This document shows positions 1 to 64,000 of a stretch of DNA of 64,000 nt, piece by piece. How positions within the stretch are numbered: the first letter of the stretch is position 1; the number at the start of each line of letters is the position of its first letter. The position numbers and the translations under genes were made by a program. The DNA lies in contig NZ_JAAGOB010000011.1 of NCBI RefSeq assembly GCF_010550695.1, positions 62,001 to 126,000 of the forward strand, written 5' to 3'. The notes under the pieces are model-generated. The model worked only from the letters and a program-made list of their open reading frames with translations. It searched no databases and had not been told where the DNA came from. The DNA comes from Phytoactinopolyspora alkaliphila (GTDB taxonomy: Bacteria > Actinomycetota > Actinomycetes > Jiangellales > Jiangellaceae).

Positions 1-667
1 CATTGTTGAAGTACACGTACACGTCCGCGTTCTCCGGCCAGGTTCCACACAGCCGGCGCACCCACGTGCGCATGGCCTGGTCGCCATAGTGCGGCCGCGG
101 GCACGCCATGCCCTGATGCATCCTCAGGTATGCCCATGCGGCCGTCCGCCAGAGCGGACTACGCGGACGCCCGCGTACATCGGCCCAGCAGAGGGCGGCG
201 CCGTGGGCGGTCAGGATGGCACGGACGTCGTCGGTCCACCACGAGTCGTGCCGGAACTCGACCGCCACGCGCACATGGTCGGGAAAGAGCGCCAGGCACG
301 CGTCGAGCCGGGCGGGGTCGGCGTCCATCGTCGGCGGGAGCTGCACGAGCACGGGCCCCAGCCGATCGCCCAGGCCTGCCGCGGCATCGAGGAAGCGCTG
401 GACCGGCTCTTCCGCGTCGCGTAATCGTTTGATGTGAGTGAGAAACCTGCTGGTCTTCACCGCCATGGTGAAGTCGCCGGGCAGCTGCGCTCGCCAGGAT
501 GCGAACGTCTCCCGGCTCGGCAGCCGGTAGAACGCGCTGTTGTTCTCACAGGTGGCGAACGCCTCGACGTAACGGCCGAGCCAGCGCCGCTGAGCCAGCC
601 CTTCCGGATAGAGCACACCGCGCCAGTCTCGGTACTGCCAACCCGACGTCCCGATTGTCACCGGCAT
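1..667 (-). CDS. DUF72 domain-containing protein, truncated by the window edge
   Basis: Open frame reading leftward from an ATG at 667 off the left end of the window, so the C-terminus is missing. The start reads MPVTIGTSGWQYRDW, the typical opening of DUF72 proteins, followed by family-like stretches (residues near NNSAFYRLPS, FTMAVKTSRFLTHIKRL and VAVEFRHDSWW). DUF72 proteins are TIM-barrel proteins, about 240-280 residues long, of unproven biochemical role. A purine-rich GGGAGG lies about 18 bases upstream, rather far for a ribosome site, so the exact start is slightly uncertain. No operon partner is obvious: the next gene is 66 bases upstream on the same strand. Confidence 0.88.
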   Translation of the reverse strand, partial: MPVTIGTSGWQYRDWRGVLYPEGLAQRRWLGRYVEAFATCENNSAFYRLPSRETFASWRAQLPGDFTMAVKTSRFLTHIKRLRDAEEPVQRFLDAAAGLGDRLGPVLVQLPPTMDADPARLDACLALFPDHVRVAVEFRHDSWWTDDVRAILTAHGAALCWADVRGRPRSPLWRTAAWAYLRMHQGMACPRPHYGDQAMRTWVRRLCGTWPENADVYVYFNN

Positions 668-733
668 GATGCCATTGTGCGTGTTCCCTCCCGGACACGC
701 AGGTTTTCTGACCGCGAGCGGGCCAGCCGGCTG

Positions 734-1963
734 TCAGGCCTGGTCCAGTGCGGTCTCCGGGTCGGAGAGCCGTTCCGGTTCGACAGTCTGGCCGGAGCGC
801 ACCAGTGCCTCGATGGGGGCTATGCCGTCGTCCCACATGTTGACGTGCATGCCGGCGACGACACGGCCGCCGTCCAGCCAGAACGCCTGAAACACCCGGC
901 CCTCCACGTCGCCGCGGAGAACGACGTCGTCGTATCCACCCGGCGGAGCGTGCCCGATGTACTCCATCCCGAGGTCGTACTGATCGGTGAAGAAATAGGG
1001 CAGCCGGTCGTAGGAGACGTCCTGGCCGAGCATGGACCGGGCCGCCGCTGGGCCGCCGTCGAGCGCATTGGACCAATGCTCGACCCGGACCCGCCCCGGC
1101 AGTACAGGATGGTCCATGCTGGCGATGTCACCTGCGGCGTAGACGTCAGGATCCGACGTCCGCAGCGCGGCGTCGACGGCTACGCCGTCGTCGATGTCGA
1201 GCCCGGCGGCGACGGCCAGGTCGATCACCGGCCGTACCCCGATGCCGACCACCACCGTGTCGGCCATGATCTCGTCGCCATCCGCCGTGACCACCGCCAC
1301 CACACGGCCGTTGTCGCCGATCACCTCGCGGACCTCGGAACCGAGCCGCAGACTCACGCCGTGTTCGCGATGCAGATCGGCGAACACCCGCCCGACCTTC
1401 GCCCCCATCACACCTTGCAGCGGCAGGTCGGCCACCTCGATCAGGGTGACCTCGGCCCCGTGCGTCCGGGCCGCCGCGGCCACCTCCAGGCCGATCCAGC
1501 CGCCACCGATGACAGCCACCCGGTGCCCCGGTTCGAGCACGTCGAGAAGGTGGTCCGCATGCGGCAGCTCACGCAGGTAGTAGACGGCGTCCAGTTCTGC
1601 GCCGGGGACGTCGAGCCGCCGTGGCTCGGACCCCGTGGCGAGGAGGAGCTTCTCGTAGCCGATCCGCTCGCCGCCGGCAACCTCGACCTGGTGATCGCCC
1701 GGATGCAACGCCGTGACCCGGACGCCCAGCCGCAGGTCGATGTCGTGGCCGGAATACCACTCGAGAGGGTGGACGAACGCCTTCTCCCGCTCGTCGGCGC
1801 CGAGCAGATAGCCTTTCGACAGCGGCGGCCGCTCGTACGGCGGCAGGTCTTCGGCCGCGAGCAGCACCACCTGTCCGTCGAAGCCTTCCTCACGCAGCGT
1901 CTCCGCCGCCTTGGCCCCGGCCAGGCCCCCACCCACGATCACGAACACACCCTCGGTACTCAT
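734..1963 (-). CDS. FAD-dependent NAD(P)H oxidoreductase, ferredoxin/rubredoxin reductase type
   Basis: A 409-residue two-dinucleotide-binding flavoprotein. An N-terminal FAD motif GGGLAG sits at residues 11-16, followed by the ERPPLSKGYL segment typical of putidaredoxin, rhodocoxin and rubredoxin reductases. A second NAD(P)H Rossmann motif, GGGWIG, is at 153-158, and the FAD-closing AAGD motif is near 276-279. Known family members pass electrons from NAD(P)H to a small ferredoxin or rubredoxin serving a P450 or dioxygenase. No ferredoxin, P450 or oxygenase gene is seen next to it, so its partner is unknown. The length is usual for the family. The start was chosen because the FAD-binding strand begins immediately after it. 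Confidence 0.9.
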   Translation of the reverse strand: MSTEGVFVIVGGGLAGAKAAETLREEGFDGQVVLLAAEDLPPYERPPLSKGYLLGADEREKAFVHPLEWYSGHDIDLRLGVRVTALHPGDHQVEVAGGERIGYEKLLLATGSEPRRLDVPGAELDAVYYLRELPHADHLLDVLEPGHRVAVIGGGWIGLEVAAAARTHGAEVTLIEVADLPLQGVMGAKVGRVFADLHREHGVSLRLGSEVREVIGDNGRVVAVVTADGDEIMADTVVVGIGVRPVIDLAVAAGLDIDDGVAVDAALRTSDPDVYAAGDIASMDHPVLPGRVRVEHWSNALDGGPAAARSMLGQDVSYDRLPYFFTDQYDLGMEYIGHAPPGGYDDVVLRGDVEGRVFQAFWLDGGRVVAGMHVNMWDDGIAPIEALVRSGQTVEPERLSDPETALDQA

Positions 1964-2168
1964 GTGGCTGACACTGACCGAAAGGTGACCACACTGTCAA
2001 CGGCAACGGTTCGAAGGGCCACCAAACGCATTGTCCTTCCGGACAGAGTCACCAGCGCCCAGCTACTCGACCGGGAGGATCGGATATAGCTCACCTACGA
2101 TGACCGGCTCACCCGCGCCTGCCGGCACAACGGGTTGCGCACCGCGGTGCCCGGCCGCTGACCCGCGA

Positions 2169-3386
2169 TCACGCGCCGTCACGCGCGAACGACGTTCCGG
2201 CCCACGGGTCGTAATCGACTTCCAGCGGCTCCTGCGGCGGGCGCTCAGCCTCTGGAACGTGCTGAAGGTTGACCCGGATCCGGTACCAGAGCGAACTCCG
2301 CCCGCGCATCCCGTCCACGAGCACGTCGGCCGGCTCCAGCCGGTCCGCCACCGCGGGGTGCCTGGCCTTCCAGCGATCGAGCCCGTCCAGCGCCTCCTGC
2401 TTGCTCTTCGCCCGGGCGATCTCGATCAGCGGCATCGTCTGCCGGCGACGCCCCACGCCCTTCGGAGGTTTCTCCGCGGGGCCCAGCCGCTCGGCCAGTT
2501 CGAGCAGAGCGTCCAGCGATCCGCCGGTACCGTCGATGCCTTCCCACGGGTCTCCCAGAGTCGCGTACCGCTCCTGTACCGACTCGATGGTGAAATCCTC
2601 CGGCCCGCAATCACGTACCTCGTCCCAGTGCAGCGGCGCCGACACCCGGGCGTCCGGGGTGGGCCGCACGGAGTACGCCGAGGCGACCGTGCGGTCCTTG
2701 GCGTTCTGGTTGAAGTCGACGAAGACACCTTCACGCTCTTCTTTCCACCATTTGCTCGTCGCGAGGTCCGGCGCCCTGTTCTCCACCTCGCGGGCGACAG
2801 TCTCCGCCGCGAGCCGGACCTGACGGAACGCCCACCGAGGATCGATCCTGGCGTACACGTGGAATCCACGCGACCCGGAGGTCTTCGGCCATGCCGTGAG
2901 CCCGTGATCCTCCAGGACCTCCTTGGCCACGAGCGCGACATCGACGATTTGCCGCCATTCCACACCGGGAACCGGGTCAAGGTCGATGCGAAGCTCGTCC
3001 GGGCGGTCCAGATCCTCGGCCCGTACCGGATGCGGGTTGAGGTCGATGCAGCCCAGGTTCACCACCCACGCAAGGCCAGCGGTGTCCCGAACCACCACCT
3101 CGTCGGCGCTGGTCCCAGACGCGTACCGCAGCGTTGCCACGTCAAGCCACTCCGGCCGTTTCGACGGCGCCCGCTTCTGAAAGAAGGCTTCCTCGTCGAT
3201 CCCCTTGACGAACCTCTTGAGAATCATCGGGCGCCCCGCGACACCTCGCAGGGCGCCGTCGGCCACAGCCAGGTAATACCGCACCAGATCCAGCTTGGTG
3301 TAGCCGCTGAGGGGGAAGACCAGCTTGTCCGGGTTGGTGACGGTCACCTCGCGTCCGGCCACCTCCAGCACCTGTGACGACGACAT
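2169..3386 (-). CDS. Stand-alone LigD-type DNA polymerase/primase domain protein
   Basis: A 405-residue protein matching the polymerase (AEP primase superfamily) domain of bacterial NHEJ protein LigD. It contains the start region TNPDKLVFP, the catalytic acidic pair in RIDLDP (D135, D137) and the phosphate-binding SGxxGxHV motif at about 170-177. In LigD this domain fills gaps and adds ribonucleotides at double-strand breaks. Here no ligase or nuclease domain is fused and no Ku or ligase gene is adjacent. About 100 residues beyond the minimal domain (from about residue 300) include an alpha-helical, Lys/Arg-rich segment. Stand-alone PolDom proteins are known in actinobacteria, where they may work with Ku and a separate ligase. 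Confidence 0.9.
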   Translation of the reverse strand: MSSSQVLEVAGREVTVTNPDKLVFPLSGYTKLDLVRYYLAVADGALRGVAGRPMILKRFVKGIDEEAFFQKRAPSKRPEWLDVATLRYASGTSADEVVVRDTAGLAWVVNLGCIDLNPHPVRAEDLDRPDELRIDLDPVPGVEWRQIVDVALVAKEVLEDHGLTAWPKTSGSRGFHVYARIDPRWAFRQVRLAAETVAREVENRAPDLATSKWWKEEREGVFVDFNQNAKDRTVASAYSVRPTPDARVSAPLHWDEVRDCGPEDFTIESVQERYATLGDPWEGIDGTGGSLDALLELAERLGPAEKPPKGVGRRRQTMPLIEIARAKSKQEALDGLDRWKARHPAVADRLEPADVLVDGMRGRSSLWYRIRVNLQHVPEAERPPQEPLEVDYDPWAGTSFARDGA

Positions 3387-3419
3387 TCACCAACCATAAG
3401 TCCTCGCCGGGTGCACGGC

Positions 3420-3671
3420 CTACTGAAGATAGTTCTCGACTTCCTCGGTCGGCCGGGGAGCGGCCTCTTGCGGATCCTGACCCGCCTCGGCACGAGCGCG
3501 CCGCTGGCGCAACAGGTCCCAGCACTGGTCCAGTTGCTCCTCAACCCTTCGCAAGCGTGCCTGTTCCTCGTCAGTGCTCATCTCCCGAGCTCCGGCACTC
3601 TCCCGCAATCGGCGTTCTTCGTCGACGAGCTCGTGGATCATCGACAGTAAATCTGCCTCGGTCTGTGTCAT
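3420..3671 (-). CDS. DUF2630 family protein
   Basis: An 83-residue acidic, helical protein beginning MTQTEADLLSMIHELVDEE. The pattern of an N-terminal MIxELVxEE helix, a central RLRxxEExLDQCWDLLRQRRA helix and a disordered C-terminus is characteristic of the actinobacterial DUF2630 family. Function is unknown. The whole protein is likely a short coiled-coil hairpin. The ATG at 3671 is preferred because GGAGG lies five bases upstream. It sits 33 bases upstream of the LigD-type polymerase gene on the same strand, with a ChaB-like gene on its other side, so co-transcription is plausible. Confidence 0.82.
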   Translation of the reverse strand: MTQTEADLLSMIHELVDEERRLRESAGAREMSTDEEQARLRRVEEQLDQCWDLLRQRRARAEAGQDPQEAAPRPTEEVENYLQ

Positions 3672-3703
3672 CTGCGCCTCCAAGACACCACGTGCCGTGC
3701 GAT

Positions 3704-4105
3704 TCAGCTGTTCCGGCTCTTCCGGGTCTGCCGGGCGTTCTCTTTCTGCAACGCTTCGACGAGCTCGTCCTTCGACATGGTCGAACGGCCCTCAATGCCG
3801 AGCTTCTGCGCTTTCTCATAGAGGTGCTGTTTCGAGGCGTTGGCATCCACTCCGCCGGCGGTCTCGGTTTCACGTTTCCCCGCTCCCCGTTCGGCCTGGG
3901 GATCGGACGGCCCCTTGCCGTCCTTCGGCTCCCAGTGGTCGCCCACCTTCTCGAACTCGTGCTTCAACGCCGAGAACGCCGTGCGGTGCGCTCGCTCACC
4001 TTCGCCGTACGTGTCCACGGCGGAGTCATGAGCTTTGATCCACACCTCCTGGGCGCGCTTCGGCGATCGCTCAAGTGTCGACGGCAGTTCATCGCGTGCT
4101 GGCAT
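3704..4105 (-). CDS. ChaB family protein with Rho-N-like C-terminal domain
   Basis: A 133-residue cytosolic protein. Residues about 1-65 form a ChaB-type domain (ARDELPSTLER, then AQEVWIKAHDSAVDTY and ERAHRTAFSALKHEFEKVGDHW). A charged Gly/Pro/Glu linker follows, and the C-terminus (KQHLYEKAQKLGIEGRSTMS, ending KDELVEALQKEN) resembles the SAP/Rho-N helical fold that binds nucleic acid. The ChaB name comes from a cation-transport regulator of Escherichia coli, and that role is not established for this family. The ATG at 4105 is chosen over an upstream GTG at 4114 because AGGAG is better spaced. It lies 32 bases upstream of the DUF2630 gene. Confidence 0.85.
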   Translation of the reverse strand: MPARDELPSTLERSPKRAQEVWIKAHDSAVDTYGEGERAHRTAFSALKHEFEKVGDHWEPKDGKGPSDPQAERGAGKRETETAGGVDANASKQHLYEKAQKLGIEGRSTMSKDELVEALQKENARQTRKSRNS

Positions 4106-4174
4106 GACGATCACGCTCCTCTGGTGATGCCCAGTGGTCCCACTCGCCGATACCCTGCTAAGCGACGCTTTAAC

Positions 4175-5899
4175 TCAGCAGTTCGGACGGCACTGGCGCT
4201 CCACCATCGCCTGGAAGAAGATCTCCGGCAGGTCCGCCGGGTCCACGGCCTGATACGCGGACGCGCCCGTTGCCCCGGAGATCTGCTCCAACGCCGCCAT
4301 GTCGGCGTCCGGGCCGATCCCGATGGTGATGATGAGCACCGGGCGGGCCGGGTCATGCTGCGCCTGGAGCTGGGTGAGGAGCGTCTCCAGATCCATCCCG
4401 GGCTCCAAGCCGGCACCGCGCTCGTCCTCGCCGTCGGTCAGAAGCACCACGGAATTGACCCGGTTGGGGTCGAAGTTCTCCTTGACCGCGCGGAACGCTG
4501 CCCACGCTGTGTCGTAGAGCGCCGTCCATCCCCGGACCTCGGAGTCGGGCAAGGCCTTGGTCTCGGCGACGAGCGCGTCCAGGCGGGTGCCGTCACCGAC
4601 CTCGTCGGTCAGCGGACCCAGCTCCACCACCTCGCGCCAGTGATCGGGCGGATCCTCCTCGGTGGAGAACACCCATAGACCCAGGTCGCTCGTGGGCGGG
4701 ATGAGCTGCAGGGCGGCCAGATTGGCGTCGCGGACCACCTCGATCGGTGGTGGCGCGTCGCCTTCGGTTTCCCACATCGAGCCGGAGACGTCGATCACGG
4801 CGAGCATGCGCATGTCGAGAGAGAGCGCCGCCCACTGTCGCTGGGCCGCATTCACCGCTTCCGGTTCCGGGAGCGGCAAGATGGCGGGCATCCGCGCCTG
4901 AGTTCCGTCGACGATCCCCGCGGAATCGCGGGCGGCACCGTCCGCGCTGCGAAAGCCCGCTTCCTGGATGGCGGTCACCGCGGGCTCCGTGTGCAGGAAC
5001 TCGAGGAGGCGCTCGATCGCGGCGGACCTCGCCGCGTCGCCGTCACCTGTCCCGTCGTCACCGGAGTTGATCGGAACGGCCGGATAATCGAAGACCGGGG
5101 TGCCCTCAGCTGGGTAGAGCGCTACTACCAGGTGCTCCGGGTCTTGCTCGTTGTGCTTCACCACGGACTGTTCGGTGGCCGTGAACAAGGCCGTCGACGA
5201 CGAGCCGGACGACACCAGCTCGTACGCCGCCTCCACATCGGCCACCGCGGACCGGGAGACGGAGGTCATCGCCTCCACCAGCCTGGCCTGATCTTGCTCA
5301 CCGCCACCGACGACGCCCTGCACCGCCAGGAGCGTGGCCAGACCTTCTGTGGTGGCCATGGGGTCGGTGATCGTCGCGGGCGTCTCTCCGCCCAGCATGT
5401 CCGTCCACGAGAACTCGGCGTCAGGCCATCCGAGACCACGGGCCACCGGCTTTGGCGCGACCACCACAAGCGGCGACGTCGCGATCTGCCGTGACTCCCC
5501 CAACCCTGGACCGTCGCCCGACACCCGCTGGAGCCACAGGGTCGACTCCGGCACCCAGACGTCCGGGCCGCCGCCACCGTTCAGCTCACGGACGACCGCC
5601 GCCGAGGGGGCGGCGGCCACCTCGTACTCGACGCATTCGCCGTCCGGAGTCTCGATCATGGCCTGATGGTCATCGACGACCTGGCCGAGGACGAATGCGA
5701 TGTTCGGCTCGGCCGCCACACTCACCACGATCGGGGCATCGCACGACGCCTCCTGCCGGATCCGGCCCACGTCGTCGTCGCGTAGGTAATCGCTGAGCAC
5801 GTAGGCGCCGAACGCGAGCACCCCGACGGCGACGACGGCCGCGGTAATACGCGCCCAGAAGCGCCGGCGGTGACCTCGTTGCGCATGGCGTCCACTCAT
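4175..5899 (-). CDS. Membrane-anchored solute-binding/VWA domain protein
   Basis: A 574-residue protein. Basic residues 1-14 precede one transmembrane segment (about 16-36). An extracellular region of about residues 50-320 resembles a bacterial solute-binding domain, with segments such as VVVAPKP, TITDP and ATEQSVV. A C-terminal von Willebrand A domain (about 360-570) carries the metal-ion MIDAS motif DVSGS at residues 370-374 and the VLLTDGEDE motif. Two C-terminal Cys residues (CRPNC) and C53/C89 may form disulfides outside the cell. Such fusions are common in actinomycetes. The ligand is unknown and no transporter gene is adjacent. A likely promoter region lies in the 105 bases upstream, but no clear box was assigned. 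Confidence 0.88.
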   Translation of the reverse strand: MSGRHAQRGHRRRFWARITAAVVAVGVLAFGAYVLSDYLRDDDVGRIRQEASCDAPIVVSVAAEPNIAFVLGQVVDDHQAMIETPDGECVEYEVAAAPSAAVVRELNGGGGPDVWVPESTLWLQRVSGDGPGLGESRQIATSPLVVVAPKPVARGLGWPDAEFSWTDMLGGETPATITDPMATTEGLATLLAVQGVVGGGEQDQARLVEAMTSVSRSAVADVEAAYELVSSGSSSTALFTATEQSVVKHNEQDPEHLVVALYPAEGTPVFDYPAVPINSGDDGTGDGDAARSAAIERLLEFLHTEPAVTAIQEAGFRSADGAARDSAGIVDGTQARMPAILPLPEPEAVNAAQRQWAALSLDMRMLAVIDVSGSMWETEGDAPPPIEVVRDANLAALQLIPPTSDLGLWVFSTEEDPPDHWREVVELGPLTDEVGDGTRLDALVAETKALPDSEVRGWTALYDTAWAAFRAVKENFDPNRVNSVVLLTDGEDERGAGLEPGMDLETLLTQLQAQHDPARPVLIITIGIGPDADMAALEQISGATGASAYQAVDPADLPEIFFQAMVERQCRPNC

Positions 5900-6004
5900 C
5901 GTCGGCCCCGACCCCCCTTTCGGAACAACGAGGGGAACATTAGCCTAAATCGCGACATTCCGGAACAGAATGATCCACGTGGCCACGACCGCGGTCCTCG
6001 GGCC

Positions 6005-7465
6005 TCACCCCTGCCATCGGGCGGCTGTGCGGGTGATGTTGCGCGCCATGCCACCGAAGATCAGTCCGTGAAAAGGCCGCAACAGCCACCAGTACAGCTG
6101 ACCGGACAGACCGCGCGGCACGAACACCGCGCGCTGCCGATAGATCGCTCCGCCGTCTTCCGGGGTGATATGGATCTCCAGCCAGGCTCGCCCCGGCACC
6201 TTCATCTCCGCGCGCAGCCGCAGGAAGCGGCCGTGATCGAGCTCTTCGACGCGCCACCAGTCCAGCGCGTCGCCCAGATGAAGCCGGGCCGGATCACGGC
6301 GGCCACGCCGCAGCCCCACGCCGCCGATCACCCGGTCGGCCCAGCCGCGGACCGCCCAGGCGAGCGGGAACGAATACCAGCCGTTGTCGCCGCCGATGCC
6401 CTCGACCACCTCCCACAGCCGCTCCGGACGGGCCTTCACGTGCACGGTGCGGACATCGGACAGCAACGAACCACCCGACCAGGACGGATCCGACGGCAGC
6501 GGATCTGAGGGCGGTCCCGCCGTCGATGCCTTTGACCAGCTGCTCTCCACCTCGGCGTCGTGGATACGTTCCAGAGCCAGCTCGACGGCGCGCCCATACG
6601 AGGTGGCCTCTGCGGCCACGCCCGGCATGAAGTCGGCGATGTCGTTCTCCGAGCAGACCGCCTCGTGCACGAGGGAGTCGATAAGAGGCACGGCGATGGA
6701 TCTCGGCACCGGTGTGATGAGATTGACCCAGTGTGCGGAGAGTCGCGGTGTGAGCAGGGGCACCGGGATGATCACCCGGCGGCCCAGCCCGGCGGCTCTG
6801 GCATATCTGCGCATCATGTCCGCGTATGTCATGACGTCCGGGCCGCCGATGTCGAACGTGCGGTTCGTGTCGTCCGGCAGGCCAGCACAGCCGATCAGGT
6901 ACGCGAGCACGTCCCGCACCGCGATCGGCTGGGTCCGAGTGTGGACCCAGCGCGGGGTCACGCTGACCGGCAGCCGGTCCGTCAGGTATCTGAGCATCTC
7001 GAAGCTGGCTAAGCCGGAGCCGATGATCACCGCGGCCTGGAGGATGACGGCGGGCACCTCCGAGCGTAGGAAGATCTCGCCGACCTCGGCACGGGATGCC
7101 AGGTGATCCGAGAGGTCGCCGCCGGCGGCGGGATGGAGCCCGCCGAGATACACGATCCGGCGCACGCCACGCTCCCGTGCGGACTCCGCGACGATACCCG
7201 CGGCTCGGCGGTCGATCCCCGCGAAGTCCCGCACGTTGAGCGAATGCACCAGGTAGTAGACGAGGTCGATATCGGTCATAGCCTCCCGGACGCTGCCGGC
7301 GTCCAGGACGTCGCCGCGGGCGATCTGCACGTCTCCTGCCCACGGCAGGTCGCGCAGCTTGCGCGGGTCGCGCGCGAAGCACCGAACCGTGTGTCCCGCA
7401 GCCGTCAGCCGGGGAACCAGCCTGGTGCCGATATATCCCGACGCTCCGGCGACGAGGATGCGCAT
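6005..7465 (-). CDS. SDR-family NAD(P)-binding protein with C-terminal DUF2867
   Basis: About 486 residues. The atypical short-chain dehydrogenase/reductase domain opens with the nucleotide-binding motif GASGYIG at residues 7-13, and DVLDAGSV and YYLVHSL follow as in NmrA/NDUFA9-like proteins. The C-terminal third (WWRVEELDHG, WLEIHITPEDGGAIYRQRAV) matches DUF2867, a START-like domain often fused to it. Known members are uncharacterised; a redox or lipid-binding role is only an inference. The internal ATG at 7465 is preferred over the upstream frame start because the upstream extension overlaps mnmA and is low-complexity. The gene follows mnmA by 16 bases, suggesting co-transcription. Confidence 0.87.
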   Translation of the reverse strand: MRILVAGASGYIGTRLVPRLTAAGHTVRCFARDPRKLRDLPWAGDVQIARGDVLDAGSVREAMTDIDLVYYLVHSLNVRDFAGIDRRAAGIVAESARERGVRRIVYLGGLHPAAGGDLSDHLASRAEVGEIFLRSEVPAVILQAAVIIGSGLASFEMLRYLTDRLPVSVTPRWVHTRTQPIAVRDVLAYLIGCAGLPDDTNRTFDIGGPDVMTYADMMRRYARAAGLGRRVIIPVPLLTPRLSAHWVNLITPVPRSIAVPLIDSLVHEAVCSENDIADFMPGVAAEATSYGRAVELALERIHDAEVESSWSKASTAGPPSDPLPSDPSWSGGSLLSDVRTVHVKARPERLWEVVEGIGGDNGWYSFPLAWAVRGWADRVIGGVGLRRGRRDPARLHLGDALDWWRVEELDHGRFLRLRAEMKVPGRAWLEIHITPEDGGAIYRQRAVFVPRGLSGQLYWWLLRPFHGLIFGGMARNITRTAARWQG

Positions 7466-7481
7466 CAGTGGGCGGGTGGCG

Positions 7482-8573
7482 TCACGCGGGTGAGCCGGCC
7501 CACGCCGCGGTGCGCTCGATGGTGGCCGAACCGATGACCCGATCACCGTCGTAGAGCACGACGGCCTGCCCGGGAGCGACGCCCTCCTGTGCCTCGTGGA
7601 ACCGCACAGTCACGGCATCGCCGTCCACCTCGACGCGAGACGGCACGGCTGTGCCGTGCGCACGGAACTGAGCCGCACACTCCATGGCTCCGCTCGGCGC
7701 CGCGCCACACCATCGTGGCGTCATACCCACCACCTCGTCGACGGCGAGGTCCTCCCGCGGGCCCACTGTGACCCGGCGGTCAACCGGGGATATATCCAGC
7801 ACATACCGGGGCTTGCCGTCGGCCGCGGGCCGACCGATCCGCAGCCCCTTGCGCTGGCCGATGGTGAAGCCGTACGTGCCGTCGTGCTCGCCCACCACCG
7901 AGCCGGACGTGTCCACCAGTTCTCCGGGCGCCTCGCCCAGCTGGTTGCGGAGGAATCCCGCGGTGTCCCCGTCGGCGATGAAGCAGATGTCATGGCTGTC
8001 CGGCTTGTCCGCCACCGCGAGCCCGCGCCGGGCGGCCTCGTCACGGATCTCGGTCTTCACGGTGTCCCCGAGGGGAAACATCGCGTGCCGTAGCTGGTCG
8101 GAGGTCAAGACCCCCAGCACGTAGGACTGGTCCTTCTCCGGGTCGGCAGCGCGGTGCAGCTCTCGGCCGTGCGGGCCGTCGAGGATCCGCGCGTAGTGTC
8201 CCGTGCACACGGCGTCGAAGCCCAGGGCGAGGGCGCGATCCAGCACCGCCGCGAACTTGATCTTCTCGTTGCAGCGCAGGCACGGGTTGGGGGTGCGCCC
8301 AGCGGCGTACTCGGCGACGAAGTCGTCGACGACGTCGGCCCGGAACCGCTCGGCCAGGTCCCAGATGTAGAACGGGATGCCGAGCACGTCGGCAGCGCGC
8401 CGTGCGTCCCGCGAGTCTTCCAGCGTGCAGCATCCGCGCGCCCCGGACCGGAACGACTGCGGGTTCGACGACAGAGCCAGGTGCACGCCCGTCACGTCGT
8501 GCCCAGCGTCGACCATCCGGGCGGCCGCCACCGCCGAGTCGACGCCGCCGGACATCGCCGCCAACACCCGCAT
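7482..8573 (-). CDS. mnmA: tRNA-specific 2-thiouridylase MnmA
   Basis: A 363-residue cytosolic enzyme that thiolates uridine 34 of Glu, Gln and Lys tRNAs. The N-terminal PP-loop SGGVDS lies at about residues 8-13. The two active-site cysteines are in NPCLRCNEK and in [10 protein letters not shown], and a C-terminal beta-barrel includes GQRKGL and [11 protein letters not shown]. An extra GARGCC pair follows the PP-loop region. The ATG at 8573 is chosen because the fold starts there ([10 protein letters not shown]). The longer frame runs into the upstream cysteine desulfurase, whose stop lies only two bases before this ATG. The pairing with a desulfurase gives the sulfur donor and acceptor in one operon. 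Confidence 0.96.
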
Positions 8574-8575
8574 AC

Positions 8576-9754
8576 TCACAGGAACACCCCCGCTGCTCGT
8601 GCTCTCTCCACCACCGAACCGATGGACCTGGTCAGGGCGTCGACATCGGCCCGGCTGGAAGACCAGCCCAGCGAGAATCGCAAGGATCCGCGGGCCAGCT
8701 CCTCGTCGATGCCCATGGCCAACAGTACGTGCGACGGCCGCGGCACGCCCACCGAACACGCGCTGCCCGTGGAACAGTGGATCCCCGCCGCGTCCAGCAG
8801 CAGCAACAGCGAATCTCCCTCGCAACCGGCGAAGGAGAAATGGGCCATACCCGGCAGAGACGATTCCGGGTGACCGTTGCGCACAGCGCCGGGAACCGCA
8901 TCCAGGACGCCGCGGACAAGATCGTCGCGCAGCTCCCGCAGGCGCTGGGCGTGAGTGCCCACATCCCGGGTCGCCAGGTCCACGGCCGCCGCGAAGCCGG
9001 CGAACCCAGGCGGATCGAGTGTGCCGGAGCGAATGTCGCGCTCCTGTCCGCCCCCATGCTGCACCGGCGTCAGCTTGACGTCCCTGCCTACCAGGAGCGC
9101 TCCAACGCCGATAGGTCCGCCCAGCTTGTGCCCCGACACCGTCAGGGTGTCCAGCCCGCTCGCCGCGAAGTCCACGGGCACCTGACCCACGGCCTGAACC
9201 GCGTCGGAGTGGACGGGAATGCCGTGTTCCCGCGCGACAGCGGCAGCCTCACCGATGGGCTGCAATGTACCGACCTCGTTATTGGCCCACATGACGGTCA
9301 CCAGGGCGACCGACTCCGGTTCACGGCGTACCGATTCCCGCAGGGCCGCGACGTCGAGGCGCCCGGACCTGTCGACCGGGATCCACTCCACCGACGCGCC
9401 CTGGGCTTCGCCGAGCCACCGCACGGCATCCATGACGGCATGGTGCTCCACGGCCGACGCTAGGATCCGCGCCCGCCGGGGATCGGCGGCCCGGCGAGAC
9501 CAGTACAGCCCCTTCACGGCCAGGTTGTCCGCCTCCGTGCCGCCCGAGGTGAACACGACCTCGCTGGGCCGTGCACCCAGGGCGGCGGCGACACTCTCCC
9601 GGGACTCCTCCACGGTCTTGCGGGCCTGCCGGCCGGCGGCGTGCAGCGACGACGGGTTGCCGAGGGTGGCCATCGCCGACGCGACGACCTCGATCACCTC
9701 GGGGTGGATCGGGCTCGTCGCGGCATGGTCCAGGTAGGCGCGCCGCTCCGACAT
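8576..9754 (-). CDS. Cysteine desulfurase (NifS/IscS family)
   Basis: A 392-residue pyridoxal-phosphate enzyme releasing sulfur from cysteine as a persulfide. It shows YLDHAATSP at the N-terminus, the PLP-binding lysine in [10 protein letters not shown], and the catalytic cysteine loop CSTGSACS near residues 331-338, followed by RPSHVL. Length and motifs fit IscS-like group I enzymes in actinobacteria. It is immediately upstream of mnmA (two bases between stop and start), so its most probable partner is MnmA in tRNA 2-thiolation. A wider role in Fe-S assembly cannot be excluded. No scaffold gene (iscU or sufU) is nearby. Confidence 0.95.
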
Positions 9755-9785
9755 AACCCCACCAGTCTACGGTGAGGCGCCCGGG

Positions 9786-11060
9786 TCACCCTCGTCGCAC
9801 GCTGAACACCCCGATCCCGTTCGGCACCGGACGCTCCACACCGCCCGGCGGGGAGTTGCGCAGGCTGACCGATCCAGCGCCGCGGTCGCGGGCGACCATG
9901 GTGCTAGAGCCACCGCCGTCGAGATTGATCGCGACGTCGGCACCGAGCCCGCTCATCACCTCGGCGAGATCCTGGATAGAGATCCCGGCGCTGTGCTCCT
10001 GGCTGCCGTCGACGGTCACCAGATAGACCGTGGCGCCGTCCGCGGCGGCGCCCGCGGCCGTGCGGGGTGCCCGGACCCCGTCCTGGAGCCCGGCCAGCGG
10101 CTCTCCGCCGCGAAGGATCGGTGTGCCACCGATAGCGAAATCGAATTCCGCACCGTCGCTGGCTACGAGCCGGTATTCGACGTCCACCGCATCGCCCGGT
10201 TCCAGGTGGTCGAGGCGGGCGGTGCCGCCTTCTCGTCCGACGAGGACGACCGTGCCGTCCGGTATCGCTCCGGCGCGTGGCTCGTCGTGCACCTCGGTGA
10301 CCACGCCATCGGAAACGACGACTTCGATCGTCTCGTCGGCGCACGGGTCGTTGCGGTGTGTGTCCGACCCACAAGTGGCACGCTTGCGGTTCGCCTCCCC
10401 CCATACGGGCGTGAAGGCGCCGACACCGCCCTGCCTGATCGCGTACTGGTTGAACCCATCGAGAGGGGTGGTGCCGGCGGGCGTGGTGATCACGCCTTCG
10501 AGGGAGAGCTCGGTCATCCTGGCCCTGCCTTCACTGACGCCGAAGACCGTCTCAAGGTTCGTCGTCTCCGGGGCCAGCGGCGGGCCCCAGCGCTGACGCA
10601 TCGGCACTGCCGCGGTCAGGGGCTCACCGTCGGCGACGGCCGGACCGACCGGCGCGTTCGTCCCGGCGATCTCCGGAGTCCCGCCGATGTCGAAGAAGTC
10701 GCCGTTGACACCGGCGACCGCGCCTGTGGCGTCGGCCAGCTCGGAAATCGCTTGCCGGGACGACACGACGCCGGGGTACAGCACATCCAGCGTCACCTGG
10801 GAGTTCCTCAGGGTCACCGTCAGCAGGTCGCCCTCGACGCGGTCGCCGGCGTCGTCGATCAATACGAACTCCCGGTGCCGCACCCCCGGGGCCACCGGCT
10901 GGGTCGGTCCCACCTCCAGCCCCGCACCGAACGCCGCCTCGCCTGCTTCGCCGGCCTGCGCTCCCGGGACGGCGACGAGCGCTAGTCCAAGCGCCCCGAT
11001 CGACACCGCCCCGAGCACCGTCGTGGTACCGCCTGTCCAGGGGAATCTCCCACGTGCCAT
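9786..11060 (-). CDS. Secreted phosphodiester glycosidase (NAGPA) domain protein
   Basis: About 424 residues. A basic N-terminus and hydrophobic core (about residues 11-32, ending near VPGAQAGEA) form a signal peptide. The rest contains the NAGPA/phosphodiester glycosidase fold: GAVAGVNGDFFDIGGTP, and near the C-terminus FAIGGTPILRGGE, RTAAG, VYLVTVDGSQ and AINLDGGGSSTMV. Eukaryotic members uncover mannose-6-phosphate tags; bacterial members are linked to cleavage of cell-wall or exopolysaccharide phosphodiesters. The exact substrate is unknown. The ATG at 11060 has an excellent GAGGAGGG ribosome site. A short gap separates it from the desulfurase gene downstream. Confidence 0.88.
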   Translation of the reverse strand: MARGRFPWTGGTTTVLGAVSIGALGLALVAVPGAQAGEAGEAAFGAGLEVGPTQPVAPGVRHREFVLIDDAGDRVEGDLLTVTLRNSQVTLDVLYPGVVSSRQAISELADATGAVAGVNGDFFDIGGTPEIAGTNAPVGPAVADGEPLTAAVPMRQRWGPPLAPETTNLETVFGVSEGRARMTELSLEGVITTPAGTTPLDGFNQYAIRQGGVGAFTPVWGEANRKRATCGSDTHRNDPCADETIEVVVSDGVVTEVHDEPRAGAIPDGTVVLVGREGGTARLDHLEPGDAVDVEYRLVASDGAEFDFAIGGTPILRGGEPLAGLQDGVRAPRTAAGAAADGATVYLVTVDGSQEHSAGISIQDLAEVMSGLGADVAINLDGGGSSTMVARDRGAGSVSLRNSPPGGVERPVPNGIGVFSVRRG

Positions 11061-11166
11061 GTGACCCTCCTCGGGTCTCGTCCGCCAGGTCGCGCGCCAG
11101 CGGGATGCCGAGACCAGCGAGAACGAGCCGCCGGAAGTTCGGAGCGCCAGCACGTGGCTAGCACTG

Positions 11167-11199
11167 TAGTGGCCTAGACCGTAATGGTCTAGGCCACTA
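11167..11199. terminator. Strong hairpin terminator after etfA
   Basis: A perfect 14-base-pair stem, TAGTGGCCTAGACC (11167-11180) pairing with GGTCTAGGCCACTA (11186-11199), closes a five-base loop. It lies 40 bases past the etfA stop on the minus strand and before the glycosidase gene. No long U tract follows, which is common for actinobacterial terminators. Confidence 0.8.
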
Positions 11200-11238
11200 A
11201 GCTAACGATAGACAACGAGAAGCCGGCGGGCCGGCCGT

Positions 11239-12186
11239 TCAGCCCTTGCGCTTGCCGATCTCCTCCGTGGCCTGCGGGAGGACCGCGTGCAGGTCACCGA
11301 CCACGCCGAAGTCCACCATCGAGAAGATCGGTGCTTCCGGGTCTTTGTCGACGGCGACGATCGTCTTCGACGTCTGCATCCCCGCCCGGTGCTGAATGGC
11401 TCCGGAGATACCGGCCGCAATGTACAGCTGGGGAGATACGGTCTTGCCGGTTTGCCCGACCTGGTGGGCGTGGGGATACCAACCAGAGTCGACGGCCGCG
11501 CGCGATGCCCCGACTGCGGCGCCCAAAGCGTCCGCCAGCGCCTCGACGGGCCCGAAGTCGCCGCCTGTCCCACGGCCACCGGACACGACGATGGCGGCCT
11601 CGCTGAGCTCGGGACGACCGCTGGCCTGACGGGGCTCTCGTGAGATCACCCGGGCAGCCCTGGCGGCGTCGGAGATCGACACCGTCAGCTTCTCTTCCGT
11701 GGGTGTGGTCTCGGCAGGCTCCGGGGTGGCCGAGTTGGGCTTCACCGTGATGATCGGAGTACCGTGCGTGACCTTGCCCGTGACGGCGTATGCGCCCGCG
11801 AAGGCGGACTGGGTGGCCACGAGGTCAGCGCTGACGTCTACAGCGTCGGTGATGACCCCGGACTCCAATTTGACCGCCAGCCTGGCGGCGATTTCCTTGC
11901 CATCCGGGCTGGAGGGCAGGAGAATCCCGGCCGGCTGCGAGGCAGCGGCCACCTGGGCCAGCACCTCCGCCTGCGGGGCCACGAGGTAGTCGTCGAACTC
12001 GGGGCTCTCCGCGATGTAGACCTTGGTGGCGCCGAACCGGCCCAGAGTCTCGCGGGCGGCCTCATAGCCGGCGCCGATGAAGACCGCCGACGGCTCACCC
12101 GCGCGCCGGGCGAGGGTCAGCAGCTCCGAGGTAGTTTTGCGCACCGCGCCGTCGGCATGGTCGACCAGGACGAGGATTTCAGCCAT
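11239..12186 (-). CDS. etfA: Electron transfer flavoprotein alpha subunit
   Basis: A 315-residue subunit of the heterodimer that passes electrons from acyl-CoA dehydrogenases to the quinone pool. The N-terminal half begins MAEILVLVDHADG. The C-terminal FAD-binding domain shows VVSGGRGTGG, SRAAVDSGWYPHAHQVGQTG, YIAAGISGAIQH and the closing VAVDKDPEAPIF. The internal ATG at 12186 is chosen because it matches the family start and has GGGAGAG upstream. The longer frame is Ser/Arg-rich and implausible. It follows etfB by 25 bases, forming the standard etfBA operon. No ETF dehydrogenase gene is adjacent. Confidence 0.96.
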   Translation of the reverse strand: MAEILVLVDHADGAVRKTTSELLTLARRAGEPSAVFIGAGYEAARETLGRFGATKVYIAESPEFDDYLVAPQAEVLAQVAAASQPAGILLPSSPDGKEIAARLAVKLESGVITDAVDVSADLVATQSAFAGAYAVTGKVTHGTPIITVKPNSATPEPAETTPTEEKLTVSISDAARAARVISREPRQASGRPELSEAAIVVSGGRGTGGDFGPVEALADALGAAVGASRAAVDSGWYPHAHQVGQTGKTVSPQLYIAAGISGAIQHRAGMQTSKTIVAVDKDPEAPIFSMVDFGVVGDLHAVLPQATEEIGKRKG

Positions 12187-12211
12187 GTGTGCTCTCCCTA
12201 AGAGCCGTGAA

Positions 12212-12994
12212 TCAGATGAACTTCTGGCTGGCGAGGTATTCGGCGAGCTTGGTGCCGCCGTCGCCCTCGTCGGTGACGATCTCGCCCTGCGTGCGCGCTG
12301 GGCGAGCGACGACGGTCTCGACCGCCGTCCAGGCGGCGGCCAGGCCGACCGTGGACGGATCGACCTCGAGATCGGCAAGGCTCCACGTCTGGACCGGCTT
12401 CTTCTTCGCCGCCATGATGCCCTTGAACGACGGATAGCGCGGCTCGTTGATCTGATCCGTCACCGAGACGATGGCCGGCAGCCGCACCTCGACCGTCTCG
12501 GTGGAATCGGCGTCACGGCGAGCAGTGATCTTGCCGTCGCCGACGGTGAACTCTCCCACGAATCCGACCTGGGCGACGCCCAGCCGCTCCGCCAGCATCG
12601 CGGGGACGACCCCCATGCCGCCGTCGGTGGAGGCCATACCGGTGACGACGAGGTCCACGTCGCCGATCTTGCGGATGGCGGCGGCGAGGACCTCCGACGT
12701 GGCGGGCGCGTCGGAGCCGTGCAGCGCGTCGTCGACGATGTGCACCGCTGCGCCGGCACCCATCTGCAAGGCTCGCTTCACCGCGTCGAGCGCGCCTTGA
12801 GGCCCCATGGTCACGGCGATCACCTCGGTGTCGCCCGCGGTCTCGGAGATCTTCAGCGCCTCCTCGAGGGCGTACTCGTCGAGTTCGGACAGGATGCCGT
12901 CGACGCCCGTACGATCTGTCGTGTTGTCGGAGCCGTCGAATGTGCGCTCCGCCGCCGCGTCCGGCACGTGCTTCACCAATGTGACGATCTTCAT
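12212..12994 (-). CDS. etfB: Electron transfer flavoprotein beta subunit
   Basis: A 260-residue partner of EtfA. Family features include MKIVTLVKHVPD at the start, the nucleotide-binding region VTMGPQGALDAVKRALQMGA (residues about 60-80), TGMASTDGGMGVVPAMLAERLG and PRYPSFKGIMAAKKKP. The last is part of the partner-recognition loop of EtfB proteins. In known complexes EtfB binds AMP and docks with dehydrogenases. It is first in the etfBA operon. The 243 bases upstream separate it from a rightward gene and probably carry divergent promoters, but no clear box was assigned. The length is normal. Confidence 0.96.
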   Translation of the reverse strand: MKIVTLVKHVPDAAAERTFDGSDNTTDRTGVDGILSELDEYALEEALKISETAGDTEVIAVTMGPQGALDAVKRALQMGAGAAVHIVDDALHGSDAPATSEVLAAAIRKIGDVDLVVTGMASTDGGMGVVPAMLAERLGVAQVGFVGEFTVGDGKITARRDADSTETVEVRLPAIVSVTDQINEPRYPSFKGIMAAKKKPVQTWSLADLEVDPSTVGLAAAWTAVETVVARPARTQGEIVTDEGDGGTKLAEYLASQKFI

Positions 12995-13237
12995 GATCGG
13001 GCCACAACCTCCTGCGCTGCCTCTGGCGTGGACGAAAGGCGGCGTCGAACTGGGTCACGGCCTTTCGTGGTCGCCACGATCGTACCTCTTGTTACTCACG
13101 GGTAACACCTGCGCGCCGGATCTGCGCAGTGGAACATGTCACACCGGCGCACCGCGCTGACGTTACCCGTCAGCGGTAGCGGGTACTCGATCAGCACATC
13201 ATCCGATGTACGGGAACTCGAATGAAAGAAGGGCGAC

Positions 13238-13609
13238 ATGACGGAGACACCTGGCGACACCGGCACCGAGCGGATGGCTGCCGCTCGCGAAGGCATGCCG
13301 GTCCTCGACGTCACAGGCGAGGAGATCGGTACCGTTCAGGAGATGAAGCTCGGTGACCCCGAGGCGGTCACGGGTGCTGGTCAGGAAGCCGGAGACAATC
13401 CGCCCACCATACTCGGACACATCGCCGAGGCATTCACCAGCGACGACCTTCCCGAGCACGTGGCCGAACGGGCCCGGCGGCTGGGCTACCTCAAGGTGAG
13501 TCGCACGATGTCGCCCACCGACATCTTCGTGATCGGCGACCAGGTGGCTGACGTGGCCGACGGCTCGGTGCGGCTCAGCGTGGAGCGGGACGAGCTGTAC
13601 GCGAAGTAG
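13238..13609 (+). CDS. Small PRC-barrel-like protein
   Basis: A 123-residue soluble acidic protein. The segment GMPVLDVTGEEIGTVQEMKLGD near residues 18-39 resembles the start of PRC-barrel domains (a residue pattern of DxxGxxIGxVxEM). The middle (AEAFTSDDLPEHVAERARRLGYLKV) is helical and the end is a short beta-rich segment. PRC-barrel-like proteins occur in RNA processing and photosynthetic complexes and as stress proteins, and no function can be given here. AAAGAAGGG lies just upstream of the ATG. Its 3' end overlaps the convergent HTTM gene by 35 bases. It is the only rightward gene between etfB and glgX. Confidence 0.7.
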   Translation: MTETPGDTGTERMAAAREGMPVLDVTGEEIGTVQEMKLGDPEAVTGAGQEAGDNPPTILGHIAEAFTSDDLPEHVAERARRLGYLKVSRTMSPTDIFVIGDQVADVADGSVRLSVERDELYAK

Positions 13610-14636
13610 GCACCTCCTGCGGGCGTTCCGGCTCGGGGCCGGCCGGCTCACGCGGATCCGGCGCCTGGGCGTCCGTCCTCGCCTGTGCCCGGATCCGGGC
13701 CACCTGCCGCCGCAGCCAGGCGGCGAAGGCCGTGTAGGTCTGATCGCGCACGAAGATGGCATCGGCCGCCAGGATGGCGAGGGAGAACCACGGCAGCGCC
13801 ATGGTCACCGCGATCCCCACGTGCATGCCGAACAGCAGGAGGAGGGCGACCACCCGGGTGATGCGCCGCATGAGCAGGAGCGGGAAGAACAGCTGGACGA
13901 ACACGGTGACGTAACTGCCGATGGTCACCACGACGCCGCTGGTGTACACCATCTCGTTGAGGCCCGGCCAGGCCGCGTACTGGTCGATCTGCAGCGGGTA
14001 GTAGAGCCCTACGCCTTCCTGCCACATCGATCCCCGCACCTTCGACATGCCCGAGACGACGTACACGAAGAACACCTGGGCGGCGATCGCCATCAGGGCG
14101 ACATTGTGGAAGAGCACACCGGGCCAGGCCGGCCAGCGGTCGAGAATCTCCCGCGCGTTCGGTGTACGCCGACGCCGGCGGGCATCGAGCGACCAGTGAG
14201 CCGAGATGTCGGCGAAGCACATGAACAGCAGCGCGATCCGGACCAGATTGTCTCCGGCGTCGGTCGCCAGCGGATTGAGCCGCATCATGCTGGCCAGCAG
14301 GAGAAGGAGGACCGGCGTGACGATCCGGGCTCGCCAGCCGAGCGTGAACAGCACGGCCACCACGCCGAGGACCAGGTACTTGAGGGTGAACACCATCCCC
14401 GAGTCCGTCTCGGAGAAGATGGCAGTGAAGGGGAACTCCCACTCGTCGACCGCTACCCAGGGAAGCAGCCACCGCGAGCCGGCGCCCCACACGTAGTGCC
14501 GGTCCGCGAAGTTCACCAGTAGCGAGCCGAGAACCGCGACACCGAGAAGGATCCGCATCACCGACAGCCCGTAGGTGGCCTTCTTCCCCTCGAACAGCCA
14601 CCGCTCGCCACGGTCGATCAGACTGACCGGGTTCAT
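13575..14636 (-). CDS. HTTM domain membrane protein, cassette copy 1 (gamma-carboxylase-like)
   Basis: A 353-residue polytopic membrane protein with HTTM-domain hallmarks: the N-terminal ATYGLSVMRILLG helix, DRHYVWG, CFADISAHWSLDARR near residues 140-153, and SGMSKVRGSMWQEGVGLYYP. HTTM domains are homologous to the membrane part of vitamin-K-dependent gamma-glutamyl carboxylase. K199 in SGMSK appears to align with the carboxylase active-site lysine. About seven transmembrane segments are visible, and the C-terminus is basic and cytosolic. The ATG at 14636 overlaps the upstream DUF5819 stop (ATGA), so translation is coupled. It is a paralogue of the HTTM gene at 17905-19053. Any reaction on a surface-protein substrate is inference. 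Confidence 0.9.
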   Translation of the reverse strand: MNPVSLIDRGERWLFEGKKATYGLSVMRILLGVAVLGSLLVNFADRHYVWGAGSRWLLPWVAVDEWEFPFTAIFSETDSGMVFTLKYLVLGVVAVLFTLGWRARIVTPVLLLLLASMMRLNPLATDAGDNLVRIALLFMCFADISAHWSLDARRRRRTPNAREILDRWPAWPGVLFHNVALMAIAAQVFFVYVVSGMSKVRGSMWQEGVGLYYPLQIDQYAAWPGLNEMVYTSGVVVTIGSYVTVFVQLFFPLLLMRRITRVVALLLLFGMHVGIAVTMALPWFSLAILAADAIFVRDQTYTAFAAWLRRQVARIRAQARTDAQAPDPREPAGPEPERPQEVPTSRTARPAPR

Positions 14637-15436
14637 CGTGCCGCCCCCAGCCTCTGCATGGTCCGGGCGAAGGCGTCGTCGTCCTGACCCTCCGCGTCGA
14701 GAGTCGGCCGCCATCCGAAGTCCCGGTACGTCCGGCGCGGGTCCTCCGGTTCGGGTTCGAGGCGATCGTCCCAGCGAGGCACCGGAGTGCGTTGCAACTG
14801 GATCTGGACAGACTCGACCTCATCGCCCCAGATCGCTCTCGACACCTGGGTGGCGTAGCCGGTGGCGACGCGGTCCGCACGAACCATCGTCGCCACTCTC
14901 GACGACGACTCACCGCCTTGTTCCTCGATGAGGTCCTCGGCGAGGGGCTTCCAGTTGCTCATGTCGGCGTAGTCGGCGGCCATGATCTCGCGTTGCGCGT
15001 CGCTCAGGCGGTTCCACGCCGAGTTGAGACGGCGATGAAGATTCGACGACAGCCGGCTAGCCCGGGAGGGGGCCGGGCTACCGCGCACCTCAGTCCATTC
15101 GAAGCCCGTGGCCGAGACCCACTCGGTGGTGCGCAGATCTCCCGATGCCGGATCACGCAGCCGGGCACGGACGAGGATCTCGTCCTCGCTGTTCACCGGA
15201 TTCGGGGCGAACAGACTCCAATTCTGCTGGAAGAAGGGCCGGATATACCCGCGGACCTCTTCGTTCACGGCCTCCCGGATCGGATTCGACGGGGCGTTCC
15301 ACAGAAATGTGACAGCGACGTGGATGCCGAGAAGGCCCACGAGGAAGAATGCGACCCCGCGGGCGATCGGTGGCACGGCAATCCGCGCCGCGCGTTGATC
15401 CGTCACGTCTGACACGCCCGCCAGGGTAGACGACAT
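14633..15436 (-). CDS. DUF5819 family protein, cassette copy 1
   Basis: A 267-residue protein with one N-terminal membrane helix (about residues 24-45: ARGVAFFLVGLLGIHVAVTF) and a large predicted extracellular domain. The signature [19 protein letters not shown] defines DUF5819. Further family-like parts are the RLSSNLHRRLNSAWNRLSDA helix and the end motif RTYRDFGWRPT. DUF5819 genes are typically paired with HTTM genes, here by a 4-base ATGA overlap, so the two products probably form a membrane complex. The ATG at 15436 was chosen over the upstream frame start, which would put the terminator hairpin inside the gene. Function is unknown. Confidence 0.88.
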   Translation of the reverse strand: MSSTLAGVSDVTDQRAARIAVPPIARGVAFFLVGLLGIHVAVTFLWNAPSNPIREAVNEEVRGYIRPFFQQNWSLFAPNPVNSEDEILVRARLRDPASGDLRTTEWVSATGFEWTEVRGSPAPSRASRLSSNLHRRLNSAWNRLSDAQREIMAADYADMSNWKPLAEDLIEEQGGESSSRVATMVRADRVATGYATQVSRAIWGDEVESVQIQLQRTPVPRWDDRLEPEPEDPRRTYRDFGWRPTLDAEGQDDDAFARTMQRLGAAR

Positions 15437-15470
15437 GCCGGCTCGGCCATAAGCCGCCCGACGACGACGG

Positions 15471-15500
15471 AGGGGCCGGCGCCTCACGGCGCCGGCCCCT
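15471..15500. terminator. Hairpin between surface-protein gene 1 and its DUF5819 gene
   Basis: A perfect 13-base stem, AGGGGCCGGCGCC (15471-15483) with GGCGCCGGCCCCT (15488-15500), and a TCAC loop. It is located 37 bases past the stop of the surface-protein gene and ahead of the DUF5819 start, so it could terminate or attenuate transcription into the accessory genes. Confidence 0.85.
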
Positions 15501-15536
15501 CCCATGAGGTCAATGACCTACTCGGGGGTTAAGAAC

Positions 15537-17534
15537 TCACCCCTGAGCCGCCATCCGGCGGTTGCGGCTGACCGTGTAGAAGGTGTAGCCACCCGCAGCC
15601 AGCAGGCCGACGATCAGCAGCAGCCAGAGCACGTTGGAACCCGTGTCGGGCAGGTCGCCATCGGCATCCGCGTCGGCATCTGCATCCGCATCCGCGTCAG
15701 CTTCGGCATCAGCGTCCGCATCAACCTCAGCGTCCGCATCAACCTCAGCGTCCGCGTCCACGTCCGCGTCCACGTCCGCGTCCACGTCCGCGTCCACGTC
15801 GGCATCCACATCAGCGTCCACGTCGGCATCCACATCAGCGTCCACGTCGGCATCCACATCAGCGTCCACATCGGCATCCACGTCCGCGTCCACATCGGCG
15901 TCCACGTCCGCGTCCACGTCCGCGTCGACCTCCTGCTCCTGCGCCACGTTCGCGCCGACCTCGGAACGAGCCAGGTCGATCTGGGCCAGGCTGTTCTCCG
16001 GAAGGACATTCACGAACAGCGCCGAAACGCGGAAGGGGCCACCGGACTCCAGAGCCGCCGCTTCGAAGTCGACTGTGGGCACCGTACGCAGGGCCTGCGC
16101 GGCAGCGCTCGCGTTCGGCTGATCCGGCTGGTAGTTCAGCTTGATCGACAGGATGTCGCTCAGAAGATCGAACACGTCTTCCAGGGTGTCCTCGAGTCCG
16201 AGGTCACCGATCAGGCCGTTCAGCGTGCCGCTGAGGTCGTCCACCAGCGCCGTGGCGTCGTCGAGGACGCCGGCGACAATGCTGACCACCGCGTTGAGCA
16301 CACCGCTCACCAAGCCGGACACGGTACCAACGACGCCGGTGCTGTTGTCGACGATCAGGGCATCGCCGGAGGCGATCTCGTCGAGCGTTCCGCTCAGGCT
16401 CAGGTCGAGCGTGCCAGCGATAGATGACGCGTTGAGCGACACATTGAGCTTGACAGCGTCGAGCGCGGTGGAAACCGTGTCGACGATGTCGCCGAGCAGG
16501 TCGCTCAGCAGGTCGCTCAGGTTGTCGAGCAGGCCACCGATGACAGCCGAGCTGAGCAGCTCGGTGTTCGGCGCCTGGCCGTTCAGCCCGCCGTCGAGAA
16601 GCTCGTTGAGATCGATGCTCAGCGTGCCGGTCGTCAGGTCGAGCTCGATGCCCGAACCGCCGATCGTCGAACTGAGCAGCTCCTCGACCGCGCCCTCGAT
16701 GTCGGTGTCGACACTGATGTCCAGATCCAGGCTGGCACCCAGAAGGTTCAGGACCGAGTTGAGGACGCCGAGGGTCCCGAGGGCATCGCCCAGGGCGCCG
16801 TCTTCTCCGAGCACGCTGTTCAGCAGGTCGTCGATCGAACCCGTGGTGTCCAGGATCTCCGGCATGAGTTCACCGAGCGCCGGGATCTGAACGTGGAGCC
16901 AGCCGCCGGCGATCTCGTAGTCGCGGTGCAGCTGGAACTCGTCGGACTCGTTGCCCGTTCCGAAGACGTCGCCTTCGGACGTCGGGCCGATCAGGTGCGC
17001 CTCCGACGAGATCGCGCCGAGCTCGAGCTCGACGTCCGCGATCAGGTCGGTGAGCTCCTCACCGAGAAGATCGGTGAGGTCGAAGTTGGCGTTGCCGGGG
17101 AACCCGGCATCCACGCCGGTGCCGACGCCGCCGTTGTCCGCGACCGCGCCGGTCGCGGCGCTCGAGGTCGCGTCGTCCTCGGCCGTCGCCCACTGGTTGA
17201 CGGCGCCGAGCTCGATGATGTCGCTCAGCGGAAGCTGAAGTCCGCCTGGAATGTCGAGCTCGATGGAGTTGAGCAGCTCGACAGTCAGCGGGTTGGCGTC
17301 GGTCTCAGGCTCCGGCGTACCGAAGTTCTCCACCTCAACACCGGCCAGCTCGACGATGTCGTCGAGGTCGACGCCGAGCAGTTCACCGGCGAGGAACCTC
17401 GCTTCAGCGCGCGAGTAGTCTCCTTCGTCCGCCGACGCTGGCATCGCCAGACTCGTCGACGCCAGGGCGGTTATCGCCCCTGCGGCGACGGTGCTGGACA
17501 GCAACCGTCGACGCCTTGCACTTTCAAACGTCAT
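15537..17534 (-). CDS. LPxTG-anchored surface protein with DADV repeats, choice-of-anchor G type, copy 1
   Basis: A 665-residue secreted wall protein. A signal peptide (about 1-33, ending ASADEGDYS) is followed by a conserved region: [18 protein letters not shown], then [12 protein letters not shown], then [14 protein letters not shown]. That region fits the choice-of-anchor G family, an assignment from memory. A leucine/asparagine-rich mid-region and an Asp/Ala/Val stalk of about 90 residues follow. The end carries the sortase motif LPDTG, a hydrophobic helix and a basic tail. The ATG at 17534 follows AGGGGAGAA, the same ribosome site as copy 2. The upstream extension of the frame is not credible. 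No sortase gene is in the window. It is paralogous to 19940-22474 but has a much shorter stalk. Confidence 0.92.
15655..15932 (-). repeat. Dodecamer repeat tract encoding (Asp-Ala-Asp-Val)n, short version
   Basis: About 280 bases of tandem 12-mers with GAC-GCN-GAC-GTN pattern on the coding strand, degenerating toward the 3' end to [11 protein letters not shown] and DADADA. The tract encodes a highly acidic stalk just before the LPDTG signal. Third-base differences break perfect DNA identity, though exact 12-mers recur. Confidence 0.92.
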
Positions 17535-17904
17535 GCCTTCTCCCCTAGGGCAGTACCAAAAGGTGTCGCGGCCATGAAAGTTAGACAGCGCTCGCCGCGA
17601 CATGACCAAGACACTATCGGCATGAAGTTCGCTTGTCGCATGGGTAATGATCGTCCGTTCGGACATAAATTATGACCGTCCAGGCACTGGTCAGTGAGGA
17701 ATGCGACAATAGGACCATAGGGCCGTAGTGTCCTATTCTGGACATTTCACTCATCTGCCCTCAAGCAGCTCACACGCGTGCCGGCCTACCGTATTCACCA
17801 ACGCGACAAAATGGCGCCGGCAGATGCCGGCGCCATGAGGTAGGGCGAATTCGGAGGACGGGGCCACCACGACGGGCCAGCCACATCCGCCGGCACGCAC
17901 CGAA
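17535..17904. other. 370-base gap upstream of surface-protein gene 1
   Basis: The gap holds the 5' leader and promoter of the leftward surface-protein gene and the tail of the upstream HTTM gene. Part of it (about 17570-17750) is visibly richer in A/T than the genes around it. It contains two palindromes, CATAAATTATG at 17664-17674 and TGTCC-N6-GGACA at 17729-17744, and a terminator hairpin at 17811-17836. No credible coding frame was seen. Confidence 0.6.
17811..17836. terminator. Hairpin terminator after HTTM gene 2
   Basis: A perfect 11-base stem, ATGGCGCCGGC (17811-17821) with GCCGGCGCCAT (17826-17836), loop AGAT. It lies 69 bases past the HTTM copy 2 stop, separating the two duplicated cassettes. 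Confidence 0.75.
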
Positions 17905-19053
17905 TCACGTATCAGTGCGGACCGTTCGGACGATTCCGACGGCTTCTTTGCGCTCCCGTTGCTGGACCACATGTTCGGCCGCACTTTGCTCGAGTTCCGC
18001 CGAAGGCGTGCCGGCACCCGGACGGTCGCGGCGGCGCCGCTCGTGCCAACGCTGTCTGACCCAGTCCTGGATGCTCGTGTAAGTCGCATCACGGATGAAG
18101 ATCATGTCGCCCGCCATGATGAACATCGAGAAGAACGGCAGTCCCATGATGAAGGCGATACCGAGGTGCATGGCCGCGACGCCGAGCAGGGCGATGATCC
18201 GCGTCGACCGGCGCAGCAGCATCAACGGGAAGAATACCTGGATGAACACCGAGAAGTAGGTGGCGATCATGACGGCCAGGGCACTGGCGCCGAGCAGCTC
18301 GTTGATCGCCGGCCACGGCGAGTACTGCGACACCTGTAGCGGGTAGTAAATGCCGGTGCCGTCCTGCCACCGTTCTCCCTGGACCTTGTACAGGCCGGAG
18401 GCCAGGTAGATCATGCAGATCTGGGCACCGATGGCGACGATGGCCAGATTGTGGAACAGCACTGCCACGCGCGCCGCGTTCTCCCGCAGCTGAGGCTTCA
18501 CCTGCAGCTGGATCGGACTCTTCCACTCCCCGGTGGTCTGCTTGGCGCGCCTCCTGGCGTCCAGCGACCATCTGCCGGACATGTCGGCGAAGCACATGTA
18601 GAAGAACAGGATCCGGAAGATGTTGTCGCTCTGGTCTCCGTATATCGGCTGGGACTCGATCAGGCTGACCCAGAGCACCAGGATGATCGGCGCAAGGAGA
18701 CGCGTGCGCCAGCCGAGAACAAGCAGCACCAGCAGCACGGCGATCACGGCCAGCTTGGCGTCCAGCTCGAACTGGCTGCTTCCGCCGCTGATCATCGTAA
18801 ACGGCCAGCTGAAGCCACCGTTGTCGTCGATGGGCTCCAGCCAGCGGGCGGCGTCACCCCACAGATAGTGCCGGTTCAGCCAGTTGGCCGCCAGGAAGCC
18901 CAGAGCGGTGAGGCCGAACAGAATGCGCACGAGGGCGATGCCGTAGGTGGCCCGTTTCGCGCCGAGCAGCCAATCCTCGCCATCCTGGAGAACCGGCATG
19001 ATCTTGTCGCCGACAGGGTTGGACCGCTTGACCGGCGCTTGAATCTCACTCAC
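17905..19053 (-). CDS. HTTM domain membrane protein, cassette copy 2 (gamma-carboxylase-like)
   Basis: A 382-residue polytopic membrane protein and clear paralogue of the gene at 13575-14636. It shows [38 protein letters not shown] near residues 154-169, [20 protein letters not shown] near 219-238, and [21 protein letters not shown]-like terminal helices. K223, in SGLYK, occupies the position of K199 in copy 1 and seems to align with the catalytic lysine of vitamin-K-dependent carboxylase. The hydrophilic C-terminal tail (about 50 residues) is rich in Arg and Glu and longer than in copy 1. The ATG at 19053 overlaps the DUF5819 stop (ATGA). Its action on the neighbouring surface protein is a hypothesis. 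Confidence 0.92.
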
Positions 19054-19784
19054 CGCGTGAACCTCTCGATCGCCGCCGCGAAAGCTTCCCGATCCTGGTT
19101 GTCGAACTCGACCAGCGGCCTCCGGCCGAACTCACGGGACCGAGGCTCGGGTTCGATATCACGGTGCCGGTCTGCGAATCGCGGTGCTGGATACTCCTCG
19201 GTCTTGAACTGGACGTACGTCAAGCCCGCGTCCTCGCCCCAGTATGCGTAGGCGAACTGTGTCGCATAGGCGGTGATGGTTTCGTCGTAGCGCAGGACAT
19301 ACGAGATGCGGCCGGACGGAGATCTGTCCTCTGCTTGCATCAACCGAGCCTTCAGCCGATCCCAGGCGTCCGAGTGGTAATGGCTTGCGAGCGCCCGGCG
19401 CTCCTCGCTGTTCAAGCGTCCGTGTTGCTGGCCGATACGGGTCGCGAGGCGGCGGGTGACGATACCGACTCGAGAGGGCGTGAGGTTGTGCAGGACGGCT
19501 GCCTTGATCTCCAGATCGGTGACGTCCACCCACTCGGTGTGCCGCTCATCGTCGAACCAGCCCCGAACCAGCAGGGACCGCTCTGTGCTGATCGGGTTGG
19601 GGGCGAACAAGCTCCAGTTCTGCTGGAAGAACGGCAGCATGTAGGAATCGAGGGGTTCCTTCACGGCACTCTTGGCAGCGTTGTCCGGACCCACGAACAG
19701 CGCCGTCGCCGCCAGATGTGCCGTCAGCACGATGCCGAGCGCACCGGCCAGGAATTTCAGCCAGGCCGGTCGTGTCTGCTGCAT
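19050..19784 (-). CDS. DUF5819 family protein, cassette copy 2
   Basis: A 244-residue protein with an N-terminal membrane anchor (about 8-32) and an external domain bearing the DUF5819 signature [16 protein letters not shown] near residues 49-64. It is followed by [10 protein letters not shown], a helical [18 protein letters not shown] segment and [11 protein letters not shown] near the end, all in the order seen in copy 1. The overall resemblance to copy 1 is family-level rather than near-identical, so the duplication is old. It is coupled to the downstream HTTM gene by ATGA. It lies 155 bases past the surface-protein stop, a gap that includes a strong hairpin. Confidence 0.9.
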
Positions 19785-19878
19785 TCAGTGCCCCTTAACG
19801 ATGCACGCTCTCGATCTCTGCCTTACAAGCCGTTCTCTCCGGCTCGCCCACCCACTCCTGTAGAGCTATCACGAAAGC

Positions 19879-19916
19879 CGGTGGGTCCACACCAACCGTT
19901 TGGTGTGGACCCACCG
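19879..19916. terminator. Hairpin between surface-protein gene 2 and its DUF5819 gene
   Basis: A perfect 17-base stem, CGGTGGGTCCACACCAA (19879-19895) with TTGGTGTGGACCCACCG (19900-19916), loop CCGT. It begins 24 bases past the surface-protein stop. The position is the same as that of the hairpin in cassette 1, but the sequence is unrelated. Confidence 0.88.
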
Positions 19917-19939
19917 TCCATTCGTCGGATAGTCGCTCG

Positions 19940-22474
19940 CTACTCGACGAGCTCGCTACGCCGGCCGCTGGCGGTGAAGACCACCACACCTGCAGCCAGC
20001 ATCAGCGCCACCACCATCGCGATCAGCATGATGTTGCCGGCACCCGTGTCGGGCAGACCGTCGTTGTCGGCGTCCGCATCGGCATTCGCGTCGGTCTCAG
20101 CATCCGCGTCAGCGTCGGCCTCGGCGTCAGCATCCGCGTCGGTCTCAGCGTCAGCATCCACGTCCGCATCGACATCGGCGTCCACGTCCGCATCCACGTC
20201 CGCATCGACATCGGCATCCACGTCCGCATCGACATCAGCATCGACATCCGCGTCCACGTCCGCATCCACGTCCGCATCGACATCGGCATCCACGTCCGCA
20301 TCGACATCAGCATCGACATCGGCATCCACGTCCGCATCGACATCAGCATCGACATCGACATCCGCGTCCACATCGGCGTCCACATCGGCATCGACATCCG
20401 CGTCCACGTCAGCATCGACATCCGCGTCCACATCGGCGTCCACGTCCGCATCCACGTCCGCATCGACATCCGCGTCCACATCGGTATCGACATCGGCGTC
20501 CACGTCAGCATCGACATCCGCGTCCACGTCAGCATCCACGTCCGCATCGACATCCGCGTCCACATCGGCATCGACATCCGCGTCCACATCGGTATCGACA
20601 TCGGCGTCCACGTCAGCATCGACATCCGCGTCCACGTCAGCATCCACGTCCGCATCGACATCAGCGTCCACGTCCGCGTCCACGTCCGCATCGACATCCG
20701 CGTCCACATCGGCGTCCACATCGGCGTCCACGTCAACTTCAGCGTCCACGTCAGCGTCCACGTCCGCATCGACATCCGCGTCCACGTCAGCATCCACATC
20801 AGCGTCGACATCCGCATCCACATCAGCGTCGACATCCGCATCCACGTCCGCGTCGACATCCGCATCCACGTCCGCGTCGACGTCGACCTCCTGCTCCTGC
20901 TGAATGTTGACACCAACTTCGGACCACGCGACCGTCATGCCCACCGCGTCGGCCTCCGGCAGCAGCGTGATCTGGAACGCGGCCACACCCAGGGGCTCCT
21001 CGGACGGGAAGTCCGCTGCTCCGACGTCGAACGTCGGAACAATCCTCAGCGCCTGGGCGGCGACCGAGTTCATCGGCTGATCCGGCTGATAGTTCAGCGT
21101 GATCGAGATGATGTCGGCGAGGATCTCACCGATCGGAGTCAACACGTCGGTGAGGTCGTCCACCAGGCCGGCGACGGTTTCACCTAGCGTGGTGATCAGG
21201 CCAGAGCCGGTGTCCAGCACCAGGTTGCCGATGGTCGGGAGCAGGGTGTTGAGGGCGGTCACGGCCAGGGTGCACGCTGCCGGCGCCAGCAAACCGCTGC
21301 AGTCCTGGGCGACCTCTGCGTCACCGGACAGGAACTCCGCCAGAGTTCCGCTGGCAGAGACATCGATGACCTCTCGGAGCACCACGGTGGTGGAGGCCAT
21401 CAACGAGATGTCGAGCTGAGCCGCCGCCAGGGCACCGTTCAGGACGTCCACCAGGTCAGATGTCCAGCCGTCGAGAAGATTGCCGAGGTTCTCGGCAAGT
21501 CCGTCGATCACCGCGTTGCTCAGCAGCTGGGTGTTCGGCGGCTGGCCGTTGAGGCCACCGTCGATCAGCTCGTTGAGGTCGATGGTCAGGGTGCCGTTCA
21601 GCAGATCGAGTTCGACACCGGTTCCTTCACCGATGGGTGTGCTGAGGAACTCTTCCAGAGCCTCCTGCAGCGCTGTCTCAATCGAGACCTGAACGTCGAT
21701 GTCGAGGCCAGGCACGATCTCGAGCAGGCCGAGCACACCGCCGAGCAAGGCCGCGATATCGCCGTCGGGGCCAGCGAGGTCGTTCAGGGCATCCTCGATC
21801 GGCCCGACCAGCTCGACGATCGCTTCGGCCAGGTCAGCCGCGGCCGGAACGGTGAGGATCAGCTCGCCACCGGCGATCTCGTAGTCGCGGATGATCTCGA
21901 ACTCGTCCGAGGGGTCGTCCGGGGCGACCGCGTGCGCCTCCGAAGAGATGGCTCCGAGCTCAAGCTCGAGGTCGGCGATGAGATCGGTGAGGTCGTCGCC
22001 GAGCAGATCGGTGAGGTCGAAGTTCGCGTTGCCTGGGAACCCGTCCTCCACACCGGTGCCGACGCCGCCGTTGTCGGCGACCGCGCCTGTGGCGGCGTGC
22101 GACGTGGCGCCGGGCTCCGCAGCGGCCCACTGGTTCACCGCGCCCAGTTCGATGATGTCGCTCAACGGCAGCTGAAGACCGCCGGGGATGGTGACGTTCA
22201 GCGTGTTCAGAACCGTCAGGTCGAGCGGGTTCGCGTCGAAGACCGTCTCGTCGAGCCCGTCGTTGATGGCTTCGACACCAGCGAGCTCGGCGACGTTGTC
22301 GAGGTCCAGGCCCAGAATCTCGCCGGAGAGGAACCGTGCCGCCCCGCGCGAGTAGTCGCCTTCTGCGGCTGCCGCGGGCGTCAGCGATGTCCCCACAGCG
22401 AATATGGGGATCACGGCCGCGGCTATTGCCGTTCGGCTGAGCCGCTGCCTCCCCTTGATGTTGGGTACTGCCAT
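19940..22474 (-). CDS. LPxTG-anchored surface protein with long DADV stalk, choice-of-anchor G type, copy 2
   Basis: An 844-residue secreted wall protein. A signal peptide (about 1-38, ending [11 protein letters not shown]) precedes the conserved head ([57 protein letters not shown]), clearly paralogous to copy 1. The mid-region is Leu/Asp rich and includes one cysteine pair ([15 protein letters not shown]). A stalk of about 275 residues made of DADV repeats follows, then LPDTG, a membrane helix and a basic tail (GRRSELVE). The ATG at 22474 has AGGGGAGAA upstream. The product is a candidate adhesin or S-layer-like stalked protein, and its ligand is unknown. The Asp-rich stalk should bind divalent cations or repel neighbouring surfaces. 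Confidence 0.92.
20058..20888 (-). repeat. Dodecamer repeat tract encoding (Asp-Ala-Asp-Val)n, long version
   Basis: About 830 bases of tandem 12-mers (coding pattern GAC-GCN-GAC-GTN) with occasional DTDV, DVDV and AEVDV variants. Higher-order units recur, for example near 20470-20550 and 20590-20650, where the same string of variant 12-mers repeats. This indicates duplication of larger blocks. The tract is about three times as long as in the paralogue. Confidence 0.93.
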
Positions 22475-22855
22475 GTGTTCTCCCCTAAAGGTCAGCATCT
22501 CTCCACCCATGTATTGGGCGAGAGCTATCAAGAAAATCCGACGCCTGACGGTACCGCTAAGTACCGGCAATGTCAGTTAAAAGCCCACACCGGTTTGACA
22601 AGGCTCATCGTAAATGTCATGACACCGCAGACTTTTTTGATAATTAGCGCGCATTTGTCATGAACCTGCCGAAGCGGACAATCGCGTGCGCGGATATCTG
22701 CCCGAACCCAGACTTATGCCCCATGGCGATGGCGCACGCGGACGCACGCTTCAAAACCAACCGTTACCGATTCTTTACCAACAACGCGGCGGACGATACC
22801 CCCTCAAAAGCCGCGAGCAGTGGAGTCGAGATCGGCTCTTTCAACATCATTTCGG
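22475..22855. other. 381-base gap upstream of surface-protein gene 2
   Basis: This holds the leader and probable promoter of the leftward surface-protein gene and the downstream end of the acyltransferase. It is noticeably richer in A/T (for example 22630-22660, with a run of T) than surrounding genes. It contains the palindrome TGTCATGACA at 22615-22624 and a second TTTGTCATGA at 22653-22662. No convincing coding frame was seen; the rightward open frame starting at 22660 lacks codon bias. Confidence 0.55.
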
Positions 22856-23608
22856 CTAAATGTCACGAGAGCGATTCACCCGACGATCAGGATCGCCCAT
22901 CGCACGTCCCCCCGCGCCTCTTCTTGCCAGTTGACCCATGGATCGCCGCGATGTCTTCTGATCACGACAACGGCCATCGGCGGGCGGTCCGCCCGGCCGG
23001 AATTTGATCAGCGAAGCAGGAACGCCACCGACGACGCCGAATGGCGGGATCTCACCGCGCACAACGGCGTGCGCGCCCACAACTGCGCCTTGACCGATAT
23101 GCGAACCGCGTAACACGGTGCATTTCACCCCAAGCCAGCAGTCAGGTCCGATTCGCACCGGCGATTTGATGATTCCCTGATCCTTGATCGGGACCCCACG
23201 GTCATGAAATCGATGATCGAAATCGGTGACGTGGACGAAATCCGCCACCAGCGTCGCCGCACCGATCTCGACATCCAGGTAGCAGTTCACCGTCGAGTGC
23301 CTGCCGAACACAGCCTTGTCGCCCACCCTGAGCGTCCCCTCGTGTGCGCGCAGCTGGGTCTCGTCGCCCACGTGGACCCACCGGCCGAGGACAACACGGC
23401 CGTAGCCGCGTCGTCCTCCGATCTTCGCCCCACGGCCGAGAAAGACCATCCCCTCGGTGATGACCTCCGGGTGGAAGATCCGCAGCCGCAGCAGTCGGGC
23501 GAACCTGACGAGGTAGAACGGCGTCCAAGCCCGGTTTCGCAGCACCCACCGGAGGCTCGACGGAGTGAGATAGCGGACTTGGCGCGGGTCGCGTGGCCGG
23601 CGGAACAC
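22856..23608 (-). CDS. Hexapeptide-repeat acyltransferase (left-handed beta-helix)
   Basis: A 250-residue cytosolic protein starting at GTG. Residues about 50-205 form hexapeptide repeats (VFLGRGAKIGG, VVLGRWVHVGDE, LRVGDKAVFGRHSTVN, VEIGAATLVADFVHV, VRIGPDCWLGVKCTVLRGSHIGQGAVVGAHAVV) ending in GVPASLIKFRPG. That is the layout of WbbJ/LacA-type O-acetyltransferases, with the catalytic histidine probably in TDFDHRF. The last 40 residues are Arg-rich and unlike the family, possibly a readthrough tail after loss of an ancestral stop. It lies ten bases after the methyltransferase gene, so the pair may decorate a glycan, lipid or sugar. Confidence 0.88.
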   Translation of the reverse strand: MFRRPRDPRQVRYLTPSSLRWVLRNRAWTPFYLVRFARLLRLRIFHPEVITEGMVFLGRGAKIGGRRGYGRVVLGRWVHVGDETQLRAHEGTLRVGDKAVFGRHSTVNCYLDVEIGAATLVADFVHVTDFDHRFHDRGVPIKDQGIIKSPVRIGPDCWLGVKCTVLRGSHIGQGAVVGAHAVVRGEIPPFGVVGGVPASLIKFRPGGPPADGRCRDQKTSRRSMGQLARRGAGGRAMGDPDRRVNRSRDI

Positions 23609-23617
23609 CCTCCGACG

Positions 23618-24574
23618 TTACATCCGTTCCACGTCGGCAGGCCGTCGTCCCGTCACCGAGACGTTGTAATAGAGCTCCTCCGGAACGACACGGGACAGCT
23701 GCCGGTCGAGAGCGGACAGGCCGAGCCATCCCCGGTAGGCGAACATCGCCCACCGCCAGCCGAGCCGGTCCGGGTTCAGCGCGTACTCCAGCGTGCGGAC
23801 GGGCCAGCCGAACCAGGCCGCGGTCAGCTCCTCGGTGACGGTCCGGACGTCCTCCGCGCCGGCACGGCGCACGGTTGCCGCGAGGGTGGCGGGATCGAAC
23901 GTGTGCAGATCGACGACGGCCTCGAGCGCCGCGGCCCGCGAAGACTCGTCGAGCTCCTCCGCTGGTCTGCCCCACGACTGGGCCAGCGGAGGCAACCTGG
24001 TCAGCCGGGTTGCTGTCCACCAGGTCGCCCTGGAGAGGGTACGGGCGATCCGGTCCCCGATCCTGGTCGGCTCACCGCAGATCACGATCCTGCCACCGGG
24101 GCGGAGCACCCGCAGCATCTCCCGGAACGCCAGTTCCACGTCCGGGATGTGATGGATCACAGCGTGCCCGACGACCAGATCGAAACTGGCGTCGCCGAAG
24201 GGCAAGCGCTCGGCTGGCGCGACCTGTCCGCCGATCTCGAAGCCGAGCATGTGGGCGTTGCGCCGGGCCGCCCGAACCATGCCCGGCGAGATGTCGGTGA
24301 CGTGCACCTCGTCGACGACTCCCGCTTGCTTGAGGTTCAGCGAGAAGAATCCGGTTCCGGCTCCTATCTCGAGGGCAGTCTCGTAGGGCCAGCCCGCGCT
24401 GCCGGCGACCGCCTCGAAGCGGTCCCGCGCATAGGTGATGCACCGCTCGTCGAACGAGATCGACCACTTCTGGTCGTAGGTGTCCGCCTCCCAGTCGTGG
24501 TAAAGCACCTGGGCCAGCGTGTTGTCGTGCCAGGCCCGCTCGACGTCGGCGGCGGTCGGTATCGGTTCAGCCAT
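23618..24574 (-). CDS. Class I SAM-dependent methyltransferase
   Basis: A 318-residue cytosolic enzyme. The SAM-binding motif LEIGAGTGFFSLNL is near residues 69-82, motif II is VTDISPGMV, and the motif IV/V segment is FDLVVGHAVIHHIPD followed by LRVLRPGGRIVICGEPT. These match methyltransferase family 11/UbiE-like folds. The N-terminal YDQKWSISFDERCITYARDR is typical of actinobacterial hypothetical methyltransferases. The C-terminal half beyond residue 180 is an unassigned extension. The substrate is unknown; the downstream acyltransferase suggests modification of a lipid or glycan. It is divergent from glgX, with 79 bases between starts. Confidence 0.9.
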   Translation of the reverse strand: MAEPIPTAADVERAWHDNTLAQVLYHDWEADTYDQKWSISFDERCITYARDRFEAVAGSAGWPYETALEIGAGTGFFSLNLKQAGVVDEVHVTDISPGMVRAARRNAHMLGFEIGGQVAPAERLPFGDASFDLVVGHAVIHHIPDVELAFREMLRVLRPGGRIVICGEPTRIGDRIARTLSRATWWTATRLTRLPPLAQSWGRPAEELDESSRAAALEAVVDLHTFDPATLAATVRRAGAEDVRTVTEELTAAWFGWPVRTLEYALNPDRLGWRWAMFAYRGWLGLSALDRQLSRVVPEELYYNVSVTGRRPADVERM

Positions 24575-24653
24575 CCCGGCAGCCTAGGCGGCCCGCCACT
24601 AAGGGTCACCAGGAGCCTTAGCCTATCGGCGACTTTGCTGGCAAAATGCAGCG

Positions 24654-26780
24654 GTGACCGAAGCGACGATGCCGCGACCGACCCAGACCATCCCCTGGCC
24701 CGGCCACTGGCACCCGTTGGGAGCCACGTTCGACAATGGCGCCACCAATTTCGCGCTGTGGGCGCCGGATGCCGAACAGGTGGAGCTGTGCCTGTTCGAC
24801 GAGGACGACACCGAGACCCGGATCCCGCTGCTGGACCGCACGTTCGACATCTGGCACGGGCGTTTCCCCGGCGTCGGCCCCGGACAGCGGTACGGGTATC
24901 GCGTTCACGGCGCGTGGGATCCCGCCCGCGGCTTGCGGTTCAACCCAGCGAAACTCCTCGTCGACCCGTATGCGCGCGCCATCGACGGTGACTATCTCCA
25001 CGACGACACCGCGGTCGACGCCGACCATCCGGACGACAGGGACTCCGCGCCTTTCGTCCCCCGCTCGGTGGTGATCGGCGACGACGGCTTCGACTGGGGC
25101 GACGACGAGCCGCCCCGTGTGCCCTGGGACAACACCGTCCTCTACGAGCTACACGTGCGCGGCTACACGATGCGCCACCCGGAGGTGCCCGAGGAGCTGC
25201 GCGGCACCTACGCCGGGCTCGCGCATCCGGCCGTGATCGAGCACCTGGTGGGACTCGGTATCACGTCGGTCGAGCTGCTGCCGGTCCACCACTTCGTCAG
25301 CGAGCCGCACCTGCTGCGCCAGGGCAGCGCCAATTACTGGGGCTACAACACCCTCGGCTTCTTCGCTCCGCACGCGGACTACTACACCGGCGACGCGCCG
25401 GGCGGGCAGGTCACCGAGTTCAAGGCCATGGTCAAAGCACTGCACGCCGCTGGTCTCGAAGTGATCCTCGACGTGGTCTACAACCACACGGCGGAACAGG
25501 GCGGTGGCGGTCCCACGCTGAGCTTCCGCGGGATCGACAACCGGGCGTACTACCGGCTCGACCCGGAGGACCCGTCGCGGTACGTCGACTACACGGGCAC
25601 CGGCAACACGTTCGATGTGAGCCACCCGCACGCGCTGCGGCTGGTGATGGACTCGCTGCGGTATTGGGTCACCGAGATGCGGGTGGACGGATTCCGGTTC
25701 GATCTCGCGTCGGCGCTGGCCCGCTCCATGCATGATGTCGACATGCTCGGGTCGTTCATGACGGTGATCGAGCAGGACCCGGTGCTGCGCGAGGTGAAGC
25801 TCATCGCCGAGCCGTGGGACGTCGGCCCCGGCGGCTATCAGGTGGGAGAGTTCCCGCACCTGTGGACGGAGTGGAACGACCGGTACCGCAACACAGTCCG
25901 CGACCACTGGAGGTGCATGGCCGGCGGCGTGCACGACCTCGCCTTCCGCCTCGCCGGCTCGTCCGACCTCTACGCCGACGACGGCCGCAGGCCGTACGCC
26001 TCCATCAACTTCGTCACCGCGCACGACGGCTTCACGCTGCGCGACCTGGTCTCCTACAACGAGAAGCACAACGACGCCAACGGCGAGGAGAATCGCGACG
26101 GGACCAACGACAACCGCTCCTGGAATCACGGCAGGGAGGGGCTCGAAGCCGACGCCGACCCGGAGATCGGCCCGCTGCGCCGGCGGCAACTGCGCAACAT
26201 CATGACGACGATCCTGCTGTCCACCGGCGTCCCGATGATCACCGCCGGTGACGAGATGGGCCGCACCCAGTACGGGAACAACAACGCGTATTGCCTGGAC
26301 AACGAGATCACGTGGGTCGACTGGTCGCTCTTGGACGAGTATGCCGACCTGCATCAGCTGGTGCGCACACTGCTGACCCTGCGCGCTGAGCACCCCGTGT
26401 TCCGCCAGCGCCGGTTCTTCGAGGGACGTCCGATGCAACCCGGCGGCCGCAAAGACATCGCCTGGTTCGCGCCCTCCGGTGCCGAGATGACCGACGACGA
26501 CTGGCACGACCAGCGCCGCTGCACGCTGGGCATGTTCCTCAGTGGCGACGGCATCCGCACCCGGGGGCCGCGAGGCGAACGGGTCGTCGACGACTCGTTT
26601 CTGCTATGGCTGCACTCGGGTGCTGAGGACATCAGCGTGGTGCTCCCTGGCCATCCATGGGCGAGCCGCTACGAGGTGGTGATCGACACCGCCGGCGGCG
26701 AGATCCTGGCGAAGCGGGACGCCGGCGGCACGGCGTCCCTCAACGGCCGCAGTTGCCTGCTCCTGCGCGCCGAGCTCTGA
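24654..26780 (+). CDS. glgX: Glycogen debranching enzyme GlgX
   Basis: A 708-residue isoamylase-type GH13 enzyme. An N-terminal CBM48 domain (TNFALWAPDAEQVELCLF near residues 29-46) is followed by the GH13 barrel. The nucleophile is in VDGFRFDLASAL, the acid/base in KLIAEPWDVG, and the third carboxylate in FVTAHDGFTLRDL. GDEMGRTQYGNNNAYC is also diagnostic of GlgX. It removes the short limit-dextrin branches left by glycogen phosphorylase. A GTG start at 24654 (ATG at 24669 is possible) follows a short gap from the divergent methyltransferase. It converges with glgP, with only nine bases between stops. Confidence 0.96.
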   Translation: MTEATMPRPTQTIPWPGHWHPLGATFDNGATNFALWAPDAEQVELCLFDEDDTETRIPLLDRTFDIWHGRFPGVGPGQRYGYRVHGAWDPARGLRFNPAKLLVDPYARAIDGDYLHDDTAVDADHPDDRDSAPFVPRSVVIGDDGFDWGDDEPPRVPWDNTVLYELHVRGYTMRHPEVPEELRGTYAGLAHPAVIEHLVGLGITSVELLPVHHFVSEPHLLRQGSANYWGYNTLGFFAPHADYYTGDAPGGQVTEFKAMVKALHAAGLEVILDVVYNHTAEQGGGGPTLSFRGIDNRAYYRLDPEDPSRYVDYTGTGNTFDVSHPHALRLVMDSLRYWVTEMRVDGFRFDLASALARSMHDVDMLGSFMTVIEQDPVLREVKLIAEPWDVGPGGYQVGEFPHLWTEWNDRYRNTVRDHWRCMAGGVHDLAFRLAGSSDLYADDGRRPYASINFVTAHDGFTLRDLVSYNEKHNDANGEENRDGTNDNRSWNHGREGLEADADPEIGPLRRRQLRNIMTTILLSTGVPMITAGDEMGRTQYGNNNAYCLDNEITWVDWSLLDEYADLHQLVRTLLTLRAEHPVFRQRRFFEGRPMQPGGRKDIAWFAPSGAEMTDDDWHDQRRCTLGMFLSGDGIRTRGPRGERVVDDSFLLWLHSGAEDISVVLPGHPWASRYEVVIDTAGGEILAKRDAGGTASLNGRSCLLLRAEL

Positions 26781-26789
26781 GCCGCCGGA

Positions 26790-29345
26790 TCAGCTCGCCA
26801 GCACCGCCAGCCCCAGCTCGGCGCCGGTGAGCAGCTCGTGCTTCGGCACCACCCGCACGGTGTAACCGAACGCCCCGGTCCGGTCCAGAAGAACATCCCC
26901 TTCGAACCGGTGCCGGCCGGCCTCGTAGCTCTCCGCGACGCTCAGCGACGTGACTTCCGGATCGCTGAGCTCGTCGTCCCGGCCGACCCGCCCGTGCACC
27001 ACCTGCACATCCACGTCGTCGGGCGACAATGTTCCCAGGCACACGAATGCACGCAGCTGCAACCGCTCGCCCATCTCGAAAGCGTCGGAGGCGGCGCTCT
27101 CGACGTGTTCGATGGAGACGCTGTGCCAGGCCTCCCGCACTCGCTGCTTCCAGTGGGCGAGGGCGATCGCACCGTCGTAGTCGGTGTTCAGTGCCCGTCC
27201 GGCGCGGGCAGCCGGCCGGTACAGCTGCTCCACGTAGTCCCGCACCATCCGCGTGGCCTGCACCTTCGGCCCCAGGGAGGTCAGAGTGTGCCGCATGAGC
27301 TCCACCCAGCGGGTGGGGACGCCGTTGGCTCCGACGTCGTAGAACCGGGGCGTGACCTCGCTCTCGATCAGGTCATAGAGTGCCGCCGCCTCGAGGTCGT
27401 CCCGGCGGTCCTGCTCTTCCACGCCCTCCGCGGACGGGATGTCCCAGCCGTTCTCGCCGTGCGACCACTCGTCCCACCATCCGTCCCGGATGGACAGGTT
27501 CAGCCCGCCGTTGAGCGCCGCCTTCATCCCGGACGTCCCGCACGCCTCGTACGGCCGCAGCGGGTTGTTCAGCCAGACGTCGCAGCCAGGGTACAGCGGG
27601 TACGCCATCGACATGTCGTAGTTCGGCAGGAACACGATGCGGTGCCGCACGTCCGTCTGGTCGGCGAAGCGCACCATCTCCTGGATGAGCCGCTTGCCGC
27701 CGTCGTCCGCCGGATGGGACTTACCGGCGATCACGATCTGGATCGGCCGCTCCGGGTGCAAAAGCAGCGACTTCAGTCGCTCCGGGTCGCGCAGCATCAG
27801 GGTGAGCCGCTTGTAGGACGGAACCCGGCGAGCGAACCCGATGGTCAGCACGTCCGGGTCGAGCGCGTCGTCGATCCAGCCGATCTCGGCCGCACTGGCG
27901 CCACGGCGCCACCACGACTTGCGCAGCCGCCGCCTGGCGTCGACGACGAGCCGCTCACGCAGGATGCGCTTGGTCGACCAGATCTGCTCGTCGGGCACCG
28001 CCGACACCGCGCTCTCCCAGTCGCCGGCCTTCAGTGCGGCCTGGTTGGGCTCGCCGAGCTTGATGATCTCGGGCGCCACCCAGGTGGGCGCGTGCACGCC
28101 GTTGGTGACCGAAGCAATCGGCACCTCGTTCTCGTCGAAAGCCGGCCACAGCCCGGCGAACATGCCCCGGCTCACCTGGCCGTGCAGCCGGCTCACCCCG
28201 TTGGCACGCTGAGCCAGGCGCAAGCCCATGACGGCCATGTTGAACACGCTGGGGTCGCCGCCCTCATAGTCCTCGGAACCGAGCGCGAGGATCCGCTCGA
28301 CCGGGACGCCGGGGCTGGCATTGTCTCCACCGAAGTACTGACGCACCAGGTCACGCGGGAACCGGTCGATACCAGCGGGCACCGGGGTGTGGGTGGTGAA
28401 CACTGTTCCGGCCCGCGCGGTCTCCAGGGCGGCCTCGAAGTCAAGCCCGCCGTCCTCGGTCAGCTCGCGGATGCGCTCCAGTCCGAGGAAGCCCGCGTGA
28501 CCCTCATTCGTGTGGAACACCTCGGGCGCCGGCGCACCGGTGATGCGGGTGTACGCGCGCACGGCGCGCACCCCGCCGATGCCGAGGAGCATCTCCTGCA
28601 GCAGCCGGTGCTCACCGGTACCGCCATAGAGCCGGTCGGTAACCTCGCGTTCGGCCGGGCTGTTCTCCTCCACGTTCGAGTCGAGCATCAGCAGGGGGAC
28701 CCGCCCGGCCTGCGCCACCCAGATCGCGGCGGCGAGCGTGCGTCCCTCCGGGAGCATCACCGTGACCCGCGCGGGAGTTCCGTCGCCTTCCCTGAGCAGC
28801 GTCAGCGGCAGGTTGTCCGGGTCCACGACCGGGTAGCGCTCCTGCTGCCAGCCTTCCCTGGACAGCGACTGCACGAAGTAGCCGTGCCGGTAAAGCAGCC
28901 CCACACCGATGATCGGCACGCCGAGGTCGCTCGCGGCCTTGAGATGGTCGCCGGCGAGGATGCCAAGGCCGCCGGAGTACTGCGGAAGCACGTGGGTAAT
29001 CCCGAACTCAGGCGAGAAGTAGGCGATGGCCGACGGGTTGTCGGCGTGGCCTTCCTGGTACCAGAGCGGTTCGCTCAGATAACGCTGAAGGTCGGCGTGG
29101 ACGTCCCTGACCCAGTTCAGGAACTCCTGGTCTTCGGCGAGTTCCGCCAACCGCGACGTGGGCACCTCGCCGAGAAGCCGGACCGGGTCGTGACGGACCT
29201 CGTCCCAGACTGCGGCGTCAACGGCCGCGAAGAGCTCCTGAGTAGGCTGGTGCCAGGACCAGCGCAGGTTGGTCACCAGTTCGCCCAGCGGAGCCAGTGG
29301 CTCGGGCAGGACGGTTCGGACGGTCAGTCGTCGTATTGCTCGCAC
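26790..29345 (-). CDS. glgP: Alpha-glucan (glycogen) phosphorylase, GT35, DUF3417 type
   Basis: An 851-residue phosphorylase that releases glucose-1-phosphate from alpha-1,4-glucans. It starts at GTG with the DUF3417 N-terminal domain (LGELVTNLRWSWH). Then come YFSPEFGITHVLPQYSGGLGILAGDHLKAASDLG (about residues 110-143), HTNEGHAGF, and the pyridoxal-phosphate lysine in EACGTSGMKAALNGG. The GTG at 29345 is preferred because the family start (VRAIRRLTV) is there; the upstream frame extension is Arg/Pro-rich. The gene is divergent from glgE, with about 170 bases between, and converges with glgX. It functions with GlgX in glycogen breakdown. Confidence 0.95.
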   Translation of the reverse strand: MRAIRRLTVRTVLPEPLAPLGELVTNLRWSWHQPTQELFAAVDAAVWDEVRHDPVRLLGEVPTSRLAELAEDQEFLNWVRDVHADLQRYLSEPLWYQEGHADNPSAIAYFSPEFGITHVLPQYSGGLGILAGDHLKAASDLGVPIIGVGLLYRHGYFVQSLSREGWQQERYPVVDPDNLPLTLLREGDGTPARVTVMLPEGRTLAAAIWVAQAGRVPLLMLDSNVEENSPAEREVTDRLYGGTGEHRLLQEMLLGIGGVRAVRAYTRITGAPAPEVFHTNEGHAGFLGLERIRELTEDGGLDFEAALETARAGTVFTTHTPVPAGIDRFPRDLVRQYFGGDNASPGVPVERILALGSEDYEGGDPSVFNMAVMGLRLAQRANGVSRLHGQVSRGMFAGLWPAFDENEVPIASVTNGVHAPTWVAPEIIKLGEPNQAALKAGDWESAVSAVPDEQIWSTKRILRERLVVDARRRLRKSWWRRGASAAEIGWIDDALDPDVLTIGFARRVPSYKRLTLMLRDPERLKSLLLHPERPIQIVIAGKSHPADDGGKRLIQEMVRFADQTDVRHRIVFLPNYDMSMAYPLYPGCDVWLNNPLRPYEACGTSGMKAALNGGLNLSIRDGWWDEWSHGENGWDIPSAEGVEEQDRRDDLEAAALYDLIESEVTPRFYDVGANGVPTRWVELMRHTLTSLGPKVQATRMVRDYVEQLYRPAARAGRALNTDYDGAIALAHWKQRVREAWHSVSIEHVESAASDAFEMGERLQLRAFVCLGTLSPDDVDVQVVHGRVGRDDELSDPEVTSLSVAESYEAGRHRFEGDVLLDRTGAFGYTVRVVPKHELLTGAELGLAVLAS

Positions 29346-29515
29346 GACGGGAAACGTTAGTCGCTTCCGCGCCAGAGACAAACGCGGAGGTGCAACCATG
29401 AGACAGTGACGTCCGCCACCACGTGGTGGGGGTCCCCCGGCCGTGCCCGGTAGCCTCCGCACAGAGTTCTCGCCGTAGCCACATAAGATCCACGAAATGG
29501 GTAGCGTTATTCGTG

Positions 29516-31528
29516 ATGACTGGACGTATCCCCATCCTCAGTGCCGCTCCGCTGGTCGAATGCGGCCGGTATCCCGCCAAAGCCGTGACCGGAGAGAGGT
29601 TCGGCGTCTCCGCCACGGTTTTCCGCGAAGGACATGACGCGGTCGGCGCCACCGCGGTCCTGCGTGATCCGCAGGGCAAGATCCACCAGAGAGTCCAGAT
29701 GGTCCGGACCGGACCGGCGCATCGAGACCGGTGGTGCGCCACCCTGACCCCGGGCGCGCCAGGGCTGTGGTCCTACACCATCGAGGCCTGGTCGGATCCC
29801 TTCGGCACCTGGCGGCACGCCGCCGAGATCAAGATCGAAGCGGGCATCGACGTCGAGCTGATGCTCACCGAGGGCGCTCTGCTGCTTGAGCGCGCAGCCA
29901 CGAGCCTTCCCCGCGGGCACACCGAGAGTCGCCGGGTCCTGCGCACCGCCGCCCGGGCGGTGCGGGACCGGAACCGGCCACCGGAGGTGCGACTCGCGTC
30001 GGCGCTCGACACCGCGGTCACGGACATCCTGTCCGCCGAGCCGCTTCGGGACCTCGTCACCGAGGAGGGCCCGTTCAGCCTGCTCGTCGAGCGTGAGCGC
30101 GCCCTCTACGGGTCGTGGTACGAGTTCTTCCCCCGGTCCGAGGGCGCTGTCCGGCACGACGACGGATCATGGACCTCGGGGACGTTCGAGACTGCCGCGA
30201 AGCGGCTGCCCGCCATCGCCGCGATGGGATTCGACGTCGTCTATCTTCCTCCCGTTCATCCCATCGGCCACACGTTCCGCAAGGGGCCGAACAACACACT
30301 CACCCCAGGTCCGAACGATCCCGGCGTGCCCTGGGCCATCGGATCCGAGGACGGGGGCCATGACGCGGTCCATCCCGATCTGGGTGGTATCGAGGCCTTC
30401 GACGAGTTCGTGGAGAGCGCGAAGGAACAGGGCCTGGAGGTAGCCCTTGATCTTGCCCTGCAGGCGTCCCCGGACCACCCGTGGGTGACGGAACATCCGG
30501 AGTGGTTCACCCGGCGCGCGGACGGCAGCATCGCCTACGCGGAGAATCCACCGAAGAAGTACCAGGACATCTACCCGCTGAACTTCGACAACGACCCGGA
30601 GGGCATCTACGCCGAGGTGCGCCTGGTGGTGCGGCACTGGATGGCCCACGGGGTACGGATCTTCCGGGTGGACAACCCCCACACCAAGCCGGTCAGTTTC
30701 TGGCAACGCCTGCTCGCCGACATCCGCCGCACCGACCCCGACGTCATCTTCCTTGCCGAGGCCTTCACCCGGCACGACATGATGCACACCCTGGCGAAGG
30801 TCGGCTACCAGCAGTCCTACACGTACTTCACCTGGAAGAACAGCAAGAACGAGCTGACCGATTACATGACCGAGCTTCGGGATGCGGCCGAGTACATGCG
30901 GCCCAACCTGTTCGTCAACACGCCGGACATCCTGCACGCATACCTTCAGTACGGCGGACCTGCCGCGTTCAAGATCCGGGCGGTCCTGGCCGCGATGCTG
31001 GCCCCCACGTGGGGCGTGTACTCCGGATTCGAGCTGTACGAGCACGTCGCCGTCCGGCCGGGAAGCGAGGAGTACCTCGACTCGGAGAAATACCAGTACC
31101 GGCCCCGGAACTGGGAGGCCTACGAGCCGGGAGGCCCACTCGAGGGCCAGTCCCTGGCGCCGTACCTGACCCGCTTGAACGAGATCCGCCGAGCGCACCC
31201 CGCGCTGCACCGGCTGCGGAATCTTCGCTTCCACGACATCGACAACCCCGACATGCTCTGTTTCTCCAAGCGGGAGGTTCCCGCGGAGCAGTCCGGTCAC
31301 ACAGAAGAGGACATCGTGATCACCGTCGTCAATCTCGATCCGCACTCTCCGAGAGAGGCCACGGTGTCGCTCGACATGCCGGAACTCGGACTGGACTGGC
31401 ACGAGACGTTCGCAGCGCACGACGAGTTCTCCGGCGACACGTTCAATTGGGGCAGGCACAACTACGTCCGGCTCGACCCGGCCGTCGAGCCCGCACACGT
31501 GCTGACGGTGCGGCGGTGGCAGCCGTGA
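29516..31528 (+). CDS. glgE: Alpha-1,4-glucan:maltose-1-phosphate maltosyltransferase GlgE
   Basis: A 670-residue GH13_3 enzyme that adds maltose units from maltose-1-phosphate to alpha-1,4-glucan. Beta-rich domain N is followed by an inserted helical domain S (about residues 105-190). The barrel contains [11 protein letters not shown]-like [27 protein letters not shown], the nucleophile in [10 protein letters not shown], and the acid in IFLAEAFTR. The C-terminal segment [16 protein letters not shown] is typical of GlgE. Start at the ATG 29516, with a GTG at 29513 also possible; the longer upstream frame is not family-like. Its stop overlaps the treS start (GTGA). Confidence 0.96.
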
Positions 31529-33225
31529 GCTGGGTGCACGAAGAGTCCGCGCTTCCGGCCAGCGGCACGGACCCGGAGTGGTTCAAGCGCGCGGTCTTCT
31601 ACGAGGTGCTGGTCCGCTCGTTCAACGATTCCGACGGCGACGGTGTCGGAGACCTGCGGGGGCTGATGGAGAAGCTCGACTACCTCGAATGGCTCGGGGT
31701 GGACTGCCTGTGGCTGCCGCCGTTCTATCCGTCGCCGTTGCGCGACGGCGGCTACGACGTCTCCGACTACAAGAACGTGCTCCCCGAGTTCGGCACACTC
31801 GAGCAGTTCGCGGAGTTCGTCGACCACGCGCACGGCCGGGGCATGCGCGTGATCATCGACTTCGTCATGAACCACACGAGCGATCAGCACCCGTGGTTCC
31901 AGGCGTCGCGCGAGGACCCGGACGGACCGTACGGCGACTTCTACGTGTGGGCCGACGACGACATCCACTATCCGGACGCCCGCATCATCTTCGTCGATAC
32001 CGAACCGTCGAACTGGACCTTCGACCCGGTGCGCAAGCAGTACTTCTGGCACCGCTTCTTCAGTCATCAGCCGGACCTCAACTTCGAGAACCCGGCGGTA
32101 CGCGAGGCCATCCTCGACGCCCTGCGATTCTGGCTCCACCTGGGCGTCGACGGCTTCCGCCTCGACGCGGTGCCGTACCTGTACGAGGCGGAGGGCACCA
32201 ACTGCGAGAACCTCCCCGAGACCCACGCGTTTCTCAAGCAGATCCGCAAGGTGGTCGACGACGAGTACCCGGACACGGTCCTGCTGTGTGAGGCCAACCA
32301 ATGGCCCACCGACGTGGTCGAGTACTTCGGCGACCCCAGCGTCGGCGGCGACGAATGCCACATGGCCTTCCATTTCCCGGTGATGCCGCGCATCTTCATG
32401 GCTGTCCGGCGCGAGTCCCGGTATCCCATCAGCGAGATCATGGCGCAGACCCCGGACAAGCCGGCGAACTGCCAGTGGGGCATCTTCCTGCGCAACCATG
32501 ACGAGCTGACGCTGGAGATGGTCAGCGACGAAGATCGCGACTACATGTGGAACGAGTACGCCAAGGATCCGCGGATGAAGGCGAACATCGGTATCCGCCG
32601 GAGGCTGGCGCCACTGCTGGAGAACGACACCAATCAGATCGAGCTGTTCACCGCGTTGCTGCTGTCTCTGCCCGGTTCACCCGTCCTCTACTACGGGGAT
32701 GAGATCGGCATGGGTGACAACATCTGGCTGGGTGACCGCGACGGTGTCCGCACACCCATGCAGTGGACCCCGGACCGTAACGCGGGCTTCTCCACGTCGG
32801 ATCCGGGGCGGCTGAGCCTGCCGGTGATCATGGATGCGGTCTACGGCTACCAGGTCACCAACGTCGAGGCGCAGATGACCAACTCGTCGTCCCTGCTGCA
32901 CTGGACCCGCCGGATGATCGAGGTTCGCAAGCAGAACCCGGCCTTCGGTCTGGGTGAGTTCACCGACCTCGGCGGTTCCAATCCCACGGTGTTGTCCTAC
33001 CTTCGCGACTTCGGCGACGACATCGTTCTGTGTGTGAACAACCTGTCCCGCTTCCCACAGCCGGTAGAGCTCGATCTACGGCGGTTCGAGGGTATGCAGC
33101 CGGTGGAACTGCTCGGCGGCGTTCGTTTCCCGAGCATCGGGGAACTTCCCTACTTGTTGACCCTCGGACCGTACAGCTTCTATTGGTTCCGGCTGCTTCC
33201 GATGCCGGAGGAAGGGACACCTTGA
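31525..33225 (+). CDS. treS: Maltose alpha-D-glucosyltransferase (trehalose synthase) TreS
   Basis: A 566-residue GH13_16 enzyme interconverting trehalose and maltose. It begins [23 protein letters not shown] and continues [32 protein letters not shown], the nucleophile in [14 protein letters not shown], the acid in [10 protein letters not shown] and the third carboxylate in [12 protein letters not shown]. It ends with [15 protein letters not shown]. There is no fused maltokinase domain, unlike many homologues, and the kinase is the next gene. The GTG at 31525 overlaps the glgE stop and the TGA at 33223-33225 overlaps the TTG of mak, so glgE-treS-mak-glgB is translationally coupled. The upstream part of the open frame is a shadow of glgE. 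Confidence 0.97.
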
Positions 33226-34622
33226 TCATCGACGAGAGCCTCAGCCAGGTGGTCTCCCTGCTTCCGGCGTGGCTGCCGACGCAGCGCTGGTTCAGCGGCC
33301 GATCTTCCGTCGACCAGGTGCACGTCGTCTCCGCGACGCTCCTGCGCGAGGAAGACCCACGGGTGTGGCACCTGCTCGTCGAGGTGTATCGCGACCAACA
33401 CCGATACAGGTACCAGATCCCGCTGGTGATCAGGCGCGAACCGCTCGCCCGGCTGGAACATGTCAAGCTCGGTGAGACCAGCGACGGGCACGTCTACGAC
33501 GCGCTGCATGACAAGGAGGCCGCGGCGGTCCTTCTCGAGCAGTTCACCGGTGGCGGATCCTTTGTCGGCGATCTCGCGTTCCACGCCGAGGACGGCGCGA
33601 AGATTCCGGTCGACGAGAGCGCGCTGGTCATGCCGGTCGAGCAGAGCAACACCTCCATCGCGTTCGGGGATGTGGCCCTGCTCAAGGTCTTCCGCCGGGT
33701 GCAGCCCGGGCTGAACCCGGATGTCGAGGTGCACCACGCGCTGACCGGCGCGGGGTGCGAGTACATCGCGCCGCTGCTCGGCTGGGTGGACGGCCGCTGG
33801 ATCGACGACGCCGGCGCGGGACACGACGCGAGCCTGGCCATGCTGCAGACCTTCCTCACCACGGCGTCGGACGGCTGGGCACTAGCCGCCACAAGCGTGC
33901 GAGACCTCTATGCGGAAGGCGATCTGCACGCCGACGAAGTGGGCGGGGATTTCGCCGGCGAGGCCCACCGGCTCGGCGAAGCCACCGCCCACGTCCACCG
34001 CTCGATGGCTGAGGCACTGCCGAGCGGGTATTTCGGCACGGCCGAACTGGCCGCGAAAACCGACCTGCTGATGGGCCGGCTCGAAGAGGCGGTCTCCGTG
34101 GTGCCCGAGCTGGAGCCCTACATAGGCCGCCTCGGCGAGCGGGTGGAGGCGTTGCGCGGCCTGGACACCCCGATCCCTGTCCAGCGCGTGCACGGCGACT
34201 ATCACCTGGGACAGGTCCTGCGCACCGTGATGGGCTGGAAGATCGTCGATTTCGAGGGAGAACCGGCCAAGCCGCTGGAAGAACGGCGTGCGTTGGACAC
34301 CGCGATGCGCGACGTCGCCGGCATGCTGCGTTCTTTCGACTACGCGGCCCGCTACCTCCTGGTCACCGACTACGACCAGGACCATCCCGCCTACGACCAG
34401 ATCAATTACCGGGCGAACGAATGGGCGCAGCGCAACCGCGACGCGTTCTGCGCCGGCTACGCGGAGGCCGTGGGGACCGACCCTCGCGACAACGCCGTGC
34501 TCCTGGCCGCCTACGAGATCGACAAGGCTGTCTACGAGGTGGTGTACGAGGCGCGCTACCGGCCGTCCTGGCTGCCCATCCCGCTCGCTGCCGTACGACG
34601 TCTTTCTGAGGAGCCTGTGTGA
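33222..34622 (+). CDS. mak: Maltokinase (Mak/Pep2)
   Basis: A 466-residue kinase that makes maltose-1-phosphate for GlgE. The N-terminal cap contains [12 protein letters not shown], the N-lobe [19 protein letters not shown], the catalytic motif [11 protein letters not shown] (around residues 323-333) and the metal-binding motif [15 protein letters not shown]. These are diagnostic of maltokinase and related aminoglycoside-phosphotransferase-fold enzymes. A TTG start at 33222 overlaps the treS stop as TTGA. No in-frame ATG or GTG gives the conserved N-terminus, so this rare start is required. Its stop overlaps the glgB start (GTGA). The length matches mycobacterial Mak. Confidence 0.95.
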
Positions 34623-36475
34623 TGATCGGTGAAATGGACCTCCACCTCATCGGAGAAGGCCGCCACGAGCGGCTCTGGGAGGTGCTCGGCGCGCACGTCC
34701 GCACCGAGGACGGCGTCGCCGGGGTCTCCTTCGCCGTCTGGGCGCCCAACGCCCGCGAGGTGCGGGTGGCGGGCGACTTCAACCACTGGGACGGCATCAC
34801 CACGCCGTTGCGGCAGGTGAGCGGCGGTGTCTGGGTTGGATTCGTTCCCGGCATCGGCGACGGAACCCTGTACAAATATCAGATCCTCGGCGCCGACGAC
34901 ACGTGGCAGGAGAAGGCCGACCCGATGGCCCGCCGCACCGAACGCCCGCCGGCGCAGGCTTCGATCGTGCACGAGTCCCAGTACACGTGGAACGACTCCG
35001 CATGGATGGATCGGCGATCGTCGTTCTCGGCGCACGACCGGCCGATGTCGGTCTACGAGGTGCACCTGGGCTCCTGGCGCAAGGACCGCTCCTACCGCGA
35101 CCTGGCGCACGAGCTGACCGAGTACGTCAGGGAACTCGGCTTCACCCACGTGGAACTCCTCCCGGTGGCCGAGCACCCGTTCGGCGGATCCTGGGGCTAT
35201 CAGGTGACGTCGTACTATGCGCCGACCGCCCGCTTCGGTACGCCGGACGAGTTCAAGTATCTCGTCGACGCGCTGCACCAGGCAGGCATCGGTGTGCTGG
35301 TCGACTGGGTTCCGGCCCACTTTCCGAAGGACACCTGGGCGTTGGCCCGCTTCGACGGCACGGCGCTGTACGAGCACGAGGACCCGCGCCGCGGCGAGCA
35401 CCCGGACTGGGGCACCTACGTGTTCAACTACGGCCGCAACGAGGTCCGCAACTTCCTGGTCGCCAATGCCCTGTTCTGGCTGCAGGAGTACCACATCGAC
35501 GGGCTGCGGGTCGACGCCGTTGCGTCCATGCTCTATCTGGACTACTCCCGCGGCGAGGGCGCATGGCTGCCCAATGTGCACGGCGGCCGGGAGAACATCG
35601 ACGCGATCAGCTTTCTGCAGGAAACCAACGCGACGACCTACAAGACCGTGCCGGGCATCGTCACGATCGCGGAGGAGTCCACCGCCTGGCCCGGCGTCAG
35701 CAAACCGACCCACGTGGGCGGCCTCGGGTTCGGCCTGAAATGGAACATGGGCTGGATGCACGACTCCCTCGACTACATGGCGCGAGAGCCGATCCACCGC
35801 CAATATCACCACCATCAGATGACGTTCTCGATGATGTACGCGTACAGCGAGAACTTCATGCTGCCCCTCTCCCACGACGAGGTGGTGCACGGCAAGGGCT
35901 CGCTGCTGCGCAAGATGCCGGGCGATCGCTGGCAGCAGCTGGCCAACCTGCGGGCCTACTACGCCTATATGTGGGCGCACCCGGGGAAGCAGCTGCTGTT
36001 CATGGGCTGCGAGTTCGGTCAGGAATCGGAGTGGGCCGAGTCGCGTGAGCTTGACTGGTGGCTGCTGGACTCCCCCGACCACACCGGCTTGAAGCGGCTG
36101 GTGGGTGACCTCAATGCGGTGTATCGGGAAACGCCGGCGATGTGGACTCAGGACGCCGATCCGGTCGGCTTCCAGTGGATCGATGCCAACGACGCGCTCG
36201 GCAACGTCTTCTCCTTCCTGCGGTACGGTTCCGACGGTTCCGTCCTGGCATGCGTCACGAACTTCTCGCCGGTGCCCCACGAGTCCTACCGGCTCGGCCT
36301 GCCGGTGGCAGGTGCCTGGGACGAGGTGATCAACACCGACGCCGAGACCTACGCCGGGTCCGGCGTCGGCAACCTCGGCCGGGTCGACGCGGTCGACGAG
36401 CCGTGGCACGGACGCCCGGCCTCCGCCACGCTGCGCCTGCCCCCGCTGGCGACGCTCTGGCTGCGACCGGCCTGA
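34619..36475 (+). CDS. glgB: 1,4-alpha-glucan branching enzyme GlgB
   Basis: A 618-residue GH13_9 enzyme forming alpha-1,6 branches. CBM48 ([20 protein letters not shown] at about 36-55) precedes the barrel, with the nucleophile in [19 protein letters not shown], the acid in [12 protein letters not shown] and the third carboxylate in [25 protein letters not shown] is also diagnostic. It is shorter than about 730-residue actinobacterial GlgB because the first N-terminal domain (N1) is absent. Start at GTG 34619, overlapping the mak stop, with ATG at 34622 as alternative. It is last in the glgE-treS-mak-glgB operon and is followed by an unusual inverted-repeat region. Confidence 0.96.
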
Positions 36476-36585
36476 CCTCGTCCGTCCCCGCGGCCGAGGG
36501 TGGACGATCAGATGAGGGAAATGGATAGCCAGGTGCCGTTTGGTCACCTGATCGTCTAGCGTCCACCATCTGAGACGAGGTCAGG
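36471..36585. repeat. Inverted repeat arms of 12 bases around the glgB stop
   Basis: CCTGACCTCGTC (36471-36482) is repeated as the reverse complement GACGAGGTCAGG (36574-36585). The first arm spans the glgB stop codon. Inside lies a second pair, GGTGGAC (36499-36505) with GTCCACC (36561-36567). Confidence 0.8.
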
Positions 36586-36676
36586 GGGCATAACCGGGCG
36601 TTCATCGCGGCATTTGTCCTCTGATCGCCACCACCGGTGACGATCAGAGGACAAATCGACGATCAGGTGACCAAAC
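36538..36676. repeat. 19-base inverted repeat enclosing a 16-base stem
   Basis: GTTTGGTCACCTGATCGTC (36538-36556) recurs exactly as its reverse complement at 36658-36676, 101 bases apart. It encloses the hairpin at 36612-36656 and is interleaved with the 12-base pair at 36471-36585, so the two long pairings exclude each other in one RNA. Confidence 0.85.
36612..36656. terminator. Bidirectional hairpin between glgB and the S8 protease gene
   Basis: A perfect 16-base stem, ATTTGTCCTCTGATCG (36612-36627) with CGATCAGAGGACAAAT (36641-36656), 13-base loop. It lies in the convergent gap, so it could end transcription from both sides. Confidence 0.8.
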
Positions 36677-36684
36677 TCCAGACG

Positions 36685-39432
36685 TCAGCCGCGGTCCACG
36701 GTGATCACTGGCGAGTCCCAGGTCTCCACGTGGTCCGGGTTCTCCGGGTCGCCCAGCGGCTTCACCACGGTCAGGCGCAGAACGTAGTCCCCGTCAGGAA
36801 CGTTCAGCGAGACCCCGCGCCGACCCACCGAGCGGGTGCCGTCCCACACGTAGGCGTTGAAGCCCGTGGCCGTGCCGCTACGGCCGAGGTAGTCCAGCTC
36901 CAGCACGGTGTTGTTGTTCTTACCGCCGAACGGCGCTCCGGCCGAGCCGTCCTTGCGCGCCTTGAACAGCTCCAGGGTGAGCTTCTCAACCGGGTATTCA
37001 CGGTGCACCAGGATGGCCGGCATGTCGTCGGGACCGCTCATACCGAACGACGCACCGTCGGGCAGTAACCCGAAGACGCCGTTCATCGTGCAGTCGTTGC
37101 CCACGAACCGGTCGCACTGGGTCACCGCGGCGAGGGCGGGAAGCCCTGCGCCAGCGCCGGTCAGAACCGTCAGCGACTGGTAGTCCCCGACCAGACCGGC
37201 GAACGGCACCCGCAGTGTGTCGCCGTCCTCCGGCGTGAGCAGCAGATAGCCACCGTACTGACCGAACTCCGGCCCGTCCGGGGCGGTGATGGTGACCTCC
37301 ACGGCCGCTTCGCCGCCGGCCGGGACCGTCAGCGACTCGACGGCGAACTCGACAGACGCACCACCCAGGTAGAAGCCGGGGTCGTTCGGCTCGTCGGCGG
37401 TGGTGATGGCGTCGACGTGCGAGAGCTCGTACACGACATCGGCGTCGCCGTCGTTGCGCACGGTCACGCTCGTGGTGACGGGGCCGTTCTCGCTCTCGCC
37501 GAGCGACAGCTTGCCGGGCGTAAGAGACGTGTCGGCCAGGATGGCGGTGTCGATTGCCAGCATGCCGGCCCCTTGCCGGTGAACCGGCTCGATGTAGCCG
37601 GAATCCGGAATCAGCGACCAGTCCGCCGGCACAGCGTGATTCTGCAGGAGGTCGCGCACCTGCCCCGGCTCGAGATCGGGGCGCGCCTGCAGAAGCAGGG
37701 CCACAGCTCCGGCCACGTGCGGCGAGGACATCGACGTCCCGGAGAGGAGACCGTAGCCGCCTTCCTCCAGCGGATAGGTGGAGCGGATCAGCCCACCGGG
37801 CGCACCCAGGTCCGGCTTGAGGTCGAGCTCCGCGGTCATCCCGTAAGAACTGAACGAAGAAATGAGCCCGCCCGTGGGGTTCTCCACGGTGACGGTCTCC
37901 TCGGTCCAGGTGAGCGTGGTGTCACCGGCCGCAATACGAGCGTCGAGCTCATGCCCGTCGGCCTGGGAGACGGCGACCACCGGGATGGTCACGGCCGGTT
38001 CGCCCGCCACTGTCGGCGCGAAGCTTCCCGGCACGTTGTTGTACAGCACGACGGCCTCGGCTCCCGCGTTCTGCGCATTGACAGCCTTCTCGTGGAACGG
38101 GCACTCACCCCGCCGGATCAACGCGGCCGTACCAGTCAGGTCGGGCAGCGGTCCCTCGGCGGTGCACGCGTCCGTCGGCGAGTCCGTGGTTCCTGTCCGG
38201 GACATCGGCAGGCTGCCATCCGCCGGGGGTTCGGGCGCACCGGTCGCGGGACTGTACGGGAACGGCCGGTCGTCGGGAGACGCGGTGAACGCCCGCGCGT
38301 CGTACCGGACGTTGTCGAAGGACGCGACGCCGATGACCTTCTCGCCCACTCCCGGCGCACCCGCGGACCACGTGCCGGACGCACCGCTGTTGCCGATCGA
38401 CGCGACCACGACCACACCCTCGTCGACCAGCGCGTCGCTGGCCGCCGCTGTCGGATACTGCGGCCAGGTGGCGAAGCCGGCGCCCAGGCTCATGTTCACC
38501 ACATCCATGCCGTCGGCATGCGCCATCTCAAGTGCGGCCAGGATGATGTCCGCGGTGGTGGAGCCGTCGCACCCGAAGACGCGGTAGGCGCCGAGCTCGG
38601 CAGCCGGCGCGACACCTCGCACACCGCCAGCGGTGGTGTCGCCGTCCGCACCGACGATGCCGGCCACATGGGTGCCATGGCCACCACAGTCGTCAGGGTC
38701 GTCGTCGGGTGCCGGCACGGGATTGTAAGCCGGGGACGACGAGTCGGCGTTGTACGCGTCGCCCACGAAGTCATACCCGTAGGGCACCCGGCCGGTGGGG
38801 AAGTCAGTGCCACCGTCGATACCGCTCCCCCCGAAGTCCGGGTGGTCATAGTCGATTCCGGAGTCGATCACGGCGACTCGAAGACCGGCGCCGTCCAGGC
38901 CGAGTTCGCTCTGTGCCACGTCAGCGCCGGTCATGCCCAGCGCGCTCTCCATGGCCGGGCTGACGGTGTCCTGCGGCTCAGGCGCCTGCACCGTAGCCAC
39001 CGGGTACACGGCCGCCACCTCGCGCGAACCGCGGATCCGCGCGATGTCGGCCTCGGACGCGTCCACCGAGATACCGTTCCAGAGGCGGTCGTAGGTGTAG
39101 CGCACGTCGACGTCGGCGTCGAGCTCTGCGGCGTCGGCGAGCAAGCGGGCGCGCTGCTGGCGGAGCTGCGCACGCTGCCCACCCCGCACCGCCGGCTCCT
39201 CGGTCAGCTCGATGAACCACGAGCCCGAGGGCTCATGGACCAGCTCGCCGCCCGAAGCGGTCACCTCTGCCAGATCGCTGGCTGATCCCAGAAAGCCGTT
39301 GTCCGTTTCGCCGGCCGACGCGGCACCGAACGGCATCACCGTCGCCGCTATCATTCCCGCACCTGCCACCGTCACCATGCCGGCCCGCCGGATCGCGGCG
39401 GCTCGGCCGGGTCGTCGTCGTGGACGCGTCAC
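36685..39432 (-). CDS. Secreted subtilisin-like S8 serine protease with PA insert
   Basis: A 915-residue secreted protease. A basic N-terminus and hydrophobic stretch (residues about 16-40, ending ASAGETD) form the signal peptide. An inhibitor-I9-like propeptide covers about 60-150. The catalytic triad is D190 (VAVIDSGIDYDHPDF), H252 (GHGTHVAGI) and S567 (SGTSMSSPHVAG), with the oxyanion Asn region in VVVASIGNSG. A PA domain is inserted at about 410-500. The last 280 residues are beta-sandwich (Fn3-like) domains. It resembles actinomycete S8 proteases of 900-1200 residues. It is convergent with glgB and lies 174 bases downstream of the FGGY kinase gene on the same strand. Confidence 0.93.
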   Translation of the reverse strand: MTRPRRRPGRAAAIRRAGMVTVAGAGMIAATVMPFGAASAGETDNGFLGSASDLAEVTASGGELVHEPSGSWFIELTEEPAVRGGQRAQLRQQRARLLADAAELDADVDVRYTYDRLWNGISVDASEADIARIRGSREVAAVYPVATVQAPEPQDTVSPAMESALGMTGADVAQSELGLDGAGLRVAVIDSGIDYDHPDFGGSGIDGGTDFPTGRVPYGYDFVGDAYNADSSSPAYNPVPAPDDDPDDCGGHGTHVAGIVGADGDTTAGGVRGVAPAAELGAYRVFGCDGSTTADIILAALEMAHADGMDVVNMSLGAGFATWPQYPTAAASDALVDEGVVVVASIGNSGASGTWSAGAPGVGEKVIGVASFDNVRYDARAFTASPDDRPFPYSPATGAPEPPADGSLPMSRTGTTDSPTDACTAEGPLPDLTGTAALIRRGECPFHEKAVNAQNAGAEAVVLYNNVPGSFAPTVAGEPAVTIPVVAVSQADGHELDARIAAGDTTLTWTEETVTVENPTGGLISSFSSYGMTAELDLKPDLGAPGGLIRSTYPLEEGGYGLLSGTSMSSPHVAGAVALLLQARPDLEPGQVRDLLQNHAVPADWSLIPDSGYIEPVHRQGAGMLAIDTAILADTSLTPGKLSLGESENGPVTTSVTVRNDGDADVVYELSHVDAITTADEPNDPGFYLGGASVEFAVESLTVPAGGEAAVEVTITAPDGPEFGQYGGYLLLTPEDGDTLRVPFAGLVGDYQSLTVLTGAGAGLPALAAVTQCDRFVGNDCTMNGVFGLLPDGASFGMSGPDDMPAILVHREYPVEKLTLELFKARKDGSAGAPFGGKNNNTVLELDYLGRSGTATGFNAYVWDGTRSVGRRGVSLNVPDGDYVLRLTVVKPLGDPENPDHVETWDSPVITVDRG

Positions 39433-39606
39433 TTGCCTCTCCTAGTCCTAGACCTGTTGGCCCGTGCCCGACGCGCGAAGATGTTCCGCCCGAAGAGGCA
39501 CGTAGGCGGAAAAATACGGTGCAGCGGTCACAAAGGGAACCCCTGGACGCCAACTTTCAGTCACGATGCAATAACGCAGCGTGTGGTGAGACAAATTGAC
39601 CAGACG

Positions 39607-40953
39607 TCACGCGACTGGGGCGAGCATCTCCGGGCGGTCGGCCACGCCGGCCGCCACCGCCGCGAAGACGGCAGCACCGCGGGCTCCGGCCTCCGGCACG
39701 TCCGGCATCTCGAACTCGCCGAGTATCCGTCGCTTCAGCACCCGCACCGCCTCGCTGTTCAGCCCGCCTCCGGTGGCCACGATCCGTCGCGTCGGCCCGG
39801 CCATGGACTCCAGGAGGTCTTTGACCTGGACGGCCCGGAGCTGGACGGCCTCGACCGCCGCACGCCAGATCTGAGCCGGTTCCGGTTCGTAGCCGATGTT
39901 GCGCAGGGTCGCGAGCTCGGTCCAGATGTCCTCCACGACGGGGCTGGCCGGGCCCGGCTCGACGGTCAGCGCCTCTGTGTCGAGGCGCGGAAGGTCGTCC
40001 GGGGTCACTCGCATGAGCTTGAGAAAGCGCCACAGCCCCAGCCCGGAGCGGATGCCGGTCATGATCTGCCAGGTGTCCGGAAACATGTGCCGGCCCACGC
40101 TCACACCGCGGTCCACGGCGTCAGCGACCGCATCCGGGGTGAGGCCGGACCGCAGGGTCCTGATCAGCGCCTCGCTCGTGCCGCACGAGTCGAGCAGGTC
40201 ACCGGGCCCGGTGGCGCCGAGACCAACTCCGGCCGCGACGTGGTCATGACCCGCCACGGTGATGGCGGCGCCCGCCAGCGCACCAGTGTCCGGGCCGGCG
40301 TATCCGAACGCCTCGCCCGCGACCGCCAGGTCTGCGAGGAGGTCCGGCGGCGCGCCGGCCCACTCCAGCATGGGCGCAGAGTGCCGGCCGCCGATCACGT
40401 CGAACATCCCGGTGCGGCCGGCCAGCGAGGCCTCACTCAACTGGTCGGCACCCAAGGCGTGTGCCACCCACTCGGGCACACTGAGCCACCGCGTGCCCAT
40501 GCCACCAATGCCGAGATCGCGCACCATCCAGCGGTACTTGAAGATGCTGGGCCGGTCGGTGAGCTTGAGACCGGTGATCGACGAGAACGCCCTCGCTCCC
40601 ATGGCCGCGGACAGCTCGCCGGCATGCTCACCGCCGCGAGTGTCGTACCACGCGATCACCGGAGCGACCGGCTGACCGTCCCTGCCCAAGAGCACACCCG
40701 CCTCGGCCAGGCCGGTCACGCCGACGCCCAGGACACGTCCCGTCACACCCGCCTGATCGAGGGCGTCCGAGGCCGCGCCAAGCACTGCGTCGAGCAGGTC
40801 CGCGGCCGGCGCCTCCGCCCCAGTGGCCACGCGTGTCCACGGCGTCGGCACCGAGCCGAGTCCCAAGCACCGGCCGTCCACGCTCATGACCATCGCTTTG
40901 CAGTTGGTGGTCCCGACGTCGAGACCAAGCAGCACGTCCATGCCCCTCATCAT
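39607..40953 (-). CDS. FGGY-family carbohydrate kinase
   Basis: A 448-residue sugar kinase of the FGGY/actin-like ATPase fold. The N-terminal phosphate-1 motif GLDVGTTNCKAMVM lies at residues 9-22, with the substrate-binding region VTGLAEAGVLLGRDGQPVAPVIAWYDTRG and the phosphate-2 segment TVAGHDHVAAGVG. The C-terminal adenosine motif is IVATGGGLNSEAVRVLKRR. The sugar cannot be told from sequence alone; gluconate, xylulose and ribulose kinases share these motifs. It is probably the last gene of the LacI-controlled operon, 82 bases past the CitE-like gene, which could leave room for its own start signal. The first ATG of an ATG-ATG pair was used. Confidence 0.87.
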   Translation of the reverse strand: MMRGMDVLLGLDVGTTNCKAMVMSVDGRCLGLGSVPTPWTRVATGAEAPAADLLDAVLGAASDALDQAGVTGRVLGVGVTGLAEAGVLLGRDGQPVAPVIAWYDTRGGEHAGELSAAMGARAFSSITGLKLTDRPSIFKYRWMVRDLGIGGMGTRWLSVPEWVAHALGADQLSEASLAGRTGMFDVIGGRHSAPMLEWAGAPPDLLADLAVAGEAFGYAGPDTGALAGAAITVAGHDHVAAGVGLGATGPGDLLDSCGTSEALIRTLRSGLTPDAVADAVDRGVSVGRHMFPDTWQIMTGIRSGLGLWRFLKLMRVTPDDLPRLDTEALTVEPGPASPVVEDIWTELATLRNIGYEPEPAQIWRAAVEAVQLRAVQVKDLLESMAGPTRRIVATGGGLNSEAVRVLKRRILGEFEMPDVPEAGARGAAVFAAVAAGVADRPEMLAPVA

Positions 40954-41035
40954 TCATTGCCATCCCAGTGAGCCGTACCGCGGCGTGCAGGCGCTCACCC
41001 GGGAAGTCTTCCACCGGCGTGACGACAGCTGACCT

Positions 41036-41884
41036 CTACGGGTCAGCCGCGGAGATCGATCTGGTCCGTTCGTGCAGCGCCATCACGCGGCGGGCTCGCT
41101 CCACCATCGCGACGTCGAGGAAGCTTCCATCGGGCAGCACCGACGTCCCGGAACCGCCGGCCTGAGCGCTCTCGACGCTATGGAGGACCTCGCGGGCGCG
41201 CTCGACCTCCTCCGGTTCGGGTGCGTACGCCGCCACGATCACCGGTAGCTGCCGGGGATGGATCGCCGCCCGGCCCACGAATCCCCACCGGCGAGCCTCC
41301 CGCGTCGTGGTCGCCAGCCCGTCGAGGTCGTGCACGTTCGGGTAGACGGCGGCGGCGGGAGCGGGCAGTCCAGCCGCCCGGGCCGCGACCACCACCCGCT
41401 GCCGGCACCAGGTGAGCGCGTCGTCGACTCCGACTCCGAGATCCGAGGCGAGATCGGCCTCGCCGATGCCAAGGGAGGCCACGCCGACGGTGCGCGCGAT
41501 GTCACCCGCCGCCTCGATGCCCGCCGCGGTCTCGATGAGCGCGTGGATCGCCCGGCCGGGCGCCGCCTGCACCGCGGACTCGACATCCGCCGGGGCCGTG
41601 ACCATGGGAAGCCGCACACCCACGTGCGCCGGCAGATCCGCCACCATCGCCAAGTCCCGCGCCGCCCAGGCCGTGCCCATGCCATTGACCCGCACCTGCA
41701 TGTCCCGACCGGGGAACTCGGAGACCAGCACCGGCACAGAAGCCCGGGCCTCATCCTTGGCCACCGGCGCGACGGCATCCTCCAGATCGAGGATGACGGT
41801 GTCGGCTTCGCCGGCCAACGCTTTGCGCGCCCGGTCGGGCCGGTCGGCGGGCACATAGAGATAGGTCAGCGCGATCCGCGTCAT
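41036..41884 (-). CDS. CitE/HpcH-type CoA ester lyase
   Basis: A 282-residue TIM-barrel protein of the HpcH/HpaI aldolase superfamily, CitE branch. It has ALTYLYVPADRPDRARKAL at the start, VILDLEDAVAPVAKDEAR near residues 28-45 with the acidic metal ligands, VRVNGMGTAW, HALIETAAGIEAAGDIAR, and LGIGEADLASDLG. Known relatives cleave malyl-CoA, citramalyl-CoA or citryl-CoA to acetyl-CoA and an oxo-acid. ATG at 41884 overlaps the CaiB stop (ATGA), so the two work together: a CoA-transferase activates an acid and this lyase splits it. The actual acid is unknown. Confidence 0.9.
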   Translation of the reverse strand: MTRIALTYLYVPADRPDRARKALAGEADTVILDLEDAVAPVAKDEARASVPVLVSEFPGRDMQVRVNGMGTAWAARDLAMVADLPAHVGVRLPMVTAPADVESAVQAAPGRAIHALIETAAGIEAAGDIARTVGVASLGIGEADLASDLGVGVDDALTWCRQRVVVAARAAGLPAPAAAVYPNVHDLDGLATTTREARRWGFVGRAAIHPRQLPVIVAAYAPEPEEVERAREVLHSVESAQAGGSGTSVLPDGSFLDVAMVERARRVMALHERTRSISAADP

Positions 41885-43071
41885 ACCGTACCCGCCGTCC
41901 GAAACGCGGCGATCTCGGCTGCACCGTAGCCGAGCTCGGCCAGGACCCCAGCCGTGTCGGCGCCGTGCGCGCGCCCGGTGAAGCGGATCTGGCCGGGTGT
42001 CTCGGAGAGCCGGAAGAGCACGTTCTGCATCGCCATCCTGCCCAGATCCGGGTCGTCGACGTGCTGAATGGTGCCGAGAGCGTCGAACTGAGGGTCGGCA
42101 GCGATGTCCGAGGCATCGTAGATCGGCGCCACGGCCGCCTCGGCCTTCTCGAATGCCGCCACCACCTCGTCCCGGCTCCGCTCCGCCACCCAGGACGCCA
42201 CCGCGCCGTCCAGCTCGTCGGCATGCTCCACCCGGCCGGTTCCGGTGGCGAACCATGGCTGGTCGATCACGTCGGGTCGGCCTACCAGCCGCATCACCCG
42301 TTCAGCGATGTTCTGCGAGCTGGTCGAGACCGCCACCCAGCGGCCATCGGCACAGCGGTAGGTGTTGCGCGGCGCGTTGTTGACCGATCGGTTCCCGGTC
42401 CGTGGCTGCACGGTCCCGAGCTGATCCCACTGTGTCAACTGCGGTCCCAGCATGGCCAGGATCGGTTCGACGATGGCGAGATCCACCACCTGTCCCCGCC
42501 CGGTCCGGTGCCGCGCGTGCAGAGCCGTCATCACGGCGTACGCGGCCGCCAGCGAGGCGATACCGTCGGCCAGCCCGAAGGGCGGCAGCGTGGGCGGCCC
42601 GTCAGGCTCCCCGGTCATCGCCGCGAACCCGCTCATCGCTTCGGCCAGCGTGCCGAAGCCCGGCCGGCGCCGATACGGCCCCACTTGCCCGAAGCCCGTC
42701 AGCCGGGCCAGCACCAGGCCCGGATTCTCCGCCGACAGCCGGTCATAGCCGAGGTTCCACCTCTCCAGGGTGTCGGGACGGAAGTTCTCGACGACGACGT
42801 CGGCCCAGGCGGCCAGGCGCACGAAGACGGCCTGTCCGGCCTCCGATGACAGGTCGAGCGTCATCGCCCGCTTGTTCCGCCCGAGGGTCTTGGACCACAG
42901 ATTGTGGCCGTCCTTCGCCGCACCGTGCCCGCGTGCGGGGTCCGGCCGGCGCGGATGCTCCACCTTGACGACGTCGGCACCCATATCGCCCAGGTGCATC
43001 GCCGTCAGCGGCCCGGCGAACAGCGTCGACGCGTCCACCACTCGGATGCCCGTGAGCGGACCCTCACTCAT
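41881..43071 (-). CDS. CaiB/BaiF family CoA-transferase
   Basis: A 396-residue class III CoA-transferase. The N-terminal LTGIRVVDASTLFAGPLTAMHLGDMGADVVKVEHP is the family opening, with NKRAMTLDL, the ENFRPDTLERWNLGYDRLSAENPGLV region and PFGLADGIASLAAAYAVMTAL. Loops GFG and PYRRRPGFGTLAEAMSG are family-like, and the conserved nucleophile Asp is expected in the PPFGLADG segment. It transfers CoA between acids, or acts as a racemase in some relatives. The ATG at 43071 has GGAGGAGA ideally spaced. It overlaps the stop of the upstream TIM-barrel/FGE-like gene by eight bases and the CitE gene by four. Confidence 0.93.
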   Translation of the reverse strand: MSEGPLTGIRVVDASTLFAGPLTAMHLGDMGADVVKVEHPRRPDPARGHGAAKDGHNLWSKTLGRNKRAMTLDLSSEAGQAVFVRLAAWADVVVENFRPDTLERWNLGYDRLSAENPGLVLARLTGFGQVGPYRRRPGFGTLAEAMSGFAAMTGEPDGPPTLPPFGLADGIASLAAAYAVMTALHARHRTGRGQVVDLAIVEPILAMLGPQLTQWDQLGTVQPRTGNRSVNNAPRNTYRCADGRWVAVSTSSQNIAERVMRLVGRPDVIDQPWFATGTGRVEHADELDGAVASWVAERSRDEVVAAFEKAEAAVAPIYDASDIAADPQFDALGTIQHVDDPDLGRMAMQNVLFRLSETPGQIRFTGRAHGADTAGVLAELGYGAAEIAAFRTAGTV

Positions 43072-45043
43072 GATCTCCTCCATCGGCACGATGACTCGGC
43101 AGATCAACCGCGCACCGGAACCCCACCGACGGTGAGCGATCCACGCCCGCGCCACAGCGCAGGTACTTGGCGGAGAAGTCCGGCTCTCGCAGCCCGCCGT
43201 CGAAATACCAGTCGGACCCGTCAGCGCGCCATGCCGCACCACCCTTGAGGATCACGAAGCGGGTCCGACCGTCCGCGTGCTCGCTCTCGGTCAGATTCCA
43301 GACCGCCGGTTCACCGCGCTCGAGGAGTCCCGATTCCCCCGCCACCTGCCACTCGTCCTCGGTGGGCAACCGGAACCCGGCCCACCGGGCGTAGGCGCGA
43401 GCGTCGTCGAGGTCGACATAGGTCACCGGTTCCTGTTCCCTGCCCGGAGGCGGCGAGCCGGCTGCGAAGTGCTCGAGGAACCGCTCGGTCCGCATCGGGA
43501 CATAACCGGTGGCGTCCACGAAGGCCGCGTATTCAGCGTTGGTCACCTCGACCCTGCCGATGGCGACGGCGCCCAGTCGCACCACGCGGTGCAACGTTCC
43601 CGTGTGGTGCAGACGGGGCGGCAGCGGCTTCCACTCATCCACGTAGGGAATCTCGCCGTACAGTCCGGTCTCCCGCACGCGGTGCCGCACCACCAGGTCG
43701 TACCGGCCGCCCGGAACCTCCGCCATCCCCTCCGGTACCGATCCGGCCGGTGCGGTAGGCGCCGGCCGCCGGATCGCCGCGCGGGCCGGAAACGACGCGT
43801 CGCCGGCCAGCGGAGTGGTCGGCAGGTTCGCGCCGTCACCGGTCCGGGCGCCGGCAACCACCGCGGCGATCCCACCGGCCGGGAGCGGCCCGCCGATCAC
43901 AGTCCGTCCGGCATCGTCCGTGGTCACCTGAACCGGCGCGCCAGTGGCCACCTCGGAGAATGCGGCGTCGGCTGAAACGTCGGTCACGAGCCACGGCCCG
44001 TCGTAGTGATCGCCCTTGTTGACCAGGGTCCACAAAGTCTCGCCGTCGTGCTCCCAGCGGGAGGCGTACACCGGTACGTCCCCGCCGGGATGGTCGGCCA
44101 GCGGCGTCCAGTGCTCGCTCTGGAGCCAGGCACGATGGCTGGCCTGCACGCGCCGCATCGCCCGCAGGATGGACCGGTCTCGCTCGCTCCACCCCACCCA
44201 TACGCCGAAGACGTTCTCCCACACCAGCATCCCGGATCCGTTCAGCCACGCCGAGTGCAGCTCCTCCAGGTGGCTGTGGTTCCAGCGCCGGGTGTGGTGC
44301 AGCATGTGCCGCCGTTCGAACCACGTGGCACGGAGGACGCCAGGCACCGGGGAATCCGCGAACCATTGCGCCCAGGACATCGAGTGGTCATGGATCCTGG
44401 CCAGCGGCAGCCGGGACTCGCCTTCCATCGACAATCCCGGAGACAGCTCGTCGAGCATGGTCCGGACCTCGCGGCTGCCCTCCTTCGAGCTGTCCAGGAA
44501 GACGCCGTCGGCGCCCACCCATTTCACCACCTGGGCAAGCCGCTCGGGCTCGCTCTCCTCCCACGGATAGTAGGCGGCGAAGACCCGCACCCCCCGCGCC
44601 TGGAACGCGGCGACGACGTCCGGCAACTCGGGCACATCGGTGTAGAAGTCGAACTGGTCCCGGCCGTCGATCCCCTCGTTCGGATATGCGTGCCAGAGCA
44701 CCACGCCGTCGAAGCCGCCGAAGTCGCGCTCCGCGGTGTCCAGGTAGACGTCGACGGTGAATCGGCCCGTCTCGTGGTCATAGAGGAGCTCGTCCCAGAA
44801 CCAGACCAGGCCCACGACGAAAGTATCCGTGCGCTCGGTGTCGTAGCGGGCGCCGTCGTATCCCACTCGCTCCCGCGCCTCGGTGCGCCAGCGGGCGAGC
44901 TGCTGCCGCCACGCCGGCCAGTCGCCCGGATCGCTGGGCGCGGCGAAGATCTTCGCTTCGTCGAGCACCGACAGGTCAGCCGCGGGGTCGAGGGGCACCG
45001 TGGCGGGGAGGTCGATCGGGCGAGGCACATACGGGTTGAACAT
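43064..45043 (-). CDS. Fusion of a TIM-barrel glycosidase-like domain and an FGE-like (SUMF1) domain
   Basis: A 659-residue protein without a signal peptide. Residues about 50-330 look like a glycosidase-type barrel: VVLWHAYPNEGIDGRDQFDFY, VFAAYYPWEESEPE, GADGVFLDSSKEGSREV, GLSMEGESRL. About 330-430 resembles a beta-sandwich. Residues about 437-650 form a formylglycine-generating-enzyme-type fold (IGRVEVTNAEYAAFVDATG, RLPTEDEWQVAGESGL, ending VGFRCAV). The two catalytic cysteines of true FGE are replaced in the GGAAWRADGSDWYF stretch, so sulfatase activation is unlikely. This assignment is from motif comparison only. It lies one base past the ribokinase stop and overlaps the CaiB start, so it belongs to the same pathway. 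Confidence 0.75.
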   Translation of the reverse strand: MFNPYVPRPIDLPATVPLDPAADLSVLDEAKIFAAPSDPGDWPAWRQQLARWRTEARERVGYDGARYDTERTDTFVVGLVWFWDELLYDHETGRFTVDVYLDTAERDFGGFDGVVLWHAYPNEGIDGRDQFDFYTDVPELPDVVAAFQARGVRVFAAYYPWEESEPERLAQVVKWVGADGVFLDSSKEGSREVRTMLDELSPGLSMEGESRLPLARIHDHSMSWAQWFADSPVPGVLRATWFERRHMLHHTRRWNHSHLEELHSAWLNGSGMLVWENVFGVWVGWSERDRSILRAMRRVQASHRAWLQSEHWTPLADHPGGDVPVYASRWEHDGETLWTLVNKGDHYDGPWLVTDVSADAAFSEVATGAPVQVTTDDAGRTVIGGPLPAGGIAAVVAGARTGDGANLPTTPLAGDASFPARAAIRRPAPTAPAGSVPEGMAEVPGGRYDLVVRHRVRETGLYGEIPYVDEWKPLPPRLHHTGTLHRVVRLGAVAIGRVEVTNAEYAAFVDATGYVPMRTERFLEHFAAGSPPPGREQEPVTYVDLDDARAYARWAGFRLPTEDEWQVAGESGLLERGEPAVWNLTESEHADGRTRFVILKGGAAWRADGSDWYFDGGLREPDFSAKYLRCGAGVDRSPSVGFRCAVDLPSHRADGGDHE

Positions 45044-45044
45044 G

Positions 45045-45971
45045 TCATTCCATCCAGGTGCCGAAGGACTCCCAGCGGGAGAGGAAATGGTCAATCTCGG
45101 TACGGGTAGGCATCGACGACGACGCGCCGAAACGCTGCACGGACAGGGCCGACGCCGCAGCCGCCCGGCGCAGCGTCGCCTCGGGCTCGAGACCTTCGGC
45201 CAGTCCCACCGCCAGCACGCCCACGAAGGTGTCCCCGGCCGCTGTGGTGTCGAGCACCTCCACCGGGAACGCCGGCACCTGAAGGGCTGGCCGGCCGCTC
45301 CCCAGATACACCGCGCCCTCGGCGCCGAGGGTGACCACCACCTGCGCGCACCGTTCGGCCAGCTCGCGGCCCGCCTGGTGCGGGTCGTCGGCACCGGTCA
45401 GGATCATCGCCTCGTGCTCGTTCGGGACCAGGAAGTCCACCTGTTCCAGGAGCGAGCCGGCCAGAGGTATCGCGGGCGCGGGTGTCAGCACCGTGCGCAC
45501 ACCGACGGAATGCGCGTACGCGGCGGCCTCCGCGACCACCAGCAGGGGTAGCTCGAGCTGCAGCAGTAATGCGTCTGCGGCACGTATCGCGGCCCGGTGC
45601 GGGTCGGTCAGGGCGGTGACGCAGCCGTTGGCACCAGGCACGACGACGATCGAGTTGTCGCCGGTGTCGTCGACCGTGATGTGCGCCGTACCGGTCGTCT
45701 CCGCGACCACGGCGAGCTCCCCCACGTCGATCCCGTCGGCCTCCAGCAGGTCCCTGATGCGGCGGCCGAAGTCGTCGTCGCCCACCGCGCCGAGGAAGGT
45801 GACGTCTCCCCCCGCCCGGGCCGCCGCGAGCGCCTGGTTGGCCCCCTTGCCGCCGGGCACCGTGCGGAATTCGTGCCCGGTGACCGTCTCGCCCCGCTCC
45901 GGAGCACGCTGCGTCGTGACGACGAGGTCCATGTTCGCGCTGCCCAGCACGGCGATACGAGGACGCGTCAT
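45045..45971 (-). CDS. rbsK: Ribokinase (PfkB family)
   Basis: A 308-residue sugar kinase. It shows the PfkB signature 1 region GHEFRTVPGGKGANQALAAARAG (about residues 33-55), GAVGDDDFG, and signature 2 at the C-terminus VLDTTAAGDTFVGVL, which contains the catalytic aspartate and anion hole. These and the length fit ribokinase, which phosphorylates ribose to ribose-5-phosphate. The internal ATG at 45971 is chosen because the PfkB fold begins there and overlaps the upstream ADP-ribosylglycohydrolase stop (ATGA). It comes straight after four hydrolases of the ADP-ribosylglycohydrolase fold, which suggests that they supply free ribose or a related sugar. Confidence 0.9.
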   Translation of the reverse strand: MTRPRIAVLGSANMDLVVTTQRAPERGETVTGHEFRTVPGGKGANQALAAARAGGDVTFLGAVGDDDFGRRIRDLLEADGIDVGELAVVAETTGTAHITVDDTGDNSIVVVPGANGCVTALTDPHRAAIRAADALLLQLELPLLVVAEAAAYAHSVGVRTVLTPAPAIPLAGSLLEQVDFLVPNEHEAMILTGADDPHQAGRELAERCAQVVVTLGAEGAVYLGSGRPALQVPAFPVEVLDTTAAGDTFVGVLAVGLAEGLEPEATLRRAAAASALSVQRFGASSSMPTRTEIDHFLSRWESFGTWME

Positions 45972-47338
45972 GACAGCGCCATCCGCTGGGCGACGGTGAG
46001 CGTACGCCAGGACAGTGTGTCGAAACCGATACCGTCGAAACCGTTGAGGCTCGACGAGACGCGGTTGTGCAAAGGCACCGTCCAGTACTCGGGAAGGGCT
46101 GCCGCTCCGGTCAGCGCACCGATCAGTGACCCGGCGCTGGCGCCGTTCGAGTCGGTGTCCCAGCCCCCGCTTACCACGAGCGTGATGGTGTGTGCGAAGT
46201 CGCCTTCCCCATAGGCGAGCGCCGCCACCAGGAGGGCCGTGTTGTTCAGCACGTGCACCCAGTGCAGGTTGCCGTACCGGCGTTCGATCGCGTCGACGGC
46301 GCGTTCGAAGTCCGCGTACGTCGCCGGCAGCTCCCGGGCGAACCGCACCGCCTCGGCGTACCGCGAACCCGGAGGCACCACGGACAGCCCGGCGTCGATC
46401 ACCTCGTCCACTGATGTGGCCACCATCGCCGCGGCGCACGCGGCGGCGATGAACATCTCCCCGTACACACCGCTGCGGGTGTGGCTGAGCACGGCGTCGC
46501 GCCAGGCCAGCTCCGCTGCCCGGGCTGGGTCACCGGGGAAGACCCACCCGAAGACGTCGCCGCGGATCTGCGCGCCGATCCAGTCCTGGAAGGGGTTATG
46601 CATTCGCGCGGTCTCTGGCGGTGTCAGGCCGAGGAGGAGGTTGCGGTAGGCGACCCGTTCCGCGGTGAACACCCGCCCGGCAGGAAGTTCCCCCAGCCAG
46701 GCAGCCCCGATGTCCTCAGAGGTCAGCCGGGCTCCATGCGCCTCGAGCAGGGACAGGTTGAGCATCGGGAAGTTGAGGTCGTCGTCCTCCGGCATGCCGT
46801 CGATGTTCTCCGCCAGGCTCGTCGGCGCGCTACGGCGGTTCCACGGCCACCGTCGCGCGACGTCGGAGGGCAGACCGCGGGCGGTGAACCAGCCGTCCAG
46901 CGGCCAGTTTCCGGTGGCCTCGAGGATCTCCCGGATGCCCCGGCGCGGGATCTTCTCCACCGGCTTGCCCAGCAGGCAGCCCGCCGCGCGGCCCAGCCAC
47001 GCCCCGTGGACCCGGTCGATGAAGTCGCCCGGAACCGGCCGCCGCTCCGCGGGTGTCGCCGAGTCCGGCGTCAGCGTCCGGATCCCGTCCAGGTCCGTGG
47101 GCTCCGTCGCGTCGAAGGGCGACGGGCGGCGGTCGATCTCGTCGAGCAGGTCCACCCCGAGCCGGCGCAGCGCCGGCGGCGCCGGCACGTCGGACGCACC
47201 GGTATGCCGCGGCTCAGGGTCTCCGCCCGACTCGGCCCACCGCGCACGCAGGTCCGCGACGTCCACATCGTCGTTCTCCGCGCGTTGCAAGGCGTGCCCC
47301 ACCAGATCTTCCGGCTGCACCCACGTCAGTCGGATCAT
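45968..47338 (-). CDS. ADP-ribosylglycohydrolase family protein A (EDDD/WDTDSN type)
   Basis: A 456-residue protein with an extra N-terminal region of about 105 residues that has no recognised domain. The hydrolase fold begins VHGAWLGRAAGCLLGKPVEKI. The usual N-terminal metal motif TDDT is replaced by MPEDDDLNF, while the C-terminal motif is intact as GGWDTDSNGASAGSLIGAL, the form seen in a distinct DraG subfamily. The family cleaves N- or O-linked (ADP-)ribosyl bonds with two magnesium ions. It is fourth in a run of four such genes and overlaps the previous one and ribokinase by ATGA. The substrate is unknown. Confidence 0.9.
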   Translation of the reverse strand: MIRLTWVQPEDLVGHALQRAENDDVDVADLRARWAESGGDPEPRHTGASDVPAPPALRRLGVDLLDEIDRRPSPFDATEPTDLDGIRTLTPDSATPAERRPVPGDFIDRVHGAWLGRAAGCLLGKPVEKIPRRGIREILEATGNWPLDGWFTARGLPSDVARRWPWNRRSAPTSLAENIDGMPEDDDLNFPMLNLSLLEAHGARLTSEDIGAAWLGELPAGRVFTAERVAYRNLLLGLTPPETARMHNPFQDWIGAQIRGDVFGWVFPGDPARAAELAWRDAVLSHTRSGVYGEMFIAAACAAAMVATSVDEVIDAGLSVVPPGSRYAEAVRFARELPATYADFERAVDAIERRYGNLHWVHVLNNTALLVAALAYGEGDFAHTITLVVSGGWDTDSNGASAGSLIGALTGAAALPEYWTVPLHNRVSSSLNGFDGIGFDTLSWRTLTVAQRMALS

Positions 47339-48486
47339 TCGGTCAGCTCCCGGAACCGGCTGTCGGCTACTGCGCGCCGAGCCAGGTCGGCGGCGCGAAT
47401 CTCCATGGTCACCTGGGCCAACCGTTCACCGGGCTCCACCAGGTCGATCCGGCTTGCCCGCGCCACCTCGTCGGCCAGGGCATGCGGAACGGCCGCCCTC
47501 CCGCCCATGGCACCCGCGATGGCCCCTGCCATCGACGCGATCGAGTCCGAGTCACGGCCGTAGTTGACCCCGCCGAGCACCGCGTCGCGCCATTCGCCAC
47601 CACTGATCACCAGCATCCCCAGCGCGACCGGCAGCTCCTCGATACTGTGCAGCCGGCTCGGTCTGCGCGCACCCAGCCCCTGGTCCCGGTAGTCTTCACC
47701 CACCGTGTCGTAGGCGCGCATCGCCTTGCGCAGCTGGCCCGACTCGATCGCCTCCGACCAGTGCCGAGCCCCCGACGCGGCGTCTACCACGGCCTCGATG
47801 GCCGCGCGCGTGCCGTCCTTGGCCAGGCGCAGCGCCACCGCGACGACATCGTCCACGCTCGCACCGTGCCGGGCAGCCTCCGCCACGCACGCGGCGAGCA
47901 CTCCTGCCGCCTCCCGGCCGTACGACGACTGGTGCGCACCGGCGATGTCGATCGCCTCCGCATAAGCGGCGTCGGGGTCCGCCGCGTTCACGATACCGAC
48001 CGGTGCCACATACATCGCGGCGCCGCAGTTCACCGCATTGCCGACACCCGCCTCACGTGGATCGGCATGCCCCCAGTGCAGCCGCAACGCCATGTACTTC
48101 TCGGCCAGGAACACCCGCTGCAAAGGCAGCGCCTCCGCCTCGAGCTCGGGGATCCACACCGACTTGCCGATCATCAGCGGCACGAGCCGCTCGGCGACGT
48201 CGTAGGCGCCCAGATGTGATCTCGCCTGGCTGTAGACCTCCACCAGCAGGTGGATCATGAGAGTGTCGTCGGTGATGTGGCCGTCGCCCTTGTGATACGG
48301 AGCGATGGGCCGCGCCGTGCGCCAGTTTTCGTAGTACGGCGGCACGATCCCCTCGACCCAGCCACCCCAGCGATCCCGGATCTGGGCCGGAGACCAGCCT
48401 TCGGTCGCACCTCCGAGGGCATCGCCGACGGCCGCCCCCAGCAGGCATCCGACCGACCTGTCGACCAACCCGGATTCAGTGCTCAC
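47335..48486 (-). CDS. ADP-ribosylglycohydrolase family protein B (TDDT/DSDS type)
   Basis: A 383-residue protein with the standard fold: VGCLLGAAVGDALGGATEG at about residues 11-29, the metal motif GHITDDTLM near 87-95, GNAVNCGAAMYVAP, and the C-terminal GGVNYGRDSDSIASMAGAIAGAMGG. The final aspartates are in RDSDS rather than DTDT but keep the acidic pair. This is the member best suited to be catalytically active besides D. It overlaps hydrolase C by 11 bases and hydrolase A by ATGA. A role in hydrolysing an imported riboside is inferred from the neighbouring ABC importer and ribokinase. Confidence 0.92.
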   Translation of the reverse strand: MSTESGLVDRSVGCLLGAAVGDALGGATEGWSPAQIRDRWGGWVEGIVPPYYENWRTARPIAPYHKGDGHITDDTLMIHLLVEVYSQARSHLGAYDVAERLVPLMIGKSVWIPELEAEALPLQRVFLAEKYMALRLHWGHADPREAGVGNAVNCGAAMYVAPVGIVNAADPDAAYAEAIDIAGAHQSSYGREAAGVLAACVAEAARHGASVDDVVAVALRLAKDGTRAAIEAVVDAASGARHWSEAIESGQLRKAMRAYDTVGEDYRDQGLGARRPSRLHSIEELPVALGMLVISGGEWRDAVLGGVNYGRDSDSIASMAGAIAGAMGGRAAVPHALADEVARASRIDLVEPGERLAQVTMEIRAADLARRAVADSRFRELTE

Positions 48487-49558
48487 CTACGTGTCCTTTC
48501 ATCAGTTCCATGACATCAGCACCGGCAAGCTCCGGTGCGCAACACCCGGCCAGGACGCGGCAACGGCCGGTCCAGCTCTCCGGGAACGCCCCCGCGCCGC
48601 GCACCGCGCCCACCAGCGCACCGGCGAGTCCCGGCGCGCTGTCGGCCAGCGACGGAAGACAAGCAGCCGCGGTGACCGCCTCGATCGGCGGGCCACCACA
48701 GCGGATCGACACCTCGGCCAGCGCCGCCGCCACAGCCACCGTCTGCGCGGCGGCCGTACCGTAGCTGTACACCCGGTCGACCATCTCGTCGAGCAGCGGC
48801 ACCGCCTCGGCAGGTGAGCCCGCGCCGTCGACAGCCGTCAGCGCGCGCCGAACGTTCCGCCCGATCAGCGTCGCCTCCGGCAGTTCGGCCAGCAGGGCAT
48901 CTCGTGGCAGATCCGTTGGGGTAGCGATGGTGCGGGCGATGGTGCGGGCGACGGCACGTGCGGCCAGGACGCCGTCGCCGGCGTTGGTCACCTCGGCGTC
49001 CCACTGCGCGACCTCGGCCGCCTCGTCCGGGGAGGGGAACCAGGCGCCGATGGCGACGGCGCGGACAGCCGCGGCGTCGTCGAAGTGGTGCGGATTCTCG
49101 TATCCCGTCCGGGGCGGCCGGGCACCGCGACGCAGGGCGTCGGCGGCCGTGGCCACACTGATCCTCCCGCGGGGCAGGCGCCCGGCGGCAACGGCATCGA
49201 TCCAGGCGGCGTGGACGTCGTCACGGGTCGGACCCGGGCCGGCCGCCCTCAGCCAGGTGAGCGTCCACGCGGCCCACTCGGCGTCGTCGCTCGGCCCGAA
49301 CCGCAGCGGCCCTGGATCCTGGTTCAGCGCGAAGGCCACCGGCAGCGACGTGACCGACTGCGTCTCCGCGAAGGTGTCCAGCTCGCGCCGCAGCCGCCGG
49401 GTCCAGGACGGCAGGAGTTGCGAGCGATGCTGGCGGGCCGGCCAGCCGGCGGCGTCGCCGATGGCGAGTCCGAGCAACGCCCCGTCCCGTCCGTTGCGTC
49501 CTGCAGAGCGAGCGCCATGACCCTCACTCTGCAGGACGCTGCGGTGATCGTCGGTCAT
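48476..49558 (-). CDS. ADP-ribosylglycohydrolase family protein C, divergent
   Basis: A 360-residue member starting at the ATG overlapping the stop of hydrolase D. The fold entry is RDGALLGLAIGDAAGWPARQH near residues 23-43. The N-terminal metal motif is altered to FGPSDDAEW, and the C-terminal region that should carry the DxDT pair reads PSLADSAPGLAGALVGAV, without the aspartate ladder. It may therefore be inactive or structural, perhaps a partner subunit, or may bind metal differently. The C-terminus contains a cysteine pair (GCCAPEL). It is translated in overlap with its neighbours, so it is retained under selection in the operon. Confidence 0.85.
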   Translation of the reverse strand: MTDDHRSVLQSEGHGARSAGRNGRDGALLGLAIGDAAGWPARQHRSQLLPSWTRRLRRELDTFAETQSVTSLPVAFALNQDPGPLRFGPSDDAEWAAWTLTWLRAAGPGPTRDDVHAAWIDAVAAGRLPRGRISVATAADALRRGARPPRTGYENPHHFDDAAAVRAVAIGAWFPSPDEAAEVAQWDAEVTNAGDGVLAARAVARTIARTIATPTDLPRDALLAELPEATLIGRNVRRALTAVDGAGSPAEAVPLLDEMVDRVYSYGTAAAQTVAVAAALAEVSIRCGGPPIEAVTAAACLPSLADSAPGLAGALVGAVRGAGAFPESWTGRCRVLAGCCAPELAGADVMELMKGHVGEH

Positions 49559-50499
49559 GACGCCCTCTCCACGAGCTGTGCTGCCAGATCTGCCAGGTGC
49601 AGGCCCGCCACGACCTCTCCGAGGCAGCGGCCGGTCACCGGCCCGATGTCCGCCCACTCCGGCGGGATGGCGGTGAATCCGCAGTGCGCCCCGGCCAGCG
49701 CACCGGCGATCGCCGCCGTGGTGTCGGCGTCACGGCCCATCGAAACCGCCCGCGGCACGGCGCTGAACGAGCCCTTCTCGGCCACGAAGGCGCCGAATGC
49801 GAGACCGGCCGCTTCGGGGCCGAGATCGGTCCACGGATACCTGTGGGCCACCAACGCGTCGAGAAGCGAGCTCACCTCTCCCCCCGTCGCGACGGCGGTA
49901 CGCAGAGCGCTCGCTGTCCACGACGAGTCCGGGACGACGGCCAACCCGGCCTCGACGGCCCGCTCGACGCCCGCGCCGGACATCGCCGCCGCCACGGCGG
50001 CCGCCACCGCCTGACCGGCGTACACGCCCTCGCCGGCGTGGCTGACCGCGCCGTCGACGGCGGCCAGCCGGGCCGCCTCCGCCGGGTCCCCGGCGGCGAA
50101 CACCCCATGAACCGCGGCTCGCATCGCCAGGCCGTCGCTCCACGAGTGAAGGTGCTCGCCACTGGCCGGCGGGCGGAGGCCCGCCCGCAGGTTCTCCACG
50201 GTGCCGAGCTCGCTGAACCCGGCACCCGGGAAACCGCCCGCGCGCCCGGCCAGGTGCTCGATCCAGGCGTCGGCCACGTGGTCACTGGTCAGCGCCGATC
50301 CGTGCCGAAGCAGCAGCAGTGCGCTGAACGCCGCGTACTCGGTGTCGTCGGTGCCTGACCGGGCGTCGGTGAGGAAGCCCGTCACCGGGCCCCAACGCTC
50401 CATAATCGCCTCGGCCGTCATGTTCTCGGCCGGTGCTCCCATGGCGTCACCGACGGCCAGGCCCACCAGGCAGCCGCGTGCTCGTTCGGAGAGACTCAC
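49555..50499 (-). CDS. ADP-ribosylglycohydrolase family protein D (canonical)
   Basis: A 314-residue member with the best-preserved motifs: ARGCLVGLAVGDAMGAPAENM near residues 6-26, GTDDTEYAAFSALLLL near 50-65, AVSHAGEGVYAGQAVAAAVAAA, and the C-terminal SMGRDADTTAAIAGALAGAHCG. The length is the usual one for DraG-like hydrolases, so it is the strongest candidate for an active (ADP-)ribosyl glycohydrolase. It is first of the four paralogues, directly behind the binding-protein gene (ATGA overlap). The four genes differ strongly in sequence, which argues for long-standing specialisation rather than recent duplication. Confidence 0.94.
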   Translation of the reverse strand: MSLSERARGCLVGLAVGDAMGAPAENMTAEAIMERWGPVTGFLTDARSGTDDTEYAAFSALLLLRHGSALTSDHVADAWIEHLAGRAGGFPGAGFSELGTVENLRAGLRPPASGEHLHSWSDGLAMRAAVHGVFAAGDPAEAARLAAVDGAVSHAGEGVYAGQAVAAAVAAAMSGAGVERAVEAGLAVVPDSSWTASALRTAVATGGEVSSLLDALVAHRYPWTDLGPEAAGLAFGAFVAEKGSFSAVPRAVSMGRDADTTAAIAGALAGAHCGFTAIPPEWADIGPVTGRCLGEVVAGLHLADLAAQLVERAS

Positions 50500-51842
50500 C
50501 GGTGGTAGCGCTCCAAGATGCCGTTGCCCTCCTCGGTGAGCTGGGCACCGAGGTCGTCGAGCGTGATCTGGTCACTGAAGTACTCCTGCATTGCCGGGTT
50601 GGCGACCTTGGACTTCCACTCCTCGAACCCCTTGACCAGCTGGAAGGGTGCGATCTCAAGCGTGTCGGCCGTGGAGATGGCGATGTCCCAGCCCGTCTCC
50701 GGGTCGTTGAGCTCCGGCGCGGTGACCGCTTCCTGGCTGGTCGGCAGCAGCCAGTCGCCGGCCGCCAGCTTCACCTGGTTCTCCGCGCTGAGGAAGTACT
50801 CGGTGAACGCCACCGCCTCCTCGGGGTACTCGGTGTCTGCCGACACGGACAGCGTCTGAGCGACGGCGCCCTGGGCCTGAGTCTCTCCCTCGAGTGCCGG
50901 CAGCGTCACCCATTCGAAGCCGTCCGGACCTTGCTCGATGAGCTGCTGGCGCAGCCAGATGGCACCCGGGAGCATCGCGTACTGACCGTCGAAGAAGGCC
51001 GGCAGCGCATCGGTCGAGGACATGCCGACGCCGTCCGGCGCGGCCGACTCGTCGTCGTACATCATCTGGTGGATCCGGCTGATCACCTGGCTCTCGGCGT
51101 CGCCGAACACCGCGGTGGCCTCCCCGGCCGGATCGGTGAAGAAGTCGGCGCCGAAGTTGCGCGAGAGATTCAGGATCCGGTTGGCCGGCGACTTCAGTGG
51201 AAAGACGACACCGTATCGGTCATCCGTGGTCAACTGGCCGGCCACGTCGGCGAACTCGTCCCACGTCCACGGCTCGTCGATGGTCGGCAGCTCAATGCCT
51301 TCGTCCGCGAGGATCGTCGCGTTGGCGAAGATCACCTGGGACTCCTGCAGGAACGGGACGCCATAGACGCCGCCGTCGTAGGTGACCGTGTCCCAGGCAC
51401 CTTCCCGGATGTCGGACCGGATCTCGTCGGACAGGTACTCGTTGAGGTCCAGCACGTTCCCGCGGTCGGAGAACTCTTGCAGCGTGGTGGACTCGTAGTG
51501 GAAGACGTCCGGTGCGGTCCCGCCTTCGAAGGAAGTCAGCAGCTGGTCGTTGACGTTGTTCCAGTCCCCCTGCAGCAACTCCACCTGGATGTTGGGGTGC
51601 TCCTCGTTCCAGGCTTCCACGATCTCCTCGTTCGCTTCCACGGACGCGGTCTGCCAGGCCAGCGTCTGGAACGTCAGGGTGATCGGCTCTTCCGGCTCCT
51701 CCACCTCGCCCGGCGTGGCGGCACCGCCGTCCTCGTCGGAGCTGTCGGCGTCGTCACCTCCGCAGGCGGTGAGAAGCAACGCCGCGGCGGCCACGACAGC
51801 CCCGGCCAGCCGCGCTGGCGTGGTCACTCTTCTGATGGTCAT
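50496..51842 (-). CDS. ABC sugar transporter substrate-binding lipoprotein
   Basis: A 448-residue extracellular solute-binding protein, family 1. A lipoprotein signal peptide ends in the lipobox LLLTAC with C27 as the lipidated residue, followed by a Gly/Asp/Glu-rich linker. The mature part shows ITLTFQTLAWQ, VEAWNEEHPNIQVELLQGDW, FEGGTAPDVFHYESTTLQEFSDRG, GVPFLQESQVIFANATIL and EEAVAFTEYFLSAENQ, all typical of carbohydrate-binding proteins. No ATPase gene is in the operon; a shared MsiK-type ATPase elsewhere is usual in actinomycetes. The ligand is unknown; it is probably the riboside or oligosaccharide processed by the downstream hydrolases. Confidence 0.94.
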   Translation of the reverse strand: MTIRRVTTPARLAGAVVAAAALLLTACGGDDADSSDEDGGAATPGEVEEPEEPITLTFQTLAWQTASVEANEEIVEAWNEEHPNIQVELLQGDWNNVNDQLLTSFEGGTAPDVFHYESTTLQEFSDRGNVLDLNEYLSDEIRSDIREGAWDTVTYDGGVYGVPFLQESQVIFANATILADEGIELPTIDEPWTWDEFADVAGQLTTDDRYGVVFPLKSPANRILNLSRNFGADFFTDPAGEATAVFGDAESQVISRIHQMMYDDESAAPDGVGMSSTDALPAFFDGQYAMLPGAIWLRQQLIEQGPDGFEWVTLPALEGETQAQGAVAQTLSVSADTEYPEEAVAFTEYFLSAENQVKLAAGDWLLPTSQEAVTAPELNDPETGWDIAISTADTLEIAPFQLVKGFEEWKSKVANPAMQEYFSDQITLDDLGAQLTEEGNGILERYHR

Positions 51843-51885
51843 GCTCGTCTCCTCGTCGTTGAGTGTTGCCGAGACCCGTGCGGCC

Positions 51886-52722
51886 TCATGACTTGACGGC
51901 TCCGCCCAGCAGCCCGCCGGTGAGGCGCCGCTGCATGAAGGCGAAGAAGATCAGGCTGGGAATGGTCGCGACGAGCGACGCCGCGGCCAACGGCCCGAGC
52001 CGGGCCACTCCCTCGGCGCCGATGAACTTCACCAGCGTCAGCGAGAGCGTCTGCAGATCCGGATCACGGATCAGTACCAAGGCGAACAGGAACTCGTTCC
52101 AGGCCGAGACGAACGCGAACAGGCCCGCCGCGACGACGCCGGGCGCCAGGAGCGGAGCGATGACGTCCTTCAGCGCCCGGGCCTTGCTCGCGCCGTCCAT
52201 CGCGGCCGCCTCTTCCAGCTCGTAGGGGATGCTGGCGACATAACTGCGTAGCATCCACAGCGCGAACGGCATGCTCCACACCACGTAGACGATGATCAGC
52301 CCGAGCCTGCTGTCGTAGAGCCCGAAATTGCGCAGCAGCAGGAACAGCGGAATGATCACCAGCACCCACGGGAAGATCTGACTGAGCAGGACCCAGACGA
52401 TCGTCGCTCGGCTGACCACGGAGCGATAGCGCGCCATCACGTACCCGGCCGGTATGGAGAGGAAGACGGTGAGGACCGCCGACACACTGGACACGAACGC
52501 CGTGTTCACGATCGATCTCACGATCGGCTGCTCGCTGAACGCGGCCCGGAAGTTGTCGAAGGTCGGGGCGTCCGGGATGATCGTCGGGTCGATCAGCGCC
52601 AGTTCCTGCGGCGTCTTGAGCGACGTCGAGATCAGCCAGAACAGCGGGAAGGCGAGAAACACCAGGTAGGCGCCGAGCGCCAGGTGCTTGAGCGTGCTCG
52701 CGAGCGGGCGCGGCCGGTCCAT
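51886..52722 (-). CDS. ABC sugar transporter permease, MalG-like
   Basis: A 278-residue inner-membrane permease with six hydrophobic segments. The conserved EAA loop that docks the ATPase reads ELEEAAAMDGASKARALKDVIAPLLAPG. The C-terminus (MQRRLTGGLLGGAVKS) is the classic ending of MalG-type carbohydrate permeases. The internal ATG at 52722 overlaps the stop of the upstream permease by one base (TGATG). The longer frame upstream is Arg/Gly-rich shadow sequence. It forms the membrane channel with the gene at 52722-53660 and works with the binding lipoprotein, whose start is 43 bases downstream. Confidence 0.95.
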   Translation of the reverse strand: MDRPRPLASTLKHLALGAYLVFLAFPLFWLISTSLKTPQELALIDPTIIPDAPTFDNFRAAFSEQPIVRSIVNTAFVSSVSAVLTVFLSIPAGYVMARYRSVVSRATIVWVLLSQIFPWVLVIIPLFLLLRNFGLYDSRLGLIIVYVVWSMPFALWMLRSYVASIPYELEEAAAMDGASKARALKDVIAPLLAPGVVAAGLFAFVSAWNEFLFALVLIRDPDLQTLSLTLVKFIGAEGVARLGPLAAASLVATIPSLIFFAFMQRRLTGGLLGGAVKS

Positions 52723-53660
52723 CAGTTCTTCGCCTCCTTCATTCGCCGGATCAGGTAGAAGACGACGAAGACCGCGATCACGAGCACCATCGCGTTGCCG
52801 AGCGCTGCGGCATAGCCGTAATTGCCGTACCGGAAGGCCTCCTCGTAGGCGAACAGCAGCGGCAGCCGCGTGGCCCCGCCGGGCCCTCCCTCGGTCAGCA
52901 CGTACACCAGGCCGAAGGAGTTGAAGTTCCAGATGAAGTCGAGCGTGGTCATCGCGGTGACGACGGGCGCGATCGCCGGCCACGTCACATTCTTGAACCT
53001 GTTCCACGCACCGGCGCCGTCCATCGAGGCCGCCTCGTGCAATTCCTTCGAGACGCTCTGCAGCCCGGCCAGCAGGACCACAGTGGTCTGGGGCATGCCG
53101 GCCCATACCCCGACCAGGATCACCGCGGGCAGCGCGAGTGAGAAGTCCGAGAGCCAGTCGATGTTCCGGTCGATGATGCCGACATCGGTGAGCACGCTGT
53201 TGGCCAGGCCTGCGTTCGGGTGGTAGACGAGTCGCCACATGATGCCGATCACCACCGGCGGCATCGCCCACGGCACCAGCGCGAGCGTCCGGGCCAGCCA
53301 GCGCAGCCGGATCTTCTGGTTGAGCAGCAGAGCCAGCCCGAGGCTGGCGAAGAATTGCAGGATGGTGACCGAGAATGCCCAGATCAGGCCCACGCGGAAC
53401 GATTCCCAGAAGTAGCTGTCGCCCAGCAGGTCCCGGTAGTTCTCCAGGCCGGTGAAGGTGGTCTCGGTGTTCCGCCCCGCACGGGCGTCGGTGAACCCGA
53501 GGTAGATGCCGCGCAACAGCGGGTAAAGGCTGAAGATCACCACCGGGATCAGCGCCGGCACAGCAAGGAACAGACCGTCGCGGTCCAGCCCGAGGAAGCT
53601 GCGCCGCGGGCGCGGCGACCCCTTCGCCGACGATGCACGCGGGGGCGCGAGCAGACTCAT
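52722..53660 (-). CDS. ABC sugar transporter permease, MalF-like
   Basis: A 312-residue inner-membrane permease. The N-terminus is basic and cytosolic (ASSAKGSPRPRRSFLG), followed by FLAVPALIPVVIFSLYPLLRGIYLGFTD and GLENYRDLLGD, both standard in MalF/UgpA permeases. The EAA loop is ELHEAASMDGAGAWNRFKNVTWPAIAP, and FNSFGLVYVLTEGGP is also conserved. The ATG at 53660 overlaps the lacI stop by four bases, so the regulator and importer are translated from one message. Confidence 0.95.
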   Translation of the reverse strand: MSLLAPPRASSAKGSPRPRRSFLGLDRDGLFLAVPALIPVVIFSLYPLLRGIYLGFTDARAGRNTETTFTGLENYRDLLGDSYFWESFRVGLIWAFSVTILQFFASLGLALLLNQKIRLRWLARTLALVPWAMPPVVIGIMWRLVYHPNAGLANSVLTDVGIIDRNIDWLSDFSLALPAVILVGVWAGMPQTTVVLLAGLQSVSKELHEAASMDGAGAWNRFKNVTWPAIAPVVTAMTTLDFIWNFNSFGLVYVLTEGGPGGATRLPLLFAYEEAFRYGNYGYAAALGNAMVLVIAVFVVFYLIRRMKEAKN

Positions 53661-54670
53661 TCGGACACCTCCACCGTGCTCTGCCGGACCGTCAGCGACG
53701 GCGGGACGGTCACCCGCTGGGCCGGTTCTGTCCCGCCGTGCAGTCTGGCCAGCAGCATCTCGGCGGCGATGCCGCCACGCTCCCGCGACCCGAGCGAGAC
53801 GCTGGTGAGCGGCGGGAAGCTGGTCTCGGCGAGGGTCGTGTCGTCCATGCCCGCCACCTGCACGTCGCCAGGGATCGATCGCCCCGCCGAGCGCAGCGCA
53901 TGCATCGCTCCCAGCGCGATCAGGTCGTTGGCACCGAAGACTGCGTCGACGTCGGTGCGGGCGAGGATCCGCTCGGTGGCCGCCTGCCCGGCCGCCACCT
54001 GGAAGTCCCCGACCTCCACGAGCAGCTCGTCGACCTCGAGCCCGCACGCTCGCAGACCTTCCCGGTAGCCGGCGTAGCGCGCGTGCCCGGGAACGGTGTC
54101 GGCCGGGCCGTTCACGAAGGCGATCCGGCGCGCCCCGCCCGCGTAGAGGTGCTCTACAGCGAGCCGAGCACCCTGACGCGAGTCGGTCCGTACGTTGTCC
54201 ACCCCCACGTGGTCGGGAAGCTGCCCGATGACGACCACCGGCACCGCGGGAGAACGCAGCGCTTCGATGTGGCGGTCGGTGACCCGGATGGGGCACAAGA
54301 TCAGGCCGTCGACGTATTTCTGCGCCAGGCTCTCCAGCACGTCGATCTCGTCCTGCACGTCGGCCGCGGTGGCATGCAGTAACAGGCGGTAGCCGTCCTC
54401 ACGCAACCGCGGCTGGATCTCTCGCACCATGGCGAGGTAGGCGGCGTTGCCGATGTCCTCCATCGCGAAGGCGATCTGCCCGGTCTGCTGCGTCTTCAGC
54501 GACTGCGCGACCGCACTGGGCACGTAGCCCACCTGCTTGACGGCGGCCCTCACCTTGGCCACCATCTCGGGGTTCGAAGTGTTGCCGTTCAGCGCACGCG
54601 ACACCGACGAGATCGACACGCCCGCCGCCTTGGCGACTTGGTGAATCGTGGGCCTGGACGACATGGCCAT
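53657..54670 (-). CDS. LacI-family transcriptional regulator of the riboside-type operon
   Basis: A 337-residue repressor. The N-terminal helix-turn-helix (TIHQVAKAAGVSISSVSRALNG, residues 8-29) is followed by the hinge AQSLKTQQTGQIAFAMEDIGN. A periplasmic-binding-like effector domain shows GVDNVRTDSRQGARLAVEHL, FGANDLIALGAMHAL and VQVAGMDDTTLAE. Two exact palindromes GGAAACGTTTCC lie just upstream, which fits autoregulation of the operon. The effector is probably the imported sugar or riboside, unknown here. The ATG at 54670 (or ATG two codons later, MSSRP) opens the 13-gene leftward operon. Confidence 0.94.
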   Translation of the reverse strand: MAMSSRPTIHQVAKAAGVSISSVSRALNGNTSNPEMVAKVRAAVKQVGYVPSAVAQSLKTQQTGQIAFAMEDIGNAAYLAMVREIQPRLREDGYRLLLHATAADVQDEIDVLESLAQKYVDGLILCPIRVTDRHIEALRSPAVPVVVIGQLPDHVGVDNVRTDSRQGARLAVEHLYAGGARRIAFVNGPADTVPGHARYAGYREGLRACGLEVDELLVEVGDFQVAAGQAATERILARTDVDAVFGANDLIALGAMHALRSAGRSIPGDVQVAGMDDTTLAETSFPPLTSVSLGSRERGGIAAEMLLARLHGGTEPAQRVTVPPSLTVRQSTVEVSE

Positions 54671-54688
54671 CTTCGCGGACCTCCGGCT

Positions 54689-54700
54689 GGAAACGTTTCC
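54689..54700. promoter_or_regulatory. LacI-type operator palindrome 1
   Basis: A perfect 12-base palindrome GGAAACGTTTCC, 18 bases upstream of the lacI start. It has the central CG and the form expected of LacI/GalR-family operators. Confidence 0.85.
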
Positions 54701-54722
54701 GAGTCATCCGGTGTTTCCGGTG

Positions 54723-54734
54723 GGAAACGTTTCC
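54723..54734. promoter_or_regulatory. LacI-type operator palindrome 2
   Basis: A second exact copy of GGAAACGTTTCC, centred 34 bases from the first, about three helical turns. The pair in one short gap suggests cooperative autorepression of the operon. Confidence 0.85.
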
Positions 54735-54785
54735 GGGTATCCACACATTGAAAAGGCCCGACACCTCGATGTCAAGGATCCGTCA

Positions 54786-55400
54786 TCAATCCGCAACGTC
54801 CGCCGACGTTCCGGTGAGAGCCGCGAGACCGTCGGCGTACTGCTCACAGGTGACGTCGCCGACGAGATTGCGTTCCACGACGAACCCCACCATGAGCCCG
54901 TAGCAGGTACGGGCGACGTTGCCCTCGTCCGCATCGGGCGCGATGTGGCCCGCCGCCTTCCAGCGAACGGCCATATCCGCCCACCGGTCCCGCACGCCGT
55001 TGACGACCGCCCTGGCGACCTCTCCCACCTCGGGTTCGCGCAGAGCCTCGGACCAGACGTGCATGGCGATCCGGCTCACGTCCGTGTCACGCGTCACGAC
55101 GCGTCGCATGATCGTGTCGATCACGATCCGGAACGTCGCATTCGGGGGCGGTACCGGATCAGCGCTCGTGACGACGTCGAAGGCCTCGTCCAGGCCTCCG
55201 AGGAGGCTTTCCGACGTCGCCTTGATGAGATCCAGCTTGCTCGGAAAATATCGGTAGACGGCGCCGGCGGACAGCCCGGCCTCGGCAAAGATGTCCTGCA
55301 TCGAGGTCGCGTGGAATCCGTTCTTGGCGAAGCACCGCCACGCTGCCTCGAGAATCTGCTGACGGCGCGCCGAAAGGTAGGACTCCGAAACCCGTGGCAT
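54786..55400 (-). CDS. TetR/AcrR-family transcriptional regulator
   Basis: A 204-residue DNA-binding protein. The N-terminal TetR helix-turn-helix is clear: SARRQQILEAAWRCFAKNGFHATSMQDIFAEAGLSAGAVYRYFPSKLDLIKA (residues about 10-61). The C-terminal ligand domain is diverse as in the family and carries three cysteine-containing turns near its end. It is divergent from the membrane protein gene, with 119 bases between starts, the classic layout of a repressor and its efflux target. A weak AACG-N6-CGTT site at 55490-55503 lies between them and could be an operator. The ligand is unknown. Confidence 0.92.
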   Translation of the reverse strand: MPRVSESYLSARRQQILEAAWRCFAKNGFHATSMQDIFAEAGLSAGAVYRYFPSKLDLIKATSESLLGGLDEAFDVVTSADPVPPPNATFRIVIDTIMRRVVTRDTDVSRIAMHVWSEALREPEVGEVARAVVNGVRDRWADMAVRWKAAGHIAPDADEGNVARTCYGLMVGFVVERNLVGDVTCEQYADGLAALTGTSADVAD

Positions 55401-55519
55401 GAAGTCACTGTAAGCGCCGGCGCTGCCCGGCTGGAGCGGGTCACATCATCGGCGTTGCGCGCTGGCGGGTGCATGTGACACATTAAGAGAACGGACATTC
55501 GTTTTCGCAGGAGTTGACC

Positions 55520-56590
55520 ATGACGCCCGAACGCACCGAACCAGCACCCAGCCAGGCTGCAGGCACGCAACGCCCTGTCGACCGCACCGGCAAGGAATCC
55601 GGCCCATCGCCGTGGCACACCACCATCCGCATCGGCGTCGGCCTCGCCCTCCTCATCGGCGTCCTCGTCACCGCCTTCGCCTGGCCCGCTGCCGAGTCGG
55701 GCCCACGTGACATCCCGATCGCCGTCGTCGGACCACCCGACGCTGCCGCCGGCCTTGAGCGCCAGCTGAACGCCGCGATGCCGGACGCGTTCGAGCTCAC
55801 TGTCGCGGCGGACGGCGACCAGGCTCAGCAGCTCATCGAGGATCGGGAGGCGTACGGCGCCGTCGTCTTCGAGTCCGGCGGACCGCCGCGGGTTCTGATC
55901 GCCTCCGCGGCGAGTCCCGCGGTCGCGCAGGTCATCAGTGCGATGGCCACCCACATGAGCCAGCCGGACACGCCGGCTCCTGCGGTGACCGACCTCGCCC
56001 CCCTGTCCGACGACGACCCCCGCGGCGCCGGCTTCGCCGCGGCCGCTCTGCCGATGGTGATGGGCGGGATGATCGTCGGCGTCGCCATGTGCATGGTGAT
56101 CTCCGGCACGTGGCGGCGCGTGACCGGCGCCCTGGTGGCGGCAGTCCTGGCCGGGCCGGTGGTGGGTCTGGTCGTACAGAGCTGGCTGGGTGTGCTCGAC
56201 GGCCACTACTGGGTGAACGCCGGCGTCGTCTCGATGACCATCGCCGCGATCTCGCTCACCTTGATCGGACTGCACGCACTGATCGGCCCGCCCGGGATCG
56301 GCATCGGCGCGGCGGTGATGTTCCTGCTCGGCAATCCCCTCTCCGGAGTGACTTCCGCACCGGAGATGCTGCCTGCCGGATGGGGCGCCGTGGGCCAGGC
56401 GCTGCCGCCCGGCGCGGGCGGCAGCCTCCTGCGGTCCACGTCGTTCTTCGACGGCGCGGCCGCGGCGGGGCCTGTCGTCGTCCTGAGTAGCTGGATACTC
56501 GGCGGAATCCTGCTCGCCGCCATCGGCTGGCGCAGCCGGGAGCGGACTACCTCCGGGTCCACGAGTCGGGTCGCGACAGTAGGTTCGTGA
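55520..56590 (+). CDS. Integral membrane protein, ABC-2/YhgE-like transporter component
   Basis: A 356-residue membrane protein with an N-terminal transmembrane segment (about 41-58), an extracytoplasmic domain (about 60-175: DIPIAVVGPPDAAAGLERQLN, YGAVVFESGGPPRVLIASAA), then five hydrophobic helices. This topology matches YhgE/Pip-type and DUF3533-like ABC-2 permeases. No ATP-binding protein gene is adjacent, and the substrate is unknown. The ATG at 55520 is favoured over TTG at 55514 because AGGAG is correctly spaced. Its last 44 bases overlap the convergent Rrf2 gene. Export of a compound sensed by the divergent TetR protein is inferred. Confidence 0.78.
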   Translation: MTPERTEPAPSQAAGTQRPVDRTGKESGPSPWHTTIRIGVGLALLIGVLVTAFAWPAAESGPRDIPIAVVGPPDAAAGLERQLNAAMPDAFELTVAADGDQAQQLIEDREAYGAVVFESGGPPRVLIASAASPAVAQVISAMATHMSQPDTPAPAVTDLAPLSDDDPRGAGFAAAALPMVMGGMIVGVAMCMVISGTWRRVTGALVAAVLAGPVVGLVVQSWLGVLDGHYWVNAGVVSMTIAAISLTLIGLHALIGPPGIGIGAAVMFLLGNPLSGVTSAPEMLPAGWGAVGQALPPGAGGSLLRSTSFFDGAAAAGPVVVLSSWILGGILLAAIGWRSRERTTSGSTSRVATVGS

Positions 56591-57002
56591 CCTGTTCCGG
56601 CAATTCCCCGCGGAGGACGTCGGCGACGGTGGTCGCCTCCAGCACATCCCGCAGACTCGCCCGCACCGCCACCCAAACCTGGGTGAGCGGTGCGGCCGGT
56701 CCCGGATAGACCGTGTCCTCCGGAGGCAAGCCGCGCACGGCAGCGAGTGGCCCCTCGGTGGCGCGGACTATCTCCGCGAGGTTGATCCCGGCTGGGTCAC
56801 GCGCCAGCCGGTATCCGCCGGCGGCACCCCGCTGCGCGTCCACCAGACGAGCCCGGCGCAGGTCACCCAGGATGGTCTCGAGGAACTTGCCCGGGATGTC
56901 CTGCGCCTCGGCGAGCCGTTGCCGAGTGGCAGACGCCGGCCACAGCACCGCGAGCTCGATGACGGCTCGGACGGCGTAGTCGGCGCGGGCGGTGACATGC
57001 AC
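56547..57002 (-). CDS. Rrf2-family transcriptional regulator lacking cluster cysteines
   Basis: A 151-residue regulator with the Rrf2 winged helix: MHVTARADYAVRAVIELAV, IPGKFLETILGDLRRARLVDAQRGAAGGYRLAR and INLAEIVRATEGPLAAV. The family includes iron-sulfur sensors IscR, NsrR and RsrR, which use three cysteines near residues 90-105. This protein has none, so it should not hold a 2Fe-2S or 4Fe-4S cluster, more like the cysteine-synthesis regulator CymR. It is divergent from the acyl-CoA mutase gene with 114 bases between starts, so that gene is a candidate target. Its 3' end overlaps the membrane-protein gene. Confidence 0.9.
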   Translation of the reverse strand: MHVTARADYAVRAVIELAVLWPASATRQRLAEAQDIPGKFLETILGDLRRARLVDAQRGAAGGYRLARDPAGINLAEIVRATEGPLAAVRGLPPEDTVYPGPAAPLTQVWVAVRASLRDVLEATTVADVLRGELPEQVTNLLSRPDSWTRR

Positions 57003-57116
57003 ACCGTAGATCTTGCCACCATGGACCGAGGGACGGGCAGTCTCGCTAGAATGGCAGGATAGTTGGACGTCCTAGTATTTAGGCCGGCCTGTCGACGGCG
57101 ATCCGGTCCGGAGGTC

Positions 57117-58829
57117 ATGGTGAACGCAGAAGAGATCGAAGCGGGCCGACGACGCTGGAAGGAACGGCTACGAGCAGCGGCCGACGCCGGGCGGGTGCGC
57201 GACGCCGATTTCACGACGCTCTCCGGGATGGAGGTCGACCCGGTCTACGGCCCTCCGCCCGGTACCGATGATCCCCGCTTCGAGCGGATCGGCTGGCCCG
57301 GCGAGTTCCCCTTCACCCGGGGCCTGCACACCACCGGCTACCGCGGGCGCTCCTGGACCATCCGCCAGTTCGCCGGCTTCGGCAACGCGCACCAGACGAA
57401 CGAGCGTTACAAGATGATCCTGCGCTCCGGCGGAGGAGGCCTGTCCGTCGCCTTCGACATGCCCACCCTGATGGGCCGTGACTCCGACGACACCCGCAGC
57501 CTCGGCGAAGTCGGGCATTGCGGCGTCGCGATCGACTCCGCGGCCGACATGGACACCCTGTTCGACGGCATCCCCCTGGATCAGGTCACCACCTCGATGA
57601 CGATCAGCGGCCCCGCGGTGCCGATCTTCTGCATGTACGTCGTCGCGGCCGAACGGCAGGGCGTCGACCCGGCGGTGCTGAACGGCACTCTGCAGACGGA
57701 CATCTTCAAGGAGTACATCGCCCAGAAGGAATGGCTCTTCCCGCCCGAGCCCCATCTCCGGCTCATCGGCGACCTGATGCAGTACTGCGTCTCGGACGTG
57801 CCCGCCTACAAACCGCTGTCCGTCTCCGGCTATCACATCCGCGAGGCGGGCTCGACAGCCGCACAGGAACTGGCGTTCACGCTGGCCGACGGGTTCGGCT
57901 ATGTGGAACTCGGCCGCGCCCGCGGCCTGGACGTCAACGTTTTCACACCCGGCTTGTCGTTCTTCTTCGACGCGCACATCGACTTCTTCGAAGAGATAGC
58001 CAAGTTCCGCGCCGCCCGGCGGATCTGGGCTCGCTGGATGCGCGACGAGTACGGCGCCACCAGCGAGAAGGCACAGTGGCTGCGTTTCCACACGCAGACC
58101 GCAGGTGTCTCGCTCACCGGTCAGCAGCCCTACAACAATGTCGTCCGGACTGCCGTGGAGGCGCTCGCGGCGGTCCTCGGCGGGACCAACTCGTTGCACA
58201 CCAACGCCCTGGACGAGGTCCTGGCACTGCCCAGCGAACATGCCGCTGAGATCGCCCTGCGCACCCAGCAGGTGCTGAACGAGGAGACCGGCGTGGCCAA
58301 CGTCGCCGATCCGCTCGGCGGTTCGTGGTACGTCGAATCGCTGACGGACCGGATCGAGGCCGAGGCAGAGGAGATCTTCGCTCAAATCCGCCGCATGGGT
58401 GAGCGTGACACGCGCTGGCAGCGTGAGTACGGCCCGATGACGGCCGGGATTCTGCGCGGCATCGAGGACGGCTGGTTTATGTCGGAGATCGCCGAGGCCG
58501 CCTTCGAGTACCAGCGCAAGGTCGAGAAGGGCGAGAAGCGCGTGGTCGGCGTCAACGTCCATCAGGACACGGTCTCGGGCGAGCTGGACATCCTCCGGGT
58601 CTCCCACGAGGTGGAGACGGAGCAGCGCCGGCTGCTCGCCGAACGCCGTGCGTCGCGCGACGACGGCGCCGTCCGAGCGGCCCTGTCGCGGCTCGTGGAC
58701 GTGGCACGCGACACCGAGAACATGATCCCGGCGATGCTGGGCGCGGCCCGCGCGGAGGCCACGCTCGGAGAGATCTGTGATGCCCTCCGCGACGAGTGGG
58801 GAACGTACAGCGAGCCCGCCCGTTTCTGA
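57117..58829 (+). CDS. Acyl-CoA mutase large subunit (methylmalonyl-CoA mutase-like)
   Basis: A 570-residue substrate-binding subunit. It shows the GFGNAHQTNERYKMILRSG and GGGLSVAFDMPTLMGRDSDD segments, DQVTTSMTISGPAVPIFCMY, GTLQTDIFKEYIAQKEWLFPPEPHLRLI and SVSGYHIREAGSTAAQELAFTLADG, all diagnostic of the adenosylcobalamin mutase catalytic domain. The B12-binding domain with its DxHxxG motif is absent, so a separate small subunit is needed and is not in this window. It could be methylmalonyl-, isobutyryl- or another acyl-CoA mutase. Start at ATG 57117, with GTG at 57120 possible; GGAGG lies just upstream. MeaB and epimerase genes about 2.5-5 kb away support a methylmalonyl-CoA role. Confidence 0.93.
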   Translation: MVNAEEIEAGRRRWKERLRAAADAGRVRDADFTTLSGMEVDPVYGPPPGTDDPRFERIGWPGEFPFTRGLHTTGYRGRSWTIRQFAGFGNAHQTNERYKMILRSGGGGLSVAFDMPTLMGRDSDDTRSLGEVGHCGVAIDSAADMDTLFDGIPLDQVTTSMTISGPAVPIFCMYVVAAERQGVDPAVLNGTLQTDIFKEYIAQKEWLFPPEPHLRLIGDLMQYCVSDVPAYKPLSVSGYHIREAGSTAAQELAFTLADGFGYVELGRARGLDVNVFTPGLSFFFDAHIDFFEEIAKFRAARRIWARWMRDEYGATSEKAQWLRFHTQTAGVSLTGQQPYNNVVRTAVEALAAVLGGTNSLHTNALDEVLALPSEHAAEIALRTQQVLNEETGVANVADPLGGSWYVESLTDRIEAEAEEIFAQIRRMGERDTRWQREYGPMTAGILRGIEDGWFMSEIAEAAFEYQRKVEKGEKRVVGVNVHQDTVSGELDILRVSHEVETEQRRLLAERRASRDDGAVRAALSRLVDVARDTENMIPAMLGAARAEATLGEICDALRDEWGTYSEPARF

Positions 58830-58890
58830 CGCGGGATCGAATCCCGCACCCCTGTGGCACCACGAGGACGTCCCGGTGGAGGATAGGACC

Positions 58891-59820
58891 ATGAACTCGA
58901 AGAGTTTCAGCCGCCCCGGGGCTGTGGATCTGTCGTCGTTGAAAACCAACCAGCCGGCAGCGGGATCGTCGACCGCCGCCGCGCCGTCTACCGGCGGTGG
59001 CGGCTTCGTCGTGGACGTCACCGAGGCGACCTTCCAGGCGGAGGTGCTCAACCGCTCCGCCTCCGTACCGGTCGTCATCGATTTCTGGGCCACCTGGTGT
59101 GAGCCGTGCAAGCAGTTGTCGCCGATCCTCGAGCGCCTCGCCGCTGAGTACGCCGGCCGGTTCGTCCTCGCCAAGATCGACGTGGACGCCAATCAGCAGA
59201 TCGCCGCTTCCGCTCAAGTGCAGAGCATTCCCACGGTGCTCGCGGTCATCCGCGGCCAGGCGGTCCCCCTGTTCCAGGGTGCCATGCCGGAAGCCGACGT
59301 TCGCCGGGTGCTTGACGAGCTGCTCCAGGTCGCCGCGCAGAACGGCGTGACCGGACGCGCCGAGCCAGTGGCAGGAGCGCCTGCCGAGGAGACCGCCGAG
59401 GAGGAGGCCGACACCCGGTACGACGCCGCCTATGAGGCGCTCAACGCGGGCGACTTCGACGCCGCCGCGGAGGCATACCGGGCCGTCCTGAACGAGTCCC
59501 CCGCTGACGCCGACGCGAAGGCCGGTCTGGCGCGGGTGGAGCTCCTGCGGCGTACCAACGGCGTGGACGCGCAATCCGCCCGTGCCGCCGCCCAGGCCGA
59601 CCCTGCCGATATCGAGGCTCAGCTCGTCGCCGCCGACCTCGATCTCGCCACCGGCCAGGTGGACGCCGGGTTCGACCGCCTGATCGACACCATCCGGCGC
59701 TCGGCCGGGAATGACCGGGAGCGGGCCCGCACCAGACTCGTCGAGCTGTTCGAGATCATCGGGCCGGCCGATCCACGCGTGGCGCGAGCACGGGCGGCTC
59801 TGGCCAGCGCACTATTCTGA
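58891..59820 (+). CDS. Thioredoxin-TPR co-chaperone protein (CnoX/YbbN-like)
   Basis: A 309-residue protein. After a flexible Ser/Ala/Gly-rich N-terminus, a thioredoxin domain (about residues 40-150) carries the redox motif WCEPC, C70 and C73, with the cis-proline in QSIPTVLAV. The C-terminal half is tetratricopeptide-like (YDAAYEALNAGDFDAAAEAYRAVLNESPADADAKAGLARV, then a RARAALASALF end). This two-part layout matches the CnoX/YbbN co-chaperedoxins that hold folding clients under oxidative stress. Start at the ATG 58891. Its stop overlaps the convergent MarR stop by nine bases. Confidence 0.93.
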   Translation: MNSKSFSRPGAVDLSSLKTNQPAAGSSTAAAPSTGGGGFVVDVTEATFQAEVLNRSASVPVVIDFWATWCEPCKQLSPILERLAAEYAGRFVLAKIDVDANQQIAASAQVQSIPTVLAVIRGQAVPLFQGAMPEADVRRVLDELLQVAAQNGVTGRAEPVAGAPAEETAEEEADTRYDAAYEALNAGDFDAAAEAYRAVLNESPADADAKAGLARVELLRRTNGVDAQSARAAAQADPADIEAQLVAADLDLATGQVDAGFDRLIDTIRRSAGNDRERARTRLVELFEIIGPADPRVARARAALASALF

Positions 59821-60321
59821 GCGGAAGTCGCCGGCGGCCACCCGGATAGCGCGGAGGAGGTCGAAGACCGCCACCCGTTGCTCGTCGTCGAGCGCGGGCA
59901 GGCCGAACTCGGCCTCCATCAGCTCCGAGGTCACCTTCTTCACCGCGTCCCGACCCGAGTCCGTAATGCGGGCAAGCGTTCCGCGGCCGTCACGCGGGTT
60001 CGGCTCCCTCGTCACGAACCCGGCGATCTCCAGCCGCTGAATGGTGTTGGTGACGCTGGTGGGGTGGACCATGAGCCGCTCGCCGATCTTGGCCATGGGC
60101 AGCGCGCCGGTGCGGCTGAAACTGAGCAGGACAAGCGCCTCGTAGCGGGCGAAGGTCAACCCGTACGGACGGCAGATCCGGTCGTACTCGGCCAGGAGCA
60201 ACTGCTGGACCCGCATGATGGACGTCGCGGCCGCCATGGCCTCGGACGGGCCGAATCGCTCTCGCCAGATGCTGCCGGCGCGCTCGATCGGGTCGAAGCT
60301 CAGGTCCAGGGGTTCCGCCAT
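59812..60321 (-). CDS. MarR-family transcriptional regulator
   Basis: A 169-residue winged-helix regulator. The dimer helix precedes the DNA-binding region YGLTFARYEALVLLSFSRTGALPMAKIGERLMVHPTSVTNTIQRLEIAGFVTREPNPRDGRGTLARITDSG (about residues 55-125), which includes the MarR wing motif DGRG. The ATG at 60321 has GGGAGCAGC upstream and the family start lies there; the longer frame is Arg/Pro-rich. No sensing cysteine is obvious, and its target is unknown. It lies 34 bases downstream of the bPH membrane protein, likely on the same transcript. Confidence 0.92.
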   Translation of the reverse strand: MAEPLDLSFDPIERAGSIWRERFGPSEAMAAATSIMRVQQLLLAEYDRICRPYGLTFARYEALVLLSFSRTGALPMAKIGERLMVHPTSVTNTIQRLEIAGFVTREPNPRDGRGTLARITDSGRDAVKKVTSELMEAEFGLPALDDEQRVAVFDLLRAIRVAAGDFRSE

Positions 60322-60355
60322 CGCTGCTCCCTCGTGTGTCGCGGGCGCTGGCGCA

Positions 60356-61039
60356 CTAGCGCCGGCGAGCCGTGACCGGACGGGTCGGTGGGTGGCCCGG
60401 ACGGCGCGGATTGGGCTTCTTCTTCTCCGGTGGCTTCGGGCCGGCGCCACTCATCTCCCGCCGGCGCTTGTGGATCACCCTCGCGATGTCCTCCGGCCGG
60501 GGCACGTACTCGATGTCACGGATTCCCTGCTGCTGCGCCGCGTTCTCCAGCACCAGATGACCGGAGTTGAACGGTCGCAGATACCACGGGCGCATGACGG
60601 TGATGTCCAACAGCCGGACGATCTCCATCTCGGCTTCTCGCAGGGAGAACAGCCCCCAGACGCGGAAGACCCGCGAGTCGGTCACCACGAACCTGTCCCG
60701 GGCGATGTACAGCGATTTGAAGAACCCGTAACCGATCATGCCGAGCACCACGAGGATGGCGAACCACGCGACGCTGGCCGAGACGAACGGCACCCATCGG
60801 ATGCCGAGGAACAGGCCGAACGACCCGATCGCCACCGGCACGACGTACAGGATGCCGCTGTGCGTCACCTCGGTGATGATCCGCTCCCCCGACACCAGCT
60901 TCCGGGCGACCATACGGTGGCCGAACCATGATTTGGCCCGCCACCAGAAGAGCCGGACGATGCCGTCTTCGGCCACTCGATCGAGCCACCGCACGAAGCG
61001 GTCGGTGACACCGTCGAGCATGTCCCGAGGCGTGCGCAT
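60356..61039 (-). CDS. PH (bPH2/YdbT-like) domain membrane protein
   Basis: A 227-residue membrane protein. A soluble N-terminus (MRTPRDMLDGVTDRFVRWLDRVAEDG) is followed by LVSGERIITEVTHSGILYVV, two transmembrane helices (about 68-87 and 92-112), then the bacterial PH domain: YIARDRFVVTDSRVFRVWGLFSLREAEMEIVRLLDITVMRPWYLRPFNSGHLVLENAAQQQGI. The C-terminus is Lys/Arg/Pro-rich and cytosolic. bPH proteins are membrane-associated and of mostly unknown function. The ATG at 61039 follows the 50-residue small membrane gene by eight bases. Confidence 0.86.
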   Translation of the reverse strand: MRTPRDMLDGVTDRFVRWLDRVAEDGIVRLFWWRAKSWFGHRMVARKLVSGERIITEVTHSGILYVVPVAIGSFGLFLGIRWVPFVSASVAWFAILVVLGMIGYGFFKSLYIARDRFVVTDSRVFRVWGLFSLREAEMEIVRLLDITVMRPWYLRPFNSGHLVLENAAQQQGIRDIEYVPRPEDIARVIHKRRREMSGAGPKPPEKKKPNPRRPGHPPTRPVTARRR

Positions 61040-61047
61040 GGGCCCGC

Positions 61048-61200
61048 CTAGAAAAGCTCGGTGAAGAACGTGATGATGGCGTTGAACAGGTCGCCGAACC
61101 ACGACCCGATGTTGCCGAGGACGTCCGCCATCCCCTCCGGCTCGGAGAGCAGGAAGTACACCAAGAAAGCGATCAACAAGATGATCAGCGCCTTCTTCAT
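61048..61200 (-). CDS. Small single-pass membrane protein, 50 residues
   Basis: A short gene read directly from the bases. ATG at 61198-61200 is preceded by GAGGAGGGCGGCG, an excellent ribosome site, and the stop is TAG at 61048-61050. The product begins MKKALIILLIAFLVYFLLSE (a membrane helix at residues about 4-19) and continues with PEGMADVLGNIGSWFGDLF and NAIITFFTELF, an amphipathic or second membrane-associated segment. Codon third positions are strongly G/C. It sits eight bases before the bPH-domain gene start, so the two are probably translated together, perhaps as a small subunit of that membrane protein. No known family was recognised. Confidence 0.8.
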   Translation of the reverse strand: MKKALIILLIAFLVYFLLSEPEGMADVLGNIGSWFGDLFNAIITFFTELF

Positions 61201-61356
61201 CGCCGCCCTCCTCTCTTCCGGTCTGTCATGGTCACCACGTCCCGACGTGTCTTGGAGTCACAAGACCGCCATTGTGGATTTGTACCTCAAGTGCCATGCG
61301 TTTGTCCGTCCGCCACGCCGATCATGACCCCACGTCTCGAACATCTTCTACGTCGA

Positions 61357-62331
61357 TCATGACACAGCATCCACGATCTGTTCAGCAGCAGCGTACGGAT
61401 CGAGGTCTCCGAGGAGGACCTTTCCCGCCAGTGTGTCGAGCCGATCGTCGCCGTGTACGCCGGCGAATCGCCGCCGAAGTGTCGCCAGCGCGACCGCTTC
61501 GATCTCGTCCCGGATCCGTCTCGTGCGGCGGCGTTCCAGCTCGCCACTCTCCACCAGCCACGCCCGATGCTTCTCGATCGCTTCCATCATCTCCGCGATC
61601 CCCTCACCGCGCGAGGCCACGGTCGCCACGATCGGCTCCCGCCAGTCGCCAGGACCGCGCTCTGCCATCCGGGTCATCGATTTGAGGTCGCGTACCACGT
61701 GATCGGCACCGTCGTGGTCGGCCTTGTTGACGCCGAAGATGTCGCCCACCTCGAGGATTCCGGCTTTTGCGGCTTGGATGCCGTCGCCCATGCCCGGCGC
61801 GAGCAGCACGATGGTGGTGTCGGCCAGCGCGGCGACCTCGACCTCCGATTGGCCGACGCCGACCGTCTCGATGATGACGACGTCGCAGCCCGCCGCGTCC
61901 AGGACCCGGACCGCCTGCGGGGTCGCGGCGGACAGCCCGCCGAGGTGTCCTCTCGTGGCCATCGAGCGAATGTAGACCTCGGGGTCGGAGGCGTGCTCCT
62001 GCATCCGGATCCTGTCCCCCAGCAGGGCGCCCCCGGTGAACGGCGACGAGGGATCCACGGCCAGCACGCCCACGCGGTGACCCTGCCCGCGTAGCGCGGA
62101 GATGAGCGCAGAGGTGACGGTGGACTTGCCGACTCCGGGCGAGCCCGTAATGCCGAGCACGGTCGCCGCGCCGGCGTGCGACACAAGCAACGCCATGACC
62201 TCGCGTAGTCGCGGCGAGTTGTTCTCCACCAGGGTGATCAGCCTGGCCACGGCTCGTGGATCACCTTCGCGTGCCCGCCTGACCATAGATTCCAAGGAGC
62301 CGGACTCCGCCCCCGCGGTCTTCACCGTCAC
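61357..62331 (-). CDS. meaB: MeaB/ArgK-type P-loop GTPase, mutase chaperone
   Basis: A 324-residue G3E-family GTPase that protects and reloads adenosylcobalamin mutases. It shows the P-loop [10 protein letters not shown] near residues 60-69, [35 protein letters not shown], the Walker-B-like [12 protein letters not shown], and the base-recognition motif NKAD. The GTG at 62331 overlaps the thiolase stop as GTGA; the longer frame is a shadow of thiolase. It pairs functionally with the mutase large subunit gene at 57117-58829 although five genes lie between. About 155 bases separate its stop from the next gene, the 50-residue membrane gene. Confidence 0.94.
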
Positions 62332-63506
62332 GGCACCCTCAGTACCAGGGCGTCGCCCTGCCCGCCGCCGCCGCACAGCGCAGCCGCACCCAGGCCACCG
62401 CCGCGGCGGCGCAACTCAAGGGCGAGGTGCAGCACGAGCCGTGCGCCTGACATCCCGATCGGGTGCCCCAGGGCGATCGCGCCGCCGTTGACGTTCACGA
62501 TCTCCGGTGAGATGTCCAGTTCCCGGGTGGAGGCGATGCCGACGGCGGCGAACGCCTCGTTGATCTCGACCAGAGAGAGGTCGGCCGGGGTCACCCCTTC
62601 TCTCGCGCACGCCGCCAGGATGGCGGCGGCGGGCTGGCTCTGCAGGGTAGAGTCCGGACCTGCGACGACGCCGTGCGCCCCGATCGAGGCCAGTGGCTCC
62701 AGGCCGAGCTCGGCAGCCTTGGCCTCGCTCATGACCACCACGGCGCATGCGCCGTCGGAGAGCTGCGACGACGAGCCGGCCGTGATGGTGCCTTCGGCGT
62801 GGAACGCGGGACGCAGCCGGGCCAGGGAGTCGGCCGTGGTGTCGGCGCGGATGCCCTCGTCGTGCATGAACTCCACGGGGTCGCCTTTGCGTTGCGGTAT
62901 CTCCACAGGGAAAGCCTCGTCGGCGAACCGGCCGTCTTTCCACGCCTGCGCCGCTCGCTGGTGCGACCGGGCCGCGAACTCGTCTTGCTCTTCCCTGGTC
63001 AGCTTGATTCCGGCGGTGTTACGGGCTTCCGTCAGCGCGCCCATGGCCTGGTCGGTGAAGACGTCCCACAAGCCGTCGACGGAGACGTGGTCCAGCACGG
63101 CGGCGTCACCGTACTTGAACCCCTGTCGGGCGCCGGGCAGCAGGTGCGGCGCACCGCTCATCGACTCCATACCGCCGGCGACGATGATGTCGAACTCCCC
63201 CGCCCGGACCAGCTGGTCGGCGAGAGCGATCGCGTCGATGCCGGACAAGCAGACCTTGTTCACGTTCAGCGCGGGCACGGTCATCGGCAGCCCGGCGTTG
63301 ACGGCGGCCTGCCGGGCCGGCATCTGCCCGCAGCCCGCGGTGAGCACCTGCCCCATGATCACGTACTCGACCGCATCCGGCTCCACACCGGACCTGGCCA
63401 AGGCGTTCTTGATGGCCATTCCGCCCAGGTCTGTCGCCGAGAACCCGGAGAGAGAACCGAGGAGCTTACCGATGGGCGTCCGCGCGCCCCCTACGATGAC
63501 CGCCAT
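62328..63506 (-). CDS. Acetyl-CoA C-acetyltransferase (thiolase)
   Basis: A 392-residue condensing enzyme. The acyl-accepting cysteine is in [18 protein letters not shown] (C86). The second motif is in [24 protein letters not shown] and the third is [12 protein letters not shown], with the second catalytic cysteine. These match acetyl-CoA acetyltransferases that form or cleave acetoacetyl-CoA. It lies 42 bases after the epimerase start gene's end and overlaps meaB by GTGA, so it is part of the mce-thiolase-meaB operon. The length is normal for the family. Confidence 0.95.
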
Positions 63507-63548
63507 GCGATCAGCGTAACGCGAGCGCGAACGGAAGCCACGCGCACG

Positions 63549-63971
63549 TCAGGACGGCTGGACCAACTCGACGAGGACGCCTCCGGCATCCTTGGGGTGG
63601 ATGAAGTTGACCAGAGAACCGCCGGTTCCGCGGCGCGGCTCGTCGTACAGCAGCCGCATGCCCCGGTCCCGCAACGTGTCCGCAACCGCGACGACGTCCT
63701 CGACGCGGTAGGCGAGCTGCTGGATGCCCGGACCGGACCGGTCCAGGAACTTCGCGATCGGCGAGTCCGGCCGCAGCGGGGCGAGCAACTGGATCATGGG
63801 GCCGTCGTCGTCGCCGGTCCCTACCCGAAGCATCGCCTCGCGCACGCCCTGCTGCTCGTTCTCCTCGACGTGCACGGCCTCCATCTCGAAGTTCTCCCGG
63901 TACCAGGCGAGCGCTTCGTCCAAATTGTGAACAGCGATGCCGACATGATCGACGGTCGAGAACATGGCCAC
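63549..63971 (-). CDS. mce: Methylmalonyl-CoA epimerase (VOC fold)
   Basis: A 140-residue metalloenzyme of the vicinal-oxygen-chelate superfamily that equilibrates the 2R and 2S forms of methylmalonyl-CoA. It shows FSTVDHVGIAVHNLDEALAWYRENFEM, the metal-ligand Glu/Gln region QLLAPLRPDSPIAKFLDRSG, QQLAYRVEDV and HPKDAGGVLVELVQPS, diagnostic of mce. The GTG at 63971 is favoured because GGGAGGT is well spaced; the ATG at 63965 is the alternative. It works with the acyl-CoA mutase and MeaB. It is the first gene of the leftward mce-thiolase-meaB unit. The last 29 bases of the window hold no other gene. Confidence 0.93.
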   Translation of the reverse strand: MAMFSTVDHVGIAVHNLDEALAWYRENFEMEAVHVEENEQQGVREAMLRVGTGDDDGPMIQLLAPLRPDSPIAKFLDRSGPGIQQLAYRVEDVVAVADTLRDRGMRLLYDEPRRGTGGSLVNFIHPKDAGGVLVELVQPS

Positions 63972-64000
63972 GATCGACCTCCCTATGAGCACCAATTATT

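Follow-up and report, generated by a model that had tools for sequence, protein, structure and literature searches.

The window, a stretch of 64,000 nucleotides from Phytoactinopolyspora alkaliphila, carries on its minus strand two tandem copies of one module, in which a surface protein gene is followed by a hairpin, a DUF5819 gene and an HTTM gene (Table 1). By Pfam and NCBIfam assignment the HTTM proteins belong to PF05090, the DUF5819 proteins to PF19136 and the surface proteins to the choice-of-anchor G family NF033766, which both surface proteins pass with 247 and 242 bits against a cut-off of 45. The nearest relatives of the two loci are other Phytoactinopolyspora loci. DUF5819 genes are found in every near-complete genome of the host's order, mostly as two genes that lie near each other.

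Table 1. Features of the two tandem modules, in window coordinates
Feature	Position	Strand	Description
HTTM1	13575..14636	-	353 aa; HTTM/PF05090 membrane protein; SdpB-like but under the SdpB family cut-off
HTTM1 K199	codon 14042-14040	-	Aligns with GGCX K218; motif residues 195-216
DUF5819 partner 1	14633..15436	-	267 aa; one TM helix; 3' end of gene overlaps HTTM1 start
Hairpin 1	15469..15502	-	Strong, GC-rich, without T run; between surface gene 1 and DUF5819-1
Surface protein 1	15537..17537	-	Choice-of-anchor G domain (NF033766), Asp-Ala-Asp-Val stalk, LPDTG sorting signal; start codon approximate
HTTM2	17905..19053	-	382 aa; motif residues 219-240
HTTM2 key residues	codon 18387-18385 (K223)		K223 aligns with K218, H296 with H287; S142 at the H160 position
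DUF5819 partner 2	19050..19784	-	244 aa; 3' end of gene overlaps HTTM2 start; AlphaFold pLDDT 91.5
Hairpin 2	19879..19916	-	~17 base pairs; between surface gene 2 and DUF5819-2
Surface protein 2	19940..22480	-	Choice-of-anchor G domain, long Asp-Ala-Asp-Val stalk, LPDTG sorting signal; start codon approximate

An earlier note on this DNA had pointed to a lysine shared by the two HTTM proteins and the active site of human GGCX. The motif it described, SG-x2-K-V-x-G-x2-W-x-[ED]-G-x-G-x-YYPLQ, is present in both proteins, and the GGCX stretch that it gave is essentially correct (AGVKKLDADWVEGY). With the numbering of K218 verified against the PDB chain and PMC12589487, K199 of HTTM1 and K223 of HTTM2 align with this residue by HMMER, HHalign and MAFFT. 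Relative to GGCX, the window HTTMs have one additional residue between the lysine and the tryptophan. Anchoring a gap-free alignment on the tryptophan would match the lysine with K217 instead; this was ruled out, as all three programs place the additional residue on the C-terminal side of the lysine, and the TM5 helix preceding the motif likewise supports the K218 placement.

A search of all PDB chain sequences with a profile built from 14 homologues matched human GGCX alone and weakly (E 0.23), aligning on AGVKKLDAD-WVEGY of GGCX with K223 on K218 and H296 on H287. Profile-profile comparison by HHalign of 131 homologues with VKGC-type sequences gave the identical residue pairing at P 99.8% and E 1e-27, and at the level of sequence profiles the case for homology of the HTTM proteins to the VKGC membrane domain is decisive. 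The AlphaFold model of HTTM2 (pLDDT 91.9) places K223 at the end of a long TM5 helix (187-225). The comparison of model and VKGC that the earlier note had called for was made at the fold level with Foldseek, and GGCX is the sole significant match in the PDB: all 14 matches with E <= 0.001 are GGCX entries (prob 1.00, TM-score 0.55-0.61 by query).

K223 is invariant in all 58 aligned HTTM2 homologues and the next-best lysine reaches 60%. Because it is the sole invariant lysine among the 10 in the 345-residue HTTM2 construct, and the only strongly conserved one, its conservation in these sequences exceeds chance; the patterns used for collecting homologues did not include the lysine. Variability of this residue among HTTMs that adjoin surface-protein genes had been named as a finding that would speak against the proposal, and strict conservation was found instead, with lysine in 122 of 123 DUF5819-linked HTTMs and arginine in one. 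The same holds more widely: across 60 aligned HTTM proteins of diverse types, 58 have Lys and 2 have Arg at the K218 position, and 58 have His at the H287 position. Being conserved across the whole HTTM superfamily, the lysine is therefore no marker for a carboxylase.

In GGCX, a pair of residues, H160 and N159, holds the glutamate of the substrate, and H160 is needed for Glu carboxylation, which is compromised by H160A (PMC12589487). Among the 60 diverse HTTMs, His at the H160 position is restricted to the VKGC clade and a few other proteins; the position is never His in the two-component HTTM clade described below, and is Gly or Ser in the window HTTMs. All DUF5819-linked HTTMs have Gly, Ser or another small residue here, and a conserved Asp and Arg come after it ((S/G)-D-N-x2-R), such that an (S/G)-D-x3-R motif stands in place of the NH motif of VKGC; a GGD or SGD motif is common to true SdpB and to HTTMs with short SdpA-like partners. 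The N159 position is Q, A or G, the N290 position (quinone tail tunnel) is Ile in 121 of 123 DUF5819-linked HTTMs, and the lumenal domain PF22777 was absent from the window HTTMs in a Pfam search. A canonical VKGC homologue encoded in the same genome (G000:C30:276660-278057; phmmer to GGCX E 5e-48 over both domains) retains an LNH-type motif, K218, H287, N290 and PF22777. By sequence it is a natural positive control, showing what the window HTTMs have lost. Since H160 is gone and (S/G)-D-x3-R replaces the NH motif, the reaction of the HTTM-DUF5819 pair is probably not carboxylation of Glu or Asp.

In a tree built without the motif columns, the two-component HTTMs form one group (SH-aLRT 96) that is separate from VKGC (99) and comprises the DUF5819-linked HTTMs, SdpB, HTTMs with SdpA-like partners and HTTM-SdpA-like fusions. 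At all 78 named loci the DUF5819 gene immediately precedes HTTM, and the same order is found on Bacillota plasmids. Two actinobacterial genomes (L146, L147) and the archaeon Halorussus (L266) encode HTTM proteins that are naturally fused, at their C-terminal end, to a TM and a W-x-MFAP-x-P (SdpA-like) domain; the added part lies where VKGC has TM9 and the lumenal domain. These fusion sequences support the view that HTTM and its partner are one functional unit. DUF5819 has no similarity to the VKGC lumenal domain by HHalign (P about 1% or less) or Foldseek, and the AlphaFold model of DUF5819-2 found no match in the PDB. A detectable homologue of the lumenal domain is thus ruled out, and the analogy is one of position at most; gene order, the fusions and a shared tryptophan motif suggest that DUF5819 may serve as its stand-in. 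An HHalign match between DUF5819 and the short SdpA-like partners was discarded as circular, the alignment having taken in DUF5819 rows. In Streptomyces, one locus of this lineage forms a complete sdpC-sdpA-sdpB operon, with substrate, single-TM partner and HTTM encoded in the same order as in the window. SdpC processing requires both SdpA and SdpB (PMC6818787).

The secreted proteins encoded beside the pair vary widely. A choice-of-anchor G gene lies near 44 of the 78 loci; 34 of the 78 are without one nearby, some of these loci being truncated where a contig stops, and in one genus choice-of-anchor G proteins occur in the absence of DUF5819. Directly upstream of the pair, Curtobacterium encodes a repeat-rich protein with a LAFTG-like end, Streptomyces an ice-binding protein with GTTGATTA repeats, and Virgibacillus and Macrococcus (Bacillota) small secreted bacteriocin-like peptides. 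A Fisher test of genome co-occurrence was set aside, its counts having come from two different genome sets. Among the partners compared, the Asp-Ala-Asp-Val stalk is confined to the Phytoactinopolyspora clade and is therefore not the conserved target; elsewhere the partners have EVDGT (Jiangella), NADATTATNGAT or GTTGATTA repeats, or lack an acidic stalk, and the Microbacterium partner proteins have about 5% Asp. The Asp stalk was accordingly rejected as a general substrate, since it is not conserved among partners. The naming of conserved target residues within the choice-of-anchor G domain was given up, the alignments being too gappy. A strong hairpin follows the surface gene in 43 of 52 loci, as against 18 of 90 after HTTM and 0 of 94 after DUF5819. 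Its position between the surface gene and DUF5819 is what one would expect were the cell to produce more of the surface protein than of the pair that matures it.

It is rather likely, in our judgement, that HTTM and DUF5819 make up a two-component membrane enzyme of the SdpA-SdpB kind, a distant split relative of VKGC that modifies or matures the secreted protein encoded upstream. The analogy to sdpC-sdpA-sdpB and the retained K218/H287 core are the reasons for proposing such an enzyme, and by the same analogy it is probably dependent on a quinol, menaquinol in particular. At the outer face of the membrane, the HTTM lysine would still activate a menaquinol bound there; DUF5819 would replace the missing TM9 and lumenal half, and its QNWxxFAPxP segment may lie in place of the TM-lumenal linker of GGCX. 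The unit would then act, outside the membrane, on the product of the gene immediately upstream while this secreted protein is leaving the membrane, by some other quinol-driven or processing reaction rather than by Glu or Asp carboxylation.

The earlier note had read the conserved Lys, Trp and Gly as a sign of enzyme activity, and that much appears sound, given the VKGC homology, the K218 match and the strict conservation beside surface genes; the residue is, however, not diagnostic of a carboxylase. Its further suggestion, a possible carboxylation of Asp or Glu on the partner protein with its Asp-rich stalk, finds no support, given the replacement of H160, N159 and N290, the missing lumenal domain and the restriction of the stalk to one clade. 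That HTTM is a vitamin K-dependent carboxylase acting on Asp or Glu of an Asp-rich stalk is thus distinctly improbable: the homology, K218, H287, the conserved Trp, the acidic stalk of the window copies and an automatic GO term for peptidyl-glutamate carboxylation on some such genes would agree with it, but the three substitutions, the absence of PF22777, the varied stalks of the partners and the canonical VKGC homologue already present in the same genome would not. It is unlikely, too, that HTTM-DUF5819 is a non-catalytic export or assembly factor in which the lysine is structural or binds lipid. NCBIfam calls the SdpB models 'export', and the paired secreted proteins are very different in sequence, as an export role would allow, but near-invariance of the charged or polar residues at the catalytic positions K218 and H287 across diverse HTTM types argues for catalysis.

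Redox genes recur around HTTM genes: thiol-disulfide oxidoreductases (DCC1-like) are fused to HTTM or lie beside it, a thioredoxin gene adjoins the archaeal HTTM fusion, and an FAD oxidoreductase of the carotenoid-desaturase type is found near DUF5819-HTTM in several genera. They might point to an enzyme of thiol or redox chemistry, linked to quinone, with a main function that is not tied specifically to the adjoining surface protein. There is, however, no redox gene within the window modules, and gene order and hairpins tie the DUF5819-HTTM pair to the surface gene, making this explanation highly improbable.

Beyond the proposed split enzyme of the window, one may tentatively imagine, with more doubt than confidence, that DUF5819-HTTM and SdpA-SdpB form one family of split, quinol-driven VKGC relatives in Actinomycetota, Bacillota and (fused) haloarchaea, whose K218-type base installs a novel modification on secreted proteins ranging from wall-anchored adhesin-like proteins to bacteriocin-like peptides. 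If the SdpA/SdpB lineage keeps the carboxylase base without the carboxylation histidine, the vitamin K-type engine has perhaps been reused for other protein modifications. The residue comparisons are also a warning against the automatic label of 'peptidyl-glutamic acid carboxylation' that many HTTM proteins bear. To our knowledge, the chemistry of SdpA and SdpB is unsettled. Within the literature covered, a search for papers that treat DUF5819, choice-of-anchor G or HTTM together with SdpA yielded none, nor was there any that links choice-of-anchor G to DUF5819 or HTTM.

Of the known systems, the choice-of-anchor G family (NF033766) is represented directly, both surface proteins of the window having the domain far over the cut-off together with LPDTG. 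With VKGC (human GGCX and bacterial VKGC-like proteins; PF05090 + PF22777), the window HTTMs share the membrane-domain fold, K218, H287, F299 and the Trp/Gly pair after the lysine. They differ in lacking the H160-N159 pair, in having Ile for N290 and in having a separate DUF5819 partner instead of a fused lumenal domain; the partner proteins of the window, moreover, have no known propeptide. The SdpA-SdpB system of the Bacillus SDP toxin (PF17418, TIGR04034, TIGR04033) resembles the modules in its HTTM with a GGD-type TM4 motif, in a single-TM partner that has a Trp-x2-Phe-x3-Pro type motif and is encoded directly upstream of HTTM, and in an adjoining gene for a secreted protein, which here is the putative substrate. 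The window HTTMs nevertheless score 47.1 and 50.7 bits, below the SdpB (TIGR04033) cut-off of 178.4, their partner is DUF5819 rather than PF17418, and the candidate substrate is a large LPXTG surface protein, whereas that of SdpA-SdpB is a small toxin precursor.

The near-invariant histidine H23 of the DUF5819 partner protein (window 19050-19784, minus strand) lies within the transmembrane helix and is also present in Bacillota members; it could replace in trans the histidine that is missing from HTTM. Choice-of-anchor G surface proteins occur without DUF5819 in one genus (genomes G326, G344 and G371). In the window, the 3' end of HTTM1 overlaps a convergent plus-strand ORF (13238-13609) at 13575-13609.

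In several genera DUF5819-HTTM repeatedly adjoins a gene for a carotenoid desaturase/ketolase-type FAD oxidoreductase, a possible redox partner. In Virgibacillus and Macrococcus, DUF5819-HTTM is preceded by small secreted, bacteriocin-like peptides with a hydrophobic glycine-rich segment. The VKGC homologue of the host is immediately preceded by genes for what resembles an ABC transporter of the peptide type, made up of a binding protein, a pair of permeases and an ATPase.

Features at the compared loci (L) and in the host genome (G000)
Feature	Position	Remark
FAD oxidoreductase	L088:6112-7557, L111:6128-7594, L114:2763-4256, L118:4705-6285, L123:6092-7564, L127:2534-3976, L129:2074-3969, L227:1598-3088	beside DUF5819-HTTM
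DCC1-like thiol-disulfide oxidoreductase	L264:3872-5212, L265:5602-5979, L230:6130-6528	HTTM-fused or immediately 3' of HTTM
Small secreted bacteriocin-like peptides	L264:2003-2308, L264:2556-2861, L265:3721-4080	before DUF5819-HTTM
VKGC homologue of the canonical bacterial kind, lumenal domain present	L001:1435-2832 = G000:C30:276660-278057	window's own genome, outside window

Follow-up and report, generated by a model that had tools for sequence, protein, structure and literature searches.

A 50-codon reading frame that lies just ahead of a bPH-domain membrane protein gene raises two questions: is it a gene, and, if so, does its product act with the protein encoded next to it? Within the 64,000-nucleotide stretch of Phytoactinopolyspora alkaliphila DNA analyzed here (the window), the frame runs on the minus strand from 61200 to 61048 (50 codons plus TAG) and encodes MKKALIILLIAFLVYFLLSEPEGMADVLGNIGSWFGDLFNAIITFFTELF. 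A Shine-Dalgarno sequence, AGGAGG (61207..61212, minus strand), stands six bases 5' of its ATG, and 8 bp separate its TAG from the bPH gene, whose ATG is at 61039. The KD17 hydropathy maximum is 2.59, from residue 4, indicating one strong membrane helix, and the G+C fractions at codon positions 1, 2 and 3 are 0.44, 0.28 and 0.96; the hydrophobic stretch, together with this positional pattern in a G+C-rich genome, fits a coding membrane protein. The initial annotation had described a strong ribosome site, a clear membrane helix, good codon bias and a distance of eight bases to the bPH gene, and each of these descriptions agrees with the values above. GGAGG is present in all six aligned copies of the small gene, and many other Jiangellaceae relatives carry AAAGGATGATG-like ribosome sites; the strong site is not universal, and among the family loci inspected no clear ribosome site was found at one (L028).

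Selection on the frame was measured with 21 Jiangellaceae copies of 50 codons, a set that omits L029, which at 51 residues is the most diverged of the 22 family copies. Over 210 pairs the median pN/pS is 0.38 and the largest 0.67; in the five other reading frames of the same copies the medians lie between 0.60 and 2.72, and in two of the five frames 21/21 copies contain stops. Variable columns number 30, 21 and 44 of 49 at codon positions 1, 2 and 3, respectively. The small ORF is under purifying selection at the protein level, and its frame is conserved, which the initial annotation had named beforehand as a test of its proposal.

The gene is present in all 22 Jiangellaceae genomes searched, its own included, and the weakest match has 29% identity (E 5.5e-4). 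The relatives that bear a name are P. halophila, P. limicola, P. halotolerans and an actinomycete MAG. Of 393 class genomes, 182 are matched at E≤0.05 by a profile built from Jiangellaceae only (A1), a count that includes some chance matches because E-values are per genome; at E≤3e-5 at least 132 of the 393 are matched (among 150 listed matches). A wider profile matches in 35 of 296 genomes of the phylum at E≤0.01, of which 20 lie outside the class, with a best E-value of 6.6e-15. Profile A3 includes members of several families of the class, so that its scores for those families are circular; the A1 scores and the out-of-class matches are not. Members and relatives are about 50-60 residues long, and in the 56 members aligned P21 and F45 are invariant, F12 occurs in 55 and A25 in 54. 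A chance ORF, for which the small size and nothing else speaks, is refuted by conservation and selection, since the frame recurs in every family genome searched and is matched in many genomes of the class, with a conserved pairing described below; we consider it vanishingly improbable. The 50-residue ORF, proposed earlier as a real gene, is a true gene maintained by evolution in many Actinomycetota.

The downstream partner (60356..61039, minus strand) is a YdbS-like bPH_2 membrane protein of 227 aa, which passes the gathering cut-off of PF03703 (29.9 bits, cut-off 22). Its predicted model (pLDDT 86.8) begins with a strand, continues with helices 62-81 and 88-114, and is completed by the rest of a PH-like barrel, so that two membrane-length helices are inserted after the first strand. 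The top Foldseek matches are PH folds, among them two bacterial ones (3dcx, E 2.8e-3; 3hsa, E 4.9e-3) with VIA Z values of 9.4 and 9.2, respectively (best row, 10.9); no PDB match reached E 0.001 for this model. Bacillus subtilis YdbS is described as a protein with a single PHb2 domain and a pair of membrane helices (PMC8657885), and Xu and colleagues predicted PHb2 domains to be intracellular (PMC2817789). As modeled, the partner follows this YdbS plan, with a PH-like fold for its one PHb2 domain and two membrane helices. Contigs C28 and C30 of the P. alkaliphila genome (L114 and L117) hold two ORF pairs of ~170 and 484-519 aa with bPH_2 matches in a YdbS-YdbT-like arrangement.

To describe how regularly the two genes occur together, we pooled the listed matches from five small-protein and bPH profile searches (150, 140, 47, 37 and 124 matches). 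This set is not a random sample, as two of the searches took genomes chosen for earlier matches. The matches listed mark 210 small loci, spread over 173 genomes, and 248 bPH loci, spread over 178. Both genes are represented in 159 genomes, of which 146 contribute one pair each, giving a lower bound of at least 146 pairs. Searched on its own, the bPH protein matches in 132 of 296 genomes of the class. In every listed pair, out-of-class genomes included, the two genes share a strand and the small gene comes first; among the pooled matches listed, no small match less than 1.5 kb from a bPH match was arranged in any other way. Thirteen of the 20 out-of-class genomes with a small match (E≤0.01) were searched for bPH, and the pair is present in 12; one of the 13 (G595) has a stop inside its small-gene match. 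The remaining seven, whose small matches are weak (E 0.0018-0.0073), were outside the bPH search. In none of the loci examined were the small and bPH frames fused into one ORF. The association with the bPH gene is confirmed, and a lasting link between the two genes is strongly supported both in the class and beyond it. From this adjacency, we consider that the two proteins very probably work together.

The spacing within the pair is tight. Among the 22 family loci it is 7-12 bp in the 20 with a downstream start in the bPH frame; this figure leaves out L028 and L029, at which the starts picked are not in the bPH frame. In 22 further loci it ranges from -4 to 55 bp when the bPH start is set at the earliest start codon that opens a long ORF. 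Such spacing would suit a translated leader ORF whose sole role is translational coupling or regulation of the bPH gene; however, the protein-level selection, the conservation of F12, P21, A25 and F45, the relatives outside the class and the small copies that have no adjacent bPH match argue against this role, which we regard as very unlikely.

The genes around the pair vary. In the window, the upstream neighbor is meaB (61357..62376, minus strand; PF03308, with TIGR00750 above cut-off), a methylmalonyl-CoA mutase-associated GTPase gene 156 bp away, and the downstream neighbor encodes a MarR-type regulator (59812..60324, minus strand; PF01047) whose exact start is uncertain. Elsewhere the flanking or upstream genes include meaB (L096), upp (L099) and an HD-domain dGTPase-like gene with transketolase (L111). 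The pair is thus more constant than its surroundings. Also in favor of the pair with this particular PH-domain protein, no small membrane ORF was found directly upstream of the three other bPH_2 loci of the P. alkaliphila genome.

Six aligned copies of the small gene share a conserved upstream element, CGGCGTGGC...GTACAA (61280..61320, minus strand), which is possibly the small gene's own promoter or leader. Its pattern has one match in the window versus 0.01 expected, although it was derived from the same alignment and the count is not independent. No sigma-70 promoter or terminator pattern was found near the small gene. A direct repeat, GTCATGATCGNCGT, occurs in the interval that separates meaB from the small gene, at 61315-61328 and 61350-61363 (minus strand), 35 bp apart, and has two further exact copies in the genome; it is possibly an operator. 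TCATGATCG also lies upstream of the small gene in four of five aligned relatives.

Neither gene is confined to the pair. Among the matches listed, 64 of the 210 small loci have no adjacent bPH match; 30 of them are extra copies in pair-bearing genomes, and 34 are in 27 genomes that have no listed pair. Among these 64 are tandem copies in family f17, single copies in family f19 and the seven weak out-of-class matches. In five of six f19 genomes the bPH profile yields only weak matches, located in long ORFs, and in the sixth it yields none. Conversely, 102 of the 248 bPH loci have no listed small gene alongside; many of these are second bPH genes or weak matches. The lone small copies reflect either other partners for some of them or a role of the small protein on its own. 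The suggestion that the product may be a small subunit stands in part: conserved adjacency favors it, whereas the 64 loci that have no adjacent bPH match speak against a strict subunit role.

The unpaired copies have settings of their own. In the f17 genomes (L074, L076-L082) tandem small genes have no bPH gene alongside, and several lie near hisF-like or glutathione-peroxidase-like genes (named by eye). Among the f19 genomes with a single small gene (L086-L088, bPH matches weak or none), one (L086) has it directly before a Dabb-domain gene (PF07876).

The small-protein model, of moderate confidence (pLDDT 79.9, pTM 0.46), contains helices at 2-19, 21-30 and 32-49. Segment 32-49 is amphipathic, with a moment of 0.46 (shuffled sequences average 0.17). 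Of the 56 members, 54 carry a positive net charge ahead of the first helix; behind it the net charge is negative in 44 and positive in 4. This distribution suggests that the first helix inserts the protein N-in. A signal sequence offers a different account of the same residues, in which the N-terminal helix would serve as a Sec signal and be cut after Ala25 to release a 25-residue amphipathic peptide. Residue 25 is Ala in 54 of the 56 members and Gly in the other two, a permissive -3/-1 pair occurs after residue 25 in 38 and after 24 or 25 in 47, and GMA|D in the window protein fits a signal peptidase site. On the other hand, nine of the 56 members lack a permissive pair at both positions even by this lenient test, residue 23 is variable and in some members charged or polar, and a helix turn accounts equally for the invariant Pro and the Ala; we regard secretion as unlikely.

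We instead propose a conserved two-protein unit, a reading that we consider somewhat more probable than otherwise. The first helix of the small protein would insert N-in, with positive charge before it and negative charge after it; the chain would turn at the invariant Pro21, and the C-terminal amphipathic helix with its invariant Phe would rest on the outer face of the membrane. The bPH member would contribute two transmembrane helices and one cytoplasmic PHb2 domain. The single span of the 50-60-residue protein may pack against the helical hairpin of the YdbS-like protein and may set its assembly, stability or activity. A role as a membrane subunit of the YdbS-like protein, or as its resident peptide client, is plausible, and the small-subunit role is our leading reading.

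Family searches give the small protein no established name. Pfam yields nothing for the window protein at E≤10, and its sole NCBIfam match is TcpD_dom (NF040686), at 20.6 bits. This match (E 3.2e-4) is the best of the 56 members, 23 of which match at E≤0.1; the score is under the curated cut-off of 24 for the TcpD family. Pfam matches of the members are scattered over 11 families, each hit by 1-3 of the 56 (best E 0.0035), and NCBIfam matches other than TcpD are at E 0.0049 or worse, with one or two members each. PHROG 8999 is matched by the window protein at E 7.4e-5 and by only two of the 56 members. Among viral contigs, no relative was found with the window protein alone as query. In the plasmid collection, two queries returned one Nonomuraea record and a third returned nothing. 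Routine annotation may have overlooked the small gene, as the initial annotation proposed; the one annotated actinobacterial record consulted, NZ_LT559118.1 (L123), is named as a plasmid but is 11.85 Mb long and has only 10 annotated features in the collection. Two sets of matches were set aside: a Psychroflexus match (L008), judged by eye to be chance as it lies inside a longer transporter gene, and weak second matches in the P. alkaliphila genome, inside open reading frames 721 and 333 codons long.

What emerges is a small-protein family with a clear partner and not a new kind of system: a family that occurs in many Actinomycetota, has no name in the Pfam and NCBIfam searches and now has a defined partner. 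In the portions of the literature consulted we recognized no paper on the small-bPH pair, which does not establish its absence from print. The same portions offer few functions for bacterial PH membrane proteins, for which a fixed small partner would be a direct handle.

Several known systems resemble this pair in part. TcpD (NF040686) shares a weak profile similarity with the small protein; however, TcpD belongs to conjugation systems (PMC12857230), whereas the genes directly around the small gene are of other kinds. In the window the small gene has meaB, bPH and MarR as its closest neighbors, and none of the 10 neighbor or partner proteins typed from six relative loci belongs to a conjugation family. 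AcrZ, KdpF and CydX are small membrane subunits; they are single-span proteins a few tens of residues long that work with a larger membrane protein, as is proposed here for the small protein, although the partner here differs in kind from theirs. B. subtilis YdbS (PHb2/bPH_2, COG3402) has the same plan of helices and domain as the window partner. In B. subtilis, YdbS precedes YdbT, which has three PHb2 domains, and both genes are listed as sigma-W-dependent (PMC3498285); in the window, by contrast, a 50-residue protein neighbors the bPH protein and the MarR gene follows.

A parallel to a short peptide beside a PH protein comes from leaderless bacteriocin clusters, namely enterocin DD14 with DdE and DdF and the aureocin A53-like clusters of Actinomycetota, which likewise set an amphipathic peptide of ~50 residues by a PH protein. 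The YdbS- and YdbT-like PH membrane proteins DdE and DdF are required to export EntDD14, and deletion of their genes stops export (PMC8657885); PH-domain proteins also adjoin ~50-residue leaderless peptides in Actinomycetota (PMC11580447). By analogy, the small protein could be no subunit but the cargo or ligand of its bPH neighbor, which would handle it as a non-toxic peptide resident in the membrane, much as DdE and DdF handle enterocin DD14; its size and amphipathic helix match those of leaderless peptides. Those peptides, however, have a mean charge of +4.63 (PMC11580447), whereas the net charge of the window protein is -3 (median 0 and range -6 to 5 in 68 family sequences). The small gene is also present in all 22 genomes of its own family, and no transporter gene was seen among the ORFs read by eye from 57 to 64 kb; we give this account a minority chance. 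We do not class the window protein as a leaderless bacteriocin, since those peptides are strongly cationic and Trp-rich and it, with its single Trp, is neither. "Short membrane peptide plus PH protein" may nevertheless be one theme. In its broadest form, to which we assign only a small chance, YdbS-like bPH proteins would be general handlers of short amphipathic membrane peptides, the small protein would be a resident non-toxic client, and leaderless-bacteriocin export could have been recruited from this function.
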